DNA from: Bacteroidota bacterium
Lineage (GTDB): Bacteria; Bacteroidota; Bacteroidia; Chitinophagales; Chitinophagaceae
Length of the DNA stretch: 64,000 nt
Reading direction: 5' to 3'
NCBI GenBank assembly: GCA_005884665.1
Contig: VBAT01000034.1
Span: 122,495-186,494, forward strand
In this document: positions 1 to 64,000 of the stretch, one piece after another
Layout: each line of letters opens with the position of its first letter
How positions within the stretch are numbered: position 1 is the stretch's first letter
The notes under the pieces: model-generated
The model's input: only the letters and a program-made list of their open reading frames with translations
Told to the model about the DNA's origin: nothing
Databases searched by the model: none
Program-made: the position numbers and the translations under genes

Positions 1-362
1 TCGATCGTCAAATAAGAAATACTTGCCAGATCAAATCTTCCTGTAATTGTCCCTGAGACATCAAAAATAATCGTGCGGTTGGAGCCAATTCCATTTGCGA
101 GGGAACCCGCGCCTGATGAATTCAGATTTGTTACATGATACACCGTAGAACTGCCTGAGCCTCCTACAGCACCGGCGCCAAATCCCTCGTATGCCGCAGC
201 AGCCTGTGCTGAGGCACTGCCCGGTTTGTCGCTCCCATTAGATTCTGACGTTAAGGAATTCCGGTTCGCTGATAAGATGTCTTTTTTGCAACCAGTGATA
301 AAGACTACACTTGCTATCAAGAGGCCTAGCAAACTTGAGTTGCGGGTTTTCGTAGGGTTCAT
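1..362 (-). CDS. Secreted lipoprotein, N-terminal part of a right-handed beta-helix / pectate-lyase-like protein (partial, runs off window start)
   Basis: Reverse complement translates to MNPTKTRNSSLLGLLIASVVFITGCKKDIL...YEGFGAGAVGGSGSSTVYHVTNLNSSGAGSLANGIGSNRTIIFDVSGTITGRFDLASISYLTI. It is closely similar to the N-terminus of the 41932-44334 protein. Absent from the ORF track because it has no stop in the window. Confidence 0.85.
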   Translation of the reverse strand, partial: MNPTKTRNSSLLGLLIASVVFITGCKKDILSANRNSLTSESNGSDKPGSASAQAAAAYEGFGAGAVGGSGSSTVYHVTNLNSSGAGSLANGIGSNRTIIFDVSGTITGRFDLASISYLTI

Positions 363-862
363 AAAATGTTTTCGTAGGGTTAACAAAATTTGTTTGCGTC
401 CTGCTTTTCTCTTACAATGCCCGCAAACAATCAACATAAGTCAATTGGCATGCCGCGCTGAATCATTTTAATACACAATTGAATTGACTATTGATACAAA
501 ATGATTTAACGACATCTACTTCATTTGTATTTGTAATTGTTGCCCGCGATTATCCTGCTATTAATTATCTATGACAGTGTTGTGAATTGCGCTAACGATA
601 TCCACATTGAGCTAAGCAAGATCAAGTGTTCTAATTTGCTCAACAACGCCATTAAGAACCTCGCTTTGTAGAAAATTATGCATACACATAAAAGAAGGCA
701 ACTAAGCTGGACACCAGTGCTGGCGGGCATTTCAGGGGATTTTTGTATAAAAAAAACCCCGTAATGTCCCTATAAAGGTGGGAGCAGAAGCACATGGTAG
801 TGTTGTATCCAACCTTGTACAACGTGTTTAATACTGACATTGCCAAAGAAAAAAGTATTTTG

Positions 863-1262
863 ATGAAAAATGTCTTGAGTTTTGCCTGTTGCTGCTGTTT
901 TTAGCAGCTGTGATAAAGACAATAATAATCATACAACACAAAATGGTTGTGATATCAAAAAAATATATTCGAGCAGTATACATAATAGCGATGGAATGAC
1001 GACAATAATCGAAAACGGGAATTATATGCCAATATCAGAGATGGACAAGCGGACTCAGTTCATTTCTTCTTACAGGTGGCGCACAGAATCTCAATTTGTA
1101 TATGACTTACAAGGCCACTTTCAAGGAACCTGCTACACATCCCGGCGCGGTCGGTTGAAGAATCCCGCAGATGTGAACAGTTATATTCTGGTCGTCCCGA
1201 TCGCTAATCAACTGTCGCATTTAGCCCCTTTGATTGTCGCATACACACATCTCGTGGTATGA
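863..1262 (+). pseudogene. Probable frameshifted lipoprotein gene
   Basis: ATG at 863 gives MKNVLSFACCCCF*. The +1 frame continues as PVAAVFSSCDKDNNN..., a lipobox-like segment, to 1262. Confidence 0.45.
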
Positions 1263-1353
1263 TTTTTTCGCCGAGATTTGTCTAACGATGAAACGATACG
1301 ATAAAAAAGAACAAGCTTTTAAAAAATCAACTTATAACTGGAGGTAAAATAAA

Positions 1354-1956
1354 ATGAGAAAAATAATTGTCTTAAGTTTTATAACTCTGGATGGAGTCAT
1401 GCAAGCACCGGGTGCACCTGACGAAGACCGCTCCGGTGGCTTCAAATTTGGCGGGTGGCTTGCGCCTTATAACGACGAGGCTTATAATAAGATCATGCAA
1501 AAACACATGGCACCTACAGACATTCTTCTGGGCAGAAAAACATTTGAGATTTTTGCCTCCTATTGGCCTGAACATGCAGACAACTGGCCAGGTATCAATG
1601 ATGTCACAAAATATGTCATGTCAAAGACCATGAAAAAGTCAAATCCGATCGGTTGGAAAAACTCAATTTTACTTAAAACTCTGGCGGATATCAAAAAGCT
1701 CAAAAAATCAAAAGGTTCTGACATCAAAGTTTGGGGCAGTAGTAAGCTTACTCAGTTCCTGCTTAAGAATGATTTAGTGGACGAACTCTGGCTCAAAATT
1801 CATCCGCTGACTCTTGGTAAAGGAAAAAAGCTGTTTGACAATAGCGCGATCCCGGCAACATTTACATTAATAGAGAGCGCTGTAACACCAACTGGAGTAA
1901 TTATTGCCAATTATAAGCGAGCTGGAAAAGTCAGGACAGGCACTGTTGGAGCTTAA
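1354..1956 (+). CDS. Dihydrofolate reductase family protein (RibD C-terminal domain-like)
   Basis: MRKIIVLSFITLDGVMQAPGAPDED...LLGRKTFEIFASYWPE...IKVWGSSKLTQFLLKNDLVDELWLKIHPLTLGKGKKLF is typical of the family. Confidence 0.9.
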   Translation: MRKIIVLSFITLDGVMQAPGAPDEDRSGGFKFGGWLAPYNDEAYNKIMQKHMAPTDILLGRKTFEIFASYWPEHADNWPGINDVTKYVMSKTMKKSNPIGWKNSILLKTLADIKKLKKSKGSDIKVWGSSKLTQFLLKNDLVDELWLKIHPLTLGKGKKLFDNSAIPATFTLIESAVTPTGVIIANYKRAGKVRTGTVGA

Positions 1957-2027
1957 GACCGGTCGCCCGTACCTGTTTCCATCAACGCTATCAAATCTAA
2001 ATTCGAAAACCATTTAAATATTATGTT

Positions 2028-2477
2028 ATGTCTAACAACGCTGTTTCACTTCACAGGGTTCTTAAAGCCTCTCCTGAAAAAGTCTACCGGGCATTTACCC
2101 AGGCAAATGCAATTGCATCCTGGTTGCCCCCCTATGGTTTCCTCTGTACTGTGCACGAAATGAATGTTAAGGTAGAAGGAACCTTTAGGATGTCATTTCA
2201 CAACTTTTCTACCGGTAATGGCCATTCATTTGGGGGAAAATACCTCGAGGTTAAACCCAATTCATTTTTAAAATACACGGATAAGTTTGACGATCCTAAC
2301 CTTCCAGGTGAAATGATCACATCGGTCGAGCTAAAAAAAGTTTTGGTGGGCACAGAAATAAAAATTTTACAGGAAAATATTCCTTCCGCCATTCCCGCAG
2401 AAATGTGTTACTTAGGTTGGCAGGAATCATTAGAAAAGTTAGCTAAATTAGTGGAGCCCGAAATTCCAGATGCATAA
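2028..2477 (+). CDS. SRPBCC / AHSA1-like START-fold protein
   Basis: LHRVLKASPEKVYRAFTQANAIASWLPP...GTFRMSF...GWQESLEKLAKLVE. Confidence 0.88.
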   Translation: MSNNAVSLHRVLKASPEKVYRAFTQANAIASWLPPYGFLCTVHEMNVKVEGTFRMSFHNFSTGNGHSFGGKYLEVKPNSFLKYTDKFDDPNLPGEMITSVELKKVLVGTEIKILQENIPSAIPAEMCYLGWQESLEKLAKLVEPEIPDA

Positions 2478-2528
2478 TGCCTGGCAGCGGGCTAACCTGG
2501 GACTAAAAGATAATTCAGCAAAGAAAAT

Positions 2529-3092
2529 ATGGGAAAACTAATTGCAGCGATGAATATGACGCTGGATGGGTTTTGCGATCATACAGCAATGATTGCCGAT
2601 GACGAAATACATCAACATTACAATGAGCTATTAAGTAATGCGGATACCCTTATATACGGCAGGGTAACATATCAACTTATGGAAAGTTATTGGCCAACTG
2701 TCGTAAAAAATCCCACTGGTAACAAGCCAATGGATGAATTTGCTGTATTAATAGACAATATTTCAAAAATTGTTTATTCCCACACACTGAAAAATGTGAC
2801 CTGGAAAAACACTAAATTGAAAAAGGAAGTCATTAAAGAAGAAATTTTGGAACTCAAGAAATCCGGCAATGGCAGGAGTAAAAATATTTTAGTTGGCAGC
2901 CCGAGCTTAATAGCAGCCTTAACGCAGCTAGATCTAATTGATGAATACCAGCTCGGTGTTCAGCCCACCGTTTTAGGAAGCGGCTTACCATTATTTAAGA
3001 ACATCAGGGATAGAGTTAACCTTAAACTCCTAAAAACAAAAACATTTGGTTGTGGGGCAGTATTTCTTTACTATGAGCCGGAAAAAAAATGA
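2529..3092 (+). CDS. Dihydrofolate reductase family protein (second copy)
   Basis: MGKLIAAMNMTLDGFCDH...LIYGRVTYQLMESYWP...ILVGSPSLIAALTQLDLIDEYQLGVQPTVLGSGLPLF. Confidence 0.9.
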   Translation: MGKLIAAMNMTLDGFCDHTAMIADDEIHQHYNELLSNADTLIYGRVTYQLMESYWPTVVKNPTGNKPMDEFAVLIDNISKIVYSHTLKNVTWKNTKLKKEVIKEEILELKKSGNGRSKNILVGSPSLIAALTQLDLIDEYQLGVQPTVLGSGLPLFKNIRDRVNLKLLKTKTFGCGAVFLYYEPEKK

Positions 3093-3291
3093 ACCTGCCT
3101 GCTGCTCCTTCTCGTAGCTATGGCGACGCAAGGTCCACGCCGAATGAACACAACCTGGCTTTGAAATAAATCTTCAGCATTCTATCTTTACCAAAGGCAG
3201 CAGCAGAACGCCGGGGCGTTGTCGGAGCCATTGGGGTTCTAATTTGTAGTCAACCATGATAAATTAATTTTGACATTCAATAGCAATTAAA

Positions 3292-3642
3292 ATGGACAAG
3301 AATAGAGTATATAGACTGGTTTTCGCCACTGTCTACCCATTGTACATAAAAAAAGCAGAGAGAAAAGGACGCACAAAAGAAGAAGTTGACACTATTATTT
3401 TTTGGCTAACGGGCTACAACAAACAAACATTGCAAAAACAAATTGACCAGAAAAATGATTTTGAAACATTTTTCGCCCAGGCACCTGCACTTAATCCGAA
3501 TGTTTCAAAAATTACGGGTGTAATTTGCGGTTATCGTGTGGAAGAAATCGAAGACAAGGTCGTTCAAAAGATGCGTTACTTGGATAAGCTGGTTGATGAA
3601 CTGGCAAAAGGAAAGGCAATGGAGAAGATTTTAAGGAAATAA
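3292..3642 (+). CDS. DUF2200-like protein
   Basis: [43 protein letters not shown]...[38 protein letters not shown]. Confidence 0.85.
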
Positions 3643-3850
3643 GAAGAAGTGAATTAATGACAAGAAATTAGCGTGACTTGAATCCTCAATTTGTATTCAT
3701 ACATTTTGGTGAAACTATCATTAAGCTCAAGAACAAATGGAGAAAATACGCCACCTGTGCCCTCAAAACAAAGAAAAAATTCCGGATGGTGGGAGTACTG
3801 CATTATAAGAAATCTATTTAATTGTATATTGATGCTCAATTGGTTCTGAA

Positions 3851-4453
3851 TTGCCCACCAACGCAGCCCATAATGAAAAGGAACTGCTCCGGTTAGTAGC
3901 TGAAGGCGATGAACTTGCCTTTCGTCAGCTATTTGAAAACTATACGCCAAAGCTGAAAGCATTTTTTTTGAAAATGACAAAGGAGACTTCGCTTGCAAGG
4001 GAGTTAGTTCAAGAAACCTTTCTCAACATCTGGCTTTATCGGGATTCACTTGCAGCTGTTGAAAAGCCTTCCACATATATTTATAGGATAGCATCGAATG
4101 TAGCGATAGCGCATTTTAGAAAAGAAGATTTGCAGCGCAAGTTAGTTGCTGCCATGCCAGATACCGAGCCAGTTGATGAAAGAGATTCGCATGGTATGCT
4201 GCGTTTGAAAGAAGTGCAGGAAATAATAGACACGGCCGTAAAACAACTGCCTCCGCAGCAACAGCAAGTCTTCCGACTGAGCCGGGAACAGGGACTTAGC
4301 CGCACTGAAATCGCCAACAAATTGGGACTGGCTGAAAAAACAGTTCGCAACCACCTAAGTTTATCACTCAAGTCAATACAACAATTTCTCCGTGAAAATC
4401 ATTTACTTTATATACCCCTATTCTTTTTGATGTCCATTTTAATGAAGAACTGA
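3851..4453 (+). CDS. RNA polymerase sigma-70 factor, ECF subfamily
   Basis: Region 2 (DELAFRQLFENYTPKLKAFFLKMTKETSLARELVQETFLNIW) and region 4 (LPPQQQQVFRLSREQGLSRTEIANKLGLAEKTVRNHLSLSLKSI) are visible; TTG start. Confidence 0.92.
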   Translation: MPTNAAHNEKELLRLVAEGDELAFRQLFENYTPKLKAFFLKMTKETSLARELVQETFLNIWLYRDSLAAVEKPSTYIYRIASNVAIAHFRKEDLQRKLVAAMPDTEPVDERDSHGMLRLKEVQEIIDTAVKQLPPQQQQVFRLSREQGLSRTEIANKLGLAEKTVRNHLSLSLKSIQQFLRENHLLYIPLFFLMSILMKN

Positions 4454-4558
4454 AAATTTATTTTGAAAACGATTGGGACTTCCGTCCAGAATTCTTCTCT
4501 TATTAAAAAGACTAATTCAGGGTTAATCTAATATCATCAAACCGATAAATTTTCCAAA

Positions 4559-5740
4559 GTGGAACATTCAGAATTAAGAAACCTGTTTGCCAAATATATG
4601 GAAGGAATTCTTAGCCCGTCAGAATATGAACAACTTTCTGAGGCTGCACAAACCTTTCCGATTGATGACTGGCAGGAGGCCCTTACTCCGTTAATTGAAA
4701 ATATTTCAACAGTCGAAACATTTGATGAACAGGAATGGAAAGATATAGTTGAAAATATATTGCGGCAACCGAGGCGTAAACCGACAAGGACAGTAACAAT
4801 GAAATGGTGGCTTCGCCGCATAGCTGTTGCAGCCTCTGTTATTTTGATCATTGGTACTGGTATCTATATTGCGATTAATTTATTCAATAATAAACAAGAA
4901 ACTGAAATTGTAGAAACGCAGGAAAAACGATTTAAGAACGATGTGCAGCCTGGTAAAAGTGGTGCAATACTAACCCTGGATAATGGACAGCAAGTTATTC
5001 TTGATAGCTTACAAAACGGAATGCTGGCAGAGCAGGGCAATAGCAATATCATAAAACAAGGTGATCGGCTTTCGTACAATCAGCAGCAAACAACCAAAGA
5101 GGTTGTGTATAACACGATCACAACTCCGAGAGGAAGACAATACCCGAATTTAGTATTAGCTGATGGCAGTAGGGTTTGGCTGGATGCGGCATCTTCTATT
5201 CGCTTTCCAACATCATTTACAGGAAGGGAACGTGTAGTTGAGATAACAGGCCAGGTATGGTTCGACGTAATACATAATGCTAAAGTGCCTTTCAAGGTTA
5301 TTGCGAATGGAATTGAAATCAATGATCTTGGAACAGAATTTAATGTAAATGCTTACGATGATGAAGAAGTAGTCAAAACAACATTAATTGCGGGATTGAT
5401 TAAAGTTGGTAAGAACGATAAGAGTGTAACAATGCAACCAGGGCAACAAGCTATCTTCCAAAATGATAACTTGAGTTTAAATAAGAACGTAAACCTTGAT
5501 GAAGTAATGGCATGGAAGACTGGATATTTCCAGAGCGACAATGTTACAGTTGAATCAGTAATGCGACAATTAGCCCGTTGGTATGATGTTGATATAGTCT
5601 ATGAGAAACACATAACAAAAAGAGTGAGCCTACTTGGTGTGCCAAGAACTATAACGATGGTAAATATTCTGAAGATTATGGAGGCGACAGGAAATGTAAA
5701 GTTCAAGATTGACGGAAGAACGGTGACTGTAATGCCGTAA
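4559..5740 (+). CDS. FecR family anti-sigma factor / transmembrane regulator
   Basis: Single TM segment (IAVAASVILIIGTGIYIAI) and FecR signature (TPRGRQYPNLVLADGSRVWLDAASSIRFPTSFTGRERVVEITGQVWFDV); directly follows the ECF sigma gene. Confidence 0.93.
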   Translation: MEHSELRNLFAKYMEGILSPSEYEQLSEAAQTFPIDDWQEALTPLIENISTVETFDEQEWKDIVENILRQPRRKPTRTVTMKWWLRRIAVAASVILIIGTGIYIAINLFNNKQETEIVETQEKRFKNDVQPGKSGAILTLDNGQQVILDSLQNGMLAEQGNSNIIKQGDRLSYNQQQTTKEVVYNTITTPRGRQYPNLVLADGSRVWLDAASSIRFPTSFTGRERVVEITGQVWFDVIHNAKVPFKVIANGIEINDLGTEFNVNAYDDEEVVKTTLIAGLIKVGKNDKSVTMQPGQQAIFQNDNLSLNKNVNLDEVMAWKTGYFQSDNVTVESVMRQLARWYDVDIVYEKHITKRVSLLGVPRTITMVNILKIMEATGNVKFKIDGRTVTVMP

Positions 5741-5779
5741 TAATTAGGAAGAGGATTTATTATTAGAGCGCCTGTTAAA

Positions 5780-5798
5780 AACGATAGCTCTTATCGTT
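5780..5798. terminator. Short hairpin between FecR and SusC genes (attenuator/terminator-like)
   Basis: AACGATA-gctct-TATCGTT, extendable with GTTAA...TTAAC. Confidence 0.35.
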
Positions 5799-5917
5799 AA
5801 CTCATACAAAAAGCCAGAAGTGGTTGAAGCACTCCTGGCCGGATGCTTGGGTTAACCCAATTATAACAAAATCTCGCTAAAGAGTGGTTATTTGTATAAC
5901 CCAAACTAAACAAAGTT

Positions 5918-8900
5918 ATGGATTTAACTTTCGTAAAAGAGCCTTACCATGAGGCTATAATAAAAACGTTGCGGATCATGAAATTAACCGCAATCATATT
6001 ACTCTCGGCTTGCCTTGCGGCAAGCGCCAAAGGCTTAAGTCAACGGATCACCTTATCCGTGAAAGACGCTCCACTTGAAAATGTATTTAGAGAAATACAG
6101 AAACAAAGCGGCTACGCCTTTGTGTATTTTAATGATGACCTGGTTAATACCGGCAAAGTTAACATTGAAGTAAAGGACGTTGACCTGGATGAAGTGCTGA
6201 GGCTTTGTGTAAAAAACCAACCGCTGACTTTTACAATTACTGGTAAGATTGTCGTTATAAAAAAGACTAACCTGCCTACATTAAACATTACCACTGAACC
6301 ACCACAAATTGATGTTCATGGAAAAGTTGTGAATGAAAATGGCGAACCGGTGATAGCAACTGTGACCATAAAGGGAACAACCATTGCGACAAGTACAAAT
6401 GAGAACGGTGAATTTGAATTGAAAAATGTTGACGAGAAGGCGACGCTGATAATTACCAGTGTAACCATTGAAACAAGAGAAATAAAATTGGAAGGTAAAC
6501 CCGACCTGCTGATCAGTGTGAAGATCAAAATTGGTTCGGGAGAAGAAGTTGTTGTAAAAACAAATTACTGGGAAACCAAACAAAGATTGAATCCCGGGAA
6601 TATCAGCACGATCACTTCAAAAGAAATCGAAATGCAACCCGTAAGCAACCCGCTCCAGGCAATGCAGGGGAGAATGCCGGGAGTATTTATCCAGGAGTCT
6701 ACGGGGCTGCCGGGTGGACTGATCTCGATCCAGATAAGAGGTAGAAATAGCATTAATCCGTCTAGTGGAAGCAACCCGCTCTTTATCGTGGACGGTGTGC
6801 CCTTTTCTTCCGAAAGTTTTGGGACAGGCTTTGGCGGTATTCAGCAAAATTATGTCAGCCCTATTAATAGTATAAGCCCTTCGGATATTGAAAGTATCGA
6901 AGTACTGAAAGACGCCGATGCTACCGCTATTTATGGATCCCGTGGCGCCAATGGTGTGGTATTGATCACAACAAAAAAAGGTAATTCAGGTAAAACATCA
7001 ATAGGCATCAATTTTTCAACAGGCTTTAGCCAGGTGCCACATTTCATGGACCTTTTAAGCAGGGAACAAAACCTTGAAATGAAAAAAGAAGCGTTAAAGA
7101 ACAGCAATCTCTGGCCTTTATCCCCTGCTGATTATAGCAAGGCGCCGGATGTATTTCTTTGGGATACCACGCGATACACAGACTGGCAGAAAGAGCTTAT
7201 GGGGCGAACAGCCAAAACAACTAATGCCCGTATTGCACTTTCAGGGGGATCTTCTAAAACCCGTTATTTATTCAGCGGAAGTTATTTAAAACTAGGATCA
7301 GTTTTCCCAGGAGATTTTGGCTATCAGAAAGGATCAGGTCTTTTTAGCCTCAACCATAGATCAGAAAATGACAGGTTTTCATTTTCATTTTCGGCCAACT
7401 ATACAATAGATGATAATCACTTGCCCAAACTCGACCTCACCGACGAGGCCATTCACTTATCTCCGGGTGCGCCGGCTTTATTCGATCAAAATGGGAATAT
7501 AAATTGGGAAAACAATACGTGGTTAAATCCAATGGCAACCTATTTAAATCCGAAATACCGGGCTACGGGAGAAAATCTTATTACGAATGTGGGTCTTGAT
7601 TATGAAGTCATTCCCGGTTTACATGTCAGATCGAATTTTGGGTATAATAAACGGGACCTGGAGCAATTGGCTACCACACCTTTTTCGTCTATCCGGCCTG
7701 ATCTACTGGCAAATTTCCAGGTAGGCAGTGTATTCGGAAACGCAAAGGTAAAAACCTGGATCATTGAACCGCAATTGGAATATACCCGTTCTCTTGGAAA
7801 GGGGAAGATCATCTTGTTAGCAGGCACATCCTTCCAGGATACAAAAAGTAATAGCGAAGTTAAGTCAGCTACCGGGTACACCAGTGATGCCCTGCTGGAA
7901 AATATCGGAGCTGCACCCAACGTCAGAATTTCCCTGGCCAATGCTTATCAATATCGTTATATGGCCGTGTTTGGAAGAGTCAACTACAATTTACATGATA
8001 AATATGTCCTGAATCTAACAGCCCGCAGGGATGGATCGAGCCGTTTTGGTCCGGAAAATAAATTTGGGAATTTTGGCGCAGCAGGTGCAGCCTGGATATT
8101 TTCCGAAGAAAAACTTTTTAAAAATCTCCGCTTTCTCAGCTTCGGTAAAATAAGAGCAAGCTACGGTATAACCGGAAGCGACAATATTGGAAATTATCAA
8201 TACCTGGATTCATATAGTCCAACCACAAATCCCTACCAGGGGATCACTGGGTTAGTGCCTACACGATTAGCTAACGCCGAATATGGTTGGGAAACGAATA
8301 AGAAGCTGGAGGCAGGAATTGAATTAAAGTTTTTAAATCGCATCAATTTGGAAGTGAGCTATTACAAAAACCGCTCCTCCAATCAATTGGTGGGCTATGC
8401 ATTGCCGGTGATCACAGGACAGGCATCTGTTCAGCGCAATTTGCCGGCAACAGTGCAGAACACCGGCTGGGAGTTTGAATTGAAGACTGAGAATTTGAAG
8501 GGGGCTGTTTCCTGGCTCACTGACTTTAGCCTTTCTATTCCCCGAAACAAGCTGATCGCGTTTCCAAACATTGAAAATTCTTCTTATCGAAATCTTGTAG
8601 TTGGTGAGCCATTAAGTATCGTCCGGGGCTTTAAATATACCGGGGTAGATTATATAACAGGTTTATACACGTTTGAAGATCTGAACCATGATGGCGCCAT
8701 CACGGACGAAGATCTACAGGTTATTGAAAATAACGGAGTGGATTACTATTTGGGAATGAATAATAGCATAAGTTATAAAGGAGTTGAACTTAATTTTCTA
8801 ATACAGGCAGTTAAGCAAACCGGGGTTGATTATTTTTCGAGTTTTTCCAGTCCGCCCGGATACCTGGGTTATTTATCAAATCAGCCTGCTCTTGTAATGG

Positions 8901-9217
8901 ACCGATGGCAATATCCGGGGCATGTAACAGACATTCAAAAGTTTGGTAATGGCGGACTTTCTAATTATATAAATCTTAGTAGAAGTGATCGCAATTTGAC
9001 AGATGCTTCTTATATCAAATTAAGGAATGTTCAATTATCCTATCAGCTACCTGTTAAGTGGATCAATAAGGCAAAGATGAAAAAGGCTGATGTATTTATT
9101 CAAGGCCAGAATTTGATTACCCTGACTGATTACGTGGGCCTTGATCCTGAATCACAGTACAGCTATAGGCTTCCCCCGCTCAGGACAATAACAATGGGTA
9201 TTCAAATTTCATTTTAA
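5918..9217 (+). CDS. SusC/RagA family TonB-linked outer membrane protein with N-terminal STN domain
   Basis: STN-like segment (ITLSVKDAPLENVFREIQKQSGYAFVYFNDDL), carboxypeptidase-like domain, plug (PLFIVDGVPF...DIESIEVLKDADATAIYGSRGANGVVLITTKKG) and beta-barrel. Confidence 0.95.
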   Translation: MDLTFVKEPYHEAIIKTLRIMKLTAIILLSACLAASAKGLSQRITLSVKDAPLENVFREIQKQSGYAFVYFNDDLVNTGKVNIEVKDVDLDEVLRLCVKNQPLTFTITGKIVVIKKTNLPTLNITTEPPQIDVHGKVVNENGEPVIATVTIKGTTIATSTNENGEFELKNVDEKATLIITSVTIETREIKLEGKPDLLISVKIKIGSGEEVVVKTNYWETKQRLNPGNISTITSKEIEMQPVSNPLQAMQGRMPGVFIQESTGLPGGLISIQIRGRNSINPSSGSNPLFIVDGVPFSSESFGTGFGGIQQNYVSPINSISPSDIESIEVLKDADATAIYGSRGANGVVLITTKKGNSGKTSIGINFSTGFSQVPHFMDLLSREQNLEMKKEALKNSNLWPLSPADYSKAPDVFLWDTTRYTDWQKELMGRTAKTTNARIALSGGSSKTRYLFSGSYLKLGSVFPGDFGYQKGSGLFSLNHRSENDRFSFSFSANYTIDDNHLPKLDLTDEAIHLSPGAPALFDQNGNINWENNTWLNPMATYLNPKYRATGENLITNVGLDYEVIPGLHVRSNFGYNKRDLEQLATTPFSSIRPDLLANFQVGSVFGNAKVKTWIIEPQLEYTRSLGKGKIILLAGTSFQDTKSNSEVKSATGYTSDALLENIGAAPNVRISLANAYQYRYMAVFGRVNYNLHDKYVLNLTARRDGSSRFGPENKFGNFGAAGAAWIFSEEKLFKNLRFLSFGKIRASYGITGSDNIGNYQYLDSYSPTTNPYQGITGLVPTRLANAEYGWETNKKLEAGIELKFLNRINLEVSYYKNRSSNQLVGYALPVITGQASVQRNLPATVQNTGWEFELKTENLKGAVSWLTDFSLSIPRNKLIAFPNIENSSYRNLVVGEPLSIVRGFKYTGVDYITGLYTFEDLNHDGAITDEDLQVIENNGVDYYLGMNNSISYKGVELNFLIQAVKQTGVDYFSSFSSPPGYLGYLSNQPALVMDRWQYPGHVTDIQKFGNGGLSNYINLSRSDRNLTDASYIKLRNVQLSYQLPVKWINKAKMKKADVFIQGQNLITLTDYVGLDPESQYSYRLPPLRTITMGIQISF

Positions 9218-9236
9218 GATTTAAAAACTTGTTATT

Positions 9237-10667
9237 ATGATCAAGTATTTTAAGAATATAAGGTTTGGATTCATTGCATCCCGTTTGAATTCACTGGCCA
9301 GGTTGCAGGGAGGCTTGTTTTTATTAGCTTTTGCCGTTTGCATTTCCAGCTGTAAAAAATTTGTGGATATTAATCCTCCCGTTTCGGAAGTCGTTAGTGA
9401 AACTGTTTTTACCGATGACCGTTCAGCAACATCAGCTATTGTAGGTATATATAGTAAGATGATGAGTGTCGAAGCATTTGCAGGCCTTGATATGGGTTTT
9501 TATCCCGCGCTATCGGCTGATGAACTGAAGTTGTTAACTACTACTCCCGAGCAGAGCCAGTTTGAAAATAATACACTGCTATCCACCAATTCAGGCTTGC
9601 TGAGTTCTTTCTGGGAACCCGGATATCGTTATATATGGTATGCCAATTCTGCAATTGAAGGTCTTTCCAGATCAACCGGGGTATCCGAAGCGGTTAAAAT
9701 GCAGCTCCTGGGAGAAGCAAAATTTATACGAGCTTTTTGTCATTTTCAGCTGACGAACTTATTCGGAGCTATTCCCTATATCACTTCATCTGACTATCGC
9801 TTAAATGAGGTTGCCTCAAAAATTTCACAGGCCGAGGTGTACAATAAAATTATCGAAGATCTGCTGGAAGCTCAGACCAACCTTCCTGATAACTATATAA
9901 CATCCGGAAGGGTGCGGCCAAATCGTGGGGCTGCAACAGCGTTGTTGGCCAGAGTTTACTTGTACACCGGTGATTGGTCAAAAGCGGAAATAGAAGCATC
10001 AGCATCAATTGCTGATTCAAAATATCAACTGGAGGCTGATCTGAACAAGGTATTCATTGCCGGCAGCAAAGAAGCTATCTGGCAATTAATGCCGGTGAAT
10101 CCGGGTCTTAATACATGGGAAGAAAAGTACATAACATCAGGCCAGGGAGCTTTGACCTTAACCAATGGGTTATTGAACTCTTTTGAAGCAAATGATAACC
10201 GCAAAAATAGCTGGGTCAAAAGCTGGACAAATGGCACTGGAACTGTTACTACATATTATCCTTACAAGTATAAAGCAGTTTCAGGACAACCTCTAACCGA
10301 GTACAATATGGTATTCCGCCTGGCGGAGCAGTTTTTGATCCGTGCAGAAGCAAGAACGAATTTGAACAAACTTACTGGTGCCGGCAGCGCGGCATCTGAT
10401 CTGAATGTTGTAAGAAACAGGGCCGGATTGAATAACACTTCAGCACTTACCCAGGCAGATTTTTTAGACGCCATCCTCCGGGAAAGACGGGTTGAACTTT
10501 TTACCGAATGGGGTCACAGGTGGTTTGATCTGAAACGAATGAACAAAGCAACCCCGGTGCTAGGTCCGGTAAAACCAGGCTGGCAACCGACAGATGTATT
10601 ATATCCAATTCCTCAGACAGAGCTCGATAAGAATAGAAACTTGTTGCCGCAAAATGCCGGATACTAA
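9237..10667 (+). CDS. RagB/SusD family nutrient-uptake outer membrane lipoprotein
   Basis: Lipobox (ISSCKKFVD), SusD-like N-terminus and C-terminus (ILRERRVELFTEWGHRWFDLKRMNKATPVLGPVKPGWQPTDVLYPIPQTELDKNRNLLPQNAGY). Confidence 0.94.
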   Translation: MIKYFKNIRFGFIASRLNSLARLQGGLFLLAFAVCISSCKKFVDINPPVSEVVSETVFTDDRSATSAIVGIYSKMMSVEAFAGLDMGFYPALSADELKLLTTTPEQSQFENNTLLSTNSGLLSSFWEPGYRYIWYANSAIEGLSRSTGVSEAVKMQLLGEAKFIRAFCHFQLTNLFGAIPYITSSDYRLNEVASKISQAEVYNKIIEDLLEAQTNLPDNYITSGRVRPNRGAATALLARVYLYTGDWSKAEIEASASIADSKYQLEADLNKVFIAGSKEAIWQLMPVNPGLNTWEEKYITSGQGALTLTNGLLNSFEANDNRKNSWVKSWTNGTGTVTTYYPYKYKAVSGQPLTEYNMVFRLAEQFLIRAEARTNLNKLTGAGSAASDLNVVRNRAGLNNTSALTQADFLDAILRERRVELFTEWGHRWFDLKRMNKATPVLGPVKPGWQPTDVLYPIPQTELDKNRNLLPQNAGY

Positions 10668-10677
10668 AAAATAAACA

Positions 10678-12099
10678 ATGCAGACTAAAAAATCTTTTAT
10701 GAGAATAAACAAATTATTCCTTTTAACAATGGTGATTGGTTCATCCTTGATTTCAAACGCACAGTCCAAAATTACCCGTATTGGCATCGGTGACAATGTT
10801 CCAGGCGACTTCCCGCTAATGAACCTGGTAAACTATTCGAAGCCTGAAGCCAGAATATCTGATTTTAAAGGCAAATGGCTAATCCTTGATTACTGGTTTA
10901 CGGGTTGCGGGCCCTGCATTGCATCCTGGCCTAAGCTCATGCAACTTCAAAAAAAATACGGCGATAAGATCCAGATCATGTCGGTTGATCATATAGATAA
11001 TCAGGTGAGCGTTGAGAACTTTATTGCAAGAAGAAACAAGGGTAGCAAGGAACCTTATTCAATTCCCTCAGTTACGGGCGATACCATATTGTACAAAATT
11101 TTGCCTCCATCAGGCTATCCTACCGTTGTATGGATTGATGCTGACGGCAAATACCGGGCTACCACTTCGGGGGAAGATTTTAATGAGGCCAATATCGAAA
11201 AAGTATTGAACAAGCAGGATATAAAAAGCCTGACGGTAAACACTACATTGGTGGATTCAAAGAAGCCATTCTTTCTGGATGGAAATGGGGGATCCGGAGA
11301 ACAGATGCTCTGGTATTCTACCGTTTCCCGGTATTCAGAAAAATTAAGATCTGGAGCAACCATGTCTGCCAATGCATCCAGCACTTCTTATCTTAACTCA
11401 TCCGGCTATGTAATGGCTATTAGGAATCATAGCCTTTTGGGCCTTGTCCAGTATGCATATTGCGATGGCCCTCATCCTGAACTTGCAGGTTGGATTGGCG
11501 AATATACCCGGCTTCCACAGACCCGGATTGAACTCCGGGTAAAAGATCCCGGCAGGCTAAACGGAGTCAGCGCTGACGGACTTTTACTTACTGATAGTCT
11601 TTACACTTATCAATTGATTTCTTATCAACCCCGCACAATGGATCAATTGAAAAAGATGATGCGGGAGGATTTGCAGAGATATTTTGATTTGGAATTTAAA
11701 TGGGAAAAGGTAAAGAAGCAATGCCTGGTACTTACTGCCGAGGATACAACTTTATTAAGCAACAACAACCTGGAAGGAAGACCGACATATGGGTATAATA
11801 GAGATAGTGATTTTTATTACATGCGGGATGTACCGGTTAGTAATTTTTTTGGTTACCTCCTCGAATACACCAGTGGTTATTATAAAGCTGACAGCTATCC
11901 CCTTATTGATGAAACCGGCTTTAAAGGGGGCCTGGATTTGATCTTTAAAGGAATCACCATTGATAATTTCAAAGAAATCGCGAACGACTACCGGAAACTT
12001 GACGCGTTGTTAGCAAAATACAAAATGCATTTTAAGCTTGAAGAACGGGAGGTTAATGTGCTGGTGATTACCGATGCTGCAACGGATAAAAAACTTTAA
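10678..12099 (+). CDS. TlpA-like thioredoxin-fold protein with C-terminal extension
   Basis: ISDFKGKWLILDYWFTGCGPCIASWPKLMQLQKKYGDKIQIMSV; CxxC motif CGPC; signal peptide. Confidence 0.88.
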   Translation: MQTKKSFMRINKLFLLTMVIGSSLISNAQSKITRIGIGDNVPGDFPLMNLVNYSKPEARISDFKGKWLILDYWFTGCGPCIASWPKLMQLQKKYGDKIQIMSVDHIDNQVSVENFIARRNKGSKEPYSIPSVTGDTILYKILPPSGYPTVVWIDADGKYRATTSGEDFNEANIEKVLNKQDIKSLTVNTTLVDSKKPFFLDGNGGSGEQMLWYSTVSRYSEKLRSGATMSANASSTSYLNSSGYVMAIRNHSLLGLVQYAYCDGPHPELAGWIGEYTRLPQTRIELRVKDPGRLNGVSADGLLLTDSLYTYQLISYQPRTMDQLKKMMREDLQRYFDLEFKWEKVKKQCLVLTAEDTTLLSNNNLEGRPTYGYNRDSDFYYMRDVPVSNFFGYLLEYTSGYYKADSYPLIDETGFKGGLDLIFKGITIDNFKEIANDYRKLDALLAKYKMHFKLEEREVNVLVITDAATDKKL

Positions 12100-12126
12100 A
12101 TATTAATTCAATCAAAATAAAATCAA

Positions 12127-13479
12127 ATGAGAAAGACAATGAAATATGCAAGCATGCTGGTAGCCGTTATAGGTTTTCTTGCTATTAGCTGCAAAAAAGA
12201 TAAACCTAAGACAGTGCCATCTATAACCACTTCTGCAGTTACTGATATTACTCCAACATCTGCAAAAGGGGGCGGTAAGATCACCAATAATGGTGGTGCT
12301 GATATTACAGCAAGGGGTTTAGTATTTAGTAAAACAGTTGCACAGCCTACCATTGCCGATGACAAGACAGTTGAAACTACTTCGGCTGACGAGTTTCAGT
12401 CTATGATGAACAACCTCAGCTCCGGAGCTGTTTATCATGTTCGTGCCTATGCCACCAACAGCGTTGGTATTGGCTATGGACAGGTGGTTGATTTTACAAC
12501 CGGTAATGCCCCGCCAACGGCTACAAATGTGATGATAACAGGAACAGCCGAGGTCAATAAAACACTTACTGTAAGTTACACCTATGCTGATGCGGAAAAT
12601 AATGCAGAAAGCGGAACCATCATACAATGGTATGTGGCCAACGATGGGGCAGGCGCGGGAGAAACAGCGATTGCAGGAGCCACCTCATTGACTTTTATCA
12701 TACAGGCAGCGCAACAGGGAAAATATATCCGTGCAGGCATAACACCCAAAGCGGCAACAGGCACAACAACAGGTGCCGAAGTAAAATCCGGTTTTGTAGG
12801 AGCCGTGGGAGAAGCCACTACCGTAACATTCACTTATAATGGCCAAACAGTTACTTATGGAATTATAAACAGCGCAGCCACAGGAAGAAAATGGCTTGAC
12901 AGAAATCTCGGAGCTCCCAATGCTCCATCGGCATATAATGATTATGCAAACTATGGAGATTTATTTCAATGGGGGCGTTTAGCTGACGGGCATCAACTAA
13001 TCAACCGTACTGGACCAGCTGATGCAAATATGTCTGCTGTGAATGTAGGCACCACTCCATACCCTGGACCATATGACTTATCCTCTACTGATAATCCGGG
13101 CCATTCAAAGTTTATTCTGTCTCCTGAATACAACAGTGATTGGCGGGAACCTAAGAATGATAATTTATGGCAGGGAGTGAATGGCATCAATAACCCATGC
13201 CCTGCAGGCTGGCGGATTGCGACAGCTACGGAATGGGCAGCAGAGAATCTGGGTAACTTACCATCGGCATATACCAAGCTGAAAATTACACTTACCGGGT
13301 TACATGCAGGAGATGATGACGGTATTTACCAGTCAGCTACAAATGGCCTTTACTGGACTTCAACTATAGGAACTACATTTGATTACAGGGCAAAAAGAAC
13401 AGCTATCACTACGACAGCTACAACGCAAAGCGAAACATTTCGCTCCAATGGCCATGCGTGCCGCTGTATAAAAGATTAA
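12127..13479 (+). CDS. FISUMP (Fibrobacter succinogenes major paralogous)-domain lipoprotein with N-terminal Ig/FN3-like region
   Basis: Lipobox (AISCKKD) and FISUMP features GRKWLDRNLGAPNAPSAYNDYANYGDLFQWGR...NPCPAGWRIATATEW...YWTSTIG...GHACRCIKD. Confidence 0.88.
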   Translation: MRKTMKYASMLVAVIGFLAISCKKDKPKTVPSITTSAVTDITPTSAKGGGKITNNGGADITARGLVFSKTVAQPTIADDKTVETTSADEFQSMMNNLSSGAVYHVRAYATNSVGIGYGQVVDFTTGNAPPTATNVMITGTAEVNKTLTVSYTYADAENNAESGTIIQWYVANDGAGAGETAIAGATSLTFIIQAAQQGKYIRAGITPKAATGTTTGAEVKSGFVGAVGEATTVTFTYNGQTVTYGIINSAATGRKWLDRNLGAPNAPSAYNDYANYGDLFQWGRLADGHQLINRTGPADANMSAVNVGTTPYPGPYDLSSTDNPGHSKFILSPEYNSDWREPKNDNLWQGVNGINNPCPAGWRIATATEWAAENLGNLPSAYTKLKITLTGLHAGDDDGIYQSATNGLYWTSTIGTTFDYRAKRTAITTTATTQSETFRSNGHACRCIKD

Positions 13480-13490
13480 ATAGGATTTTT

Positions 13491-13525
13491 ACAAAAGCGG
13501 GGTTTAAAAAGAACTCTGCTTTTGT
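13491..13525 (+). terminator. Putative intrinsic terminator after the FISUMP gene
   Basis: ACAAAAGCGGGG ... CTCTGCTTTTGT inverted arms followed by a T-rich run. Confidence 0.5.
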
Positions 13526-13722
13526 ATTTCTATTTCTTTTCTATTTGTGACGTTGACGTTTTGCCAAAAGGAATAAAGGCAGGTTTGAAATAATGAAAGT
13601 TTTATGAAACTGGTGAAAGGAGAAAAGAAATGAATGTGATTGTAGTCCACGAGCCTAAAAATTAACCAGCATTAATAAGTCTTGGATCAAAAAGCGAGGC
13701 ACAGGATGTAGTGAAGAGCAAT

Positions 13723-13998
13723 TTAATAACCACCGGGAGTTTCGCCAGTAAACTTATCTAAAAGATATTGACGGAACCGCTTCCAAAAGTTTTCAGTAAT
13801 GTCTAATGGGGCAATACAATCATTTTTGATAAACAGTTTAAATTGTTTTAAGCTATTAGAAAGATGACGGTTGCCTTTGCGTTTATTTTGATTTAGATAT
13901 TCCTCATAATATTCAAGAAAGTTGGTTTTGAACTTATATGAAGGGATATATGTGCTTCCGATCGCTTGTTTCTCTATAATTGCCTGGCTCTTTTTTGT
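13723..13998 (-). pseudogene. Truncated tyrosine recombinase/integrase fragment (SAM-like N-terminal region)
   Basis: Reverse strand reads TKKSQAIIEKQAIGSTYIPSYKFKTNFLEYYEEYLNQNKRKGNRHLSNSLKQFKLFIKNDCIAPLDITENFWKRFRQYLLDKFTGETPGGY*. It resembles the core-binding region of Bacteroidota integrases, with no start codon and no catalytic domain. Not in the ORF track. Confidence 0.7.
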
Positions 13999-14311
13999 TT
14001 AGACAAGAGCTTCTTTTCTTTTTTGAAAGCGTAGATAAGCGGAAAGAAGTAAGAGAAAACATTTTTTCTTACTCCAAATGCAGATGTATCAGTTTGTATT
14101 CTGTACATAAAAACTGCCAAACTGGATGTCAAAAAATTGGGGGTTCATTCAACCTATGCAGGTGAAGTCCCGGGTTGAGCCCAACAGAATTGTGTGTCAT
14201 ACTGTGTGCCCCTAGTGTCAAAAAATGTGGCAGAAAGCAAAAAAAGGGTCAATGTCTGGCACACAGTAAAAAGAATAGCCTTGTAAATCAAGACTTACAA
14301 AGCTATAAACG

Positions 14312-14395
14312 TGCCCGAGACTGGATTCGAACCAGCACACCCTTTCGGGCGCCACCACCTCAAAGTGGTGCGTCTACCAATTTCGCCACCCGGGC
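14312..14395 (-). tRNA. tRNA-Leu (anticodon GAG)
   Basis: Reverse complement GCCCGGGTGGCGAAATTGGTAGACGCACCACTTTGAGGTGGTGGCGCCCGAAAGGGTGTGCTGGTTCGAATCCAGTCTCGGGCA folds as a class II tRNA with paired acceptor arm. Confidence 0.95.
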
Positions 14396-14490
14396 TCTGA
14401 CCGAAACATTGAACTTCATACTCAAAAATGGACTGCAAATATAAGAGATTAGATGATTTAATAACCTACTGCATCCGATGCCGCCTCTCA

Positions 14491-14546
14491 AACAAATTAA
14501 CCTGTTAACTAATAAACCAATTAACTATCCAACCAATCAACCTTTC
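14491..14546. repeat. Degenerate period-8 tandem repeat (AACYNNTY-like), 7 units
   Basis: AACAAATT/AACCTGTT/AACTAATA/AACCAATT/AACTATCC/AACCAATC/AACCTTTC. Confidence 0.7.
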
Positions 14547-15688
14547 CTCAATACAATCCTAAACGTCGTCCCTTTCCCAATCTCCGAATGCTTTACAAAA
14601 ATTTCTCCTTTGTGGTATTGATTGATGATCCGGCGGGAAAGACTAAGGCCAAGCCCCCACCCTCTTTTTTTGGTAGTAAAGCCCGGCCTGAACACCTTGC
14701 GGATATTTTGAATTGAAATGCCTTTGCCGGTGTCGGTCACATCGATATTGACAGCATCCTTTTCGTCTTTGATGTCGATCGTGATGCTGCCCCGGCCCTC
14801 CATGGCATCCAGAGCATTCTTCAAAAGATTTTCAATGACCCAATCAAACAGTGGCGCCGATATCATGGCATTCACTTGCTGTTGACCATGTGTGTTGATG
14901 ATAAAGCTGATCTTGCCCGGTGCTCTCTTCCTGATATACTCCACCATATTGCTGATCTGCTTGACGAGATCTGTTTTTTCCAGTTGTGGAGTGCTGCCAA
15001 TCTTGCCAAACCTGTCGGAAACCAGGCGCAACCGGTCTACATCTTTAGACAACTCGTTCACGATCTGCTCTTCGCTGTTTTTTTCCTTTAACATTTCCAC
15101 CCACCCTTCCAATGATGAAACAGGTGTGCCCAACTGGTGAGCAGTTTCCTTTGCCATGCCGGCCCAGACCTGATTTTGGGCGGATCGATAGTTGCCACGT
15201 AAAGCCAATAGTGTGACCAGGATGAACAGGCCGACAATGACAAGTTGCACCAATGGATAGTAGCGGACCTCATTTAATAGAGCAGTATGGCCATAGTAAT
15301 ACTTATTAAACTTGGTGGAATCTCCGGGATCGGTATAAATAATTGGTGTATTGATTGACCTGAAACTCCTGAGCTTTCCCGTCAAATAGCCTTTATCGTC
15401 CCGGACCTTTACCGAATCAATGTTGACATAACTGGTAATACTGTCCCGCTCATTTGTTTCAATAATCGGTATATCGTTGTTATCGATGATAATCTTAGAG
15501 GAAAGGCGCACATCGGTCACAAATGGATTTGCCAGCGATTTGCTCGCTTCCACCCACTGCTCCACTTTCTTTTTTTCCTGCCTTGCAATTTTGCGAGCCA
15601 GGTACTGGGAATAGACGATCGTACCACTCACGATCATGATCGCAACGAAGGCCAGGGCGGTTCTCCAGTTTAAAATTTGTTGAAACAT
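14537..15688 (-). CDS. Sensor histidine kinase
   Basis: TM segments, AKETAHQLGTPVSSLEGWVEML H-box, NLLKNALDAM N-box, DTGKGI and GWGLGLSLSRRI G-boxes. Confidence 0.93.
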   Translation of the reverse strand: MFQQILNWRTALAFVAIMIVSGTIVYSQYLARKIARQEKKKVEQWVEASKSLANPFVTDVRLSSKIIIDNNDIPIIETNERDSITSYVNIDSVKVRDDKGYLTGKLRSFRSINTPIIYTDPGDSTKFNKYYYGHTALLNEVRYYPLVQLVIVGLFILVTLLALRGNYRSAQNQVWAGMAKETAHQLGTPVSSLEGWVEMLKEKNSEEQIVNELSKDVDRLRLVSDRFGKIGSTPQLEKTDLVKQISNMVEYIRKRAPGKISFIINTHGQQQVNAMISAPLFDWVIENLLKNALDAMEGRGSITIDIKDEKDAVNIDVTDTGKGISIQNIRKVFRPGFTTKKRGWGLGLSLSRRIINQYHKGEIFVKHSEIGKGTTFRIVLRKG

Positions 15689-15711
15689 TTTCCGAATATA
15701 ATAAGGATAAA

Positions 15712-16770
15712 ATGGCTTCCCGTAATTTTGGCAAATTTACTATGCCATCTCCTAAAGTAGCTGTTGTAATCCTGAATTGGAACGGGAAGAAATTCCTGCA
15801 ACAATTTCTGCCATCTGTGCTCGCAGCTACCTATTCCAATCATGAAGTAATTGTTGCTGACAACGGCTCGAACGACGATTCCATTGCTTTTATGGAAAGC
15901 AACTATCCCCGTATTCGACTTATCCGGTTCGACCAGAACATGGGTTTTGCAAAGGGATATAATGAAGCATTGAAACTGGTAGAAGCGGATTATTATGCCC
16001 TGTTAAACTCGGATGCTGAGACACAGCCCCGCTGGCTGGAACCGATGGTAGACTTATTGGAAAAGGATAGCTCCATTGCAGCCTGTCAACCCAAACTTCT
16101 TTTATATGCGGATAAAAAAAGGTTTGAATACTCTGGCGCGGCTGGAGGCTGGATGGATAGGTACGGGTATCCATTTGCCAAAGGAAGGATCTTTGATGTG
16201 ATGGAAGAAGATCATGGCCAATACGACCAGGTCGAACCTATATTTTGGGCTAGCGGTGCGGCGCTGTTCATCCGGGCCAGGCTCTTTCACGAGATGGAAG
16301 GATTTGATGAATATTTTTTTGCTCACCAGGAGGAAATTGACCTCTGCTGGAGGTTACAACTGGCAGGTCATAAGATCTACTCCTGCCCTGCTTCCGTTGT
16401 TTACCATGTAGGTGGCGGAACCCTGCCAAAGGGGAATTCTAAAAAGACCTATCTCAATTTCCGCAATAACCGGATCATGCTGTCGAAGAACCTGCCTCTT
16501 TCCAAAAAGATCTGGGTCATACCTGTTCGTTATTTGCTGGATGGCGCTTCGGCGTTTAAGGGTTTACTTTCGGGTGATGGAGGTTATTTTCTTGCCGTGG
16601 TCCGGGCTCACCTGGCCTTTATCAAATGGTGGTTTTTATATAGAAAAAGAAGTCCATTTCCTGCTTCAAAGACTAATCGCTTATATGGCTATTTTAAGGG
16701 GAATATTGCCTGGCTGCATTTTGCCAGGAAGAAGAGGTTCTTTTCAGAAGTTGTAGGCAAAACAAAATAA
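15712..16770 (+). CDS. Glycosyltransferase family 2 protein (true start possibly ATG 15742)
   Basis: VAVVILNWNGKKFLQQFLPSVLAATYSNHEVIVADNGSNDDS...LLNSDAETQPRWLEPM...GFDEYFFAHQEEIDLCWRLQLAG. Confidence 0.93.
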   Translation: MASRNFGKFTMPSPKVAVVILNWNGKKFLQQFLPSVLAATYSNHEVIVADNGSNDDSIAFMESNYPRIRLIRFDQNMGFAKGYNEALKLVEADYYALLNSDAETQPRWLEPMVDLLEKDSSIAACQPKLLLYADKKRFEYSGAAGGWMDRYGYPFAKGRIFDVMEEDHGQYDQVEPIFWASGAALFIRARLFHEMEGFDEYFFAHQEEIDLCWRLQLAGHKIYSCPASVVYHVGGGTLPKGNSKKTYLNFRNNRIMLSKNLPLSKKIWVIPVRYLLDGASAFKGLLSGDGGYFLAVVRAHLAFIKWWFLYRKRSPFPASKTNRLYGYFKGNIAWLHFARKKRFFSEVVGKTK

Positions 16771-16808
16771 AAATATAAATCTGAACCCTTATTTTTGCAT
16801 CACAAAAT

Positions 16809-17033
16809 TTGACCATGAGCCAACACAGCCAATATCAACAGGAATTACAAAAAGTTCAGGACAAGGACTTTGCTCACGACTGGGTTTCCTCTTCAGCATT
16901 TTTATTTTACCTGCAAATAGCCTGTATGGTTGCTTTTCTTTTTGGTGGCTGCTATATGCTTTATACAAAGCGTTTTGAAAAGCCTGAAGTAAAGATCCAG
17001 GAGAGCACATTATATACTCCACAGTATAAATAA
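16809..17033 (+). CDS. Small single-TM hypothetical protein
   Basis: 75-codon ORF with a TM helix (FLFYLQIACMVAFLFGGCYMLY); likely ATG at 16815. Confidence 0.6.
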   Translation: MTMSQHSQYQQELQKVQDKDFAHDWVSSSAFLFYLQIACMVAFLFGGCYMLYTKRFEKPEVKIQESTLYTPQYK

Positions 17034-17114
17034 GAGGTTGAAAATATTTTTTTCAAAAAAGGCTAATGCCTTATTTTTGCCCCCCTTTAGTTCTTTATCA
17101 ATTTCGATAAAAAC

Positions 17115-17187
<73 letters not shown>

Positions 17188-17241
17188 CTAATAATCCTCT
17201 TGCCAACAGGCGGAGGATTTTTTTTGAAACTCTGGTGGTAG

Positions 17242-17259
17242 TCCCGACAAGCATCGGGA
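17242..17259. repeat. Palindromic element copy 1 (TCCCGACAAGCATCGGGA)
   Basis: Variant of TCCCGATAGCTATCGGGA, flanked by tRNA-Leu D-arm-like ggtggtag / tggtagaca. Confidence 0.8.
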
Positions 17260-17293
17260 TGGTAGACAAAATAGGACAATGCCCTGATGGTGG

Positions 17294-17311
17294 TCCCGAT
17301 AGCTATCGGGA
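17294..17311. repeat. Palindromic element copy 2 (perfect TCCCGATAGCTATCGGGA)
   Basis: Perfect 18-bp palindrome. Confidence 0.9.
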
Positions 17312-17322
17312 TGGTAGACACG

Positions 17323-17340
17323 CCCCGATAGTTATCGGGG
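17323..17340. repeat. Palindromic element copy 3 (CCCCGATAGTTATCGGGG)
   Basis: 18-bp near-perfect palindrome at the anticodon-arm position of a tRNA-Leu-like sequence. Confidence 0.85.
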
Positions 17341-17405
17341 TGGCCTGCATCGACCGTAATAGTTCTTTCATCGTGATTTGTCTAGTTTTTTGTATCAATG
17401 TCTTT

Positions 17406-17491
17406 GCCCTGGTGGTGGAATTGGTAGACACGCAGGACTTAAAATCCTGTGCGCAGCAATGCGCGTAACGGTTCAACTCCGTTCCGGGGCA
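17406..17491 (+). tRNA. tRNA-Leu (anticodon TAA)
   Basis: GCCCTGGTGGTGGAATTGGTAGACACGCAGGACTTAAAATCCTGTGCGCAGCAATGCGCGTAACGGTTCAACTCCGTTCCGGGGCA; class II tRNA with paired acceptor arm. Confidence 0.95.
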
Positions 17492-17497
17492 CTTATA

Positions 17498-17521
17498 AAG
17501 CGACTTCATGGTCGCTTTTTT
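17498..17521 (+). terminator. Intrinsic terminator after tRNA-Leu(TAA)
   Basis: AAAGCGAC-ttcatg-GTCGCTTTTTTT. Confidence 0.75.
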
Positions 17522-17527
17522 TGATTA

Positions 17528-17776
17528 ATGTACCTGGTTTACATTTTATATTCAGAGAAGTGCGACCGATATTATATTGGGTATTGTTCTGACATGTCTG
17601 CCAGGCTTGAACGACATAATAACGGGTTTGTTACTGCGACAAGGAATTGCAGGCCCTATGTAATCAAAGCGACAAAATCATTTGCAACCGAAATCGAAGC
17701 AAGGAAGGAGGAATTCCGGATAAAAAGTCAAAAAAGCCGAAAATATCTTGAATGGCTGATCGCAGGGAATTGGTAG
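17528..17776 (+). CDS. GIY-YIG nuclease family protein
   Basis: MYLVYILYSEKCDRYYIGYCSDMSARLERHNNGFVTATRNCRPYVIKATKSFATEIEARKEEFRIKSQKSRKYLEWLI; the YIL/YIG motifs and catalytic-type pattern are visible. Confidence 0.92.
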   Translation: MYLVYILYSEKCDRYYIGYCSDMSARLERHNNGFVTATRNCRPYVIKATKSFATEIEARKEEFRIKSQKSRKYLEWLIAGNW

Positions 17777-17841
17777 ACACGCCCCGATTGCTATCGGGGT
17801 GACCCGCAACGGCCGTAACGGTTCAACTCCGTTCCGGGGCA
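17765..17841 (+). pseudogene. tRNA-Leu remnant with anticodon arm replaced by a palindrome
   Basis: GGGAATTGGTAGACACG[CCCCGATTGCTATCGGGG]TGACCCGCAACGGCCGTAACGGTTCAACTCCGTTCCGGGGCA; the 3' 27 nt match tRNA-Leu(TAA). Confidence 0.85.
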
Positions 17842-17847
17842 CTACAG

Positions 17848-17880
17848 AACCCTTGACTGCACTAGCTTTCAGGGGTTTTT
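17848..17880 (+). terminator. Hairpin plus T-run after the tRNA-Leu remnant
   Basis: AACCCTTGA...TCAGGGGTTTTT. Confidence 0.5.
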
Positions 17881-18032
17881 GCATTTTTTGGGGGACGTTG
17901 GAGGCGCATTTTAATAAAAAATCAACTCTCTATTTGAGTTTTCTTAGCCGTTCAGTACAATCGTCCTGTCGGGTCGAGGACTAAAAGCGAAAAAGCGAAA
18001 GCCAAAACAACGAGGTGCCGAAGAAATTCACA

Positions 18033-18194
18033 ATGACACTCGATCAGAAAACGCCTAACAAAAATATCACACAAGGAATAATTAAGTCGGATGGTACCAT
18101 CATGGTTTATAAGGAAGGAACTCCAAAAAAAACCATTCGCAAGATAATAAAGCCTGACGGTAGCATCCCAGACTATATTTTAAACCGAGGCTGA
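18033..18194 (+). CDS. Possible small protein (53 aa), below the ORF-track cutoff
   Basis: MTLDQKTPNKNITQGIIKSDGTIMVYKEGTPKKTIRKIIKPDGSIPDYILNRG; contains an internal IIKSDGTI / IIKPDGSI repeat. Confidence 0.35.
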   Translation: MTLDQKTPNKNITQGIIKSDGTIMVYKEGTPKKTIRKIIKPDGSIPDYILNRG

Positions 18195-18293
18195 CTTGGC
18201 AGTTCATCCGCTGTGGATTGCATTGCCGATGCAAAGCCCTATAAAATCCAAATCCTTTTGATTAACCCCCGGAGGCATTTAAACTTTGGTAAG

Positions 18294-18923
18294 TCATTCA
18301 AATGCGTATTTATCCAAAAAGAAATATTGCGATTTACTGTAACCATTCGAAAAATTGAAAAAAAGTTCGCAAAAATAGGTATAGAAATTTTGTTCACCTT
18401 CCCCTGTATTACGTCTAGGTGCTCCAGGGATGAAATACATTAACGTTATCTCAGCACTTTCTCCCGGAGCTATTTTAACATTAAATCTCTTTCTATTCAT
18501 AGAATTTAAATAGCTAAAAATGTCAGTGATACGATTTAACGCGCTTGTCAATGAATCGACGCTCAATGTAGTAGAGTAAAGAAGAACTACTGTTGAATCG
18601 GCCAGGCCATTACCAGTCTTCCTAAGCTGCAAGTAAGTAGGACCAGTCCGACCTTCAATACTGTTGAGGGTTAAGGTATTCTCGCCAGCATTGTTAATTA
18701 GTAACTGATTAAAACAAACTCTCCTAGAGTCTATTTGGTTGTTATCTTTTTTATAGGCAAACTCCCTGCAATCTATTTCGCTGGGCACTATAATAATTTG
18801 ATTCCTTTGATCATGCTCTGCCTTTTGAACTAAATAAAATGTGTACCCTGTAAATAACAGTGTAATAACACTCATTATTTCACCATACCCAAATTCCTTT
18901 TTGAAACGAAACATGACGATCAA
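18294..18923 (-). CDS. Hypothetical membrane-anchored protein
   Basis: 209-aa ORF with N-terminal TM (MSVITLLFTGYTFYLV) and a beta-rich predicted exterior; no recognised family. Confidence 0.65.
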   Translation of the reverse strand: MIVMFRFKKEFGYGEIMSVITLLFTGYTFYLVQKAEHDQRNQIIIVPSEIDCREFAYKKDNNQIDSRRVCFNQLLINNAGENTLTLNSIEGRTGPTYLQLRKTGNGLADSTVVLLYSTTLSVDSLTSALNRITDIFSYLNSMNRKRFNVKIAPGESAEITLMYFIPGAPRRNTGEGEQNFYTYFCELFFNFSNGYSKSQYFFLDKYAFE

Positions 18924-18945
18924 ATATACTATAATGTTAGCCTTT

Positions 18946-18980
18946 ACGACTTGTTCTCTCTATAACATAGAACAAGTCGT
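18946..18980. other. Perfect 12-bp inverted repeat (11-nt loop)
   Basis: ACGACTTGTTCT-ctctataacat-AGAACAAGTCGT, just upstream of the 18294-18923 minus-strand gene. Confidence 0.85.
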
Positions 18981-19325
18981 CTTACCGTGAAATCGTCTAG
19001 AGTCTTCCGGGAGTCCAATATGGAGAGGTCAAAATAGCTCCAGGTCGGTATTTTTGTCAAGAAAATTAGATCTGAACAAGTGTTCACCATGATACGGTCT
19101 TAAGTCCGTTTCAGCGCTGGGAATCCCATCGTCAGTCAACGGTATCAAATTATTTTCCTTTATTCCGGTTTCTGTAAATCTGCATCTAGAGGAACAACTG
19201 AAGGATGCGGCTTAATCAGACTTTATCAAATTATCTCAATCCATTCTATGTAATGCAGGTCAGCAAATGGTTTCATAGGATCATGCAAAAAACTGGATAA
19301 AAATTATTTAGCCTTTAGCTCCTTC

Positions 19326-19367
19326 GTTCCGGGGCACTTACAAAAGCGACCTAATGGTCACTTTTTT
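19326..19367 (+). repeat. Duplicated 3' end of tRNA-Leu(TAA) plus its terminator
   Basis: GTTCCGGGGCACTTA (15/15 match to 17481-17495), followed by caAAAGCGACctaATGGTCaCTTTTTTT. Confidence 0.75.
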
Positions 19368-19398
19368 TATTTGTAGTTTTGAAAAAAGACCATTTTAA

Positions 19399-20592
19399 AT
19401 GCCTACAGATATCAAATGTCCCAATTGTGGTCATCAATTCGAACCAAATGAAGCCATAAGGGAAGAAGTACAAAAAGAATTGCGTGCACAGGCCGCCGAC
19501 TGGCAAAAAAAGAAGAACGAAGAATTCAACCAAAAGCTGGATGAAGAAAAAAAACGAATCCAACAGTCTGTTGAAGAAAATCTCCGTAAATCCATTTCTT
19601 CCGATTTTGAAAACAGGCTTCGGCTGGCCGAGCAAAACAATAAAGACAATGAAGAAAAACTAAAGTTGTCACGACAAAAGGAACTTGAGTTTTTAAAAAA
19701 AGAGAAAGAATTAAAAACAAAAGAAGAAGAACTCGAGTTGTCTGTACAGAAAAAAGTGTTGGAGGAACGGGAAAAACTTTCCAAGGAGATACGCAAGATC
19801 GAAGATCAAAGGATGCAGCAGCTTGAAACAGATTTTAAGCTAAAGCTGGCTGAAAAAGATAAGCAGCTTGAAGATCAAAAAAAGTTGGCTGACGAAATGA
19901 GACGCAAAGCCGAGCAGGGTTCTATGCAACTGCAGGGTGAAGTGCAGGAGATTGCACTGGAAGAAATGTTGCGTTCTGCTTTCCCATTTGATATGATCAC
20001 TGAGGTTGGAAAGGGCGTTCGTGGAGCAGATTGCCTGCAGATTATACGAAACAATTTCGGGCAGGAATGCGGCAAGATCATCTATGAGAGTAAACGCACG
20101 AATGCATTTGCAGCTGACTGGATTGAAAAGCTGAAAGCAGATATGCGCAGCCAGGGTGCAGAGATCGCGGTGATCGTCACCAAGACAATGCCCAGGGATA
20201 TGGACTGCTTTGGAATTAAGGACGGGGTATGGATCTGTTCTTTTGGCGAAGTAAAAGCACTGGCTGCCGCTTTGCGAGATTCCATCGTTCGAACATTCAA
20301 TGCGACAAAAAGCAATGAGAATAAAGGCGATAAAATGCATTTATTGTACGGCTATCTCACCAGTAATGAATTTGCGGAGCAATGGAAAGCGATCCGTGAA
20401 GGATTTATGAGCATGAAGCTTTCCATTCAGAAAGAAAGAGACGCGATGGAAAAACTCTGGAAAGCCAGGGAAAAACAACTGGAAAAAGTTTTGTTGAATG
20501 CAGCTCATATCCGCGGATCTATCGAGGGAATATCCGGAAGCGATGTGGATCTGAATTTATTGGAAGCAGGAGATGACGAGGAAGAAGAATAA
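19399..20592 (+). CDS. DUF2130 family protein (coiled-coil, N-terminal zinc-ribbon-like)
   Basis: MPTDIKCPNCGHQFEPNEAIREEVQKELR...coiled coil...GADCLQIIRNNFGQECGKIIYESKRTNAFAADWIEKLKADMR. Confidence 0.88.
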   Translation: MPTDIKCPNCGHQFEPNEAIREEVQKELRAQAADWQKKKNEEFNQKLDEEKKRIQQSVEENLRKSISSDFENRLRLAEQNNKDNEEKLKLSRQKELEFLKKEKELKTKEEELELSVQKKVLEEREKLSKEIRKIEDQRMQQLETDFKLKLAEKDKQLEDQKKLADEMRRKAEQGSMQLQGEVQEIALEEMLRSAFPFDMITEVGKGVRGADCLQIIRNNFGQECGKIIYESKRTNAFAADWIEKLKADMRSQGAEIAVIVTKTMPRDMDCFGIKDGVWICSFGEVKALAAALRDSIVRTFNATKSNENKGDKMHLLYGYLTSNEFAEQWKAIREGFMSMKLSIQKERDAMEKLWKAREKQLEKVLLNAAHIRGSIEGISGSDVDLNLLEAGDDEEEE

Positions 20593-20597
20593 TTCAA

Positions 20598-21332
20598 CTA
20601 ATCAACCCAGGCCAGTACCAGTTGCCCGAAATAACGATAATGAATTGCCAGTTGAGAGTTCGTTTTTGAAAAAAAACAATCTATCGATTCAGTTGCTTTA
20701 TGATGCTTTTGCAATTGAATGTTCTGCTTGAAATCTACACCACCATTGCCATACCATTTGAAAACGGATTCCTTTGCAGACCAGAGGAGAGTCGTAAGTC
20801 TGGAGTCGATAGTCGATAGTCCAGGGCCAGAACCGGTGACTGCTGTCCCGATAGCTGTCGGGAGGTAAGTCGTTAGTTCTTTTTCGCTAAGGAATTTATT
20901 TTTTATCGTTTCGATCTTTGGCGAAACGTTTTCAATGTCTACCCCTACTCTTTTATCGCTGCTTACAATGGCGGCGGCATAGTCACCGCAATGAGAAATG
21001 GAAAAATGGTATCGCTCATCAGGCAGGTAAGGTTTCCGGGTATCGGCAATTTGGATCAACTCGTAGGGAAAGTCAGGAAACAGGAATTGTAATAAAAAAC
21101 GACCGGCCAGGTGCTGGAGCCTTTTATGCGGATGGGTAACATCCCTGTGCTGAGGCACATTGGCTTTAAAAAAGTCTTCTGTCTCTTCTATTTTCCAGAT
21201 ACCGAGCCTTGTTGTATCGTTGATTTGATGTTGAAAAAAAACCGGCACGAATGTGATTTTAGATGATAGATTGCAGACTTTTACAACTAAGTTTTGAGTT
21301 TGGAACGTAAGTTCTATAGTTCTGGTAAACAC
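20598..21332 (-). CDS. 4'-phosphopantetheinyl transferase superfamily protein with in-frame repeat insertion
   Basis: YHFSISHCGDYAAAIVSSDKRVGVDIE...KNKFLSEKELT...LLWSAKESVFKWYG is an Sfp-type signature. Confidence 0.9.
   Translation of the reverse strand: MFTRTIELTFQTQNLVVKVCNLSSKITFVPVFFQHQINDTTRLGIWKIEETEDFFKANVPQHRDVTHPHKRLQHLAGRFLLQFLFPDFPYELIQIADTRKPYLPDERYHFSISHCGDYAAAIVSSDKRVGVDIENVSPKIETIKNKFLSEKELTTYLPTAIGTAVTGSGPGLSTIDSRLTTLLWSAKESVFKWYGNGGVDFKQNIQLQKHHKATESIDCFFSKTNSQLAIHYRYFGQLVLAWVD
20790..20824. repeat. Period-7 tandem repeat (AGTCNNN)x5 inside the PPTase CDS
   Basis: AGTCGTA/AGTCTGG/AGTCGAT/AGTCGAT/AGTCCAG. Confidence 0.8.
20846..20863. repeat. Palindromic element copy 5 (TCCCGATAGCTGTCGGGA) inside the PPTase CDS
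   Basis: One mismatch from the perfect palindrome at 17294. Confidence 0.9.
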
Positions 21333-21356
21333 TCCAAATTTTTAGCATCCTTACTC

Positions 21357-21391
21357 ACAACTGATACCCGACACCTGACAACCGACAAAAA
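21357..21391. repeat. Period-7 tandem repeat (ACANCYG-like)x5 abutting the dcd start
   Basis: ACAACTG/ATACCCG/ACACCTG/ACAACCG/ACAAAAA. Confidence 0.75.
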
Positions 21392-21927
21392 TGATCTTAT
21401 CAGACACGAGGATACTTGAAGAGATTAAAAAAGGAACAATCAAGCTGGAACCATACGACCGGGAATGTCTCGGTAGCAATTCCTATGACGTACATCTCGG
21501 CAAATGGCTGGCCACTTACAGGGAACATATACTGGATGCCAAGAAACACAACGAGATCGAGTATTTTGAAATACCCGAGGAAGGTTTTGTTCTATATCCA
21601 CATATCTTTTACCTGGGCGTTACGCTTGAGTATACCGAAACTCATGCTCACGTACCTTTTCTTGAAGGCAAATCATCTACGGGACGGCTCGGGATCGACA
21701 TACATGCCACGGCCGGCAAAGGCGATGTCGGGTTTTGTGGTCACTGGACGCTGGAGATCTCTGTCAAGCAACCGGTAAAAGTGTATAAAGGCATGCCGAT
21801 AGGACAATTGATTTATTTCCCGGCGGATGGCGAAATTGCAGTCAAATACAATGAAAAGAAAAACGCGAAGTACAGCGGTCAGCCCGATAAGCCGATCGAG
21901 AGTATGATGTGGAAGAATAAATTTTAA
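21391..21927 (+). CDS. dcd: dCTP deaminase
   Basis: MILSDTRILEEIKKGTIKLEPYDRECLGSNSYDVHLG...FLEGKSSTGRLGIDIHATAGKGDVGFCGHWTLEISV. Confidence 0.95.
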   Translation: MILSDTRILEEIKKGTIKLEPYDRECLGSNSYDVHLGKWLATYREHILDAKKHNEIEYFEIPEEGFVLYPHIFYLGVTLEYTETHAHVPFLEGKSSTGRLGIDIHATAGKGDVGFCGHWTLEISVKQPVKVYKGMPIGQLIYFPADGEIAVKYNEKKNAKYSGQPDKPIESMMWKNKF

Positions 21928-21940
21928 ATAACCGTTATTT

Positions 21941-22424
21941 ATGAGGATTCTTTTTACAGCCATCGTGATCCTTTGGCTCTCACTTAATAGCCAGGGTCAA
22001 AAGAAGATCGACCGGCAAGGTTTTTCAATGAAATATCCCACCGGCTGGAATATCGACACCGCAGACGAAGATTATGATCCTGATGCTCTTTTTAGCCTCG
22101 ATTCGCCCGATGGCGACAACATGATCATGTTCGTGCTCTATGATATGGCCCTGACTGATGAAAAACCAGGAAAAAGCGTTCACTGCTGAATTATTAAAAA
22201 ACGCAGAGATCTCTCATTTCAATACCTGGGGAAAGTATAAAGGTTCCGGTAAAATACTGTCGGGAAAGCTGATGGGGGTATACAAAGGATTCGTCAGGAT
22301 ATTTATATATACCGATGGCAAAAAGACACTGACCGTGGTTGAGCAGTGCTTTGATAAAGCCTATGAAGCATTAAAGAAGGACTATGAACTTATGGCTTCA
22401 TCTTTTGAATTCAAGAAAAACTGA
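21941..22424 (+). pseudogene. Small secreted protein split by a frameshift (about 160 aa)
   Basis: ORFs 21941-22189 and 22158-22424 overlap. The first reads ...DMALTDEKPGKSVHC*, and the second continues naturally (...EKAFTAELLKNAEISHFNTWGKYKG...SSFEFKKN). Confidence 0.7.
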
Positions 22425-22556
22425 TCTTGTCGATAGTAGCTCATTCTTGTCATACCCTCCTTTAGAATCTTTGCTACAGATACACGGATTAGAGTGCTTC
22501 AGGTGTCTGTTGTCAGGCCTCAGCTTCCTATTAATTCACAGTATTTCTGTATTGTC

Positions 22557-22588
22557 AAACCTTTAAACCTTTAGACCCTTAAACCTTT
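22557..22588. repeat. Period-8 tandem repeat (AAACCTTT)x4
   Basis: AAACCTTT/AAACCTTT/AGACCCTT/AAACCTTT. Confidence 0.85.
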
Positions 22589-22601
22589 GAATGTTCTACC
22601 A

Positions 22602-23714
22602 TCAAATCGCCTCAATCCCGAATTTTTTATAGTAAGCGACCAGCCAGGCCACCACTTCATTGTAGGTCTCTTTTCCCGCAGGTTGATTATTGGCTTTTAG
22701 GAAATGACCATACCCCCACATGATTACCGGCTCAACGGGATTTTTATACTGCCGAAAAAAATCGCGAAGCTCTTTCAGGTCTTTTATTACCTGCGGATGT
22801 AGTCTTTGTTGGTAATTCCGCGCCATCGTTGTGTCGCGCCTGCCGATCTCCCGCACCGCATAACTATACAGGTCGAAATACATGGAATATTTTAAACCGG
22901 CCGAAACCGAGGACCGACAGGCAAGAAAAGCAACAAAGTTTGCCTCGTTCTCCCTGGCATATCCTACCTGGTGACCTATCTCATGCGCCGTCACATATGG
23001 TTCGAGAAAACGCGGAACGGTGGTATTAACCTGCGCTTCTCCGGAAAAAGGATTGTAATAGCCCTGGAAACCGAGATAATTTCCCAGATAACTAAACATA
23101 GAAGGCTTAACGGAACCCGGGTTATAATTCAAAAAAGAATATTCATGTGCCGCGTGCCGGTAAGCTTTTGTTGCTTCGCTGAACAACCTGCTTTTTTTAT
23201 CCAACGAATCCCTTTGCGCTTCAGTGACCGCCAGGGCATATTGGTTGAGTTTTACCTGCAACGCAGCAGTCAGTGTGTCCAGGTCTGCTAAAGAATATTT
23301 TTTTACCTGGAGCCCGAGTTGCCGGGCGATACCAGTCCGGTTATAGTTTAGTCCCCACAAGGCGTTAAAAAATACATATACAAACAGGAAAAAGAAGATC
23401 GCCTGCTGGAGGCCTGAAGCGAAATATTTCCTCGTTAATTGCTTCTTAAACAAGAGTTTGAAAAAACGGAATGCCCTAAAAAGTATAACCAGTGAGAGAA
23501 ATATATAAAAAAGGTCACCTACACTAAACGGTATCCATCCGAAAAGGAAACGTTGAACCTTCGAAATGAGTGGGTATATGCCATAAGTGAAGTTATTTTC
23601 CACCCAGTCGGGGTAGTAAGAAGACCATTTGATGAGAATAGCAGATACTATCAAAAGAACCCAGCTCCAGCTTTTCATCAGGTGATGAAACAATCGGGAC
23701 AGAAATTTTTGCAA
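22602..23714 (-). CDS. DUF3810-like membrane protein with HExxH-like zinc site
   Basis: Multi-TM N-terminus, ALWGLNYNRTGIARQLG, VTAHEIGHQVGYARENEANFVAFLAC. Confidence 0.88.
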   Translation of the reverse strand: MQKFLSRLFHHLMKSWSWVLLIVSAILIKWSSYYPDWVENNFTYGIYPLISKVQRFLFGWIPFSVGDLFYIFLSLVILFRAFRFFKLLFKKQLTRKYFASGLQQAIFFFLFVYVFFNALWGLNYNRTGIARQLGLQVKKYSLADLDTLTAALQVKLNQYALAVTEAQRDSLDKKSRLFSEATKAYRHAAHEYSFLNYNPGSVKPSMFSYLGNYLGFQGYYNPFSGEAQVNTTVPRFLEPYVTAHEIGHQVGYARENEANFVAFLACRSSVSAGLKYSMYFDLYSYAVREIGRRDTTMARNYQQRLHPQVIKDLKELRDFFRQYKNPVEPVIMWGYGHFLKANNQPAGKETYNEVVAWLVAYYKKFGIEAI

Positions 23715-23886
23715 ACCTAACAGATTTAATTCCTAAGGATCAAAGCCTTAAATTAATTACAAGCCCGAAAATAATCTAAATTCGGTCTCAAAACTTCATC
23801 AAATTCCCCTACCTTTGCCTCCCGATTTTCCAAAGTGAAATCTGAACTTCAGGCAAATTTTGGAAGGGAAGCAAAAGTTTCGAGAC

Positions 23887-24397
23887 ATGAATTATCGCCG
23901 GGAGTTTGAAATAGCGTTTGTAGGTCTGAAACCCGGTATTCATGAATATGAGTACGAAATAACTGACAGGTTCTTTGAAGAATTTCAGCAGCAGGATTTT
24001 TTCAACTGTAAAGCAACAGTAAGGCTGACCCTGGATAAAAAAACAGGCTTTATGCTGCTTAAGTTTGAAATGGGTGGCAGCCTCGAAGTCATATGCGACC
24101 GATGCAGCAACAACCTGCCGCTTGAGCTCTGGGACGATTTTAACATTACAGTTAAAATGGTGGATGAGCCCGAACTGATGAACAACCAGGAAGAGGATCC
24201 CGATGTGTATTATATCAGCAATGGCGAAAGCCATATTGATGTGGCGAACTGGATCTACGACCTTTGAAAAAATGGACGGTCCACATTGCAACCCAGCGGC
24301 AAGAGAAATGCTGAATAAGCTGAGCAACGGGGATAAAGAACAAAAGACCAACCCGATCTGGAAAGGACTGGAGAAGTTTAAAGATCTTGATAATTGA
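23887..24397 (+). pseudogene. DUF177 (YceD-like) protein with internal deletion/frameshift
   Basis: ORF 23860-24267 ends ...SHIDVANWIYDL*. The expected C-terminal segment (EKMDGPHCNPAAREMLNKLSNGD...NPIWKGLEKFKDLDN) is in the +1 frame, ORF 24203-24397. Confidence 0.75.
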
Positions 24398-24404
24398 GAC
24401 GATG

Positions 24405-24422
24405 TCCCGATAGCTATCGGGA
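24405..24422. repeat. Palindromic element copy 6 (perfect TCCCGATAGCTATCGGGA)
   Basis: Perfect 18-bp palindrome, identical to 17294-17311. Confidence 0.9.
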
Positions 24423-24444
24423 GGTGAATCAGGGGTATCTGGCT

Positions 24445-24465
24445 ATTGACCATTGACCATTCATT
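24445..24465. repeat. Period-7 tandem repeat (ATTGACC)x2-3
   Basis: ATTGACC/ATTGACC/ATTCATT. Confidence 0.6.
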
Positions 24466-24500
24466 AATAAAAGTTTTTACAGATAATAAATAAATGAATC

Positions 24501-24698
24501 ATGCCAAATCCGAAACGCAGACATAGTCAGCAAAGAAGTGCGAAGCGCAGGACACACTATAAAGCAACTTCTGCTACTTTGACGACCGATAGTACAACCG
24601 GGGAAACACATGTGCGCCACCGTGCTCATGTAAGTGAAGGTAAGTTGTATTACAGGGGTAAGCTGGTAGCTGAAAAAGCACCTCCAAAAAGCAAGTAA
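24501..24698 (+). CDS. rpmF: 50S ribosomal protein L32
   Basis: MPNPKRRHSQQRSAKRRTHYKATSATLTTD...HVRHRAHVSEGKLYYRGKLV. Confidence 0.95.
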   Translation: MPNPKRRHSQQRSAKRRTHYKATSATLTTDSTTGETHVRHRAHVSEGKLYYRGKLVAEKAPPKSK

Positions 24699-24774
24699 CT
24701 CCTTATAAAAGAATTCTAAGTTCTGGGATACTTAATTGTATTTTTGGAACTTAGATTTTTATTTTACATAACCG

Positions 24775-25713
24775 ATGACCATTGCTATTGATATGATGGG
24801 TGGCGATTTCGCCCCGTCTGAAACAATAAAAGGAGTGCTTCAATACTTGTCGGAAGACAACTCTGCTCATACTCTCGCGCTTGTTGGCCATGAAACTGAA
24901 TTGACAAGACTGGTCCAGGAACATTCGGTGCCACAGGGCCGCTATAAAATTGTTCATGCAGAACAGGTCATCGAAATGCATGAACATCCCACAAAAGCTT
25001 TAAAGGAAAAACAAAAATCATCTATCGCAATTGGGTTTCACCTGCTGGCCTCCGGCAAAGCCGACGCTTTTATAAGCGCGGGTAATACCGGTGCCATGTT
25101 GGTCGGCGCTCTTTTTAGTATTAAGGCTGTGGAAGGTGTGATCCGGCCCACAATCTCATCTGTAATGCCGAAGGAAAACGGCGGCACAGGTATTTTGCTC
25201 GACGTCGGTTTAAATGCTGATTGCAAGCCAGAACAGCTGAATCAGTTCGCGATAATGGGTTCAGTGTATGCGCAATTGATTCTTGGCATTGATAATCCCC
25301 GGGTCGGCCTGATCAATGTAGGTGAAGAAGAAGGTAAGGGTAATTTACTTGCCCAGGCAACCTACCCCTTGCTCAAAGAAAACAAGCATATTAATTTTAT
25401 CGGGAATATTGAAGGCCGGGATATATTGACGGACAAAGCCGATGTAATGGTTTGCGAAGGTTTTACCGGTAATATCATGTTGAAGTTTGCCGAAACTTTG
25501 TACGAGATCAGTCACCGGAAACAGGTTCAGCACGAATATTTTGAGCGGTTCAATTTCGAAATCTATGGTGGCACTCCCATCCTCGGTGTTGCCAAACCCG
25601 TTGTGATCGGTCATGGCATTTCAAAAGCAAAGGCATTTAAGAACATGATCCTCGTCGCTCAAAAAATGTTGGAAAAAGACGTATTGGGAAAAATGAAGGA
25701 AGAGTTGCAATGA
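24775..25713 (+). CDS. plsX: Phosphate acyltransferase PlsX
   Basis: MTIAIDMMGGDFAPSETIKGV...FISAGNTGAMLVGAL...CEGFTGNIMLKFAETLYE. Confidence 0.96.
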   Translation: MTIAIDMMGGDFAPSETIKGVLQYLSEDNSAHTLALVGHETELTRLVQEHSVPQGRYKIVHAEQVIEMHEHPTKALKEKQKSSIAIGFHLLASGKADAFISAGNTGAMLVGALFSIKAVEGVIRPTISSVMPKENGGTGILLDVGLNADCKPEQLNQFAIMGSVYAQLILGIDNPRVGLINVGEEEGKGNLLAQATYPLLKENKHINFIGNIEGRDILTDKADVMVCEGFTGNIMLKFAETLYEISHRKQVQHEYFERFNFEIYGGTPILGVAKPVVIGHGISKAKAFKNMILVAQKMLEKDVLGKMKEELQ

Positions 25714-25740
25714 TACCGGCCGGGCAACGCTACGTTTTAT

Positions 25741-26904
25741 ATGAAACAAACTCTTTTATCATCCCTGAAAAAAGAATTGGAGCATAGTTTCGGGCGAAAA
25801 ATAGTTTCGTCAAGGGATTGCATCCAAATGGTAGAAGACATTTATCGCAAGACCGGCGAAACGGTTAATGCAAATACATTACGTCGATTTTTTGGTCTCG
25901 TCAAAGCAGATTATCCTCCTTCTTCTTCTACAATAACCATTCTCTCCAGGTATTGCGGATTCAATTCGATTGAAGAGATCGAACATGTTTCAGCCGGAGA
26001 TCATTCCAATGCGGACATAAACAAGGAAGAGGTGCTTCGTTACATGGTCTCACTTTTCAAAAATATCGAGGTCACTGGCAACGAGGAACGGACATTTTAC
26101 CCGATAGTTGAACAGACCATTGTCTTCCTGGAAAGAAATCCATCACTAATTGATAAGTTCCAGCGGGAGATCGCAAAGACCACAACGGGCCAGTATTATT
26201 ATTATGAAAAGATGCCCAATATTGACCGGCTGAACGGGTATTTTGGTGAAGGCTTGCGTCATTACCTTCGGTCAAAGGCCTCCGAGGAAGGCAAAGTGTT
26301 TGGCCATTCGATGCAGGTGTTCAGGGACTGGCTGACAAAAAACAACGAGCAGTTGCTTCATCATGCATCACAAATACCGAAGCCTGATATCACCCCGGCT
26401 TTTCCTCCACATATACTGGGGCGGTTTATCGCCGCAAGATTGTACCAGGCTGATATTACAGGCCGGCCTGCCGATGGTATTCTTGCCGATGCAAAAAAAT
26501 ACCATGCCGGGATCAAAGCCAGCCGTGAAGACTCCCCGTTTTCCTTCCCCGATTTTGAACTTATACTCTGCGAGGCTTTGCTGCTGACGGGTCATTACGA
26601 AGACGGGTCGGAATATATATGGCATGGTAAAAACTTCCTATCCGAGTCAGGCCTGGACAAAAATTCATCTTTTGATCTTTGGGAGGACTTCGCCAGCTTC
26701 CACAAAGAAGGCGATCCCCGGAAGAAAAAAGACTATGCCGAAAAGCAGGAATTGAATTATTCTTTTTCCAAAAAATACAGCGCCATCATCAAACTTTTGT
26801 CGGGTTTAAACACGAAGCGTATAAAAGTTTCCGATAAACAGCAACTGTCTGAGCTAATTAAGGAAACCGGCTATAAGAAACTATTATCATTACCGGTATA
26901 TTAA
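25741..26904 (+). CDS. Conserved hypothetical protein (Bacteroidota-type, HTH-like N-terminus)
   Basis: 387-aa ORF: MKQTLLSSLKKELEHSFGRKIVSSRDCIQMVEDIYRKTGETVNANTLRRFFGLVK...SSSTITILSRYCGFNSIEEIE. Confidence 0.75.
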   Translation: MKQTLLSSLKKELEHSFGRKIVSSRDCIQMVEDIYRKTGETVNANTLRRFFGLVKADYPPSSSTITILSRYCGFNSIEEIEHVSAGDHSNADINKEEVLRYMVSLFKNIEVTGNEERTFYPIVEQTIVFLERNPSLIDKFQREIAKTTTGQYYYYEKMPNIDRLNGYFGEGLRHYLRSKASEEGKVFGHSMQVFRDWLTKNNEQLLHHASQIPKPDITPAFPPHILGRFIAARLYQADITGRPADGILADAKKYHAGIKASREDSPFSFPDFELILCEALLLTGHYEDGSEYIWHGKNFLSESGLDKNSSFDLWEDFASFHKEGDPRKKKDYAEKQELNYSFSKKYSAIIKLLSGLNTKRIKVSDKQQLSELIKETGYKKLLSLPVY

Positions 26905-27135
26905 ATAATTATGTTTTATAGGTCAATTATAAATTCTGAACAAAAAAGAACAAAAAGGTGTTTCAATTAAACTATACTTTAGTGCGTCAATTCATTCTTC
27001 CTATAGAAGTCCAGTCTAACCTCCAGTTCCAATTCTTCTGAACAATCTTACAAGAAATCAATTAGATCTGATTGGTGCAAAAAAATCTCGTATTGTAAAA
27101 ACCGATATTTTTTTGGAGTGTAAGTATTATGTCTA

Positions 27136-27936
27136 ATGATAATTATGTTTATGAAGATAGGTTTAAATAACACATTGATTGGTTGCATTTGTGTCCTTAC
27201 CCTTTTTACGTCTACTTCCTGTACCAGCGGTAAAAATCTCCGCTATTTTCCGGACCTTAAAGATGGCAGCATACAATCCAACACTCCCTTTCCTGAATCA
27301 GTGATTCAGAAAAGTGACATTCTCAGCATAACAGTTAGCAGTCTCAATCCTGAAGCATCGGCGATATTTAATCCGGGCGCAGCCGCTGCCGGCGGAGCTG
27401 CAGCCGGAGCCGCCGCTCCACAGGGTTACCTGGTCAACACCGAGGGAAATATCCAGTTTCCCGTTATCGGCAGCATAAAGGCGGAAGGTCTGACCAAAAA
27501 TCAATTAAAAGACAAGATCGCAAAAACGTTAATAGATAGTAAGCTTTTGTTGGACCCGATCGTTACCATTCGGTATATGAATTTCAGGGTTACTGTGCTG
27601 GGTGAGGTCAATCATCCCACCGTGGTCAATGTGCCGAATGAAAAGATCTCTTTGCTGGAAGCGCTCGGCCTGGCCGGCGATATGACGATCTATGCAAAGA
27701 GGACCAACGTAGTGGTGATCCGGGAAGTGAATGATCAGAAGACCATCAAGCGTCTTAACCTCAATTCGGACGAGATATTTACATCTCCCTATTACTATTT
27801 ACAGTCAAACGACATTGTCTACGTTGAGCCCAATAAAACCAGAGTTAACAGTGCTAGTAGTGGAATGCAGTGGGCCCCGATAATAATGAGCGGAGTATCA
27901 TTAGTTCTGATTGCGGCGACGCTGTTTATCAAATAA
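27136..27936 (+). CDS. Polysaccharide export outer-membrane lipoprotein (Wza-like, SLBB)
   Basis: Lipobox (STSCTSGKNL), ILSITVSSLNPEAS, YLVNTEGNIQFPVIGSIKAEGLTKNQLKDKI, RVTVLGEVNHPTVVNVPNEKISLLEALGLAGDM. Confidence 0.93.
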   Translation: MIIMFMKIGLNNTLIGCICVLTLFTSTSCTSGKNLRYFPDLKDGSIQSNTPFPESVIQKSDILSITVSSLNPEASAIFNPGAAAAGGAAAGAAAPQGYLVNTEGNIQFPVIGSIKAEGLTKNQLKDKIAKTLIDSKLLLDPIVTIRYMNFRVTVLGEVNHPTVVNVPNEKISLLEALGLAGDMTIYAKRTNVVVIREVNDQKTIKRLNLNSDEIFTSPYYYLQSNDIVYVEPNKTRVNSASSGMQWAPIIMSGVSLVLIAATLFIK

Positions 27937-27955
27937 CCCATTTTATTCTAATTAT

Positions 27956-30286
27956 ATGCAACCCGGTAATCAAAAACGAAAAGTAAAGGAACAGAAGAAC
28001 ATGTTGACTGACGTGCTGTTCAAATATATTCCTTACTGGCCTGTCTTTGTCATCTTAATGGCAGTAAGCATGTTCGGCGCCTGGTTCTATCTCCGTATTA
28101 CCCCGAAAATGTTTGAAGCAAATGCTTCCATCATGGTTAAGGACGAACAAAAAGGTGTAGAACCCACCAAAATGGAAGAACAGCTTGACCAGTTCTCAGG
28201 GAAAAAGATCATTGAAAACGAAGTAGAGGTGTTAAAGTCAAAGACCCTGATGGGTGAGGTGGTAAAAAACCTCGACCTGTATGCTACGTTTTTCGAAGAA
28301 GGGGAAATGGCTCCCAGGGCCGCATATACCACTTCGCCCATTATGATTGAAGCGGCCAATCCAGAAGGATTGAGAAAAGTCGACAAAGTTTATTTCAGTT
28401 TTTCAGCAAAGGACAGCAATGTCGTAATTGGCTCACAAAGATACCCGTTGAATCAAATGATAAAGACCCCCTGGGGTGAATTGAAATTCCTTGCCAATAA
28501 ACATTTTTCCCGCCCAGCAGAAGATCCCCTGTATTTTTCATTAAAAAATGTAAGGGGTGCGGCTGCCGGCTATAGTTCCAAGCTTACAGTAACAGGTAGC
28601 AGCAAATCGACTGTTATTTCCGTTACTCAAAAAGACGAAGTTCCAGAACGCAGCGAAGATGTACTGAATGAATTATTCGTCGTTTATCAGAAAGCGACAA
28701 TGATCAGCAAGACCCGCCTGGCTGCTACTACCGTGGATTTTATTCAGAGAAGACTTGATACAGTGGGTGCCGAATTAAAAGAAATATTGGAAAAAGCCGA
28801 GGCTTACAAAAGATCTCAGGGTGCTGTTGATATCGGTACACAGGGCGTCAATTTCCTTAAAAGTGTTTCTGAAACCGATGGTAAGCTGAATGAGATAAGC
28901 CTGCAGATGGCAGTATTGGACCAGGTAGAAAAATACGTTAACTCTAACGATAATTCATCGAACCTCTCCGTTTCTACCCTGGGAATAAAAGACCCTGTTT
29001 TAACGGATATCCTTAAACAGATCTCTGAAAAGGAATTAAAATACGAGAATCTAAAAAAGACTGTAGGTGAAGCCAATCCAATGATGATCTCCCTTAAGAG
29101 TGAGATCAACAAGCTAAAGCCCACCGTACTTGAAAACATACGCCAGGAACGGCAGAGCCTCCAGGCCAGCAAGCTTGACCTGAATTCGTCGAACAACTCG
29201 TATGCAGCGATGCTGCAGACCTTACCCAAAAAGGAACAAGACCTGATTGAGATCAGCCGCGAGCAAAACATCAAGACAAATATTTACAACTTCCTCCTGC
29301 AACAAAAGGAAGCCGCAGCTTTATCAATGGTTCCCAATGGCGATGATAATCGCGTCGTCGATAAAGCACAGTCAACATACATCCCGGTAAGTCCGAAGTC
29401 TACTATGATCTATATGGTAGCACTTATCTTTTCGATTGCCCTGCCTGTTGGGTTTATTGCTGCAAAGGGAATGCTGAACAGGAAAGTAATGTTCCGCAAT
29501 GAGATTGAAAACCTGACCTCTTTCCCTATTATCGGCGAGATCATCCTGGACAAATCAAAAGATCCGCTGGTCATTAAAGAAGGTAAAAGAACTTTCATAG
29601 CTGAACAGTTCCGCAGGATACGTACTTCCCTTGCCTACCTGGGTACCAGTCACGCCGGTAAAAAACGTGTATTGGTCACTTCTTCTCTTTCAGGTGAAGG
29701 AAAAAGTTTTGTTGCACTCAACCTGGCTCTTAGCCTGGCTATGACCGGCAAAAAAGTTGTCCTGCTTGAACTTGACCTCGCCAACCCGTCCCTGAGCAAA
29801 AAACTGGATGTGAATTATGAACAAGGTGTAAGTAATTACCTGATGGGAGAATGCGAGCCTGAAGATGTGATCAAGAGAACGACAGCAAATAGCAACCTCT
29901 TCTTTTTACCTTGCGGCACGCTCCCGGAAAATCCTTCTGAGCTGATCATGCACGAAAGATTGAGAGAGTTGCTCAATTACCTTGAAGAAATTTTTGATCA
30001 TGTAATTATAGACTCTGCGCCGGCCAGCCTGCTTTCGGATGCATATGTGTTGTCGCCGATCTGTAATGCCACTTTATACGTGGTTAAGCATAAGTTCACT
30101 CCAAAAGTTTACCTGGAAAGGCTGGAACAGGAAAACCAGGTGAGCCAACTGATGAACGTCGGAATAATATTTAACGGTATCAAGTCCCGTGGCTTTACCA
30201 AGAACGGGTACGGGTACGGATACGGATACGGTTATATTCATGATAACAGCGTCAAGAAAAAGAAAGGCAAGAAAGAGAGAGCATAA
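27956..30286 (+). CDS. Wzc-like polysaccharide co-polymerase / tyrosine autokinase
   Basis: Wzz domain, P-loop (TSSLSGEGKSFVALNLALSLAMTGKKVVLLELDL), tyrosine-rich C-terminal tail (GYGYGYGYGYIH). Confidence 0.94.
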   Translation: MQPGNQKRKVKEQKNMLTDVLFKYIPYWPVFVILMAVSMFGAWFYLRITPKMFEANASIMVKDEQKGVEPTKMEEQLDQFSGKKIIENEVEVLKSKTLMGEVVKNLDLYATFFEEGEMAPRAAYTTSPIMIEAANPEGLRKVDKVYFSFSAKDSNVVIGSQRYPLNQMIKTPWGELKFLANKHFSRPAEDPLYFSLKNVRGAAAGYSSKLTVTGSSKSTVISVTQKDEVPERSEDVLNELFVVYQKATMISKTRLAATTVDFIQRRLDTVGAELKEILEKAEAYKRSQGAVDIGTQGVNFLKSVSETDGKLNEISLQMAVLDQVEKYVNSNDNSSNLSVSTLGIKDPVLTDILKQISEKELKYENLKKTVGEANPMMISLKSEINKLKPTVLENIRQERQSLQASKLDLNSSNNSYAAMLQTLPKKEQDLIEISREQNIKTNIYNFLLQQKEAAALSMVPNGDDNRVVDKAQSTYIPVSPKSTMIYMVALIFSIALPVGFIAAKGMLNRKVMFRNEIENLTSFPIIGEIILDKSKDPLVIKEGKRTFIAEQFRRIRTSLAYLGTSHAGKKRVLVTSSLSGEGKSFVALNLALSLAMTGKKVVLLELDLANPSLSKKLDVNYEQGVSNYLMGECEPEDVIKRTTANSNLFFLPCGTLPENPSELIMHERLRELLNYLEEIFDHVIIDSAPASLLSDAYVLSPICNATLYVVKHKFTPKVYLERLEQENQVSQLMNVGIIFNGIKSRGFTKNGYGYGYGYGYIHDNSVKKKKGKKERA
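30205..30234 (+). repeat. In-frame GGN-TAY repeat encoding (GY)5 of the kinase tail
   Basis: gggtacgggtacggatacggatacggttat. Confidence 0.8.
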
Positions 30287-30428
30287 GGGATCGTGATTGT
30301 CATTTTTTTCAAAAACGCTGTGTGCTCATTTTTGTACCTGTAAGTGAGGTGGGCGGAGCCTTTTCCTAATAAAGACCAATAATAATTCCAATGTATTATG
30401 AACTTTTATAGACATAAAAAGTCAGTTC

Positions 30429-30965
30429 ATGATCCCGATTACGAAGAAGAAATGGTATGCCCTTTACACCCGTCCGAGATGGGAAAAGAAAGTGGCAGAT
30501 CTGCTTGAGAAAAAGAAAGTGGAAGTTTATTGCCCTTTGAATAAAGTGCAGAAACAATGGGCCGATCGCAAGAAGATAATTCTGGAGCCCCTCTTCACTT
30601 CCTATGTTTTTGTACACGTTACTGAACAGGAACATATCAGCATTAAACAAACCGATGGTGTTGTCAACTTTGTTTATTGGTTGAACAAACCAGCTGTTAT
30701 CCGCCATGAAGAGATCGATACGATCAAAAAGTTTATCAACGAGTACGATTATGTAAGCGTTGAAAAAACACAGGTAAATCTCAACGACCGGGTGAGGATC
30801 ATTAACGGCCCGTTGATGATGTGGGAAGGTAACGTAGTCGAGATAAGGACCAACACTGTAAAAATAACGCTGCCATCCCTGGGACGGACCCTGGTTGCCG
30901 AGATAAGAAAAGATAATCTTGAGACAATCACTCCATTGCAGGAAGCGCAATTAAAAGTAGGATAG
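30429..30965 (+). CDS. UpxY-family transcription antiterminator (NusG-like)
   Basis: KKWYALYTRPRWEKKVADLLEKKKVEVYCPLNKVQKQWADRKKIILEPLFTSYVFVHV...LNDRVRIINGPLMMWEGNVVEI. Confidence 0.93.
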   Translation: MIPITKKKWYALYTRPRWEKKVADLLEKKKVEVYCPLNKVQKQWADRKKIILEPLFTSYVFVHVTEQEHISIKQTDGVVNFVYWLNKPAVIRHEEIDTIKKFINEYDYVSVEKTQVNLNDRVRIINGPLMMWEGNVVEIRTNTVKITLPSLGRTLVAEIRKDNLETITPLQEAQLKVG

Positions 30966-31066
30966 ATCGCATGATCCGTATCTGCCTCTTTTACCAATAA
31001 TGGCCGGCCCGGCCAGCTCTGAGCACTATGGTTGACCCTATTTGAAAACAAAAATTGTATCTGTAG

Positions 31067-32350
31067 ATGTTGTTGAAAGTAAAAAAGCTGCTCGCAACCG
31101 ATCTTGTAAAAGTATCATCGCTTACCGCCGTATCTACGCTCGTCCGGATGATGACGGGTATGGTAAGTATTAAAGTGGTTGCCGGAGAACTCCACCCCAA
31201 AGGCGTGGCTCTTCTCGGCCAGTTAGCCAGCTTCAGCCTGATCTTATGCAGTATTGCTACCGGCGGCATTAAAAATGGGATGACCAAGTATATTGCCCAG
31301 TACGGTAATTCCAAAAGGATCTATACCATTTTCCTGTCAACAGGCTTCTGGATCACATTCGGGCTTTCGATCACCTGCGGTCTTGTATTGATTTTCGGGG
31401 CGAACTACTTCTCGATAAAAACACTCAAGGATGCACAATACACTCCTGTCTTCTACGTGTTCGGTAGCACAATAATATTATATGCATTGAACGAGTTGCT
31501 GCTCTCCGTTATCAATGGCTTTAGGGAATTTAAGAAATTTGTCACCATCAATATCACCGGCAGTATTGTCGGCCTGATCTTTACGGTCGTGCTGGCTCTT
31601 AACTTCGGAATTTTCGGTGCACTGATATCGCTTGTTACTTACCAGTCAGTGGTTCTCATGGTCACACTGGTACTTGTATCCAAATCTTCCCGCTTTACCT
31701 GGAAGATGTTCTTCGGAAAATTCAGCAAGTCCGCTGCTTTGCGGCTGGCTAACTATTCGAAGATGGCAATCGTGAGCCTGATCGTTCTTCCCCTGGCTCA
31801 AATGATCGTGAGAAATTACCTGATCGTTCACGAGACTGCAGACAATGCCGGTCTTTGGGAAAGCATGAACAGGATCTCAAATATTTACCTTACCGTGATC
31901 ACGACATCACTCAGCGTTTATTATTTGCCCAAACTGTCCACTTTAAAAACAAACAGCCAAATCAGGGCGGAAGTGATGTCGGTTTACAAACTGCTCATTC
32001 CTTTCCTGCTAGTCATTTCACTGTTGATGATCGCATTCAGATATTATATCGTGATGATATTATTTGCAGATGGTTTCCAGGGTGTGCAACAATTCTTCCC
32101 GATCCAGTTGCTGGGCGATATATTGAAAATGTCAACCTGGGTGTTGGGATATATCCTGGTAGCAAAAGCAATGACAAAGACCTATATTATCGTTGAGATC
32201 CTTAGCTGTGCACTGTTCGTGGTGCTAAGCATGGTCTTCGTAAATATGTTTGGAGCTATCGGCGCGACGATCGGTTACGCGGCGGCTTTTCTCTGCCAGT
32301 TACTGATCATGGTCCTTATTTTCAGAAAATTATTATTCAGCCATGAGTAG
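31067..32350 (+). CDS. O-antigen/polysaccharide flippase (Wzx-like)
   Basis: Multi-TM; SLTAVSTLVRMMTGMVSIKVVAGELHPKGVALLGQLASF is typical of WzxE-type translocases. Confidence 0.9.
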   Translation: MLLKVKKLLATDLVKVSSLTAVSTLVRMMTGMVSIKVVAGELHPKGVALLGQLASFSLILCSIATGGIKNGMTKYIAQYGNSKRIYTIFLSTGFWITFGLSITCGLVLIFGANYFSIKTLKDAQYTPVFYVFGSTIILYALNELLLSVINGFREFKKFVTINITGSIVGLIFTVVLALNFGIFGALISLVTYQSVVLMVTLVLVSKSSRFTWKMFFGKFSKSAALRLANYSKMAIVSLIVLPLAQMIVRNYLIVHETADNAGLWESMNRISNIYLTVITTSLSVYYLPKLSTLKTNSQIRAEVMSVYKLLIPFLLVISLLMIAFRYYIVMILFADGFQGVQQFFPIQLLGDILKMSTWVLGYILVAKAMTKTYIIVEILSCALFVVLSMVFVNMFGAIGATIGYAAAFLCQLLIMVLIFRKLLFSHE

Positions 32351-33338
32351 TACCCTTATGATAAGCGTTGGCGTGATGGGATATAACCAGGAAAAATATG
32401 TCCGCCAGGCAATGGATAGCGTCCTGGCACAACAATGCTCCTACCCTTTTGAAATTGTTATCAGCGACGACGCCTCCCTGGATAATACCAGGGCTATTTT
32501 GGAAGAATACCAGCAGAAACATCCTGGTATCATCCGGCTGTTGCCCAGGGCTCCTAACAAAGGAGTGCTAAGAAATTATGCGGATGTAGTAAAAGAATGC
32601 AAAGGAAAATATATAGCCTTTTGCCATTGTGATGACTATTGGCATGATCCACTCAAGCTGCAAAAGCAGGTTGATTTTATGGAACAAAATCCGGGCTATG
32701 GGCTTGTTCATACAGACGCGGATTTTTATCTTGAAAAAAGTAGTTCAACCATTTACTCCTATCATTCCAAAACCCATCCGGACATGCCGGAAGGTGATGT
32801 GTTTGAAGCTTTACTGGCGAGCCGGTTCTCTGTCGTGACACCAACCGCGCTTTATACCAAAGACGCCATGGATAAATATGTCGACTTTGATGAATTTGAA
32901 AAAGCCGGTTTCCTGTATGAAGATCTTCCAACCTGGCTCGCATTATCGAAACATGTGAAGGTAAAATTTCTTAAGGACAGCACCTCGACTTACCGGGTGA
33001 TCGATAACTCGCATTCACACCCAAAGAACGGGGACCGCAAACTGCAACTGTTGCAGGGCCACTATAACATGAAAATGTATTTCATAAAAAAATTCAGTGT
33101 GGCGGCCGATGTGGTAAAGGAATTCGAGATCAAATTCAACCAGCAAAAATTCACGCTGGCTTATTTATGGAAAAAATATCCTGAGGCCGAACAGGCATTT
33201 AATTATTTAAAGAAACAAAAGGCAGTTACTCCGAAGCTTCGTTTGAAATTGCTTTCGCTGCAGCTGCCGGTCCTTCATAAAACTATACGTAACATAAAAA
33301 AATTGTATCTGCCAAAAACGTCCGTGTCAAGATTATAA
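32343..33338 (+). CDS. Glycosyltransferase family 2 protein
   Basis: ISVGVMGYNQEKYVRQAMDSVLAQQCSYPFEIVISDDASLDNTRAILEEYQQKHPGIIR...IAFCHCDDYWHDP. Confidence 0.95.
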   Translation: MSSTLMISVGVMGYNQEKYVRQAMDSVLAQQCSYPFEIVISDDASLDNTRAILEEYQQKHPGIIRLLPRAPNKGVLRNYADVVKECKGKYIAFCHCDDYWHDPLKLQKQVDFMEQNPGYGLVHTDADFYLEKSSSTIYSYHSKTHPDMPEGDVFEALLASRFSVVTPTALYTKDAMDKYVDFDEFEKAGFLYEDLPTWLALSKHVKVKFLKDSTSTYRVIDNSHSHPKNGDRKLQLLQGHYNMKMYFIKKFSVAADVVKEFEIKFNQQKFTLAYLWKKYPEAEQAFNYLKKQKAVTPKLRLKLLSLQLPVLHKTIRNIKKLYLPKTSVSRL

Positions 33339-33375
33339 GGAACGGAATCGGCTGAACCGGAAAATAAAATAACAA

Positions 33376-34663
33376 GTGGCAAAGATTATCATGTTATTGG
33401 GAGGTGGGGGATTTTTCCTGTACGGGATGTTACGGAAACCGGACCTGGTGGCTATTTTATTATTTACCCTGATCATCGCCGATATCAATTTTGATCTTCC
33501 AGGATTGCCGCTGAATCTTCGTGCCACTATCACGATTGCACTGTTCGCAAGAATATATGGTGAGTTAAGTGCATCTGACCATCCTGGCTTTTTTTCAAAT
33601 CCACAGGTCTGGCACCTGATGTTCTTTGTGATCTGGATACTGCTTGTATCTCAGTTTAATGGGTTATTTGATTTTACTTTATTTAAAGAGTTTATTCTTT
33701 CCTTTTTATCGGCAGCCCTGGCTTACTACTATTTTTTCAAACATAAGAACCACGAAATTTTAAAGAAAAGCATGATACTCGGCGGACTTATCTGTCTGGC
33801 TGATCTGGCTTACACATATGCTTTTTGCGGCGGGTTCCCGGTCAGGAGAGTCTACTTTCTTTTTACAGGGGCGGACCCCAGCTATAACAATCATAATTTC
33901 TTTGGATATATATGTGGCACCTGTTTTGTCTTTTTGCTCAAAGATTATCTTACCAATACAATTCCCAGGGCTGCGAAAATGTCACTGTGGATGATGCCCC
34001 CAATGTTCCTCGGTGTGCTATTGTCGACTTCGCGGGGAGCCCTGGTGGCGATGATCCTTGTCACCGTCTTTCTTATTGGCAAAGCCCTTTCATCCAGGGC
34101 AGAAGGAAGTGGTAAAAAAGCCGCAACACTAATAACGATCACATTAGTGTGTCTCTTACTTGCACTATTCATTTTTCAGATTGCGGCAAGCCTGGGAATA
34201 CAAAGTGATTTCATGGAGACGATGACTGGCAGGTTAGTTGATGAGCCGATCGCCATGTTCAATAAAATGCTTGGCAACAAGTACAATGCTGGTTCGATGG
34301 ACTCGGCGGAGTGGCGAGAAGAGGCTTCATCGCTTGCGTATAAATATTTTATGAGCCTCCCTCCTGCCGACCAGATGATGGGCATAGGTTATGGCGGCTT
34401 CCTGGCAAGAGATATCGGGAATGGTTATGATGCCCACAATGGTGTCCTCCTTCTTCTGATTGAAACCGGGGTGATCGGGTCTTTAATTTATACAACACTG
34501 GTGCTTTCTTTCTGTCCTTTATATAACAAGTCATAATAAAGAAATAACGTCTTTTTTCGCTTTCCTGATCATGGGCTCGCTGATCGCAGAATTACGATAT
34601 GCAGCCATGCCGCATGAGGAAGTTACTGAGGAAGAACAGCTAGCAACGATGGAACTTAACTAA
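33376..34663 (+). CDS. O-antigen ligase/polymerase (Wzy-like); C-terminus appears frameshifted
   Basis: Multi-TM protein with Wzy-type pattern (LSTSRGALVAMILV, GIGYGGF, AHNGVLLLLIETGVIG). ORF stops at 34536, but the +1 frame continues VLYITSHNKEITSFFAFLIMGSLIAELRYAAMPHEEVTEEEQLATMELN* to 34663. Confidence 0.82.
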
Positions 34664-34834
34664 GAAAAAATACTTAATTATGATTGCAACTGTGCCTTGT
34701 GTTCTCTATCTTGTGGCTCTCTTCGCCTGAAAAAGCGATCAAGATCCGAACTTCTAATACCCTTCGCTATACATTGAAAACCATTGTCATCCACCTGATA
34801 AACCTGTACATTAAGCCACAATAATATAAGCATT

Positions 34835-36007
34835 ATGAAGATTCTAATGGTGATAAATTGTCTGTGCAAAGGCGGCAGAGAACGGCGTTTGCTGGAATTG
34901 ATACGAGAATTAAAACAAAAGGACCAGGGCTACGAAATCTACCTGGTGGCTCTTAACGACAGGATAGATTACCCGGTTGTATATGATCTCCCCATAAATT
35001 TTAAGATCATTACCAAAAAAGATAAAAAGGATTTCAGCCTGGTCTTCAAACTCAGGAGGATCATCAAAGAATTCAACCCCGATATTCTTCATTCTTGGGA
35101 TACAATGTCTAGCGCTTATTTGACGGTCGCTAACCTGTTTATCAATAAAACCCTTGTCAACGGGGTAATTTATAATGCTGCGCAGAACTCTGACTGGTAT
35201 GAAAGAGACTATTTCAAAGTAAAACTGTTTACCGCTATCTCCGACATTACTGTTGCTAACTCAAAAGCGGGTATCAAAGCATTCAAGGCTTCTTCCAAAA
35301 AAACGATCTGCATTTACAATGGAATTAACCTGAAGCGCTTTGAAAACCTGAAACCGGTAAGAGAAGTCGAGCTGGATGTGTTAAAGAAGGAAAAAGGAGA
35401 CCATTATATCGGAACCATGGTAGCCGCTTTTGAGAACCGCAAGGACTACGATACTTTGCTGGCCGCAGCTATCAGGGTCTGTCGTTCCAACAAGAAAATG
35501 ATATTCCTGCTTATCGGGCAAGGAACTAACAGGGACAGGCTGATGCAATTGGTGCCTCCCGAAATGCTAAATAACCAAATTTATTTCCTGGGCGTACGCG
35601 ACGATATCGAATCCATTCTCCAGATCACCGATGTGGGCTTGCTGATCACTGCACCCTGCGAAGGATTGTCCAACTCGATCATTGAATATATGGCAGCCGG
35701 CAAACCGGTCATTGCTACAGAAGGTGGTGGAACTGATGAACTGGTACAGGATGGCGTTACCGGGTTTTTGATAAAAAATCAAAACAGCGACGAGATCGTG
35801 AATAAGTTGGAAGTATTGATGCAGGATCCACACCTTGCTGCTACTTTAGGTGAGAATGGAAGCAAATGGGTCCGCGAAAATCTTGATGTGAGAAAAATGA
35901 CGGATGCATATATTAATATGTATTCAAACCTCATGAATAAAAAGAAAAGAAAATCAAACACCAAACTGAAAATACCGGCCATGACTGCCCAAACCGGTAG
36001 TATCTGA
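34835..36007 (+). CDS. Glycosyltransferase family 4 protein (copy A)
   Basis: MKILMVINCLCKGGRERRLLELI...IYNGINLKRFENL...LLITAPCEGLSNSIIEYMAAGKPVIATEGGGTDELVQDGVTGFLI. Confidence 0.94.
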   Translation: MKILMVINCLCKGGRERRLLELIRELKQKDQGYEIYLVALNDRIDYPVVYDLPINFKIITKKDKKDFSLVFKLRRIIKEFNPDILHSWDTMSSAYLTVANLFINKTLVNGVIYNAAQNSDWYERDYFKVKLFTAISDITVANSKAGIKAFKASSKKTICIYNGINLKRFENLKPVREVELDVLKKEKGDHYIGTMVAAFENRKDYDTLLAAAIRVCRSNKKMIFLLIGQGTNRDRLMQLVPPEMLNNQIYFLGVRDDIESILQITDVGLLITAPCEGLSNSIIEYMAAGKPVIATEGGGTDELVQDGVTGFLIKNQNSDEIVNKLEVLMQDPHLAATLGENGSKWVRENLDVRKMTDAYINMYSNLMNKKKRKSNTKLKIPAMTAQTGSI

Positions 36008-36037
36008 AAACAAGTTACCCGACCTTAATCAACTCTT

Positions 36038-37954
36038 ATGTGTGGAATAGCTGGTTTTATCGATTTTAATAATCAGACCTCGGAAGGTATCCTGAAGAAA
36101 ATGACGGACTCGCTCGTTCACAGGGGACCAGATGCCGACGGCTGTTTTTATACCAAAAGGTATAATTATGCGATCGGCCTGGGGCATCGCCGTTTATCTA
36201 TTATTGATCTTTCACCGCTGGGCAACCAGCCAATGGAATTTGGCAATGGCAGGTACCAGATCGTTTTTAACGGGGAGATATACAATTACCAGGAGATAAA
36301 AGAGGAGCTGTTAAAGACCGGTCACCGGTTCAGCTCTCATTCCGATACAGAAGTCATTCTTCATGCTTTTCATCAATGGGGTCCGCAAGCGGTTAATCGT
36401 TTTATCGGCATGTTTGCTTTCGTGATCTACGATTCGCAGGAAGACAAGATCACTTGTTTCCGCGACCGCGCGGGAGTTAAACCTTTTTTCTACTATTGGA
36501 AAGATGGTCTCTTCCTTTTCGGGTCTGAGCTGAAATCCCTGGTGTCACATCCACGGTTTCAAAAAGAACTTGATCTCAACGCTATTGCTTCATATATGCA
36601 GTTCGGATATATACCTGCACCTCATTGCATTTATAAAGACACTTTCAAATTAAAACATGGACAATTCCTGATCCTTAATCTCAAGAACAGGGAATTATCT
36701 ACCGAACTGTACTGGGATGTGTACGACCGGTACAACCGCGAAAAGATAAATATCGGCGAGGCAGAAGCAATCAATGAAACGGAAAAGGTTTTGGAGAAAG
36801 CATTTGCCTACCGGATGGTTGCGGATGTTCCTGTTGGCGTCTTCCTGAGCGGCGGCTATGATAGTGTTTGTGTGACTTCACTGTTACAAAAGAACAGCTC
36901 GCAAAAAATAAAGACGTTTACCATCGGCATGACGGACGCAAAAATGGATGAAGCTCCGGCTGCCAGGAAAATAGCCGGTGTGCTGGGCACAGATCATCAT
37001 GAACTTTATTGCACCGAACAGGATGCACTTAATATTGTTCCCACCCTGTCTCATTTTTATGATGAGCCTTTTGGAGACAGCAGTGCTATACCCACTTCAC
37101 TCGTGAGTAAAATGGCAAGAGAAAGTGTCACCGTTGCCCTGTCTGCAGATGGCGGCGATGAAATCTTCGGCGGGTACACTCATTATGACTGGATGGTCAA
37201 GTACTATAATCGATTTAATTCGATTCCCAACATATTCCGGAGAACAGGAACAGCTTTGCTGAATATTTTTCCTTCCGATACATTACCGGGAGTAAAGAAT
37301 AACAATATTTCGAAAAGCAAATTTGAAAAGCTGAAATCGCTGATGAAAGATCCTTCCCCGAATAATCTTTTTATGGCGGCTACTGTTTTTTATTCGGACA
37401 AAGAAAGAGGTAAACTCTTTTCAAATCCCGTCGAAACCATCGTTTCCGACCATCGCAGGGAAGATCTAAAGAAAGAATATTTTGATCCCCTCTCCTACGC
37501 CATGGCATTGGACTACCAGACTTACATGGTAGATGATATTCTTCAAAAAGTAGACAGGGCAACCATGAGTGTAAGCCTGGAAGGCAGAGAACCTTTCCTC
37601 GATCAAAACATAATCGACTGGGCAGCCAAACTTCCCAATCAATACAAGATCAAAAATGGCCAGCGTAAATATGTCCTGAAGCAGATCGTTCACAAATACG
37701 TCAGCCCTGAACTGATGGACAGGCCGAAAATGGGCTTTTCGATACCGGTTCACACCTGGTTGAAAAACGAATTGAAGCCGCTGGTAGATAAATATACCAA
37801 TCGTGAGTTCATAGAAAAGCAGGGCATCTTTGACTTTGCCTATGTAGAAGATATATGCCACAAGTTTTACAACGGCGGGAGGGAAAAGCATGAAAAAATA
37901 TGGTTCCTGCTTGTCTTCCAGTTGTGGTATGACAAATGGATAAACAATCAGTGA
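36038..37954 (+). CDS. asnB: Asparagine synthase (glutamine-hydrolysing) family amidotransferase, copy A
   Basis: N-terminal Cys MCGIAGFIDFNN, class II GATase, SGGYDSVCVTSLLQ, ALSADGGDEIFGGY. Confidence 0.93.
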   Translation: MCGIAGFIDFNNQTSEGILKKMTDSLVHRGPDADGCFYTKRYNYAIGLGHRRLSIIDLSPLGNQPMEFGNGRYQIVFNGEIYNYQEIKEELLKTGHRFSSHSDTEVILHAFHQWGPQAVNRFIGMFAFVIYDSQEDKITCFRDRAGVKPFFYYWKDGLFLFGSELKSLVSHPRFQKELDLNAIASYMQFGYIPAPHCIYKDTFKLKHGQFLILNLKNRELSTELYWDVYDRYNREKINIGEAEAINETEKVLEKAFAYRMVADVPVGVFLSGGYDSVCVTSLLQKNSSQKIKTFTIGMTDAKMDEAPAARKIAGVLGTDHHELYCTEQDALNIVPTLSHFYDEPFGDSSAIPTSLVSKMARESVTVALSADGGDEIFGGYTHYDWMVKYYNRFNSIPNIFRRTGTALLNIFPSDTLPGVKNNNISKSKFEKLKSLMKDPSPNNLFMAATVFYSDKERGKLFSNPVETIVSDHRREDLKKEYFDPLSYAMALDYQTYMVDDILQKVDRATMSVSLEGREPFLDQNIIDWAAKLPNQYKIKNGQRKYVLKQIVHKYVSPELMDRPKMGFSIPVHTWLKNELKPLVDKYTNREFIEKQGIFDFAYVEDICHKFYNGGREKHEKIWFLLVFQLWYDKWINNQ

Positions 37955-37974
37955 CCCTCTAAAAAATAAATTGT

Positions 37975-39138
37975 ATGAAAATTCTGATGGTTATTGATTC
38001 CATCGTAAAGGGAGGAAGGGAAAGAAGGATGCTCGAACTGGTAAAAGCGCTTACCAGGCCCGGGCAGGACTATAGCATTTACCTGGTTTCTCTGACCAAT
38101 GTTATTGAATACGACTATGTACACCAGCTGCCTATCAAACTGGAAATAATAGAAAGGAGAAGCAAGAAGGATCTCAGTGTAATTTTCAAGCTTAGGAAAA
38201 TCATAAAAACATTTGAACCCGACGTTATTCATTCCTGGGGTTCCATGTCGAGCGTTTACCTGAGTATGGTGAACCTGTTTACCCGTAACAGTTCCTTTAT
38301 TAATAGTACAATTGCCGATGCTTATTCCTGGAATGTATTCAACCGGCTTTACCTGCGCACAAAACTGACAGCTCCTTTTTCCAGGGTAATACTGGCGAAT
38401 TCACAGGCTGGTTTGAAAAATTACAAAGTGCCCCGTCATAAAGCGGTTTGTATATATAATGGTATCGATCTTTCGCGCTTCCGCAACCTCGTTCCCGCTG
38501 ATCAAATGGAACGCAAATTATTAGGCGAACCGAAAGGCAATAGTTTTATTGGCGCTATGGTGGGAGCCTTCGAAGACCGGAAGGACTATGATACGCTGAT
38601 CAAAGCCGCTGTTAAACTCTGTTTATTCAACCGAAGGGCAGTATTCTTCCTGATCGGTGAAGGTTCATTGATGAACTCAATCAAGCAGCAGGTACCCGGT
38701 GAACTGCTCAATTCCCAGATTTATTTCCTGGGTTCACGAAATGATATCGAATCCATATTGCAGATCGTGGATGTTGGTTTGCTGATCACTCCGTGTGAAG
38801 GGATTTCAAACTCGATAATGGAGTATATGGCTTCCGGTAAGCCCGTTATCGCCTCCCGTGAAGGTGGTACGCAAGAGCTGGTAGTAGATGGTGAGACCGG
38901 TTTTCTCGTTGATCAGAAAAGAGCCGACCAGATCGTTGAAAAAATGGACTTGTTGATGAAGAATCCTGGACTGGCGAAGGCCATGGGACAAAACGGACTG
39001 CAAAGGATCAAGAAGCAATTTGATATTTCTAAAATGACCGAACGGTATATTGAAGTTTATAATAAATATGGGCGTTGGAACGCAAGACCCGTTAAAGAAG
39101 CCCAGCCAGCGTCTTATTTTTTGAAATCAACTAATTAA
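37975..39138 (+). CDS. Glycosyltransferase family 4 protein (copy B)
   Basis: MKILMVIDSIVKGGRERRMLELVKALTRPGQDYSIYLVSL; colinear with copy A at 34835 throughout. Confidence 0.94.
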   Translation: MKILMVIDSIVKGGRERRMLELVKALTRPGQDYSIYLVSLTNVIEYDYVHQLPIKLEIIERRSKKDLSVIFKLRKIIKTFEPDVIHSWGSMSSVYLSMVNLFTRNSSFINSTIADAYSWNVFNRLYLRTKLTAPFSRVILANSQAGLKNYKVPRHKAVCIYNGIDLSRFRNLVPADQMERKLLGEPKGNSFIGAMVGAFEDRKDYDTLIKAAVKLCLFNRRAVFFLIGEGSLMNSIKQQVPGELLNSQIYFLGSRNDIESILQIVDVGLLITPCEGISNSIMEYMASGKPVIASREGGTQELVVDGETGFLVDQKRADQIVEKMDLLMKNPGLAKAMGQNGLQRIKKQFDISKMTERYIEVYNKYGRWNARPVKEAQPASYFLKSTN

Positions 39139-39139
39139 T

Positions 39140-40990
39140 ATGTGCGGAATACTTGGATGCATAAATTTTAAATACAAACCCGGATCGCTGGATTCGATCA
39201 GCCACCGCGGTCCCGATGGCAGCGGCGTGAAGCATTTTGCAATCAATGGCCATGATGTAACACTTGCGCACAGGCGCCTGTCCATTGTCGACCTTAGCGA
39301 AACCGGCGCTCAACCCATGTCATCAGGCGATGGAAATTCGTTTATTACATTCAACGGCGAGATATACAATCATGCTGACCTGAAGCCTAAAATGAAATTC
39401 TCGGATTTCAAAGGTCATTCAGACACGGAAACAATTGTCAATTTTTTCAACGAAGGCAATGTGGGATGTAACCTGAAACACCTCAATGGAATTTTTGGGT
39501 TTGCCATTCTCGATCAAAAAAATCAGAAGCTATACCTCACAAGGGATCGTTTTGGAGTGAAGCCTGTTTATTATTATTTCAAAAACAATCAACTCGTATT
39601 TTCTTCCGAAATAAGGCCGTTCAGGCATTATATTCAAATGGAATACAATAGGGAAAATGTGGCCGAAGGATTGAAAATGCGATATGTCGGCGCACCGGAT
39701 ACCATATTTAACGACATCAAAAAAGTAGAAGCCGGCCAGCTGATCACATTCGATCTTTCGAAGGAAGAGATAAATATAAGTACGGAGTACTATGTGCTGA
39801 CCCCGAAAATGGGATCGAGAAAACAGGAATCCGCATCGCTGGTCAAGGAATATGGCGACCTGTTCGAACAGGCTGTTGAACGCCAATTGATGTCGGATGT
39901 AGAGATTGGTGTATTACTAAGTGGTGGTATCGATTCAGCATTGGTTGCAGCCGTTGCAAAAAACAAATCGGCCAAACCTTTAAAGACATTTACCGTCGGT
40001 TTCAAAGAAGGCCTGTTTGACTCGGATGAAATTGAAATGGCAAAGGTTACAGCCCAGACACTGGACCTTGAGAACATCCATGTTCGTACCGATTTCGTTG
40101 ACTTTATTGAAGATCTTAAAAAGATCATTCGCATTGTAGAAGAGCCTATTGCCACTAATTCGATCATCCCGATGTATTCTCTTTCCAAACTTACATCGGA
40201 GCATGTGAAAGTCGTGTTGAGTGGGCAGGGCGCTGATGAACCGCTGTATGGCTATCGGAAATATAAAGGTCTTATTTTCCTAAAGCACCTGGAACGATAC
40301 AATTTCCTGAGAAGAGGATTGAAATGGACAGGCATGAAAAATGTTAGGAAAGAAGACGTCAGGAGATTTTATGATGCAGCTGTAGAAAAAGATATGCTCA
40401 CGGCTTACCGTGAATACAACAGTATTTCCTCCGGTAATGAACTGAGCATGCTGCTCAATAAAAACGGTCTTACTGACACGGCTACGATCTTACGGAAAAA
40501 ACAGGGCTTGTTCAAGGAAAAATGGGACGCCAGGATACCCTCTGGTAAAGCGATCGTCACGTTTCCATTCCTGGACCTCCGCAATTCTTTGGCTGATGAC
40601 CTGCTGATGTATACAGATAAACTGATGATGCATTTCAGCGTGGAGTGCCGTGTGCCAATACTGGACAACGATCTGATCGAATTCATCGAGTCTTTACACC
40701 ACACTTATAAGTTGAGCTTCTCGAAGGGAAAAATCATTCATAAGAAGTTCGCCGAAGAATATTTGCCCTCTTCTATTATTCACCGTAAGAAGATCGGGTT
40801 TGCAACCCCCGCTTCGAAATGGTATAAGACACATAAGCTGCTTATCGAAGATATTATCTGTTCGAATAAGGAAATGGCTAAAATATTTAATATTGATGCG
40901 ATCAAAGAGATTCTGAGTGCGCATGAACAGAATCAGAATCTTGAAAAGCAGATACTCCTGTTGTTGTCCATTTCCCTGCTGACCGAATAA
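39140..40990 (+). CDS. asnB: Asparagine synthase (glutamine-hydrolysing) family amidotransferase, copy B
   Basis: MCGILGCINFK..., HRGPDGSG, LLSGGIDSALVAAVA, VLSGQGADEPLYGYRKY. Confidence 0.93.
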   Translation: MCGILGCINFKYKPGSLDSISHRGPDGSGVKHFAINGHDVTLAHRRLSIVDLSETGAQPMSSGDGNSFITFNGEIYNHADLKPKMKFSDFKGHSDTETIVNFFNEGNVGCNLKHLNGIFGFAILDQKNQKLYLTRDRFGVKPVYYYFKNNQLVFSSEIRPFRHYIQMEYNRENVAEGLKMRYVGAPDTIFNDIKKVEAGQLITFDLSKEEINISTEYYVLTPKMGSRKQESASLVKEYGDLFEQAVERQLMSDVEIGVLLSGGIDSALVAAVAKNKSAKPLKTFTVGFKEGLFDSDEIEMAKVTAQTLDLENIHVRTDFVDFIEDLKKIIRIVEEPIATNSIIPMYSLSKLTSEHVKVVLSGQGADEPLYGYRKYKGLIFLKHLERYNFLRRGLKWTGMKNVRKEDVRRFYDAAVEKDMLTAYREYNSISSGNELSMLLNKNGLTDTATILRKKQGLFKEKWDARIPSGKAIVTFPFLDLRNSLADDLLMYTDKLMMHFSVECRVPILDNDLIEFIESLHHTYKLSFSKGKIIHKKFAEEYLPSSIIHRKKIGFATPASKWYKTHKLLIEDIICSNKEMAKIFNIDAIKEILSAHEQNQNLEKQILLLLSISLLTE

Positions 40991-41009
40991 TCTTAACAAA
41001 CACTGATTC

Positions 41010-41558
41010 ATGCGCAGGCACAGCCAATCGGATCTTTTCAGGTATACAGGGGGTACCGGCTTTACCACTTTCCTGAAGACTTTCTTCAGGGAGCCCGGAT
41101 ACAGATACATTTCTTACTACCGATGGGTAAGAGCACGGAAGAACACACCGGTCATTGGGCTTATTGCGCGATTCCTGCTAAGAAATTGCAGTCATAAATT
41201 TTTATTCCAGATACCATACGATACCAGTATCGGTGAAGGATTTTACATCGGTCACTTCGGTAGTATTATTATTAACAAGGACGCGATCATTGGCAAAAAT
41301 TGTAATATAGCTCCGGGCGTAACGATTGGGCAAGCCAATCGCGGGTCACGGCAGGGCGCTCCCGTACTTGGAGATTCAGTCTGGATAGGTGTAAACTCTG
41401 TGATCGTTGGCAAAATAACGATCGGTAATAATGTATTGATAGCTCCCGGTGCATACGTAAATATTGACGTCCCGGACAACTCGATCGTCGTTGGCAATCC
41501 TGCAACCATCAAGTCCCGCGAAGATGCAACGGTAGGATATATTCAGAATAAAGTGTAA
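41010..41558 (+). CDS. Serine acetyltransferase-like hexapeptide acyltransferase
   Basis: Left-handed beta-helix hexapeptides: IGEGFYIGHFGSIIINKDAIIGKNCNIAPGVTIG...VWIGVNSVIVGKITIGNNVLIAPGAYVN. Confidence 0.92.
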   Translation: MRRHSQSDLFRYTGGTGFTTFLKTFFREPGYRYISYYRWVRARKNTPVIGLIARFLLRNCSHKFLFQIPYDTSIGEGFYIGHFGSIIINKDAIIGKNCNIAPGVTIGQANRGSRQGAPVLGDSVWIGVNSVIVGKITIGNNVLIAPGAYVNIDVPDNSIVVGNPATIKSREDATVGYIQNKV

Positions 41559-41931
41559 GCAGGCCTACCATCCGTAACTTTTCCTCATTTGTTGATAACT
41601 TTTTAACAGAGTTCGATTAAACCTTTAAGCACGTCGTTATAAATTCCCTCGAGCTATTGACTACGATCAACTGCTTGTAGCGCTATAAATCATTCCATTT
41701 AAATGATAATATGAAACAGGACTAAGAAATGTCTTGTTACATATATCGTAAACCCTGATATGATTTTATTGTGTAGTTATTATATTACAACCTAAATTTA
41801 TTTTCATTTACAATACCTGCGAATGTAATTTTAAAATCGAGCACAGCATTATAAAACGAAGCGGTTTCCTTGATTCTAGTTAATTGTTTACGGCACTGTT
41901 GTTGAAAACATGCGCGAAAACAATACATAAT

Positions 41932-44334
41932 ATGAAAAACAGGAAACCTCTTCTCTTCCGCACCACAGGATTGTTTACTGTCCTGGTCAGCGGGGCAATC
42001 TTTTTCGCAGGTTGCAAAAAAGATATCTCAGCAGAAAAATATGACGGAAATACAGATGCTTCGGATGAAACTTCACAATCAATATCTGCAGCGGCCGCGA
42101 CCCTGAATGAAGGTTTCGGTTCACAGGCAGTAGGTGGAGCAAACAGTTCAACGGTTTATCATGTAACAAATCTCAATGCTTCCGGCTCAGGTTCACTCGC
42201 AGCCGGTATTGGTTCTAATAAAACAATTGTGTTCGACGTATCAGGAACGATAACAGCCAGGTTATACCTTGCCAGTGTATCTTACTTAACAATAGATGCA
42301 ACCGGCAAGGATATTATAATTAATGGCAATAACAACGGGGACGCCATCAGTATGGACGGTCCTAATACGCATCATATTATAATAAAAGGTCTGACTGTAA
42401 CAAATGCGGGAGGCGATGGTATGAACGTTGTCAGCGGCGCTCACGATATTCTGATCACCAACTGTTCTTCTTACGGTAACAGGGATGGTAATATAGATAT
42501 CGCCGGTGATAACAGCAGTACTACCAAGAATGTTACCGTTCAATGGTGTATCCTGGGTACAGGTGTTTCCGGCTCTGATTATTCAGGCGACATGCTGATC
42601 ACCGGTCAAAATGTAACGGCTCACCATAACTTATTTGTACCTGCAGGCCCGAACGTAGTCGGGGAACGTTGCCCATTGGTTCATTGTAACTATTCTCCTG
42701 TTGGCGCACCCAATGCAGATTTCCGTAACAATGTAATTTGGAAATTTGGAAGGAACAACGCCACTGGTTCAGGTTACGGCACAGATGTCGCTTACTCAGC
42801 AACTGCAAACGTCGTTAATAATTATTACTATTCTCCTTCTGATGGAGGTAATGCAGTTGTAGTTAATGGTAGCTATGGTAGCACACCCAAAGGCAATGCA
42901 TATGTTGCAGGAAACGTTAGCGGAAACACCGGCGTCAATCCCAACAGCCAGAGCAATCATGCTGAATACGCGATCGCTTCACAGTATGCAGTTACTACAC
43001 AGGATGCATGTACTGCTGCACAGCTCGTCCTTTCACAGGCAGGTCCAAGACCTCTTAACTCAGCTAACCTGGCCCTGGTTAATTCTGTTGCTTTAACAGG
43101 TTGCAGTGTTACACCTCCATCTAATCAAAACCCGACAGCAAACGCGGGGAATGATCAAACCATCACTTTACCGACTTCTCTTGTTTCCCTGAATGGTAGC
43201 GGTTCTGATCCTGATGGCAGCATCGCTTCATATGCATGGTCAAAAGTTTCTGGTACTGGTGGTACGATCACTTCAGCTAATGCAGCAACAACAACTATTA
43301 CCGGTTTAACGGCTGGTTCATATACTTTCAAGTTAACCGTAACTGATGATAAAGGTGCTACCGCTTCGGACAATGTAACTATTACAGTAAATAATGCTGT
43401 TGTAAATAACATACTCCCGACTGTGAGCGCAGGAAGTAATCAAACTATCACGCTCCCGACAAGCTCAGCAAGCCTGAGTGGTTCGGCTTCAGATCCTGAT
43501 GGCACTATCGCTTCTTATGCATGGTCAAAGGTTTCAGGCACTGGAGGTACAATTACATCACCTGCTACCGCAGCAACAACAGTTACCGGTTTAACAGCTG
43601 GCTCCTATACGTTCAAATTAACAGTAACTGACAACAAAGGCGCAACTGCTTCAGCCAATGTATCTGTTACAGTGAATGCAGCGGCTCCTCCATCGGGTGG
43701 CGGCGGGTATGGCACCGCAGTATTCTCTCAAGGATATAACAGTGCCTCTACTGTCACAACCAATCAGGGCAGAAGAAATTCAGTTTCGACTACTTTATAC
43801 AGCGCAGGGCCTGGTTCGTTCCGCTCCGAAGTAAGGGCGGGTGATCCATGTTTGTCCGGAGGTTTCCGCAGTGAAATGGCTTATACCAGCACTGCTCAAA
43901 ATCCTGTCGAAGGCGTGACTGAGTATGATGTTTACTACCAGAACTGGAGTGGTTTCGATGGCGGTGGTGGTACGATCGCCTGGAATCCCAGCACCAGCGG
44001 CGCTGGCTCACTGGTATCATTGCAGAACTATGGTGGTAAGTTTGACGTAGTTCGTGCTATCGGTTCGACAGTAACACACCAAAGCGGCACTTTAATGAGT
44101 GTTGCTTCTAACACCTGGTACAAAATGAGATGGGAATACAAATGGAGCACAGGAACAGATGGATATGTACGTCTCTATATCAATAATGTACTGTATTACT
44201 CATTCACAGGTAAAACTTCAGACGGAAGCACTATATCGTTCCGGGTGGGTCAGAACAGGTGGCCTAACTCAGGTAGCTCGATGCAGGTAACTTCTGTTTG
44301 CTATTACGACAACCTGACGATTTATAAAAAATAA
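41932..44334 (+). CDS. Secreted lipoprotein: pectate-lyase-like beta-helix + 2 PKD domains + C-terminal polysaccharide-lyase-like domain
   Basis: Lipobox (FFAGCKKD), beta-helix with WCILGTG...HHNLFVPAGPNVVGERCP, two PKD repeats, C-terminal FRSEVRAGDPC...NTWYKMRWEYKWSTGTDGYVRLYINNVLYYSFTGKT. Confidence 0.88.
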   Translation: MKNRKPLLFRTTGLFTVLVSGAIFFAGCKKDISAEKYDGNTDASDETSQSISAAAATLNEGFGSQAVGGANSSTVYHVTNLNASGSGSLAAGIGSNKTIVFDVSGTITARLYLASVSYLTIDATGKDIIINGNNNGDAISMDGPNTHHIIIKGLTVTNAGGDGMNVVSGAHDILITNCSSYGNRDGNIDIAGDNSSTTKNVTVQWCILGTGVSGSDYSGDMLITGQNVTAHHNLFVPAGPNVVGERCPLVHCNYSPVGAPNADFRNNVIWKFGRNNATGSGYGTDVAYSATANVVNNYYYSPSDGGNAVVVNGSYGSTPKGNAYVAGNVSGNTGVNPNSQSNHAEYAIASQYAVTTQDACTAAQLVLSQAGPRPLNSANLALVNSVALTGCSVTPPSNQNPTANAGNDQTITLPTSLVSLNGSGSDPDGSIASYAWSKVSGTGGTITSANAATTTITGLTAGSYTFKLTVTDDKGATASDNVTITVNNAVVNNILPTVSAGSNQTITLPTSSASLSGSASDPDGTIASYAWSKVSGTGGTITSPATAATTVTGLTAGSYTFKLTVTDNKGATASANVSVTVNAAAPPSGGGGYGTAVFSQGYNSASTVTTNQGRRNSVSTTLYSAGPGSFRSEVRAGDPCLSGGFRSEMAYTSTAQNPVEGVTEYDVYYQNWSGFDGGGGTIAWNPSTSGAGSLVSLQNYGGKFDVVRAIGSTVTHQSGTLMSVASNTWYKMRWEYKWSTGTDGYVRLYINNVLYYSFTGKTSDGSTISFRVGQNRWPNSGSSMQVTSVCYYDNLTIYKK
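43126..43680 (+). repeat. Two near-identical PKD domain repeats
   Basis: NAGNDQTITLPTS...SYAWSKVSGTGGTITS...TGLTAGSYTFKLTVTDDKGATAS occurs twice (about 285-nt period). Confidence 0.9.
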
Positions 44335-44414
44335 CCAAGAATAGGCCGGGTTTGGCATGACAATCGTAAAAACCCGTATCCGGCAGAAACTTTTCAAAAA
44401 CCTGGACAGGCAAC

Positions 44415-44460
44415 CCCGTTGAAGATCAGCCCACTGATTTTCAACGGGACTTTGCCTTTT
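44415..44460 (+). terminator. Putative intrinsic terminator after the lyase-like gene
   Basis: CCCGTTGAAGATCAG...CTGATTTTCAACGGG followed by actttgcctttt. Confidence 0.65.
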
Positions 44461-44846
44461 AGTAAATAAAGATGTTACTTTTACTTGCATCAACCAGTAA
44501 TTATTTGTACTTTTCGCCTCGTATAATTACGACCTTATTTAAAAAATTATTTATGCCCGTGCCTGTAACAAAAATGATTGAAAGCTACATTCTTAGCCTG
44601 GTTAATTACTTTAAACAACCCAGGTTTGTTTCAGCAGTCGTCATATTAAACAGGAACAGGAAAACTCCTCCTGCTTTCACACCATTTGGGCTGCGGCGCT
44701 AGAGCAATACCGCTTTCAGCGGCACCGCAATCAGTATTTCCTTCCTACGATAACCCATCCTTTCCAACTATCCCATTGAACGGGCCTACAGCCTGATCAG
44801 GCATCCATTTGCAACTTCCTATGGTAATCCATAAACCAATTGAGCA

Positions 44847-45746
44847 ATGGGCCTTCTTAAAAAATATTCGGATAAACTCTATTTGAAACAATGGGGCATT
44901 GGCTTCCTTAAAGGAAATATCGCAGATATTATCCGCAACAGGCAGTCTGCACTCAGTTTCGAATGGATCTCATTAAACGACAAGAGCATTTCTTATGCCG
45001 ATCCCTTCGTTTTCAAAACGGATGACGGCCGCGTTAATATTCTGTTCGAAAGCGTTAGCAGCCATAATCTCGATGGCAAGATTTCCCTGATGGTTTGTAA
45101 TGATAACCTTGAGCCTGTTTTCGAGAAAGTTGTTCTTAACACAAATGATCACCTGTCCTATCCTTACGTGTTCCGGGAAAACGGGAAAATATATGTGTTC
45201 CCCGAAAATGCTTTTGGCGGTTCACTGAACGCTTATGAATTCGATCCTGTTACCAATTCACTGATCAACAAAAAAGAGATCATCAAAAAACCCTTACTGG
45301 ATTCTACCATTCTGAAATATGAAAACAGGTACTGGCTCTTTGCCACATTCCTCGGGGATACGCTTAACAGCGACCTGCATATTTTCTATGCCGATCATTT
45401 GATGGGGCCTTATACCGCTCACTCAGGAAACCCGGTAAAACGACAATTGAATGGATCGAGACCAGCAGGCAATTTCATACAAGTTGACGGTGAAATTTAC
45501 CGGCCAACGCAAAATTGCAGTAACTATTACGGAGAGTCTATCACAATTAATCGCATCAAAGTACTGACCACAACTCGGTTTGAAGAAGAAGAGCATATGC
45601 TCATTGAGCCCAACAAAAATGACGAATTCAACTATGGCATTCATACGATCAATGCCGTTGATGATATTATTATCGTAGATGGCCAAAAAGGTCATTTTGA
45701 ACCCGTACAACAACTAAGTAGAAAACTAAAAAATATTTTTAACTGA
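44847..45746 (+). CDS. Glucosamine inositolphosphorylceramide transferase 1 N-terminal (GINT1_N)-like, beta-propeller protein
   Basis: YADPFVFKTDDGRVNILFESV...LSYPYVFRENGKIYVFPENA...LDSTILKYENRYWLFATF...GSRPAGNFIQVDGEIYRPTQNCSNYYGESITINRI. Confidence 0.75.
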   Translation: MGLLKKYSDKLYLKQWGIGFLKGNIADIIRNRQSALSFEWISLNDKSISYADPFVFKTDDGRVNILFESVSSHNLDGKISLMVCNDNLEPVFEKVVLNTNDHLSYPYVFRENGKIYVFPENAFGGSLNAYEFDPVTNSLINKKEIIKKPLLDSTILKYENRYWLFATFLGDTLNSDLHIFYADHLMGPYTAHSGNPVKRQLNGSRPAGNFIQVDGEIYRPTQNCSNYYGESITINRIKVLTTTRFEEEEHMLIEPNKNDEFNYGIHTINAVDDIIIVDGQKGHFEPVQQLSRKLKNIFN

Positions 45747-45752
45747 GCACTC

Positions 45753-46838
45753 ATGTCCCTATCCCTTTCCATAACGTCACCTTACGACAATGTTTTGTTT
45801 GTCGGCCCGGATTATAAAAATCACCGGGGCGGTATCGGAGCGGTATTGAGCATCTACTCAAAGAACATCAGCCCGTTCAATTTTATCGCCACCAACACAT
45901 ACAAGAACAAACTGTATGAGATGTTATATTTTTCCGGCTCGCTGCTGCGATTGTTCTTTCTATTAGTAAGAAACCGCCAAATCACGATCGTACATATTCA
46001 CGGCGCAAAGGATGGAAGCATTCTAAGGAAGTTCTTCGTTGGTTTTGTTGCAAAAAAACTGTTTGCCAGGAAAATCGTTTTTCATATTCACGCTGGTGCT
46101 TTTGATGAGTGTTACCAGAACGGCAATCCCCTTTACCGTTTCATGTGCCGGTTCCTTGTCAATAATTCTGAAGCACTTGTAGTGCTTTCCGGCCGGTGGA
46201 ATAATTTCTTCGAACAAAATTTCAGGATCAGGAAACTGCTGGTGATCAAAAACCCGGTAGAACACAAACGACCTGTTCTCGTAAGCCGCAAAAAAGACGC
46301 AGAAGTTGTATTTCTTTTCCTGGGCCGGATCGCAGATCACAAAGGTATTTTCGATCTCGTGGACCTCATTGTCCGTGAGCAGAAAACATTAAGAGGCAAA
46401 TGCAAATTCCTGATCGGTGGCAACCATGAAGTGGAAAGACTTAAGAACACTATTGCTGAAGGCGGCATCGGAGACCTGGCTGAATATATCGGGTGGGTAC
46501 AGGACGACGAGAAAGACAAGTTCTTTTATCAATCGGATTATTTTATTCTGCCCACATACGAAGAAGCGATGCCAATGACGATACTGGAAGCATTCAGTTT
46601 CGGCAAACCTGTAATCACGACGCCAGTAGGTAGCATCCCTGAAGTGGTAGAGAATTCCAAAAACGGGATCTTGTTTACGCCCGGTGATATGAACCAACTG
46701 AAAAAAATCCTTTTCGATGTAATTGATGACCGTTCGGGATATGACTGTATGAGAAAGCATGCGATGAATACCGCCACTTATTACTACCCGGAAAGTATAA
46801 AATCAGATTTAGAAAAGCTCTATTCAGAAATTTCTTAA
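45753..46838 (+). CDS. Glycosyltransferase family 4 protein
   Basis: FLGRIADHKGIFDLVDLI...YFILPTYEEAMPMTILEAFSFGKPVITTPVGSIPEVV. Confidence 0.93.
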   Translation: MSLSLSITSPYDNVLFVGPDYKNHRGGIGAVLSIYSKNISPFNFIATNTYKNKLYEMLYFSGSLLRLFFLLVRNRQITIVHIHGAKDGSILRKFFVGFVAKKLFARKIVFHIHAGAFDECYQNGNPLYRFMCRFLVNNSEALVVLSGRWNNFFEQNFRIRKLLVIKNPVEHKRPVLVSRKKDAEVVFLFLGRIADHKGIFDLVDLIVREQKTLRGKCKFLIGGNHEVERLKNTIAEGGIGDLAEYIGWVQDDEKDKFFYQSDYFILPTYEEAMPMTILEAFSFGKPVITTPVGSIPEVVENSKNGILFTPGDMNQLKKILFDVIDDRSGYDCMRKHAMNTATYYYPESIKSDLEKLYSEIS

Positions 46839-46842
46839 ACTT

Positions 46843-48792
46843 ATGATCACAGGAAGATTAAAATGGTATTATAGCCGGCTAAGTACGATGAACGTACCTG
46901 AGCTTTTTTTCAGGGCGAAGCAGATCCAACAACGATCCTTCGAAAAAATGTTCACGCCCAAACCTGTTTATGACTATGTCACGGTAAACCGCGTCAACTT
47001 CGATTTTTCTTTTACAGAGATAATGATACCGGGAAAATTCCTGGTGTTTGGCCACCCGCTGGATATTCATGAAAACATGGATTTTCATATGGATATCTTT
47101 TCCCGCAAGAGATTCCCGCTTACTTTCTCCAAAACCATCGATATCCGCACAGACAAGTTTGGAAGCGCCAAAGCGGTGTGGGAAGTTAACAGGCTTCAAT
47201 TTTTGATCCCGCTGCTTACGGATTATAAAATAACCAGGGACCGGAGTAAGCTGGACCTATTTGTATCCATCATGACTTCATGGAATGAGCAGAACCCGTA
47301 TTTGAAAGGGATCAACTGGTACAGCAACATTGAAATAAACCTACGACTGATCAACTGGTACTGGTGCTGGATACTATTGGAAAAAGATGAAGCGTGGCAA
47401 AAAGAGGAAAAATACAAATCCTTCCGCGAGGATGTGTGGTTGCCGTTGATCTATACCCATTGCGTATACAGTTCCAGGAACCCGTCCTATCATTCTTCGG
47501 CAAACAATCACCTGATAGCCGAATATGCAGGCCTGTTCATCGCCTCTTCACTTTGGAAGTTCAGGGAATCGCATAGCTGGTTGAAAAAAAGCCGCCGCGG
47601 TCTCGAGAGAGAAATCCTCAAACAACACAGTGAAAACGGCATAAATAAAGAGGAAGCTTCAGGATATATCCAGTTCATCACAGACATGTTCCTGCTATCA
47701 TATATCGCTGCCGAACATTCGGGGATTGCTTTCTCGGCGAGATATACGAACAGCCTCAAAGCGATTTGCAACTATATCAATAATCTACTGGACATGAACG
47801 GGAATTGTCCAAAGTATGGTGACGAAGATGATGGAAGAGTGATATTGCCAGATGGAGATACTGAAACCAACAATTTCCTTTCGATATTAAATACGGCAGC
47901 CGTCCTATTCAGCAGGCCTGAGTTGAAGCGTTGCGGCGCACGATGGGATATGAAATCTCATTTGCTGACAAGCCGGTTTAATGGCAAATCTGTCTGGGAT
48001 CAGTTCAAGCATCACAGTTCCCCGGTTCGTTCCGCCTTTTATGAAAAAGAAGGACATTTCATTTTACGTAAGCACGTGGACCATGACAAGGAGATCTATT
48101 GTCATTTTGATGCTGCACCACTCGGTTATTTGTCGATTGCTGCACATGGCCATGCCGATGCATTGTCCATCATTGTACACATTGACGGTTTTCCATTCCT
48201 CGTAGATCCCGGTACCTATGCCTACCATACACATGCCGAATGGAGAAAATATTTTGTCAGCACGCTGGCGCATAATACCGTCACCATTAACAATTCGGAC
48301 CAGGCATTGCTGTCAGGGCCTACATTATGGCTGAATCATTACCGGTCATCTATCCTGAAAGCAAAAACTTCGGATGAGTTCGATGTGATCACAGCTACGC
48401 ATAACGGGTACAAAAAAGATAAAGTCACCCATACCCGGACTGTTGAATTCAATAAGGAGAAAGATTACCTGAAAATTTCCGACCTCGTTGAATCCAGGAA
48501 ACCGGAATGCGTGATCAATATTCCTTTTCACCTGCATCCCGATGTATATGTCATGAAAACCTCTGGCAATACATATGTGCTCGGACGAAAAGACACTCCT
48601 TCCACCATCGAATTGACCTTCGATCCAGTTATAAGTTCACAAGCCATCAGGGCTTTGGATGAATATACTTTGGGATGGTATTCACCCTCCTTTATGAAAA
48701 AAGATAAATCCACGGTAATCATGGGCGAACATGTGTCCAATGAAGAATCATTAACCTTAATTACGTATATCAAAATCATCAACAGAGCATGA
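46843..48792 (+). CDS. Heparinase II/III-like / alginate lyase family protein (no obvious signal peptide)
   Basis: NWYSNIEINLRLINWYWCWILL...SYHSSANNHLIAEYAGLF...AAHGHADALSIIVHIDGFPFLVDPGTYAYHTHAEWRKYFVSTLAHNTVTINN. Confidence 0.92.
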   Translation: MITGRLKWYYSRLSTMNVPELFFRAKQIQQRSFEKMFTPKPVYDYVTVNRVNFDFSFTEIMIPGKFLVFGHPLDIHENMDFHMDIFSRKRFPLTFSKTIDIRTDKFGSAKAVWEVNRLQFLIPLLTDYKITRDRSKLDLFVSIMTSWNEQNPYLKGINWYSNIEINLRLINWYWCWILLEKDEAWQKEEKYKSFREDVWLPLIYTHCVYSSRNPSYHSSANNHLIAEYAGLFIASSLWKFRESHSWLKKSRRGLEREILKQHSENGINKEEASGYIQFITDMFLLSYIAAEHSGIAFSARYTNSLKAICNYINNLLDMNGNCPKYGDEDDGRVILPDGDTETNNFLSILNTAAVLFSRPELKRCGARWDMKSHLLTSRFNGKSVWDQFKHHSSPVRSAFYEKEGHFILRKHVDHDKEIYCHFDAAPLGYLSIAAHGHADALSIIVHIDGFPFLVDPGTYAYHTHAEWRKYFVSTLAHNTVTINNSDQALLSGPTLWLNHYRSSILKAKTSDEFDVITATHNGYKKDKVTHTRTVEFNKEKDYLKISDLVESRKPECVINIPFHLHPDVYVMKTSGNTYVLGRKDTPSTIELTFDPVISSQAIRALDEYTLGWYSPSFMKKDKSTVIMGEHVSNEESLTLITYIKIINRA

Positions 48793-50099
48793 ACATCAGC
48801 ATTTTTGGACTGGGTTATGTCGGCTGTGTAAGCCTTGGCTGCCTGGCCCGCAACGGACACACTGTTATCGGCGTTGACGTCAGCGAAACAAAAGTGAAGC
48901 AGATCAATTCCGGTCTGGCCACTATCATCGAAAAGGATATTGACCATATTATCCGCGAGGAGCACAACAAGTGCAGAATATCCGCTACCACGGATTATAG
49001 CAGGGCTATTCTCGATACGGAGATCTCTATCGTGGCAGTAGGTACGCCTTCCAGTGCTACGGGTCATCTTAACCTCGAGTACATATTTAAAGTGGCAGAG
49101 AATTTCGGCCGGATATTGAGAGCCAAGGAGCAATTCCATGTCATTGTGATCAGGTCTACCGTATTGCCTGGCACTTCGGCAAAATTTGCGGACATCATCG
49201 AGGAGTATTCCGGCAAAAGAAGGAATGTGGATTTCGCCATGGTATCAAACCCGGAATTTCTCCGTGAAGGAACGGCTGTTCATGACTATTATCATCCGCC
49301 ACTTACGCTTATCGGATCAGACAGTCCCGAAGCTGCTGAAAAAGTAGCATCGTTGTACAACCATCTTCCGGCCGAAGTGGTAGTGACCGAGGTGAAAGTC
49401 GCCGAGCTGATGAAATATGTCAACAATACATTCCATGCGTTGAAAGTTTCATTCGGTAACGAGATTGGCAATATCTGTTCAGCACTGAAGATAGATTCAC
49501 ATAAAGTGATGGAAATATTCTGCAAGGATAAAGAACTGAACATTTCCCCATATTATTTCAAGCCCGGTTTTGCCTTTGGTGGTTCCTGTCTTCCCAAGGA
49601 TCTGAAAGGTCTTCAAACCCTCGCACATGATCATTACGTAAAGACGCCGCTAATAGAAAGCATCGACAAAACAAACGATCTGCAGATTAGCCGTGCGGTG
49701 GAAATGATCCAGCAAACCAAAAAAAGAAAGCTCGGTTTCCTTGGTCTCAGCTTCAAGGCCGGTACTGATGACCTTCGCAACTCCCCTGCCGTAGCGCTCA
49801 TCGAAACATTGCTGGGCAAAGGATACGAGATAGCGATCTATGATAAGAATGTTCACCTGTCAAACCTGACCGGTACGAACAAAGAATACATTGATACGCA
49901 TATTCCCCACCTGTCAAAGTTGATGAAATCGCAAATAAGCGAGCTGATGCACGAGTCGGAGATCATCATCGTAAACAATAAAGAAAAAGAATACATAGAC
50001 ATCCTGACGAATGTTGAATGGTCGCATCCTATCATTGATATGGTGAGACTGCCCCAGGAGATCCGTGAGAAAAAGAACTATAAAGGAATAAACTGGTAA
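48789..50099 (+). CDS. Nucleotide-sugar dehydrogenase (AlgD GDP-mannose / UDP-glucose 6-dehydrogenase family)
   Basis: MNISIFGLGYVGCVSLGCLARNGHTVIGVDV...STVLPGT...KPGFAFGGSCLPKDLKGL. Confidence 0.93.
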   Translation: MNISIFGLGYVGCVSLGCLARNGHTVIGVDVSETKVKQINSGLATIIEKDIDHIIREEHNKCRISATTDYSRAILDTEISIVAVGTPSSATGHLNLEYIFKVAENFGRILRAKEQFHVIVIRSTVLPGTSAKFADIIEEYSGKRRNVDFAMVSNPEFLREGTAVHDYYHPPLTLIGSDSPEAAEKVASLYNHLPAEVVVTEVKVAELMKYVNNTFHALKVSFGNEIGNICSALKIDSHKVMEIFCKDKELNISPYYFKPGFAFGGSCLPKDLKGLQTLAHDHYVKTPLIESIDKTNDLQISRAVEMIQQTKKRKLGFLGLSFKAGTDDLRNSPAVALIETLLGKGYEIAIYDKNVHLSNLTGTNKEYIDTHIPHLSKLMKSQISELMHESEIIIVNNKEKEYIDILTNVEWSHPIIDMVRLPQEIREKKNYKGINW

Positions 50100-50109
50100 A
50101 CCGAACCTC

Positions 50110-51348
50110 ATGTTTGAAGGAAAACATATACTGATCGTGGTGGAGAATCTGCCGCTACCCTTTGACCGGAGAGTATGGCAGGAAGCCAATACACTTAAGG
50201 AAAATGGTGCCGAAGTATCCATCATTTGCCCCAAAATGAAGGGCTATACAAAAAAATATGAGTGCATTAATGGCATTCATATTTATCGCCATCCCTTACC
50301 ATTGGAAGCGAAAGGTGCAATAGGCTACTTGAGGGAATATTGTGCCGCCCTGTTCTGGGAGTTTGTCCTGGCGTGGAAAATATTTTTCAAAAAACGTTTT
50401 CACGTGATCCAGGGGTGCAATCCTCCAGACCTGATATTCTTTGTGGCCTGGTTCTTCAGGATCTTCGGTGTAAAATATGTTTTCGATCATCATGATATCA
50501 ATCCTGAATTATTTATCGCCAAATACAATAAAAAAGGGTTTTTCTATCGCTTCCTGCTCCTGGCAGAGCGACTGACTTTCATGACAGCTAATTATAGCAT
50601 TGCCACCAATGAAAGTTATCGCGAGATTGCCATCCGTCGTGGTAAAATGGATCCGGAAAAAGTAACTGTTGTAAGAAGCGGACCAAAACTTGACAGGCTG
50701 CAGATTACAGCGGGTAATGAAAAATATAAGAAAGGACGAAAATACCTCGTGGGTTATGTAGGAGTGATCGGCGAGCAGGAAGGACTTGACCTGTTACTCG
50801 AATCTGCCAGGCATATCACGCAAACAAGACAGGATGTTCAGTTTGCCATTGTAGGTGGAGGGACTGACCTCGAGAATGTCAGGAAAATGGCGTCCGATAT
50901 GGGTTTAAATGGCTACGTGGATTTTTATGGCCGTGTAGACGACGCAACTCTTGTAGATGTGTTGAATACAGCTGATGTATGCGTGAACCCGGATAAGCCT
51001 ACCGTGATGAATAACCTTTCTACCATGAATAAGATCATGGAGTATATGGCACTAAAGAAGGCGATCGTTCAATTTGACCTGAAAGAGGGAAGAGTATCGG
51101 CCCGGAAAGCGTCTCTTTACGCGATTAACAGCGATACAACCGATTTTGCTAATAAGATCAACTGGCTGCTTGATAATGAGGGTGCAAGAAGGGAGATGGG
51201 TGAATATGGCTACCAGCGTATCCTTCATGAGTTATCATGGGACTATGAAAAAAACAAGTTGATCGATTTTTATAAAAGAGTGCTCAGGACCGAACCGGTT
51301 CCCGAGCCGGAAAGAAAGCTTAAAGCTTCCCCGACTTACCTATCGTGA
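50110..51348 (+). CDS. Glycosyltransferase family 4 protein
   Basis: ILIVVENLPLPFDRRVWQEANTLKENGAEVSIICPK...YVFDHHDINPELF...VNPDKPTVMNNLSTMNKIMEYMALKKAIVQFDLKEG. Confidence 0.93.
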   Translation: MFEGKHILIVVENLPLPFDRRVWQEANTLKENGAEVSIICPKMKGYTKKYECINGIHIYRHPLPLEAKGAIGYLREYCAALFWEFVLAWKIFFKKRFHVIQGCNPPDLIFFVAWFFRIFGVKYVFDHHDINPELFIAKYNKKGFFYRFLLLAERLTFMTANYSIATNESYREIAIRRGKMDPEKVTVVRSGPKLDRLQITAGNEKYKKGRKYLVGYVGVIGEQEGLDLLLESARHITQTRQDVQFAIVGGGTDLENVRKMASDMGLNGYVDFYGRVDDATLVDVLNTADVCVNPDKPTVMNNLSTMNKIMEYMALKKAIVQFDLKEGRVSARKASLYAINSDTTDFANKINWLLDNEGARREMGEYGYQRILHELSWDYEKNKLIDFYKRVLRTEPVPEPERKLKASPTYLS

Positions 51349-51429
51349 GTTTATTTTGTTCATCCAATACCAATGAGCGGCTTGATTAACGGCGATTATT
51401 AGATTCTTACATTTTTTAAAGAGAACATT

Positions 51430-52821
51430 ATGAACCAGCGTCTCACAATTTTATTACGAATCAGCTTTGCGGTCCTGGACCTGATGGTGCTGAATGTGGC
51501 CTTTGTCATGTGCCGGTATATGTTTGAAGGATACATTGCCGCAGATGACAAGGTGCAATACACTTACTTCTGGTTTTTATCCAATTTCGCCTGGGTAATC
51601 TCCAGCTGGAGCACAAATATTTATAACGATAAGGACATTTACCTGTTTGAACGGTTTTCACGTTCTACTATGCAGGCTTTTCTCTATTTCTTTGGAATAG
51701 TCATGCTATACCTGGCTTTCAACAAGGAAGCCGATCTTTCCAGGTTGTTCGTGATAAGCGTGCTGACTTCGTTTGCAGTAAGCCTGCTTATAAACAGATT
51801 CCTGCACCTGGCTATTCACCATTTCTTCCAGAATAAGGACCATATCTCGCGCAAGATTATGATCATCGGGTATAATGAACGGGCTAAAAAACTGGCTTCA
51901 TATCTTGAGCAGGAACCGGTAAAAACCGAGATCGTCGGTTTTTGCGAGGAAGAAAAGAATATTTATGAACTGTCGAACTACCCTATCATCAGCGGGCTTG
52001 ACAATGTGATCGAAACCTCGAAACAGTACAAGGTTACCGAAATATTTTCCACGATATCACCGGAGCAACAAACCGGGATCTATTCACTGATCAACCAGGC
52101 TGACCAGGCCTGTATCCGTTTCCGCATCATCCCCGACCTAAGCCAGTTCATACGGAAGCCGGTTCATATAGATTACCTGAATGATATGCCGGTATTGTCC
52201 TTGCGCAAAGAACCCCTGGACGATGTGGGTAACCGGATCAAGAAACGTTTTTATGATATTATAGTCAGTTCCCTTGTCATCGCACTGGTGCTTTCATGGC
52301 TCATCCCGATCATTTCACTGCTTATCTGGCTTGAATCAAGAGGGCCGATCTTCTTTATTCAACAAAGAAGTGGTAAGAATGGCAAAACATTTAACTGTAT
52401 CAAGTTCCGCAGTATGAAGGTGAATAAAGATGCGCATGAAAAACAGGCAGTGAAAAACGATGGCCGTATAACCAGGATGGGAAAGTTCATGCGTAAAACA
52501 AATATCGATGAACTACCGCAATTCTTTAATGTATTAATGAGCGATATGAGCATTGTCGGGCCCCGGCCGCATATGCTCAAGCATACCGACGATTATTCAA
52601 AACTTATCCGTCAATACATGATCCGCCATTTCCTTAAACCCGGGATAACGGGTTGGGCACAGATCAATGGTTGCAGGGGTGAAACAAGGACGGTCAAAGA
52701 CATGAATGACCGCGTACAGTATGATCTTTGGTATCTCGAGAACTGGAGTCTCTGGCTGGACACAAGGATCATCGCCATGACAGCGTTTAACATGGCCAAA
52801 GGCGAAAAGAACGCCTACTGA
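51430..52821 (+). CDS. Undecaprenyl-phosphate sugar phosphotransferase (WcaJ-type, bacterial sugar transferase)
   Basis: N-terminal TMs plus KKRFYDIIVSSLVIALVLSWLIPI...SRGPIFFIQQRSGKNGKTFNCIKFRSMKVN...NIDELPQFFNVLMSDMSIVGPRPHM. Confidence 0.95.
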   Translation: MNQRLTILLRISFAVLDLMVLNVAFVMCRYMFEGYIAADDKVQYTYFWFLSNFAWVISSWSTNIYNDKDIYLFERFSRSTMQAFLYFFGIVMLYLAFNKEADLSRLFVISVLTSFAVSLLINRFLHLAIHHFFQNKDHISRKIMIIGYNERAKKLASYLEQEPVKTEIVGFCEEEKNIYELSNYPIISGLDNVIETSKQYKVTEIFSTISPEQQTGIYSLINQADQACIRFRIIPDLSQFIRKPVHIDYLNDMPVLSLRKEPLDDVGNRIKKRFYDIIVSSLVIALVLSWLIPIISLLIWLESRGPIFFIQQRSGKNGKTFNCIKFRSMKVNKDAHEKQAVKNDGRITRMGKFMRKTNIDELPQFFNVLMSDMSIVGPRPHMLKHTDDYSKLIRQYMIRHFLKPGITGWAQINGCRGETRTVKDMNDRVQYDLWYLENWSLWLDTRIIAMTAFNMAKGEKNAY

Positions 52822-53030
52822 TTCGTCTCTTCATAACAACTGGAATACACAAGCACAACTGGTATCCTGCACCTGTCAAGGTGTGGTTTACCAGTTTTTT
52901 TTACTATCTACCCTAAGTATTTTTTCTCTTTATTGTTAACTTGTGGCTGCATTTGCTAAATTATCGGTCTACGCTATTGAGTTATTCTCATTGCTTTATA
53001 ACTTAGCTGTTGGTTTTAAGCCATATCCTG

Positions 53031-54167
53031 ATGCAGAAGCTGTCCCTGTTGGCCATATTATCCTTTATCCACTTCGCTATCGCTGCGCAGACCAGTGTTC
53101 AACTCGCAACACCCAGGGTCTATCTTCCTAAAGAATATTCTGTCTATTATAAACTGGGCGAACGGGTCATCCAGATAAAGCTCATCCAATATGGTAATTC
53201 ACGAGACAGGGTCTATATCAACCTGCATGACGATGCGATTACCGCGGTAAACGGCGCCAAAAAGCTCCTTGAAAGAAAAGGCGGGTACCTTATCAAAATA
53301 GAAAATTATAAAACCCGCAATATCCGTTTCAAACTGGATGGTAAATATTATACTATCGATCCCAACAGGATGTTCTCCCGCGCCGGCATCGCCCGCAGTC
53401 TCATCATTTTTGGCACTACAAGCCCAAAGGCAATTGATGAAATAGAGAAATTTGCCACCCGCGTTTTACAACTCATACCACCCAATCCTTCCTGGATCAT
53501 TGCCCTGCATAATAATACAAACGGGAAATACTCTGTCAACAGTTACCTGCCAGGCGGAGAAAAAGAAAAAGATGCAAAAGGACTTAATGTCAACCAGGAC
53601 CAGGATGCTGACGATTTCTTTTTTACTACTGATAGCGTTTTGTTTTACCGGCTGGCTAATGAACGGTACAATACCATACTCCAGGATAATGTCAATGCAA
53701 AAAGAGACGGATCGCTCAGCATTTATTGCGGCGAAAAAAAAATCCGGTATGTAAACTGCGAAACCGAACATGGCCGTCAACCTGAATATGACCAGATGAT
53801 CGTTGCAGCCGACAGGCAACTGGAAAGCAAAGGTCTTGATATAGGATTTGTCAGGAATCCGGATAAGATCGCTTATAGTTATCGTGTGGCTACGACAGGC
53901 AAACAATTTTTACCAAAAAACAATTCTGACATTTTATTTGGTGAAAGAAAGGTAGGCCTGGTGCGGACGGTGCAGGCAGATTCAGCTTTTGCCATTTCCG
54001 GCAAATTAGAAATGAATAAAGATTTTCCTCTTACTTCCGATATGGATTTTTTCCTGTTTGTATCCTCCACTCAACCGCCCCGCCTCGAAGTACGCATCGA
54101 CCCAACTCGAAAAAAAGAGCTCGTTAATCCCTCTGCAACAGTAAGAATTACTACCCGCACTGAGTAG
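53031..54167 (+). CDS. Hypothetical secreted protein
   Basis: Signal peptide MQKLSLLAILSFIHFAIAAQT; 378 aa; no confidently recognised family. Confidence 0.75.
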   Translation: MQKLSLLAILSFIHFAIAAQTSVQLATPRVYLPKEYSVYYKLGERVIQIKLIQYGNSRDRVYINLHDDAITAVNGAKKLLERKGGYLIKIENYKTRNIRFKLDGKYYTIDPNRMFSRAGIARSLIIFGTTSPKAIDEIEKFATRVLQLIPPNPSWIIALHNNTNGKYSVNSYLPGGEKEKDAKGLNVNQDQDADDFFFTTDSVLFYRLANERYNTILQDNVNAKRDGSLSIYCGEKKIRYVNCETEHGRQPEYDQMIVAADRQLESKGLDIGFVRNPDKIAYSYRVATTGKQFLPKNNSDILFGERKVGLVRTVQADSAFAISGKLEMNKDFPLTSDMDFFLFVSSTQPPRLEVRIDPTRKKELVNPSATVRITTRTE

Positions 54168-54351
54168 AGAGTGAGAAACAGTGCGAAAAGCGATGTTTCC
54201 TATATTTCTCATCTTCGTTCCGACATCCAGCATCGACTGATTCCTCGCTGCTCTCCCCTCCCCTTCAGTTCATTCAATTCTTCATCCAGTTCATTCATTC
54301 TGTCAATTTCCAGGATTGATGGCGTTTCTATTTTGCGCGAAAATCAAAACC

Positions 54352-55629
54352 ATGACAAAGAAACTATTACTCATTATGATCTTGCTGGCCGGCAGTTTAT
54401 TGTCACAGGCACAGCTAAGAGGCATTTTAAATAAAGTAAAAAATAAAGCAGAGCAGACAGCTGATAAAAAAGTTGACGCCGAGATCGATAAGGCATTTGC
54501 AGAGTCGAATGGCAAAAGCCAGCAGCCTGAATCAAATACAGCTGTTGCCAAAGAACCGGTGCAGCCCGCACCCGAGGACAGGTCGATACAATCTTTTTCC
54601 AAATATGATTTTATCCCCGGCGATTCTATTCTTTACGCAGAGGATTTTCAGCAGGAAGCTATTGGTGAACTTCCTGCTAATTGGAATACCAGCGGAAGCG
54701 GCGAAGTAACCACGCTGGACAAATATCCCGGTCAGTGGCTACGCTTGCACAAAGGCTTTACCTATCTCAGCAGCAATCAAAAACAGTTTGGTGAAAATTA
54801 TACAGTCGAGTTCGATATGATCCTCCAGTTAAAAAATAATGGATGGATGTACCCGGAAGTATTTTTTGGCTTATTCGCCACCAAAAATGAACCAAATGGC
54901 GGAAATAATTTTTTAAAAGAATACAGGAAGAACGCCGCTATCATTGCCGCTCTTTTCCCCGCGGAATTCAAGGCCACCAAGATCAGGATGAACTCTTACT
55001 TCGACAACAAGGGGTATTTCAGTGGCGACAATAAAGCTTTTGAAGCCCTGGAAAAAACCTATGGAAGACCAGTACACGTGGCGATACAGGTGCAAAAGGA
55101 GAGATTCAGGATGTGGATCAATGAAGAAAAACTGTTTGATGTACCGAAAGGTATTCCCACCGGCAATATCATGAACCAATTGTTCTTCCAGGTAGGCTAT
55201 ACCAACTATGCCGAAGAACAGTATGGCATTTTCATCAACAATATCAAGGTGGCCACAGGTCGGCCCGATACCCGTCACAAACTGGTGGAAGAAGGTAAAT
55301 TCTCTACCACCGGAATACTCTTCGATTTTCAAAGCGCCGTGATCAGGCCCGAGTCATATGCAGTGATAAAGGAAATCGCAACTGCTTTGAAAGACAGCGA
55401 TATTAAAATAAAAGTTACCGGTCACACCAGCAGCGATGGTGATGACAAAGCGAATATGGAACTGTCGAAGAAAAGAGCTACAGCCGTCAAAGAGATGCTG
55501 GTAGCTGAATTCGGCATTGATGCCAGCCGGGTTGAAACGGAAGGTAAAGGTGAGACTCAGCCTATCGCCGATAATAAGACCAGGGAAGGCAAGGCGGCCA
55601 ACCGGCGGGTTGAATTTACCAGGAACTAA
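54352..55629 (+). CDS. OmpA family protein
   Basis: Signal peptide MTKKLLLIMILLAGSLLSQAQ; C-terminal OmpA domain ILFDFQSAVIRPESYAVIKEIATALKDSDIKIKVTGHTSSDGDDKANMELSKKRATAVKEML...NRRVEF. Confidence 0.94.
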   Translation: MTKKLLLIMILLAGSLLSQAQLRGILNKVKNKAEQTADKKVDAEIDKAFAESNGKSQQPESNTAVAKEPVQPAPEDRSIQSFSKYDFIPGDSILYAEDFQQEAIGELPANWNTSGSGEVTTLDKYPGQWLRLHKGFTYLSSNQKQFGENYTVEFDMILQLKNNGWMYPEVFFGLFATKNEPNGGNNFLKEYRKNAAIIAALFPAEFKATKIRMNSYFDNKGYFSGDNKAFEALEKTYGRPVHVAIQVQKERFRMWINEEKLFDVPKGIPTGNIMNQLFFQVGYTNYAEEQYGIFINNIKVATGRPDTRHKLVEEGKFSTTGILFDFQSAVIRPESYAVIKEIATALKDSDIKIKVTGHTSSDGDDKANMELSKKRATAVKEMLVAEFGIDASRVETEGKGETQPIADNKTREGKAANRRVEFTRN

Positions 55630-55685
55630 TTTTCCCGTAACCATAATTTGAAACAGCAACTGCGACCGTAAACCGGTTGTCCGGA

Positions 55686-55713
55686 CCTCGTGTCGCCGAA
55701 GCTTTAGCGGAGG
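55686..55713. repeat. Imperfect palindromic intergenic element
   Basis: CCTCGTGTCGCCGAAGCTTTAGCGGAGG. Confidence 0.45.
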
Positions 55714-55773
55714 TACAATCCCCTGTCGAAAACAACCCTTAAACCTTATTCTGAATATTCAAGATTTCAAAAA

Positions 55774-56853
55774 ATGCGTATCGCTTTCATTGTGATTTTT
55801 CTTTCCAGCTGGGTTTTGAATTTGCCAGCCCGTGAACTACCCGTAAAAAAAGACAATCTGCCCTTCAGCGAAGAGAACTTAAAGAAAATGCTGATAGAAA
55901 AAAGGCCTGCGGAATTCATACTTGGCCAGACCAAAGAACGCCGCAATATTGAAGCCTGGTTCTTTCCTGGCACCAGCGATTACAATGCCCTTGTCATTGG
56001 TGGTGTGCATGGTAGCGAGCTTTCGTCGATTGAAGTAACAAGAGCTCTCATCCAGCAATTGCTTGCAGGCAGCAAAAGCTACTATAATGTGATCATTATA
56101 CCTTCTTTGTTCCCCGATAACGCCCTGAAAGCCCTGAGCTCTCCCGGCCGCATCGGTAGCACAGATAATCTTGGTCGTTATTCAATGACAGCCTCTGTTG
56201 ACCCCAACCGCCAGATGCCCACACCCGGTAAGGCTTATGATGAAAACAATGGCCTCGATCACCTGGGTAGAATGATCGAGATCGAGAATCAGTTGCTGCT
56301 TCAACTGATCCAGACATTCAAGCCGCAACGCATCATAAATGTACATGCAATCAGGAATACCGGTTATGGCGGTGTGTATGCCGATCCAAGAACGGACAAT
56401 ACCGGTATCGCATTGGGCTATTTATCCGACAGCCAGTTGGCCATCACCATCGCCCGTTATATAGATGAGCATGGCGGCAATGTAAATGGGAATAACCTTT
56501 ATAGCAATCCAACGGCGCTGTATTATAAAGACCCGGAGCCCGTTCCTACCGGCAATTTTCAAAAAAGAAATATGGCAGGGTCCATTCTGGATTCAAACCG
56601 CGGAAGCGGTGTATCCCTGGGAACCTGGGCTTCTACCGCTGTAACCAATGATATCGATCCTTCCAAAAACCGGGATGCGATGCGGATCATCACGATGGAA
56701 TATCCTGGATGCAAAAGACCGGCTGACTATAAAGATCCTTCAGAACAGTTGTTCCAGCAAAAACAGGTGGACATCTATTCGTCCTCGATCCGCATTATTT
56801 TTTTAGGCAACTATTACGTGGAAGATAAGCCTGGCAACATGGCAAAGAAATAA
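55774..56853 (+). CDS. M14-like zinc carboxypeptidase / succinylglutamate desuccinylase-fold secreted hydrolase
   Basis: VIGGVHGSELSSIEVTRALI (HxxE), NVHAIRNTGYGG; signal peptide. Confidence 0.75.
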   Translation: MRIAFIVIFLSSWVLNLPARELPVKKDNLPFSEENLKKMLIEKRPAEFILGQTKERRNIEAWFFPGTSDYNALVIGGVHGSELSSIEVTRALIQQLLAGSKSYYNVIIIPSLFPDNALKALSSPGRIGSTDNLGRYSMTASVDPNRQMPTPGKAYDENNGLDHLGRMIEIENQLLLQLIQTFKPQRIINVHAIRNTGYGGVYADPRTDNTGIALGYLSDSQLAITIARYIDEHGGNVNGNNLYSNPTALYYKDPEPVPTGNFQKRNMAGSILDSNRGSGVSLGTWASTAVTNDIDPSKNRDAMRIITMEYPGCKRPADYKDPSEQLFQQKQVDIYSSSIRIIFLGNYYVEDKPGNMAKK

Positions 56854-56958
56854 TTGAAACAACTCATACGCTTTTTACAACAATCTACCCATGACGCCAT
56901 TGTCATGGCCCTGCTACGAAAGTAATTTGCATCGGTAATTAAAAACAAAAACTCAACC

Positions 56959-57429
56959 ATGGAAATTAAGATCACCTTATTTTTTACACTGGTACTTTAT
57001 TCATTTGTCGTCGGCCAGAGTTTCTTCTACATCCTGGCGATGTCGCGGGCAGCAAAGAACATGAATCCAGTTACCTACATCGAATCAAGACAACTGATAG
57101 ATAAAAACCTGCAGTTCACATTGCGCCTCGTGTATTACCTGGCATTAATCGCCTCCATTGCATTGACATCTTTTTGCGTGATCAACCCTTCAGGTATATT
57201 ATTTATCAGTTCAGTTATATCACTGCTTTTATTGATTACAGACATAGCTCTTTCATTGAAAGGCAATACACCACTCAATAAAGCTATCAATTCATGGACG
57301 GCATCGGATTACCCTGCCAACTGGAAGGAATACCGTTCGAAATGGTTTTGTGTGTACAATATCAGGCAGGCTGCCAATATCACAGGCTTTATCGCCCTCC
57401 TGGCAGGGTTAATATTCGGATTTTATTAA
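56959..57429 (+). CDS. Small integral membrane protein (about 4 TM)
   Basis: 156 aa, hydrophobic segments throughout, ...YRSKWFCVYNIRQAANITGFIALLAGL. Confidence 0.75.
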   Translation: MEIKITLFFTLVLYSFVVGQSFFYILAMSRAAKNMNPVTYIESRQLIDKNLQFTLRLVYYLALIASIALTSFCVINPSGILFISSVISLLLLITDIALSLKGNTPLNKAINSWTASDYPANWKEYRSKWFCVYNIRQAANITGFIALLAGLIFGFY

Positions 57430-57482
57430 AGACAAGCCTGCAGCGATAGACGCATACAGGCAATATTTTAAAAACCTCAATT

Positions 57483-58070
57483 ATGAAAAAAAGCGTTCTA
57501 TTTTTCGTTGCTGCAGTTGGAGCATTATCTTTTGCCCTGACTGCCTGTACAAGTGCTTCGGCTGATGCCGGGGACGTAGTGATCACTAAAGACAGCATGA
57601 TCAGGCGCGGGAGTTACCTGGTTAACGCCATTGGTTGTGATGATTGTCATTCGCAAAAAATTTTTACCGAGCATGGCTTTGAAGTCGACATGGAGCATCG
57701 CTTCAGCGGTTATATGGGTGAAAGAACCAAACTGGGCAAGCCTAATACCTCTGTCATGAAAGACGGGTACATGTTGTTTGCACAAGATCTTACTTCCGCA
57801 GTAGGACCCTGGGGACAATCATTTGCTGCAAATATCAGCTCTGATGCTACCGGCATTGGCAACTGGACGGAAGAACAGTTCATAAGAGCATTGCGTGAAG
57901 GAAAATCAAAAGGATTGAAAGAAGGCCGGCCGTTGCTGCCACCTATGCCGTGGTTCGTTTACCGCAACCTGAGTGATCTCGACCTGAAATCAATCTTCGC
58001 TTACCTGAAAACATCCAAGCCGGTCGAAAACCGGGTACCCGGCCCTAAATCACCAATGGAGTTGAAATAA
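57483..58070 (+). CDS. Cytochrome c family lipoprotein (mono-heme)
   Basis: Signal/lipobox (ALTACTS), GSYLVNAIGCDDCHSQK (CxxCH), WTEEQFIRALREGKSKGLKEGRPLLPPMPWF. Confidence 0.88.
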   Translation: MKKSVLFFVAAVGALSFALTACTSASADAGDVVITKDSMIRRGSYLVNAIGCDDCHSQKIFTEHGFEVDMEHRFSGYMGERTKLGKPNTSVMKDGYMLFAQDLTSAVGPWGQSFAANISSDATGIGNWTEEQFIRALREGKSKGLKEGRPLLPPMPWFVYRNLSDLDLKSIFAYLKTSKPVENRVPGPKSPMELK

Positions 58071-58273
58071 GTCGCTAACCTGTTAAGATCATTGAGCTAT
58101 GTTACACATATTCATGATACCCGTTGCAGCCTTCAATCGCGTCACCTCGTATCGCGGAGTCAACAGCCCGCAAAGCGAACTGCTGAGTTGCCGGATATAC
58201 ATCTTCAATATCGATCCCAAAATAATAGCATTGAATTGATAAGTTTGCATAGCCAATGCAGATAAACAAACTA

Positions 58274-58345
58274 AGAGCGGAGAGCGAAGAAAGAGAGCGA
58301 AAGTAAAAGTATAGGAACCTCGCTCTCGCTCTGTTTCTCCGCTCT
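58274..58345. terminator. Long imperfect inverted repeat between convergent genes (possible bidirectional terminator)
   Basis: AGAGCGGAGAGCGAAGAAAGAGAGCG ... CGCTCTCGCTCTGTTTCTCCGCTCT. Confidence 0.6.
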
Positions 58346-58349
58346 TTCT

Positions 58350-58835
58350 CTACAGGTTATTCTTCACCTGGTGACTGTCCAGTATCTCCTTTAGCTTTGT
58401 CACATCTCCCGCCCAAACATCTCTTAGCGGAATTACATTCGCAACCTGGCGGCTTTGCCAGATCAGTAGCCAGTTCTTGGTCTTTGTGACCCTGTAAATT
58501 TTATCCCAGGTCAGTTGCGATGAGAAAGAGTCCCCTTTTACTTCAAGATACTTATCACCAAAATTATATTCGATGGTCTCTTTTATCCGTGCATTTGACC
58601 TGTAATTTAACACCGCTCCTAATAGCGTGAACAGCGACAGGAATCCAAGCGCCATGAACGGCCATACGATCACATCCAGGTAGAAGCCTTTTCCGTGACT
58701 GAATTGCATATAGGTGGAATAGATCATGGACAGCAGCGCAATCCCAAAAACTATTTTTAGTGAACGTCTCTTCCAGAGCAACACAAAATTGACGTTGATA
58801 AAATCGCGTTGGCTGAGATTAGTCTTGATTTGCAT
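58350..58835 (-). CDS. YcxB-like membrane protein
   Basis: Starting at MQIKTNLSQRDFINVNFVLLWKRRS; two TM segments, C-terminal ...TWDKIYRVTKTKNWLLIWQSRQVANVIPLRDV. Confidence 0.75.
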   Translation of the reverse strand: MQIKTNLSQRDFINVNFVLLWKRRSLKIVFGIALLSMIYSTYMQFSHGKGFYLDVIVWPFMALGFLSLFTLLGAVLNYRSNARIKETIEYNFGDKYLEVKGDSFSSQLTWDKIYRVTKTKNWLLIWQSRQVANVIPLRDVWAGDVTKLKEILDSHQVKNNL

Positions 58836-58845
58836 GATCAGGTAC

Positions 58846-59199
58846 TTATTTGTTATAGCGGGGTTGATATAATTGTATGGTAAAATCACCGGGCACATGA
58901 AAATACGTTACGAGGCCATAACCATGATCTTCGATCTCTCCGCTGAACTCCACCCCTTTTTCACTCAGCTCTTTTACGGTTTGCCGGATATCATCGCAAT
59001 AAAACGAAATATTAGCGGTGCCTGACTTACCCTCATTGCTATCGTCGGAAGGATGACAGCCCATATCGGCCTCCGGCAACTCAAAGATGAGCCAGCCATT
59101 GCCTATATCGGTTGCTTTTAAACCCAATTTATCCCTTAAGAAAGTCCTGAGGCCCCCAGCGTCAGAACTATAGAACATGGTATGAACGCCCCTGATCAT
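58846..59199 (-). CDS. VOC (glyoxalase/bleomycin resistance-like) family protein
   Basis: HTMFYSSDAGGLRTFLRDKLGLKATDIGNGWLIFELPEADMGCHP...ISFYCDDIRQTVKELSEKGVEF...YFHVPGDFTIQLYQPRY. Confidence 0.92.
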   Translation of the reverse strand: MIRGVHTMFYSSDAGGLRTFLRDKLGLKATDIGNGWLIFELPEADMGCHPSDDSNEGKSGTANISFYCDDIRQTVKELSEKGVEFSGEIEDHGYGLVTYFHVPGDFTIQLYQPRYNK

Positions 59200-59275
59200 A
59201 TTGGTTGCTTTTGAAGATTAAAAATTGAATCTGCAGGGTTCCCGACCCTGGTGTCCGGATGCTGCTCCGTACCAT

Positions 59276-59935
59276 TTATTTACTCCTTGATATTACCGGC
59301 GATTGCCGCGTATACAAGTTCTTTTCCAGGATATCCAACATGAACGAGGCAACGCTTTTCCGGTTAATGATCCAATTCGGTCTGGGATCGTTATTAAAAC
59401 TCAGTTTCACTCTTTTTATCATTCCTCCATTGGTAAGACCTGCAGGCCGTACCGCTGTCCATTCCAATGTTGTTTGCCTGGCCAGTTCTTCCTGGTTTTC
59501 GTGATCAAGGTAAGGATAACTTATATTGCTGTGATCAATAAACCAGCGAAACCATCCAGGAATATCTTTTTTGGTCTCACCTACCCCCCATGCGGAGATA
59601 AAGATCAATCGACGAATACTACATGTTGGCATCAATTCGATCAGGGCCTTCATTACGGAAGATAAAAGGTCTTTAGGCGATCGTAGTTTAGACCAGGGCC
59701 AGTCACCAGTGCGGGATACATTCAAAGCGCTCAACACAGCTTCGCAACCCTTCATGGCATTTTCAAGGGCTGTCTTGTCTAATGGCGAACCTTCAAAAAC
59801 GGTCAAATTGGTGGTATGGAATGCAATCTTGCTTTTGTCGCGGACCAGGACATGCACCTGGTGTCCGCGTTGTAATGCCTGTTCCAGCAAATGTTGGCCG
59901 GTCCGGCCAGTGGCGCCCAAAATAAGGATTTTCAT
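59276..59935 (-). CDS. NAD(P)-binding NmrA/SDR-like protein
   Basis: MKILILGATGRTGQHLLEQALQRGHQVHVLVRDKSKI...RPAGLTNG. Confidence 0.92.
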   Translation of the reverse strand: MKILILGATGRTGQHLLEQALQRGHQVHVLVRDKSKIAFHTTNLTVFEGSPLDKTALENAMKGCEAVLSALNVSRTGDWPWSKLRSPKDLLSSVMKALIELMPTCSIRRLIFISAWGVGETKKDIPGWFRWFIDHSNISYPYLDHENQEELARQTTLEWTAVRPAGLTNGGMIKRVKLSFNNDPRPNWIINRKSVASFMLDILEKNLYTRQSPVISRSK

Positions 59936-60022
59936 CTCTGTTTATCGGTTGCAAATAACATTAAAATCACCATTTACAGAAAATAAAACGATCGCCTGCG
60001 CACAACCAGGAAGTATGTAAAA

Positions 60023-60044
60023 AGGTCCGCCGTTTGGCGGACCT
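60023..60044 (-). terminator. Intrinsic terminator of the hemerythrin gene
   Basis: AGGTCCGCC-GTTT-GGCGGACCT perfect hairpin; on the minus strand it is followed by TTTT. Confidence 0.75.
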
Positions 60045-60199
60045 GGTCTTTCAAGAACAAGGTTTATGCTAAAGTATATGATGAAAATTCCGTACTCTCC
60101 AACTGCGATGAAATAATCTTGCTATCGATTCATCCTTTAACACCATTGTCAGTGCAAACAATAAATAATAGTTCATATTGCCGGGTTTTGGTTTTAAGA

Positions 60200-60880
60200 T
60201 TAAGCCAGCATTACTCCTTCTGTCAACCCTTCCAACACCAGCCTGAAACGTCTTTCAGGCAATTCCCTTTCGGCTGTAGTGAACAATGAACGAAATACAT
60301 ATTCGGGTGCATTTCTTTCGACGCTCTTCAGCCACCTCGTTATTTCGGCGTTGTTCAGGCCGCGCATCATCCATCTGTTATATTTCCCCACGTAGTCAGT
60401 CGGAACTTCGCTGATGATCTGACCGGTTATAGCCATCAGTTCGGCGTCCGTATAATACCGCCATAATATTTTATTTAATACATCTTCTTCCTTGGCCATG
60501 TGCTCCAGGTTAAACACCATGAACTTCACATAGGCATGCTGAACTTCCCTGGCTATCTCTGCTTTTTCTGTTATGATCGATGCGTTTTTCCAACGCTCGA
60601 TGGAATTTGACAATAGTTCGCCCAGTAAATGATCCTGTACATGTTCCTGCTCAAAAGCGTCGGCGATAGCAGGATCGTATTTCTCTACGGCGGGGAAAAC
60701 ATGATTGTCCTCATGAAAAGCATGCATATCAAAAAGCCGTACCACTTCGTTTATATTTTCGATCGTGTCTTCCGTTTCATCCACATTCCAGAAATCGGCG
60801 TGCTGAACTTTGATAGCTGTTTCATAGAGCATTGCTCTTAGTCCTTTATGGATCTGGTGAAAAATGTTGTAGCGTTGCAT
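60200..60880 (-). CDS. Hemerythrin-domain protein
   Basis: HKGLRAMLYETAIKVQHADF...DMHAFHEDNHVFPAVEKYDP...FNLEHMAKEEDVLNKILWRYYTDAELM. Confidence 0.85.
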   Translation of the reverse strand: MQRYNIFHQIHKGLRAMLYETAIKVQHADFWNVDETEDTIENINEVVRLFDMHAFHEDNHVFPAVEKYDPAIADAFEQEHVQDHLLGELLSNSIERWKNASIITEKAEIAREVQHAYVKFMVFNLEHMAKEEDVLNKILWRYYTDAELMAITGQIISEVPTDYVGKYNRWMMRGLNNAEITRWLKSVERNAPEYVFRSLFTTAERELPERRFRLVLEGLTEGVMLA

Positions 60881-61126
60881 ACAGATGATTTTTTGGTTTA
60901 AGGCTGCACCGGTTATTACGAGACCGGATACAGGCAGGGTTAATAGTTAATGAATTTGATAAAGTAAAATTGGCCTTTCAATTCACGAAAGGCAATGTAT
61001 GGCTGTATGAATTGTACTGTCAGTCGCATGAGTTGCATCGATTATATAAAACCCTGAACATTTCAATACCTCTTTTGCCGGACTCATCTTTAATTATCGC
61101 AACTCATCCACAGGTTTTCACATTTT

Positions 61127-64000
61127 ATGCGGTCGAGAGTTATATTTGAAGATATTAACAGCCACTACTTGCTATTACGATATTTCATAATGTCTTTGCT
61201 CATTTCGATGAGCACAGCCCTCCTGGCCCAACCGAAGCAGCAATACCTTTTCTATCACCTGGGTTCGCGAAATGGGCTTGTGTCCAATGAAGTCATGTGT
61301 GTCGAGCAGGATACAACAGGATTTATATGGATCGGCACGCTGAACGGTTTGCAGCGCTATGACGGTCGCCGTTTTCTGTCTTTCAATCATGTTCCCGGTG
61401 ATCCGTTCTCACTTCCCAATGACGGTATCCATCAGATGTTCATGGACAAAAAGAACAGGCTATGGATAAGATGCGGCGAGAACAGAATGGGCTATATGAA
61501 TACTTCTGATTTCCGGTTTCATGAAATACATGTTGCATATCCCGAATTGCCTTTGCGGGATGCGGACAGCCGGCTTGCAAAAGATAATGACGGGAACCCA
61601 ATACTCATCCTCGACAGGAAGGCCGCACTTACGTACAATGAGGCGGCGGGAATATTCGATTCAAAGTACAACCGCTTCCAGTTGCCGGCAAAATGGGGGC
61701 CACAGGGAATATTCCAGGACCGGGTAAATAATGATTATTGGATAAGCTGCGACTCGGGGTTGGTAAAATACAGTATAAAGGAAAAATTGATGTCCTATCG
61801 CGGACATAATATCACTCACGACCCGATCATAGACGTCTATGCGAATCTCATGCATACTGCCCTTCCCTATCGGGACAGATCTGGAAGGTTTTGGTTATTG
61901 TCATGGCCGGCTTCCAGTGCCGCCCAATTTTATAGCTATACTATTGCCACTAAGGAGCTGGTTGATTGGGATCCGAACCTGGGCGACATCACCAAAGGAT
62001 ACCACGAAACATACGCTTTAAGGGAGGAGGAAGATGGCACGCTGTGGGTTTACGGTGGTGGGATATTCGCCAGGCTTAATGAAGGAAAGAAAACGTTTGA
62101 ATTGGTAGAATCCAATTTACCCGGGGAGTTCAGCATTCGTTATGACGGGGTTAGAAATGTATTTGAAGACAGGGAACATAATTTCTGGGTTTCTGGGTTT
62201 CAAGTAACAAAGGATTGTATCGCTTTAATCCTGCTGGCCAGTTCCTGCATACGATGCCCAATCTACGTGTCAATGACGAGAAAAAATATGAAGCGGATGT
62301 CTCCGATATTTTACAACTCTCAAATGGCGATATAGTCACCGCTACCTGGGGATACAGCTTATTCGCATACGATAAGAATTTTAACCCGGTACAAAGAGAT
62401 TATGTTGACCAGGGCAGGGCCCTTGCCGAAGGACTTACCTGGTGCATACACCAACGTGCTAACGGTGATATCTGGAGAGGTAACCAGGACGGTTATCTTT
62501 TTATTTATCATGCCAATAAAAACCGATCCGAAAGACTGCATCCTTCCATTTTTGGTGGGTGGACTATACGACAAATAACTGAAGATAAGGAAGGGAATCT
62601 TTGGTTAGGCACACAGGGAGGCCATATTATTAAATGGACTGCCGCTACAGATAGTTTTTCGCTCGTGCAAAGATTTGGAAGCATCATTCATCGTCTTTAC
62701 ACAGACCGCCAGGGGAATATATGGGCCTGCAGCAGGAGCAATGGAGTATTTCAGATCAGCAGCAAGGATGGCCGCATTCTCCATAATTATAATGCTGCGG
62801 GTCCAAAAGGTTCCCGGCTAATGCTAACAACCTCCTCCGATATTATACAATACGATGACAGCCTGTATATCGTAGCCAGTGGGGGATTAAACATCATCAA
62901 TATCCGCAATAATACTATCCGCTACATTACTTCCGATAACGGGTTGCCTTCAAATACTATTGTTAATATTATTAAGGACAAAAGTGACCGCCTCTGGCTG
63001 ACCCTTGAAAGCGGGTTGTGTACGTTCAATATGAAAACGAGCACCGTCAGCACCTATAACGAGAATGATGGCCTGCCCACAATCAATTTCAATGTCGCCG
63101 CCGGGTGTGTATTGAAAGACGGGAGGATCGCATTCGGCGCTGCCCATGAGCTGACGGTATTCGATCCCGAACAACCTTCACAGGTTAATCTCACACCACC
63201 GAATGTAGTTATCACTGGTTTTGCACTAATGAATAAATGGCTGCTAATGGATTCATTGCAACACCTGCCCCGGATATCATTGAAGCCGATGGACAATTCT
63301 ATTGTGATCGAGTTTTCAACACTTACTTTCCAAAATATGTATGGTGTCAGCTATATGCTGGAAGGACTGGATAAAGAATGGATACGTAAAGCCAGCAATC
63401 AAAACCAGGCGGTTTACAGTTATCTCCCTCCGGGTTCTTATACATTCAAAGTAAGATGCGAAAACGGGGAAGGCATTTATTCAGCGAAAATCACGGAACT
63501 GAAAATCAAAGTGGCCCCTCCTTTCTGGCAAAGCTGGTGGTTCTTTTGCTTGCTGGCCCTGCTCATTGCCGTTATTGTTTTCTGGCTGGATAAACAAAGG
63601 ATCAGCAGGATGGTGGCGCTACAAAAGGTGAGATCCGAGATCGCCGGCAACCTGCATGATGAAGTAAATACCACGCTGAACAATATCAACCTGCTAAGTG
63701 AAATGGCAAGGATCAAAGCCGACAAAGACATTGATCGTTCTAAAGAATACATCGCTGAGATCAGTAGCAAGAGTCACAACATGATCCTGGCCATGGATGA
63801 TATTCTCTGGAGCATTGATCCGGATAATGACAGCCTGGAAAAATCGTTGTTGCGAATGAATGAATTTGGTGATGTATTGAAAAATCTTTATGGCGCTAAC
63901 ATCGAGATCGCACTGGATAAAAGAGTAAGAAGTCTTAAACTGGATATGAAGACACGACATGAAGTCTTCCTGCTCTTTAAACACTCATTGCAGGCGATCG
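61127..64000 (+). pseudogene. Two-component regulator propeller / Y_Y_Y / HisKA_3-type sensor, frameshifted by an 8-bp tandem duplication (partial at window end)
   Basis: Frame 1 (61127 to about 62197) encodes signal and propeller repeats (GLVSNEVMCVEQDTTGFIWIGTLNGLQRYDG...EDREHNFWVS). A second frame is open from 62203 to 64000 (SNKGLYRFNPAGQF...GNLWLGTQGG...YMLEGLDKEWIRK...YSYLPPGSYTFKVRCENGEG...RSEIAGNLHDEVNTTLNNINLLSEM). Confidence 0.88.
62182..62197 (+). repeat. Frame-disrupting 8-bp tandem duplication (TTTCTGGG)x2
   Basis: aaTTTCTGGGTTTCTGGGtttcaagtaac; removing one unit restores NFWVSSNKGLYRF. Confidence 0.9.

Follow-up and report, generated by a model that had tools for sequence, protein, structure and literature searches.

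The locus raises the question of why an intact tRNA-Leu gene should be surrounded by broken copies of itself, in which arms have been exchanged for short palindromes, with the gene for a small GIY-YIG nuclease lying among them. A first-pass annotation of the window (the whole stretch of 64,000 nucleotides under analysis) had described these elements at 17230-17845 and speculated that nuclease, tRNA sequence and palindrome form a small mobile or recombinogenic cassette or, alternatively, that the chimeric copies are functional RNAs. Our analysis of the locus and of its counterparts in other genomes argues for the first of these ideas: the cassettes look like an undescribed kind of tiny mobile element that has inserted repeatedly in the tRNA genes of Bacteroidota.

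The tRNA-Leu locus and its nuclease

We examined positions 16500-18600 of the window by ARAGORN, repeat finding and Pfam, and together with inspection of the sequence this recovered every element that had been described. The parts are the following:

17115..17188, + strand: tRNA-Gly(GCC), called by ARAGORN; the neighbouring gene in both filled and empty relatives (L181-L184), and hence the synteny anchor
17232..17280, + strand: outer 5′ tRNA-Leu remnant, from sequence and repeat finding
17242-17259: imperfect palindrome TCCCGACAAGCATCGGGA, in the D loop of the outer 5′ remnant
17281..17372, + strand: inner 5′ tRNA-Leu remnant, nt 1 to about 60, from sequence and repeat finding
17294-17311: palindrome TCCCGATAGCTATCGGGA, in the inner 5′ remnant
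17323-17340: palindrome CCCCGATAGTTATCGGGG, in the inner 5′ remnant
17361..17368, + strand: leader motif AGTTCTTT, from sequence, between the 5′ remnant and the intact tRNA-Leu; putatively boxA-like
about 17406..17491, + strand: intact tRNA-Leu(TAA), called by ARAGORN with its end at 17492
17497..17522, + strand: terminator-like hairpin and T-run, from sequence, between tRNA-Leu and the nuclease gene, whose start codon follows 6 nt on
17528..17776, + strand: GIY-YIG nuclease of 82 aa (Pfam GIY-YIG PF01541, E 6e-8)
17766..17841, + strand: 3′ tRNA-Leu remnant, aligning to tRNA-Leu nt 12-87
17782-17799: palindrome CCCCGATTGCTATCGGGG, in the 3′ remnant in place of the anticodon arm
17848..17884, + strand: second terminator-like hairpin and T-run, from sequence, 3′ of the 3′ remnant

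The inner 5′ remnant has exchanged the AAT of its D loop for the first of its palindromes and its anticodon arm for the second, and it has neither T arm nor 3′ acceptor strand. At the other end, the stop codon of the nuclease (TAG, 17774-17776) falls within the 3′ remnant, and thus the final codons of the gene, GGG AAT TGG TAG (residues GNW), are tRNA D-arm sequence. No integrase gene lies between the tRNA-Leu copies, where the GIY-YIG reading frame is the only family match. A motif similar to AGTTCTTT also follows the 5′ remnants of L206, L207 and L219, and a terminator-like hairpin with T-run is present in 47 of 81 comparable loci. The variable arm of the intact tRNA-Leu is unlike that of its relatives and the remnant's variable arm resembles G002 and G006, which hints at an imported tRNA 3′ half in this single case; the pattern does not hold in L041. 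An Rfam match to CyVA-1 (17781-17840, minus strand) lies under the gathering score and was taken as chance.

The nuclease itself has the conserved catalytic Tyr/Tyr/Arg/Glu of GIY-YIG enzymes, and a dN/dS of about 0.1, with dS near saturation, indicates purifying selection. Its AlphaFold model (mean pLDDT 96.5) is a bare GIY-YIG domain, and neither sequence nor model reveals a separate DNA-binding region beyond the single catalytic fold. The nearest solved relatives are UPF0213 (5e-16) and SLX1 (2e-8), with I-TevI reaching only 0.027. The protein had no match in 50,697 phage records or in a plasmid collection, a weak test that detects close relatives only.

Recurrence at other tRNA genes and empty sites

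The arrangement of nuclease, tRNA and remnant is not peculiar to this locus, but was found at 28 tRNA isoacceptors in Bacteroidota. A script located tRNAs, remnants and hairpins around 186 distinct small GIY-YIG genes with enough flank, sampled at genus, family and phylum levels. An intact tRNA on the same strand lay within 250 bp of 126 of these genes, and one on the opposite strand near none (0/186); the order intact tRNA, GIY-YIG, 3′ remnant of the same tRNA was seen at 83 loci and the mirror order, 5′ remnant, GIY-YIG, intact tRNA, at 20 of the 186. About 1.7 would be expected by chance. A tRNA or tRNA remnant was near 162 of the 186, a figure that is inflated because most members of the profile behind the phylum survey were themselves tRNA-linked; the genus-level Pfam set, which was unselected, gave an association in 15 of 23. 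Nuclease matches occurred in 197 of 297 sampled genomes, with up to 19 per genome, and a scan with a single protein yielded 12 named loci.

Within the window's own genome, the tRNA-Ala(GGC) and tRNA-Arg(TCT) loci share the anatomy: their upstream palindromes replace the same D-loop trinucleotide, and the downstream ones lie in the anticodon arm or replace it. The tRNA-Ser and tRNA-Asn loci are variants. Tandem amplification is seen behind a tRNA-Asp in a single-contig genome (L111), where five units of 315 bp are each bounded by TCCCGACTAGTCGGGA, and a Chryseobacterium isolate carries arrays as well. The same anatomy in the single-contig genomes L111, L108, L134 and L174, in the public isolate Algoriphagus alkaliphilus DSM 22703 (L211) and in an independent genus-mate record (L206) led us to reject an assembly artefact; a Chitinophagaceae MAG record is identical to G003 over the compared part.

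Two further observations belong here. A tRNA-Cys array (L194 1240-1790, G000:C33) consists of an intact tRNA followed by full-length pseudo-tRNA-Cys copies in 147-bp tandem, each with hairpins in D arm and T loop and a terminator and without a GIY-YIG gene; it is possibly a non-autonomous derivative. Furthermore, ARAGORN calls hairpin-bearing remnants genuine tRNAs (L044, L048, L057 and others), for instance as 'tRNA-Stop(tta)' or as an extra tRNA-Arg or tRNA-Pro, and automatic tRNA counts in Bacteroidota may be inflated by them.

Some relatives have empty sites with a clean tRNA gene. We located the syntenic Leu region in four genus-mates via the gene upstream of the window locus. G004 and G006 have tRNA-Gly and a single tRNA-Leu, with neither nuclease, remnant nor palindrome; G003 is a filled site that has two 5′ remnants as well as a 3′ remnant bearing two hairpins; in G002 the reading frame of the nuclease has decayed. 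The tRNA-Arg(TCT) locus is likewise filled in G000 and empty in G004. The Leu and Arg loci are thus both polymorphic for the cassette, which is present or absent at a defined site, and the empty alleles are intact. At tRNA-Ala no such comparison could be drawn, as the genus-mates lack the gene that flanks this locus. Tandem duplications alone can arise by ordinary slippage. With 28 isoacceptors, empty sites in relatives and tandem arrays taken together, mobility by insertion is well supported, and the first-pass proposal of a cassette is supported.

The nucleases behave as lineages of their own. Isoacceptor labels placed on a tree of 131 nucleases required 57 changes, compared with a mean of 104 and a minimum of 98 after shuffling, and the Met, Asn and Val clades each cover several host families. 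There are thus tRNA-type-specific nuclease lineages that do not follow the host.

The hairpins and a proposed route of insertion

We aligned the remnants to their own intact tRNA and mapped hairpins to standard tRNA numbering. A new hairpin, absent from the intact tRNA, was present in 148 of 231 remnants (64%, as against 16% after shuffling of the unmatched letters), and 83 had none that was detectable. Positions are precise and differ between nuclease clades:

nt 27-43 replaced: Val, Arg, Ala and one Met clade
nt 38-47 replaced: other Met and some Asn
nt 50-57 replaced: Asp
nt 24-34 replaced: other Asn
hairpin inserted at 21/22: Arg
paired small hairpins inserted between TTC and GAA of the T loop: Ser and others

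The earlier proposal that the palindrome substitutes for a tRNA stem therefore holds in part. Nt 27-43 are exactly replaced in many relatives, but other clades use other sites, such that stem substitution is one case of a clade-specific position. On the nuclease tree, the arm in which the hairpin lies changes 14 times, whereas the minimum after shuffling is 26 and 0 of 300 shuffles within isotypes reach 14. The median distance from the start of a 3′ remnant to its hairpin is about 17 nt. The T loops of L130, L138, L142, L148, L161 and L177 show a second hairpin class, with clean 22-bp inserts of two 11-nt minihairpins (e.g., TGCCGAAGGCA and TCCCTACGGGA) between TTC and GAA and no tRNA base lost.

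With respect to sequence, 63 of 99 distinct hairpins start with TCC and end with GGA. Stem pairs 6, 7 and 8 are kept in 90/99, 67/88 and 35/49 hairpins, respectively (shuffled means 39, 25 and 15), with different base pairs being used. Hairpin sequence changes 23 times on the nuclease tree, with a minimum of 33 for shuffles within families; it tracks the nuclease clade rather than the host family and differs between elements of one genome. Pairing that is kept by different base pairs, in a sequence that follows the nuclease, argues that the hairpin itself is maintained. Clade-specific position and sequence could reflect plain co-inheritance of linked parts.

The palindrome is also repeated elsewhere in the genome. 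CCCGATAGCTATCGGG occurs five times in the window when up to 3 mismatches are allowed (0.12 expected) and, with up to 2 mismatches, at 96 sites per strand in the 5.7-Mb genome, compared with 1 for a reversed control; the exact 18-mer palindrome has 37 genome copies and its reversed control 0. Window excess and control counts rule out chance palindromes. Among 15 sampled exact sites of the 37, four lay within 350 bp of a tRNA and the other 11 in unrelated DNA; about 0.7% per site would be expected if there are some 50 tRNA genes (P ~3e-6). The enrichment near tRNAs, for which the first reading of the locus had proposed a test, is thus borne out: the palindrome is dispersed through the genome, and tRNA loci have more than their share of it. 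Across genomes, its presence tracks that of GIY-YIG (42/59 versus 3/15 genomes, p 6e-4). The flanks of the 15 exact copies showed no constant GTAG or CGTC tag of the REP/RAYT type.

Three further occurrences were noted. The palindrome CCCGATAGCTGTCGGG at window 20847-20862 lies within the coding region of a 4′-phosphopantetheinyl transferase (20598-21332, minus strand), where it adds the residues LPTAIGTA; an exact CCCGATAGCTATCGGG at window 24406-24421 stands at the start of an open reading frame, with the minus strand reading IHLPIAIGT; and G000:C108:30586-31023 holds five exact copies at a regular spacing of 105 bp.

The explanation that we favour, and that we consider probable with real room for doubt, is a mobile cassette that resides in tRNA genes, inserts guided by tRNA homology, keeps the tRNA whole and carries in its hairpin what is probably its cognate site. 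The cassette would be a stand-alone GIY-YIG gene together with a piece of the host tRNA that has a hairpin at a fixed place. In order, it would contain the stretch of tRNA that follows the site, a terminator, GIY-YIG, the roughly 17 nt of tRNA that precede the site, and the hairpin. Its entry into a matching tRNA gene would take place by homologous exchange beyond the hairpin, always leaving one whole tRNA, while the other junction would become a partial copy (GIY-YIG, some 17 nt of tRNA, the hairpin and then the remaining tRNA, or the same arrangement mirrored on the 5′ side). Tandem arrays could then be built by further rounds or by unequal exchange. As for the motor, a structure-specific nuclease of the SLX1/UPF0213 kind might open the extruded hairpin in the remnant, and the resulting tRNA-flanked ends might recombine with an intact gene for the same kind of tRNA. 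Cutting of the hairpin, guidance by tRNA homology and transfer between cells are what we infer here. Weighing against this explanation are the 83 remnants in which no new hairpin was detected, the tRNA-Cys array with hairpins but no GIY-YIG gene, and the palindromes of the same class that are dispersed away from tRNAs.

If the hairpin is the cognate site of the cassette, it would be either a substrate of the nuclease or a dead copy of its target, and we favour the substrate with moderate confidence. A substrate would explain why the hairpin is kept up, why the resident tRNA is spared and why an SLX1-like domain suffices. A dead target would explain isotype specificity more directly, leaving an identical, unprotected resident tRNA and the maintained pairing unexplained.

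The second of these possibilities is the core of classical free-standing homing, in which the GIY-YIG enzyme would cut a tRNA gene that has no insertion, each clade at its own site, repair of the break would copy the cassette in, and the hairpin would mark the cut site in the donor copy and protect the remnant as a dead target. Isotype-specific nuclease clades that span several host families would be expected of such an enzyme, as would a hairpin position that is clade-specific even inside one isotype, and the approximately 17 nt of tRNA on the inner side of the hairpin have the scale of a homing site; there is also a precedent in phage SegB (PMC13096335). However, the nuclease has no DNA-binding module outside its catalytic domain, and a dead target requires no hairpin, yet compensatory changes maintain one. 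Furthermore, the intact tRNA-Arg genes of the filled G000 and the empty G004 are identical over their full length, so that the resident tRNA should be cut too, with the qualification that the target may include flanks. We therefore regard homing in this form as somewhat unlikely.

The dispersal of the palindrome class away from tRNAs suggests that the hairpins may be an independent repeat landing in dispensable tRNA copies. There would then be two independent things, GIY-YIG/tRNA duplications stimulated by the nuclease and a REP-like palindrome moved by another enzyme, which gathers in non-functional tRNA copies because insertions are tolerated there. TCCCGATAGCTATCGGGA is indeed dispersed in intergenic and also in coding DNA, and CCTGCCTGCCGGCAGGCAGG, from remnants of G021 and G002, is dispersed in those genomes (12 and 7 copies). 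What makes this account improbable is that hairpins with differing inner sequences sit at exact clade-specific positions (nt 27-43, 38-47, 50-57) in different families, that hairpin sequence varies with nuclease clade among the elements of one genome, and that palindrome and GIY-YIG go together across genomes.

Lastly, it is very improbable that the hairpin-bearing copies are kept as functional RNAs, whether as decoys, as signals for processing or to regulate the transcript of the tRNA or the nuclease: in many elements another hairpin precisely replaces the anticodon arm to give a tRNA-like shape, ARAGORN calls some remnants tRNAs (L044, L057) and terminator and boxA-like leader flank the tRNA, but the remnants have just one strand of the acceptor stem, the cloverleaf is broken by hairpins at many of the sites (nt 38-47, 50-57, 24-34), the 3′ remnant of the window folds no better than shuffled sequence (z -0.83), and the inner 5′ remnant (17281-17372) folds well (z -3.2) only because its two complementary palindromes pair into one long hairpin.

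To return to the mobile cassette, a bolder version of it would define a new class of element, in which the structure-specific, SLX1/UPF0213-like nuclease cuts a hairpin that the element itself has installed at a set position of partial tRNA copies, flanking tRNA directs insertion in the same tRNA gene of other replicons, and hairpin-only copies (the tRNA-Cys array, dispersed TCCCGATAGCTATCGGGA) are non-autonomous derivatives. We put this forward tentatively, as less likely than not.

Relation to known systems

Searches of open-access literature turned up neither GIY-YIG cassettes linked to tRNAs in Bacteroidota nor hairpin-edited tRNA copies. If our reading is true, it would give a function to many small genes annotated as 'GIY-YIG nuclease family protein' in Bacteroidota, explain odd partial and mis-called tRNAs in their annotation, and connect a palindrome that is widespread and dispersed with a nuclease. 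Two questions would also become testable: how selfish DNA can persist in single essential genes without destroying them, and whether a nuclease that is no more than a structure-specific domain, with no recognition of sequence, is enough for mobility.

The closest solved sequences and folds are those of UPF0213 (BH0048, 1zg2) and of the structure-specific nuclease SLX1. To our knowledge, neither is known as a mobile element or as linked to tRNAs. Elements with a tyrosine recombinase insert at tRNA genes, restoring the tRNA and leaving a partial copy at the far junction. Our loci resemble them in both respects; they differ in that there is no integrase, that GIY-YIG is the sole gene, and that the inner junctions bear hairpins and differ from one nuclease clade to the next.

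The palindromes recall REP elements and RAYT systems, which likewise comprise short dispersed intergenic palindromes with many copies per genome (PMC3733652). However, TCCCGATAGCTATCGGGA has no GTAG/CGTC tag beside it in the inspected flanks, and the palindromes at tRNA loci occupy fixed positions of partial copies beside GIY-YIG.

SegB of phages T4 and T6 is a free-standing GIY-YIG homing endonuclease (Chihara et al. 2026, PMC13096335). In T6 it adjoins tRNAs, tRNA and segB are amplified in tandem, and there is microhomology between the tRNA and the 3′ end of segB (PMC13096335). The parallels are a GIY-YIG gene beside tRNA genes of many isotypes, tRNA microhomology at the 3′ end of the nuclease gene, and tandem amplification (PMC13096335). 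Unlike the phage-borne SegB of that account, the window nuclease is chromosomal, consists of the domain only (82 aa) and is nearer to UPF0213/SLX1. The Bacteroidota loci moreover have hairpin-replaced tRNA remnants, of which the available part of the SegB report makes no mention (PMC13096335).

In anatomy, there is a further likeness to the mORFs of fungal mitochondria, which enter genes, bringing a new gene end with them and displacing the original, as in Allomyces atp6 and Glomus atp6, atp9, cox2 and nad3 (PMC3630166). In both cases an essential gene has taken up an endonuclease reading frame yet remains complete, with its 3′ end present a second time downstream of that frame (PMC3630166); this copying of the target-gene end beyond the endonuclease is seen at 83 of our 186 loci. 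However, mORFs are mitochondrial and have protein-coding targets, whereas the cassettes described here occupy chromosomal tRNA genes of bacteria, have a hairpin at a set position of the displaced copy, and occur with both 5′ and 3′ copies.
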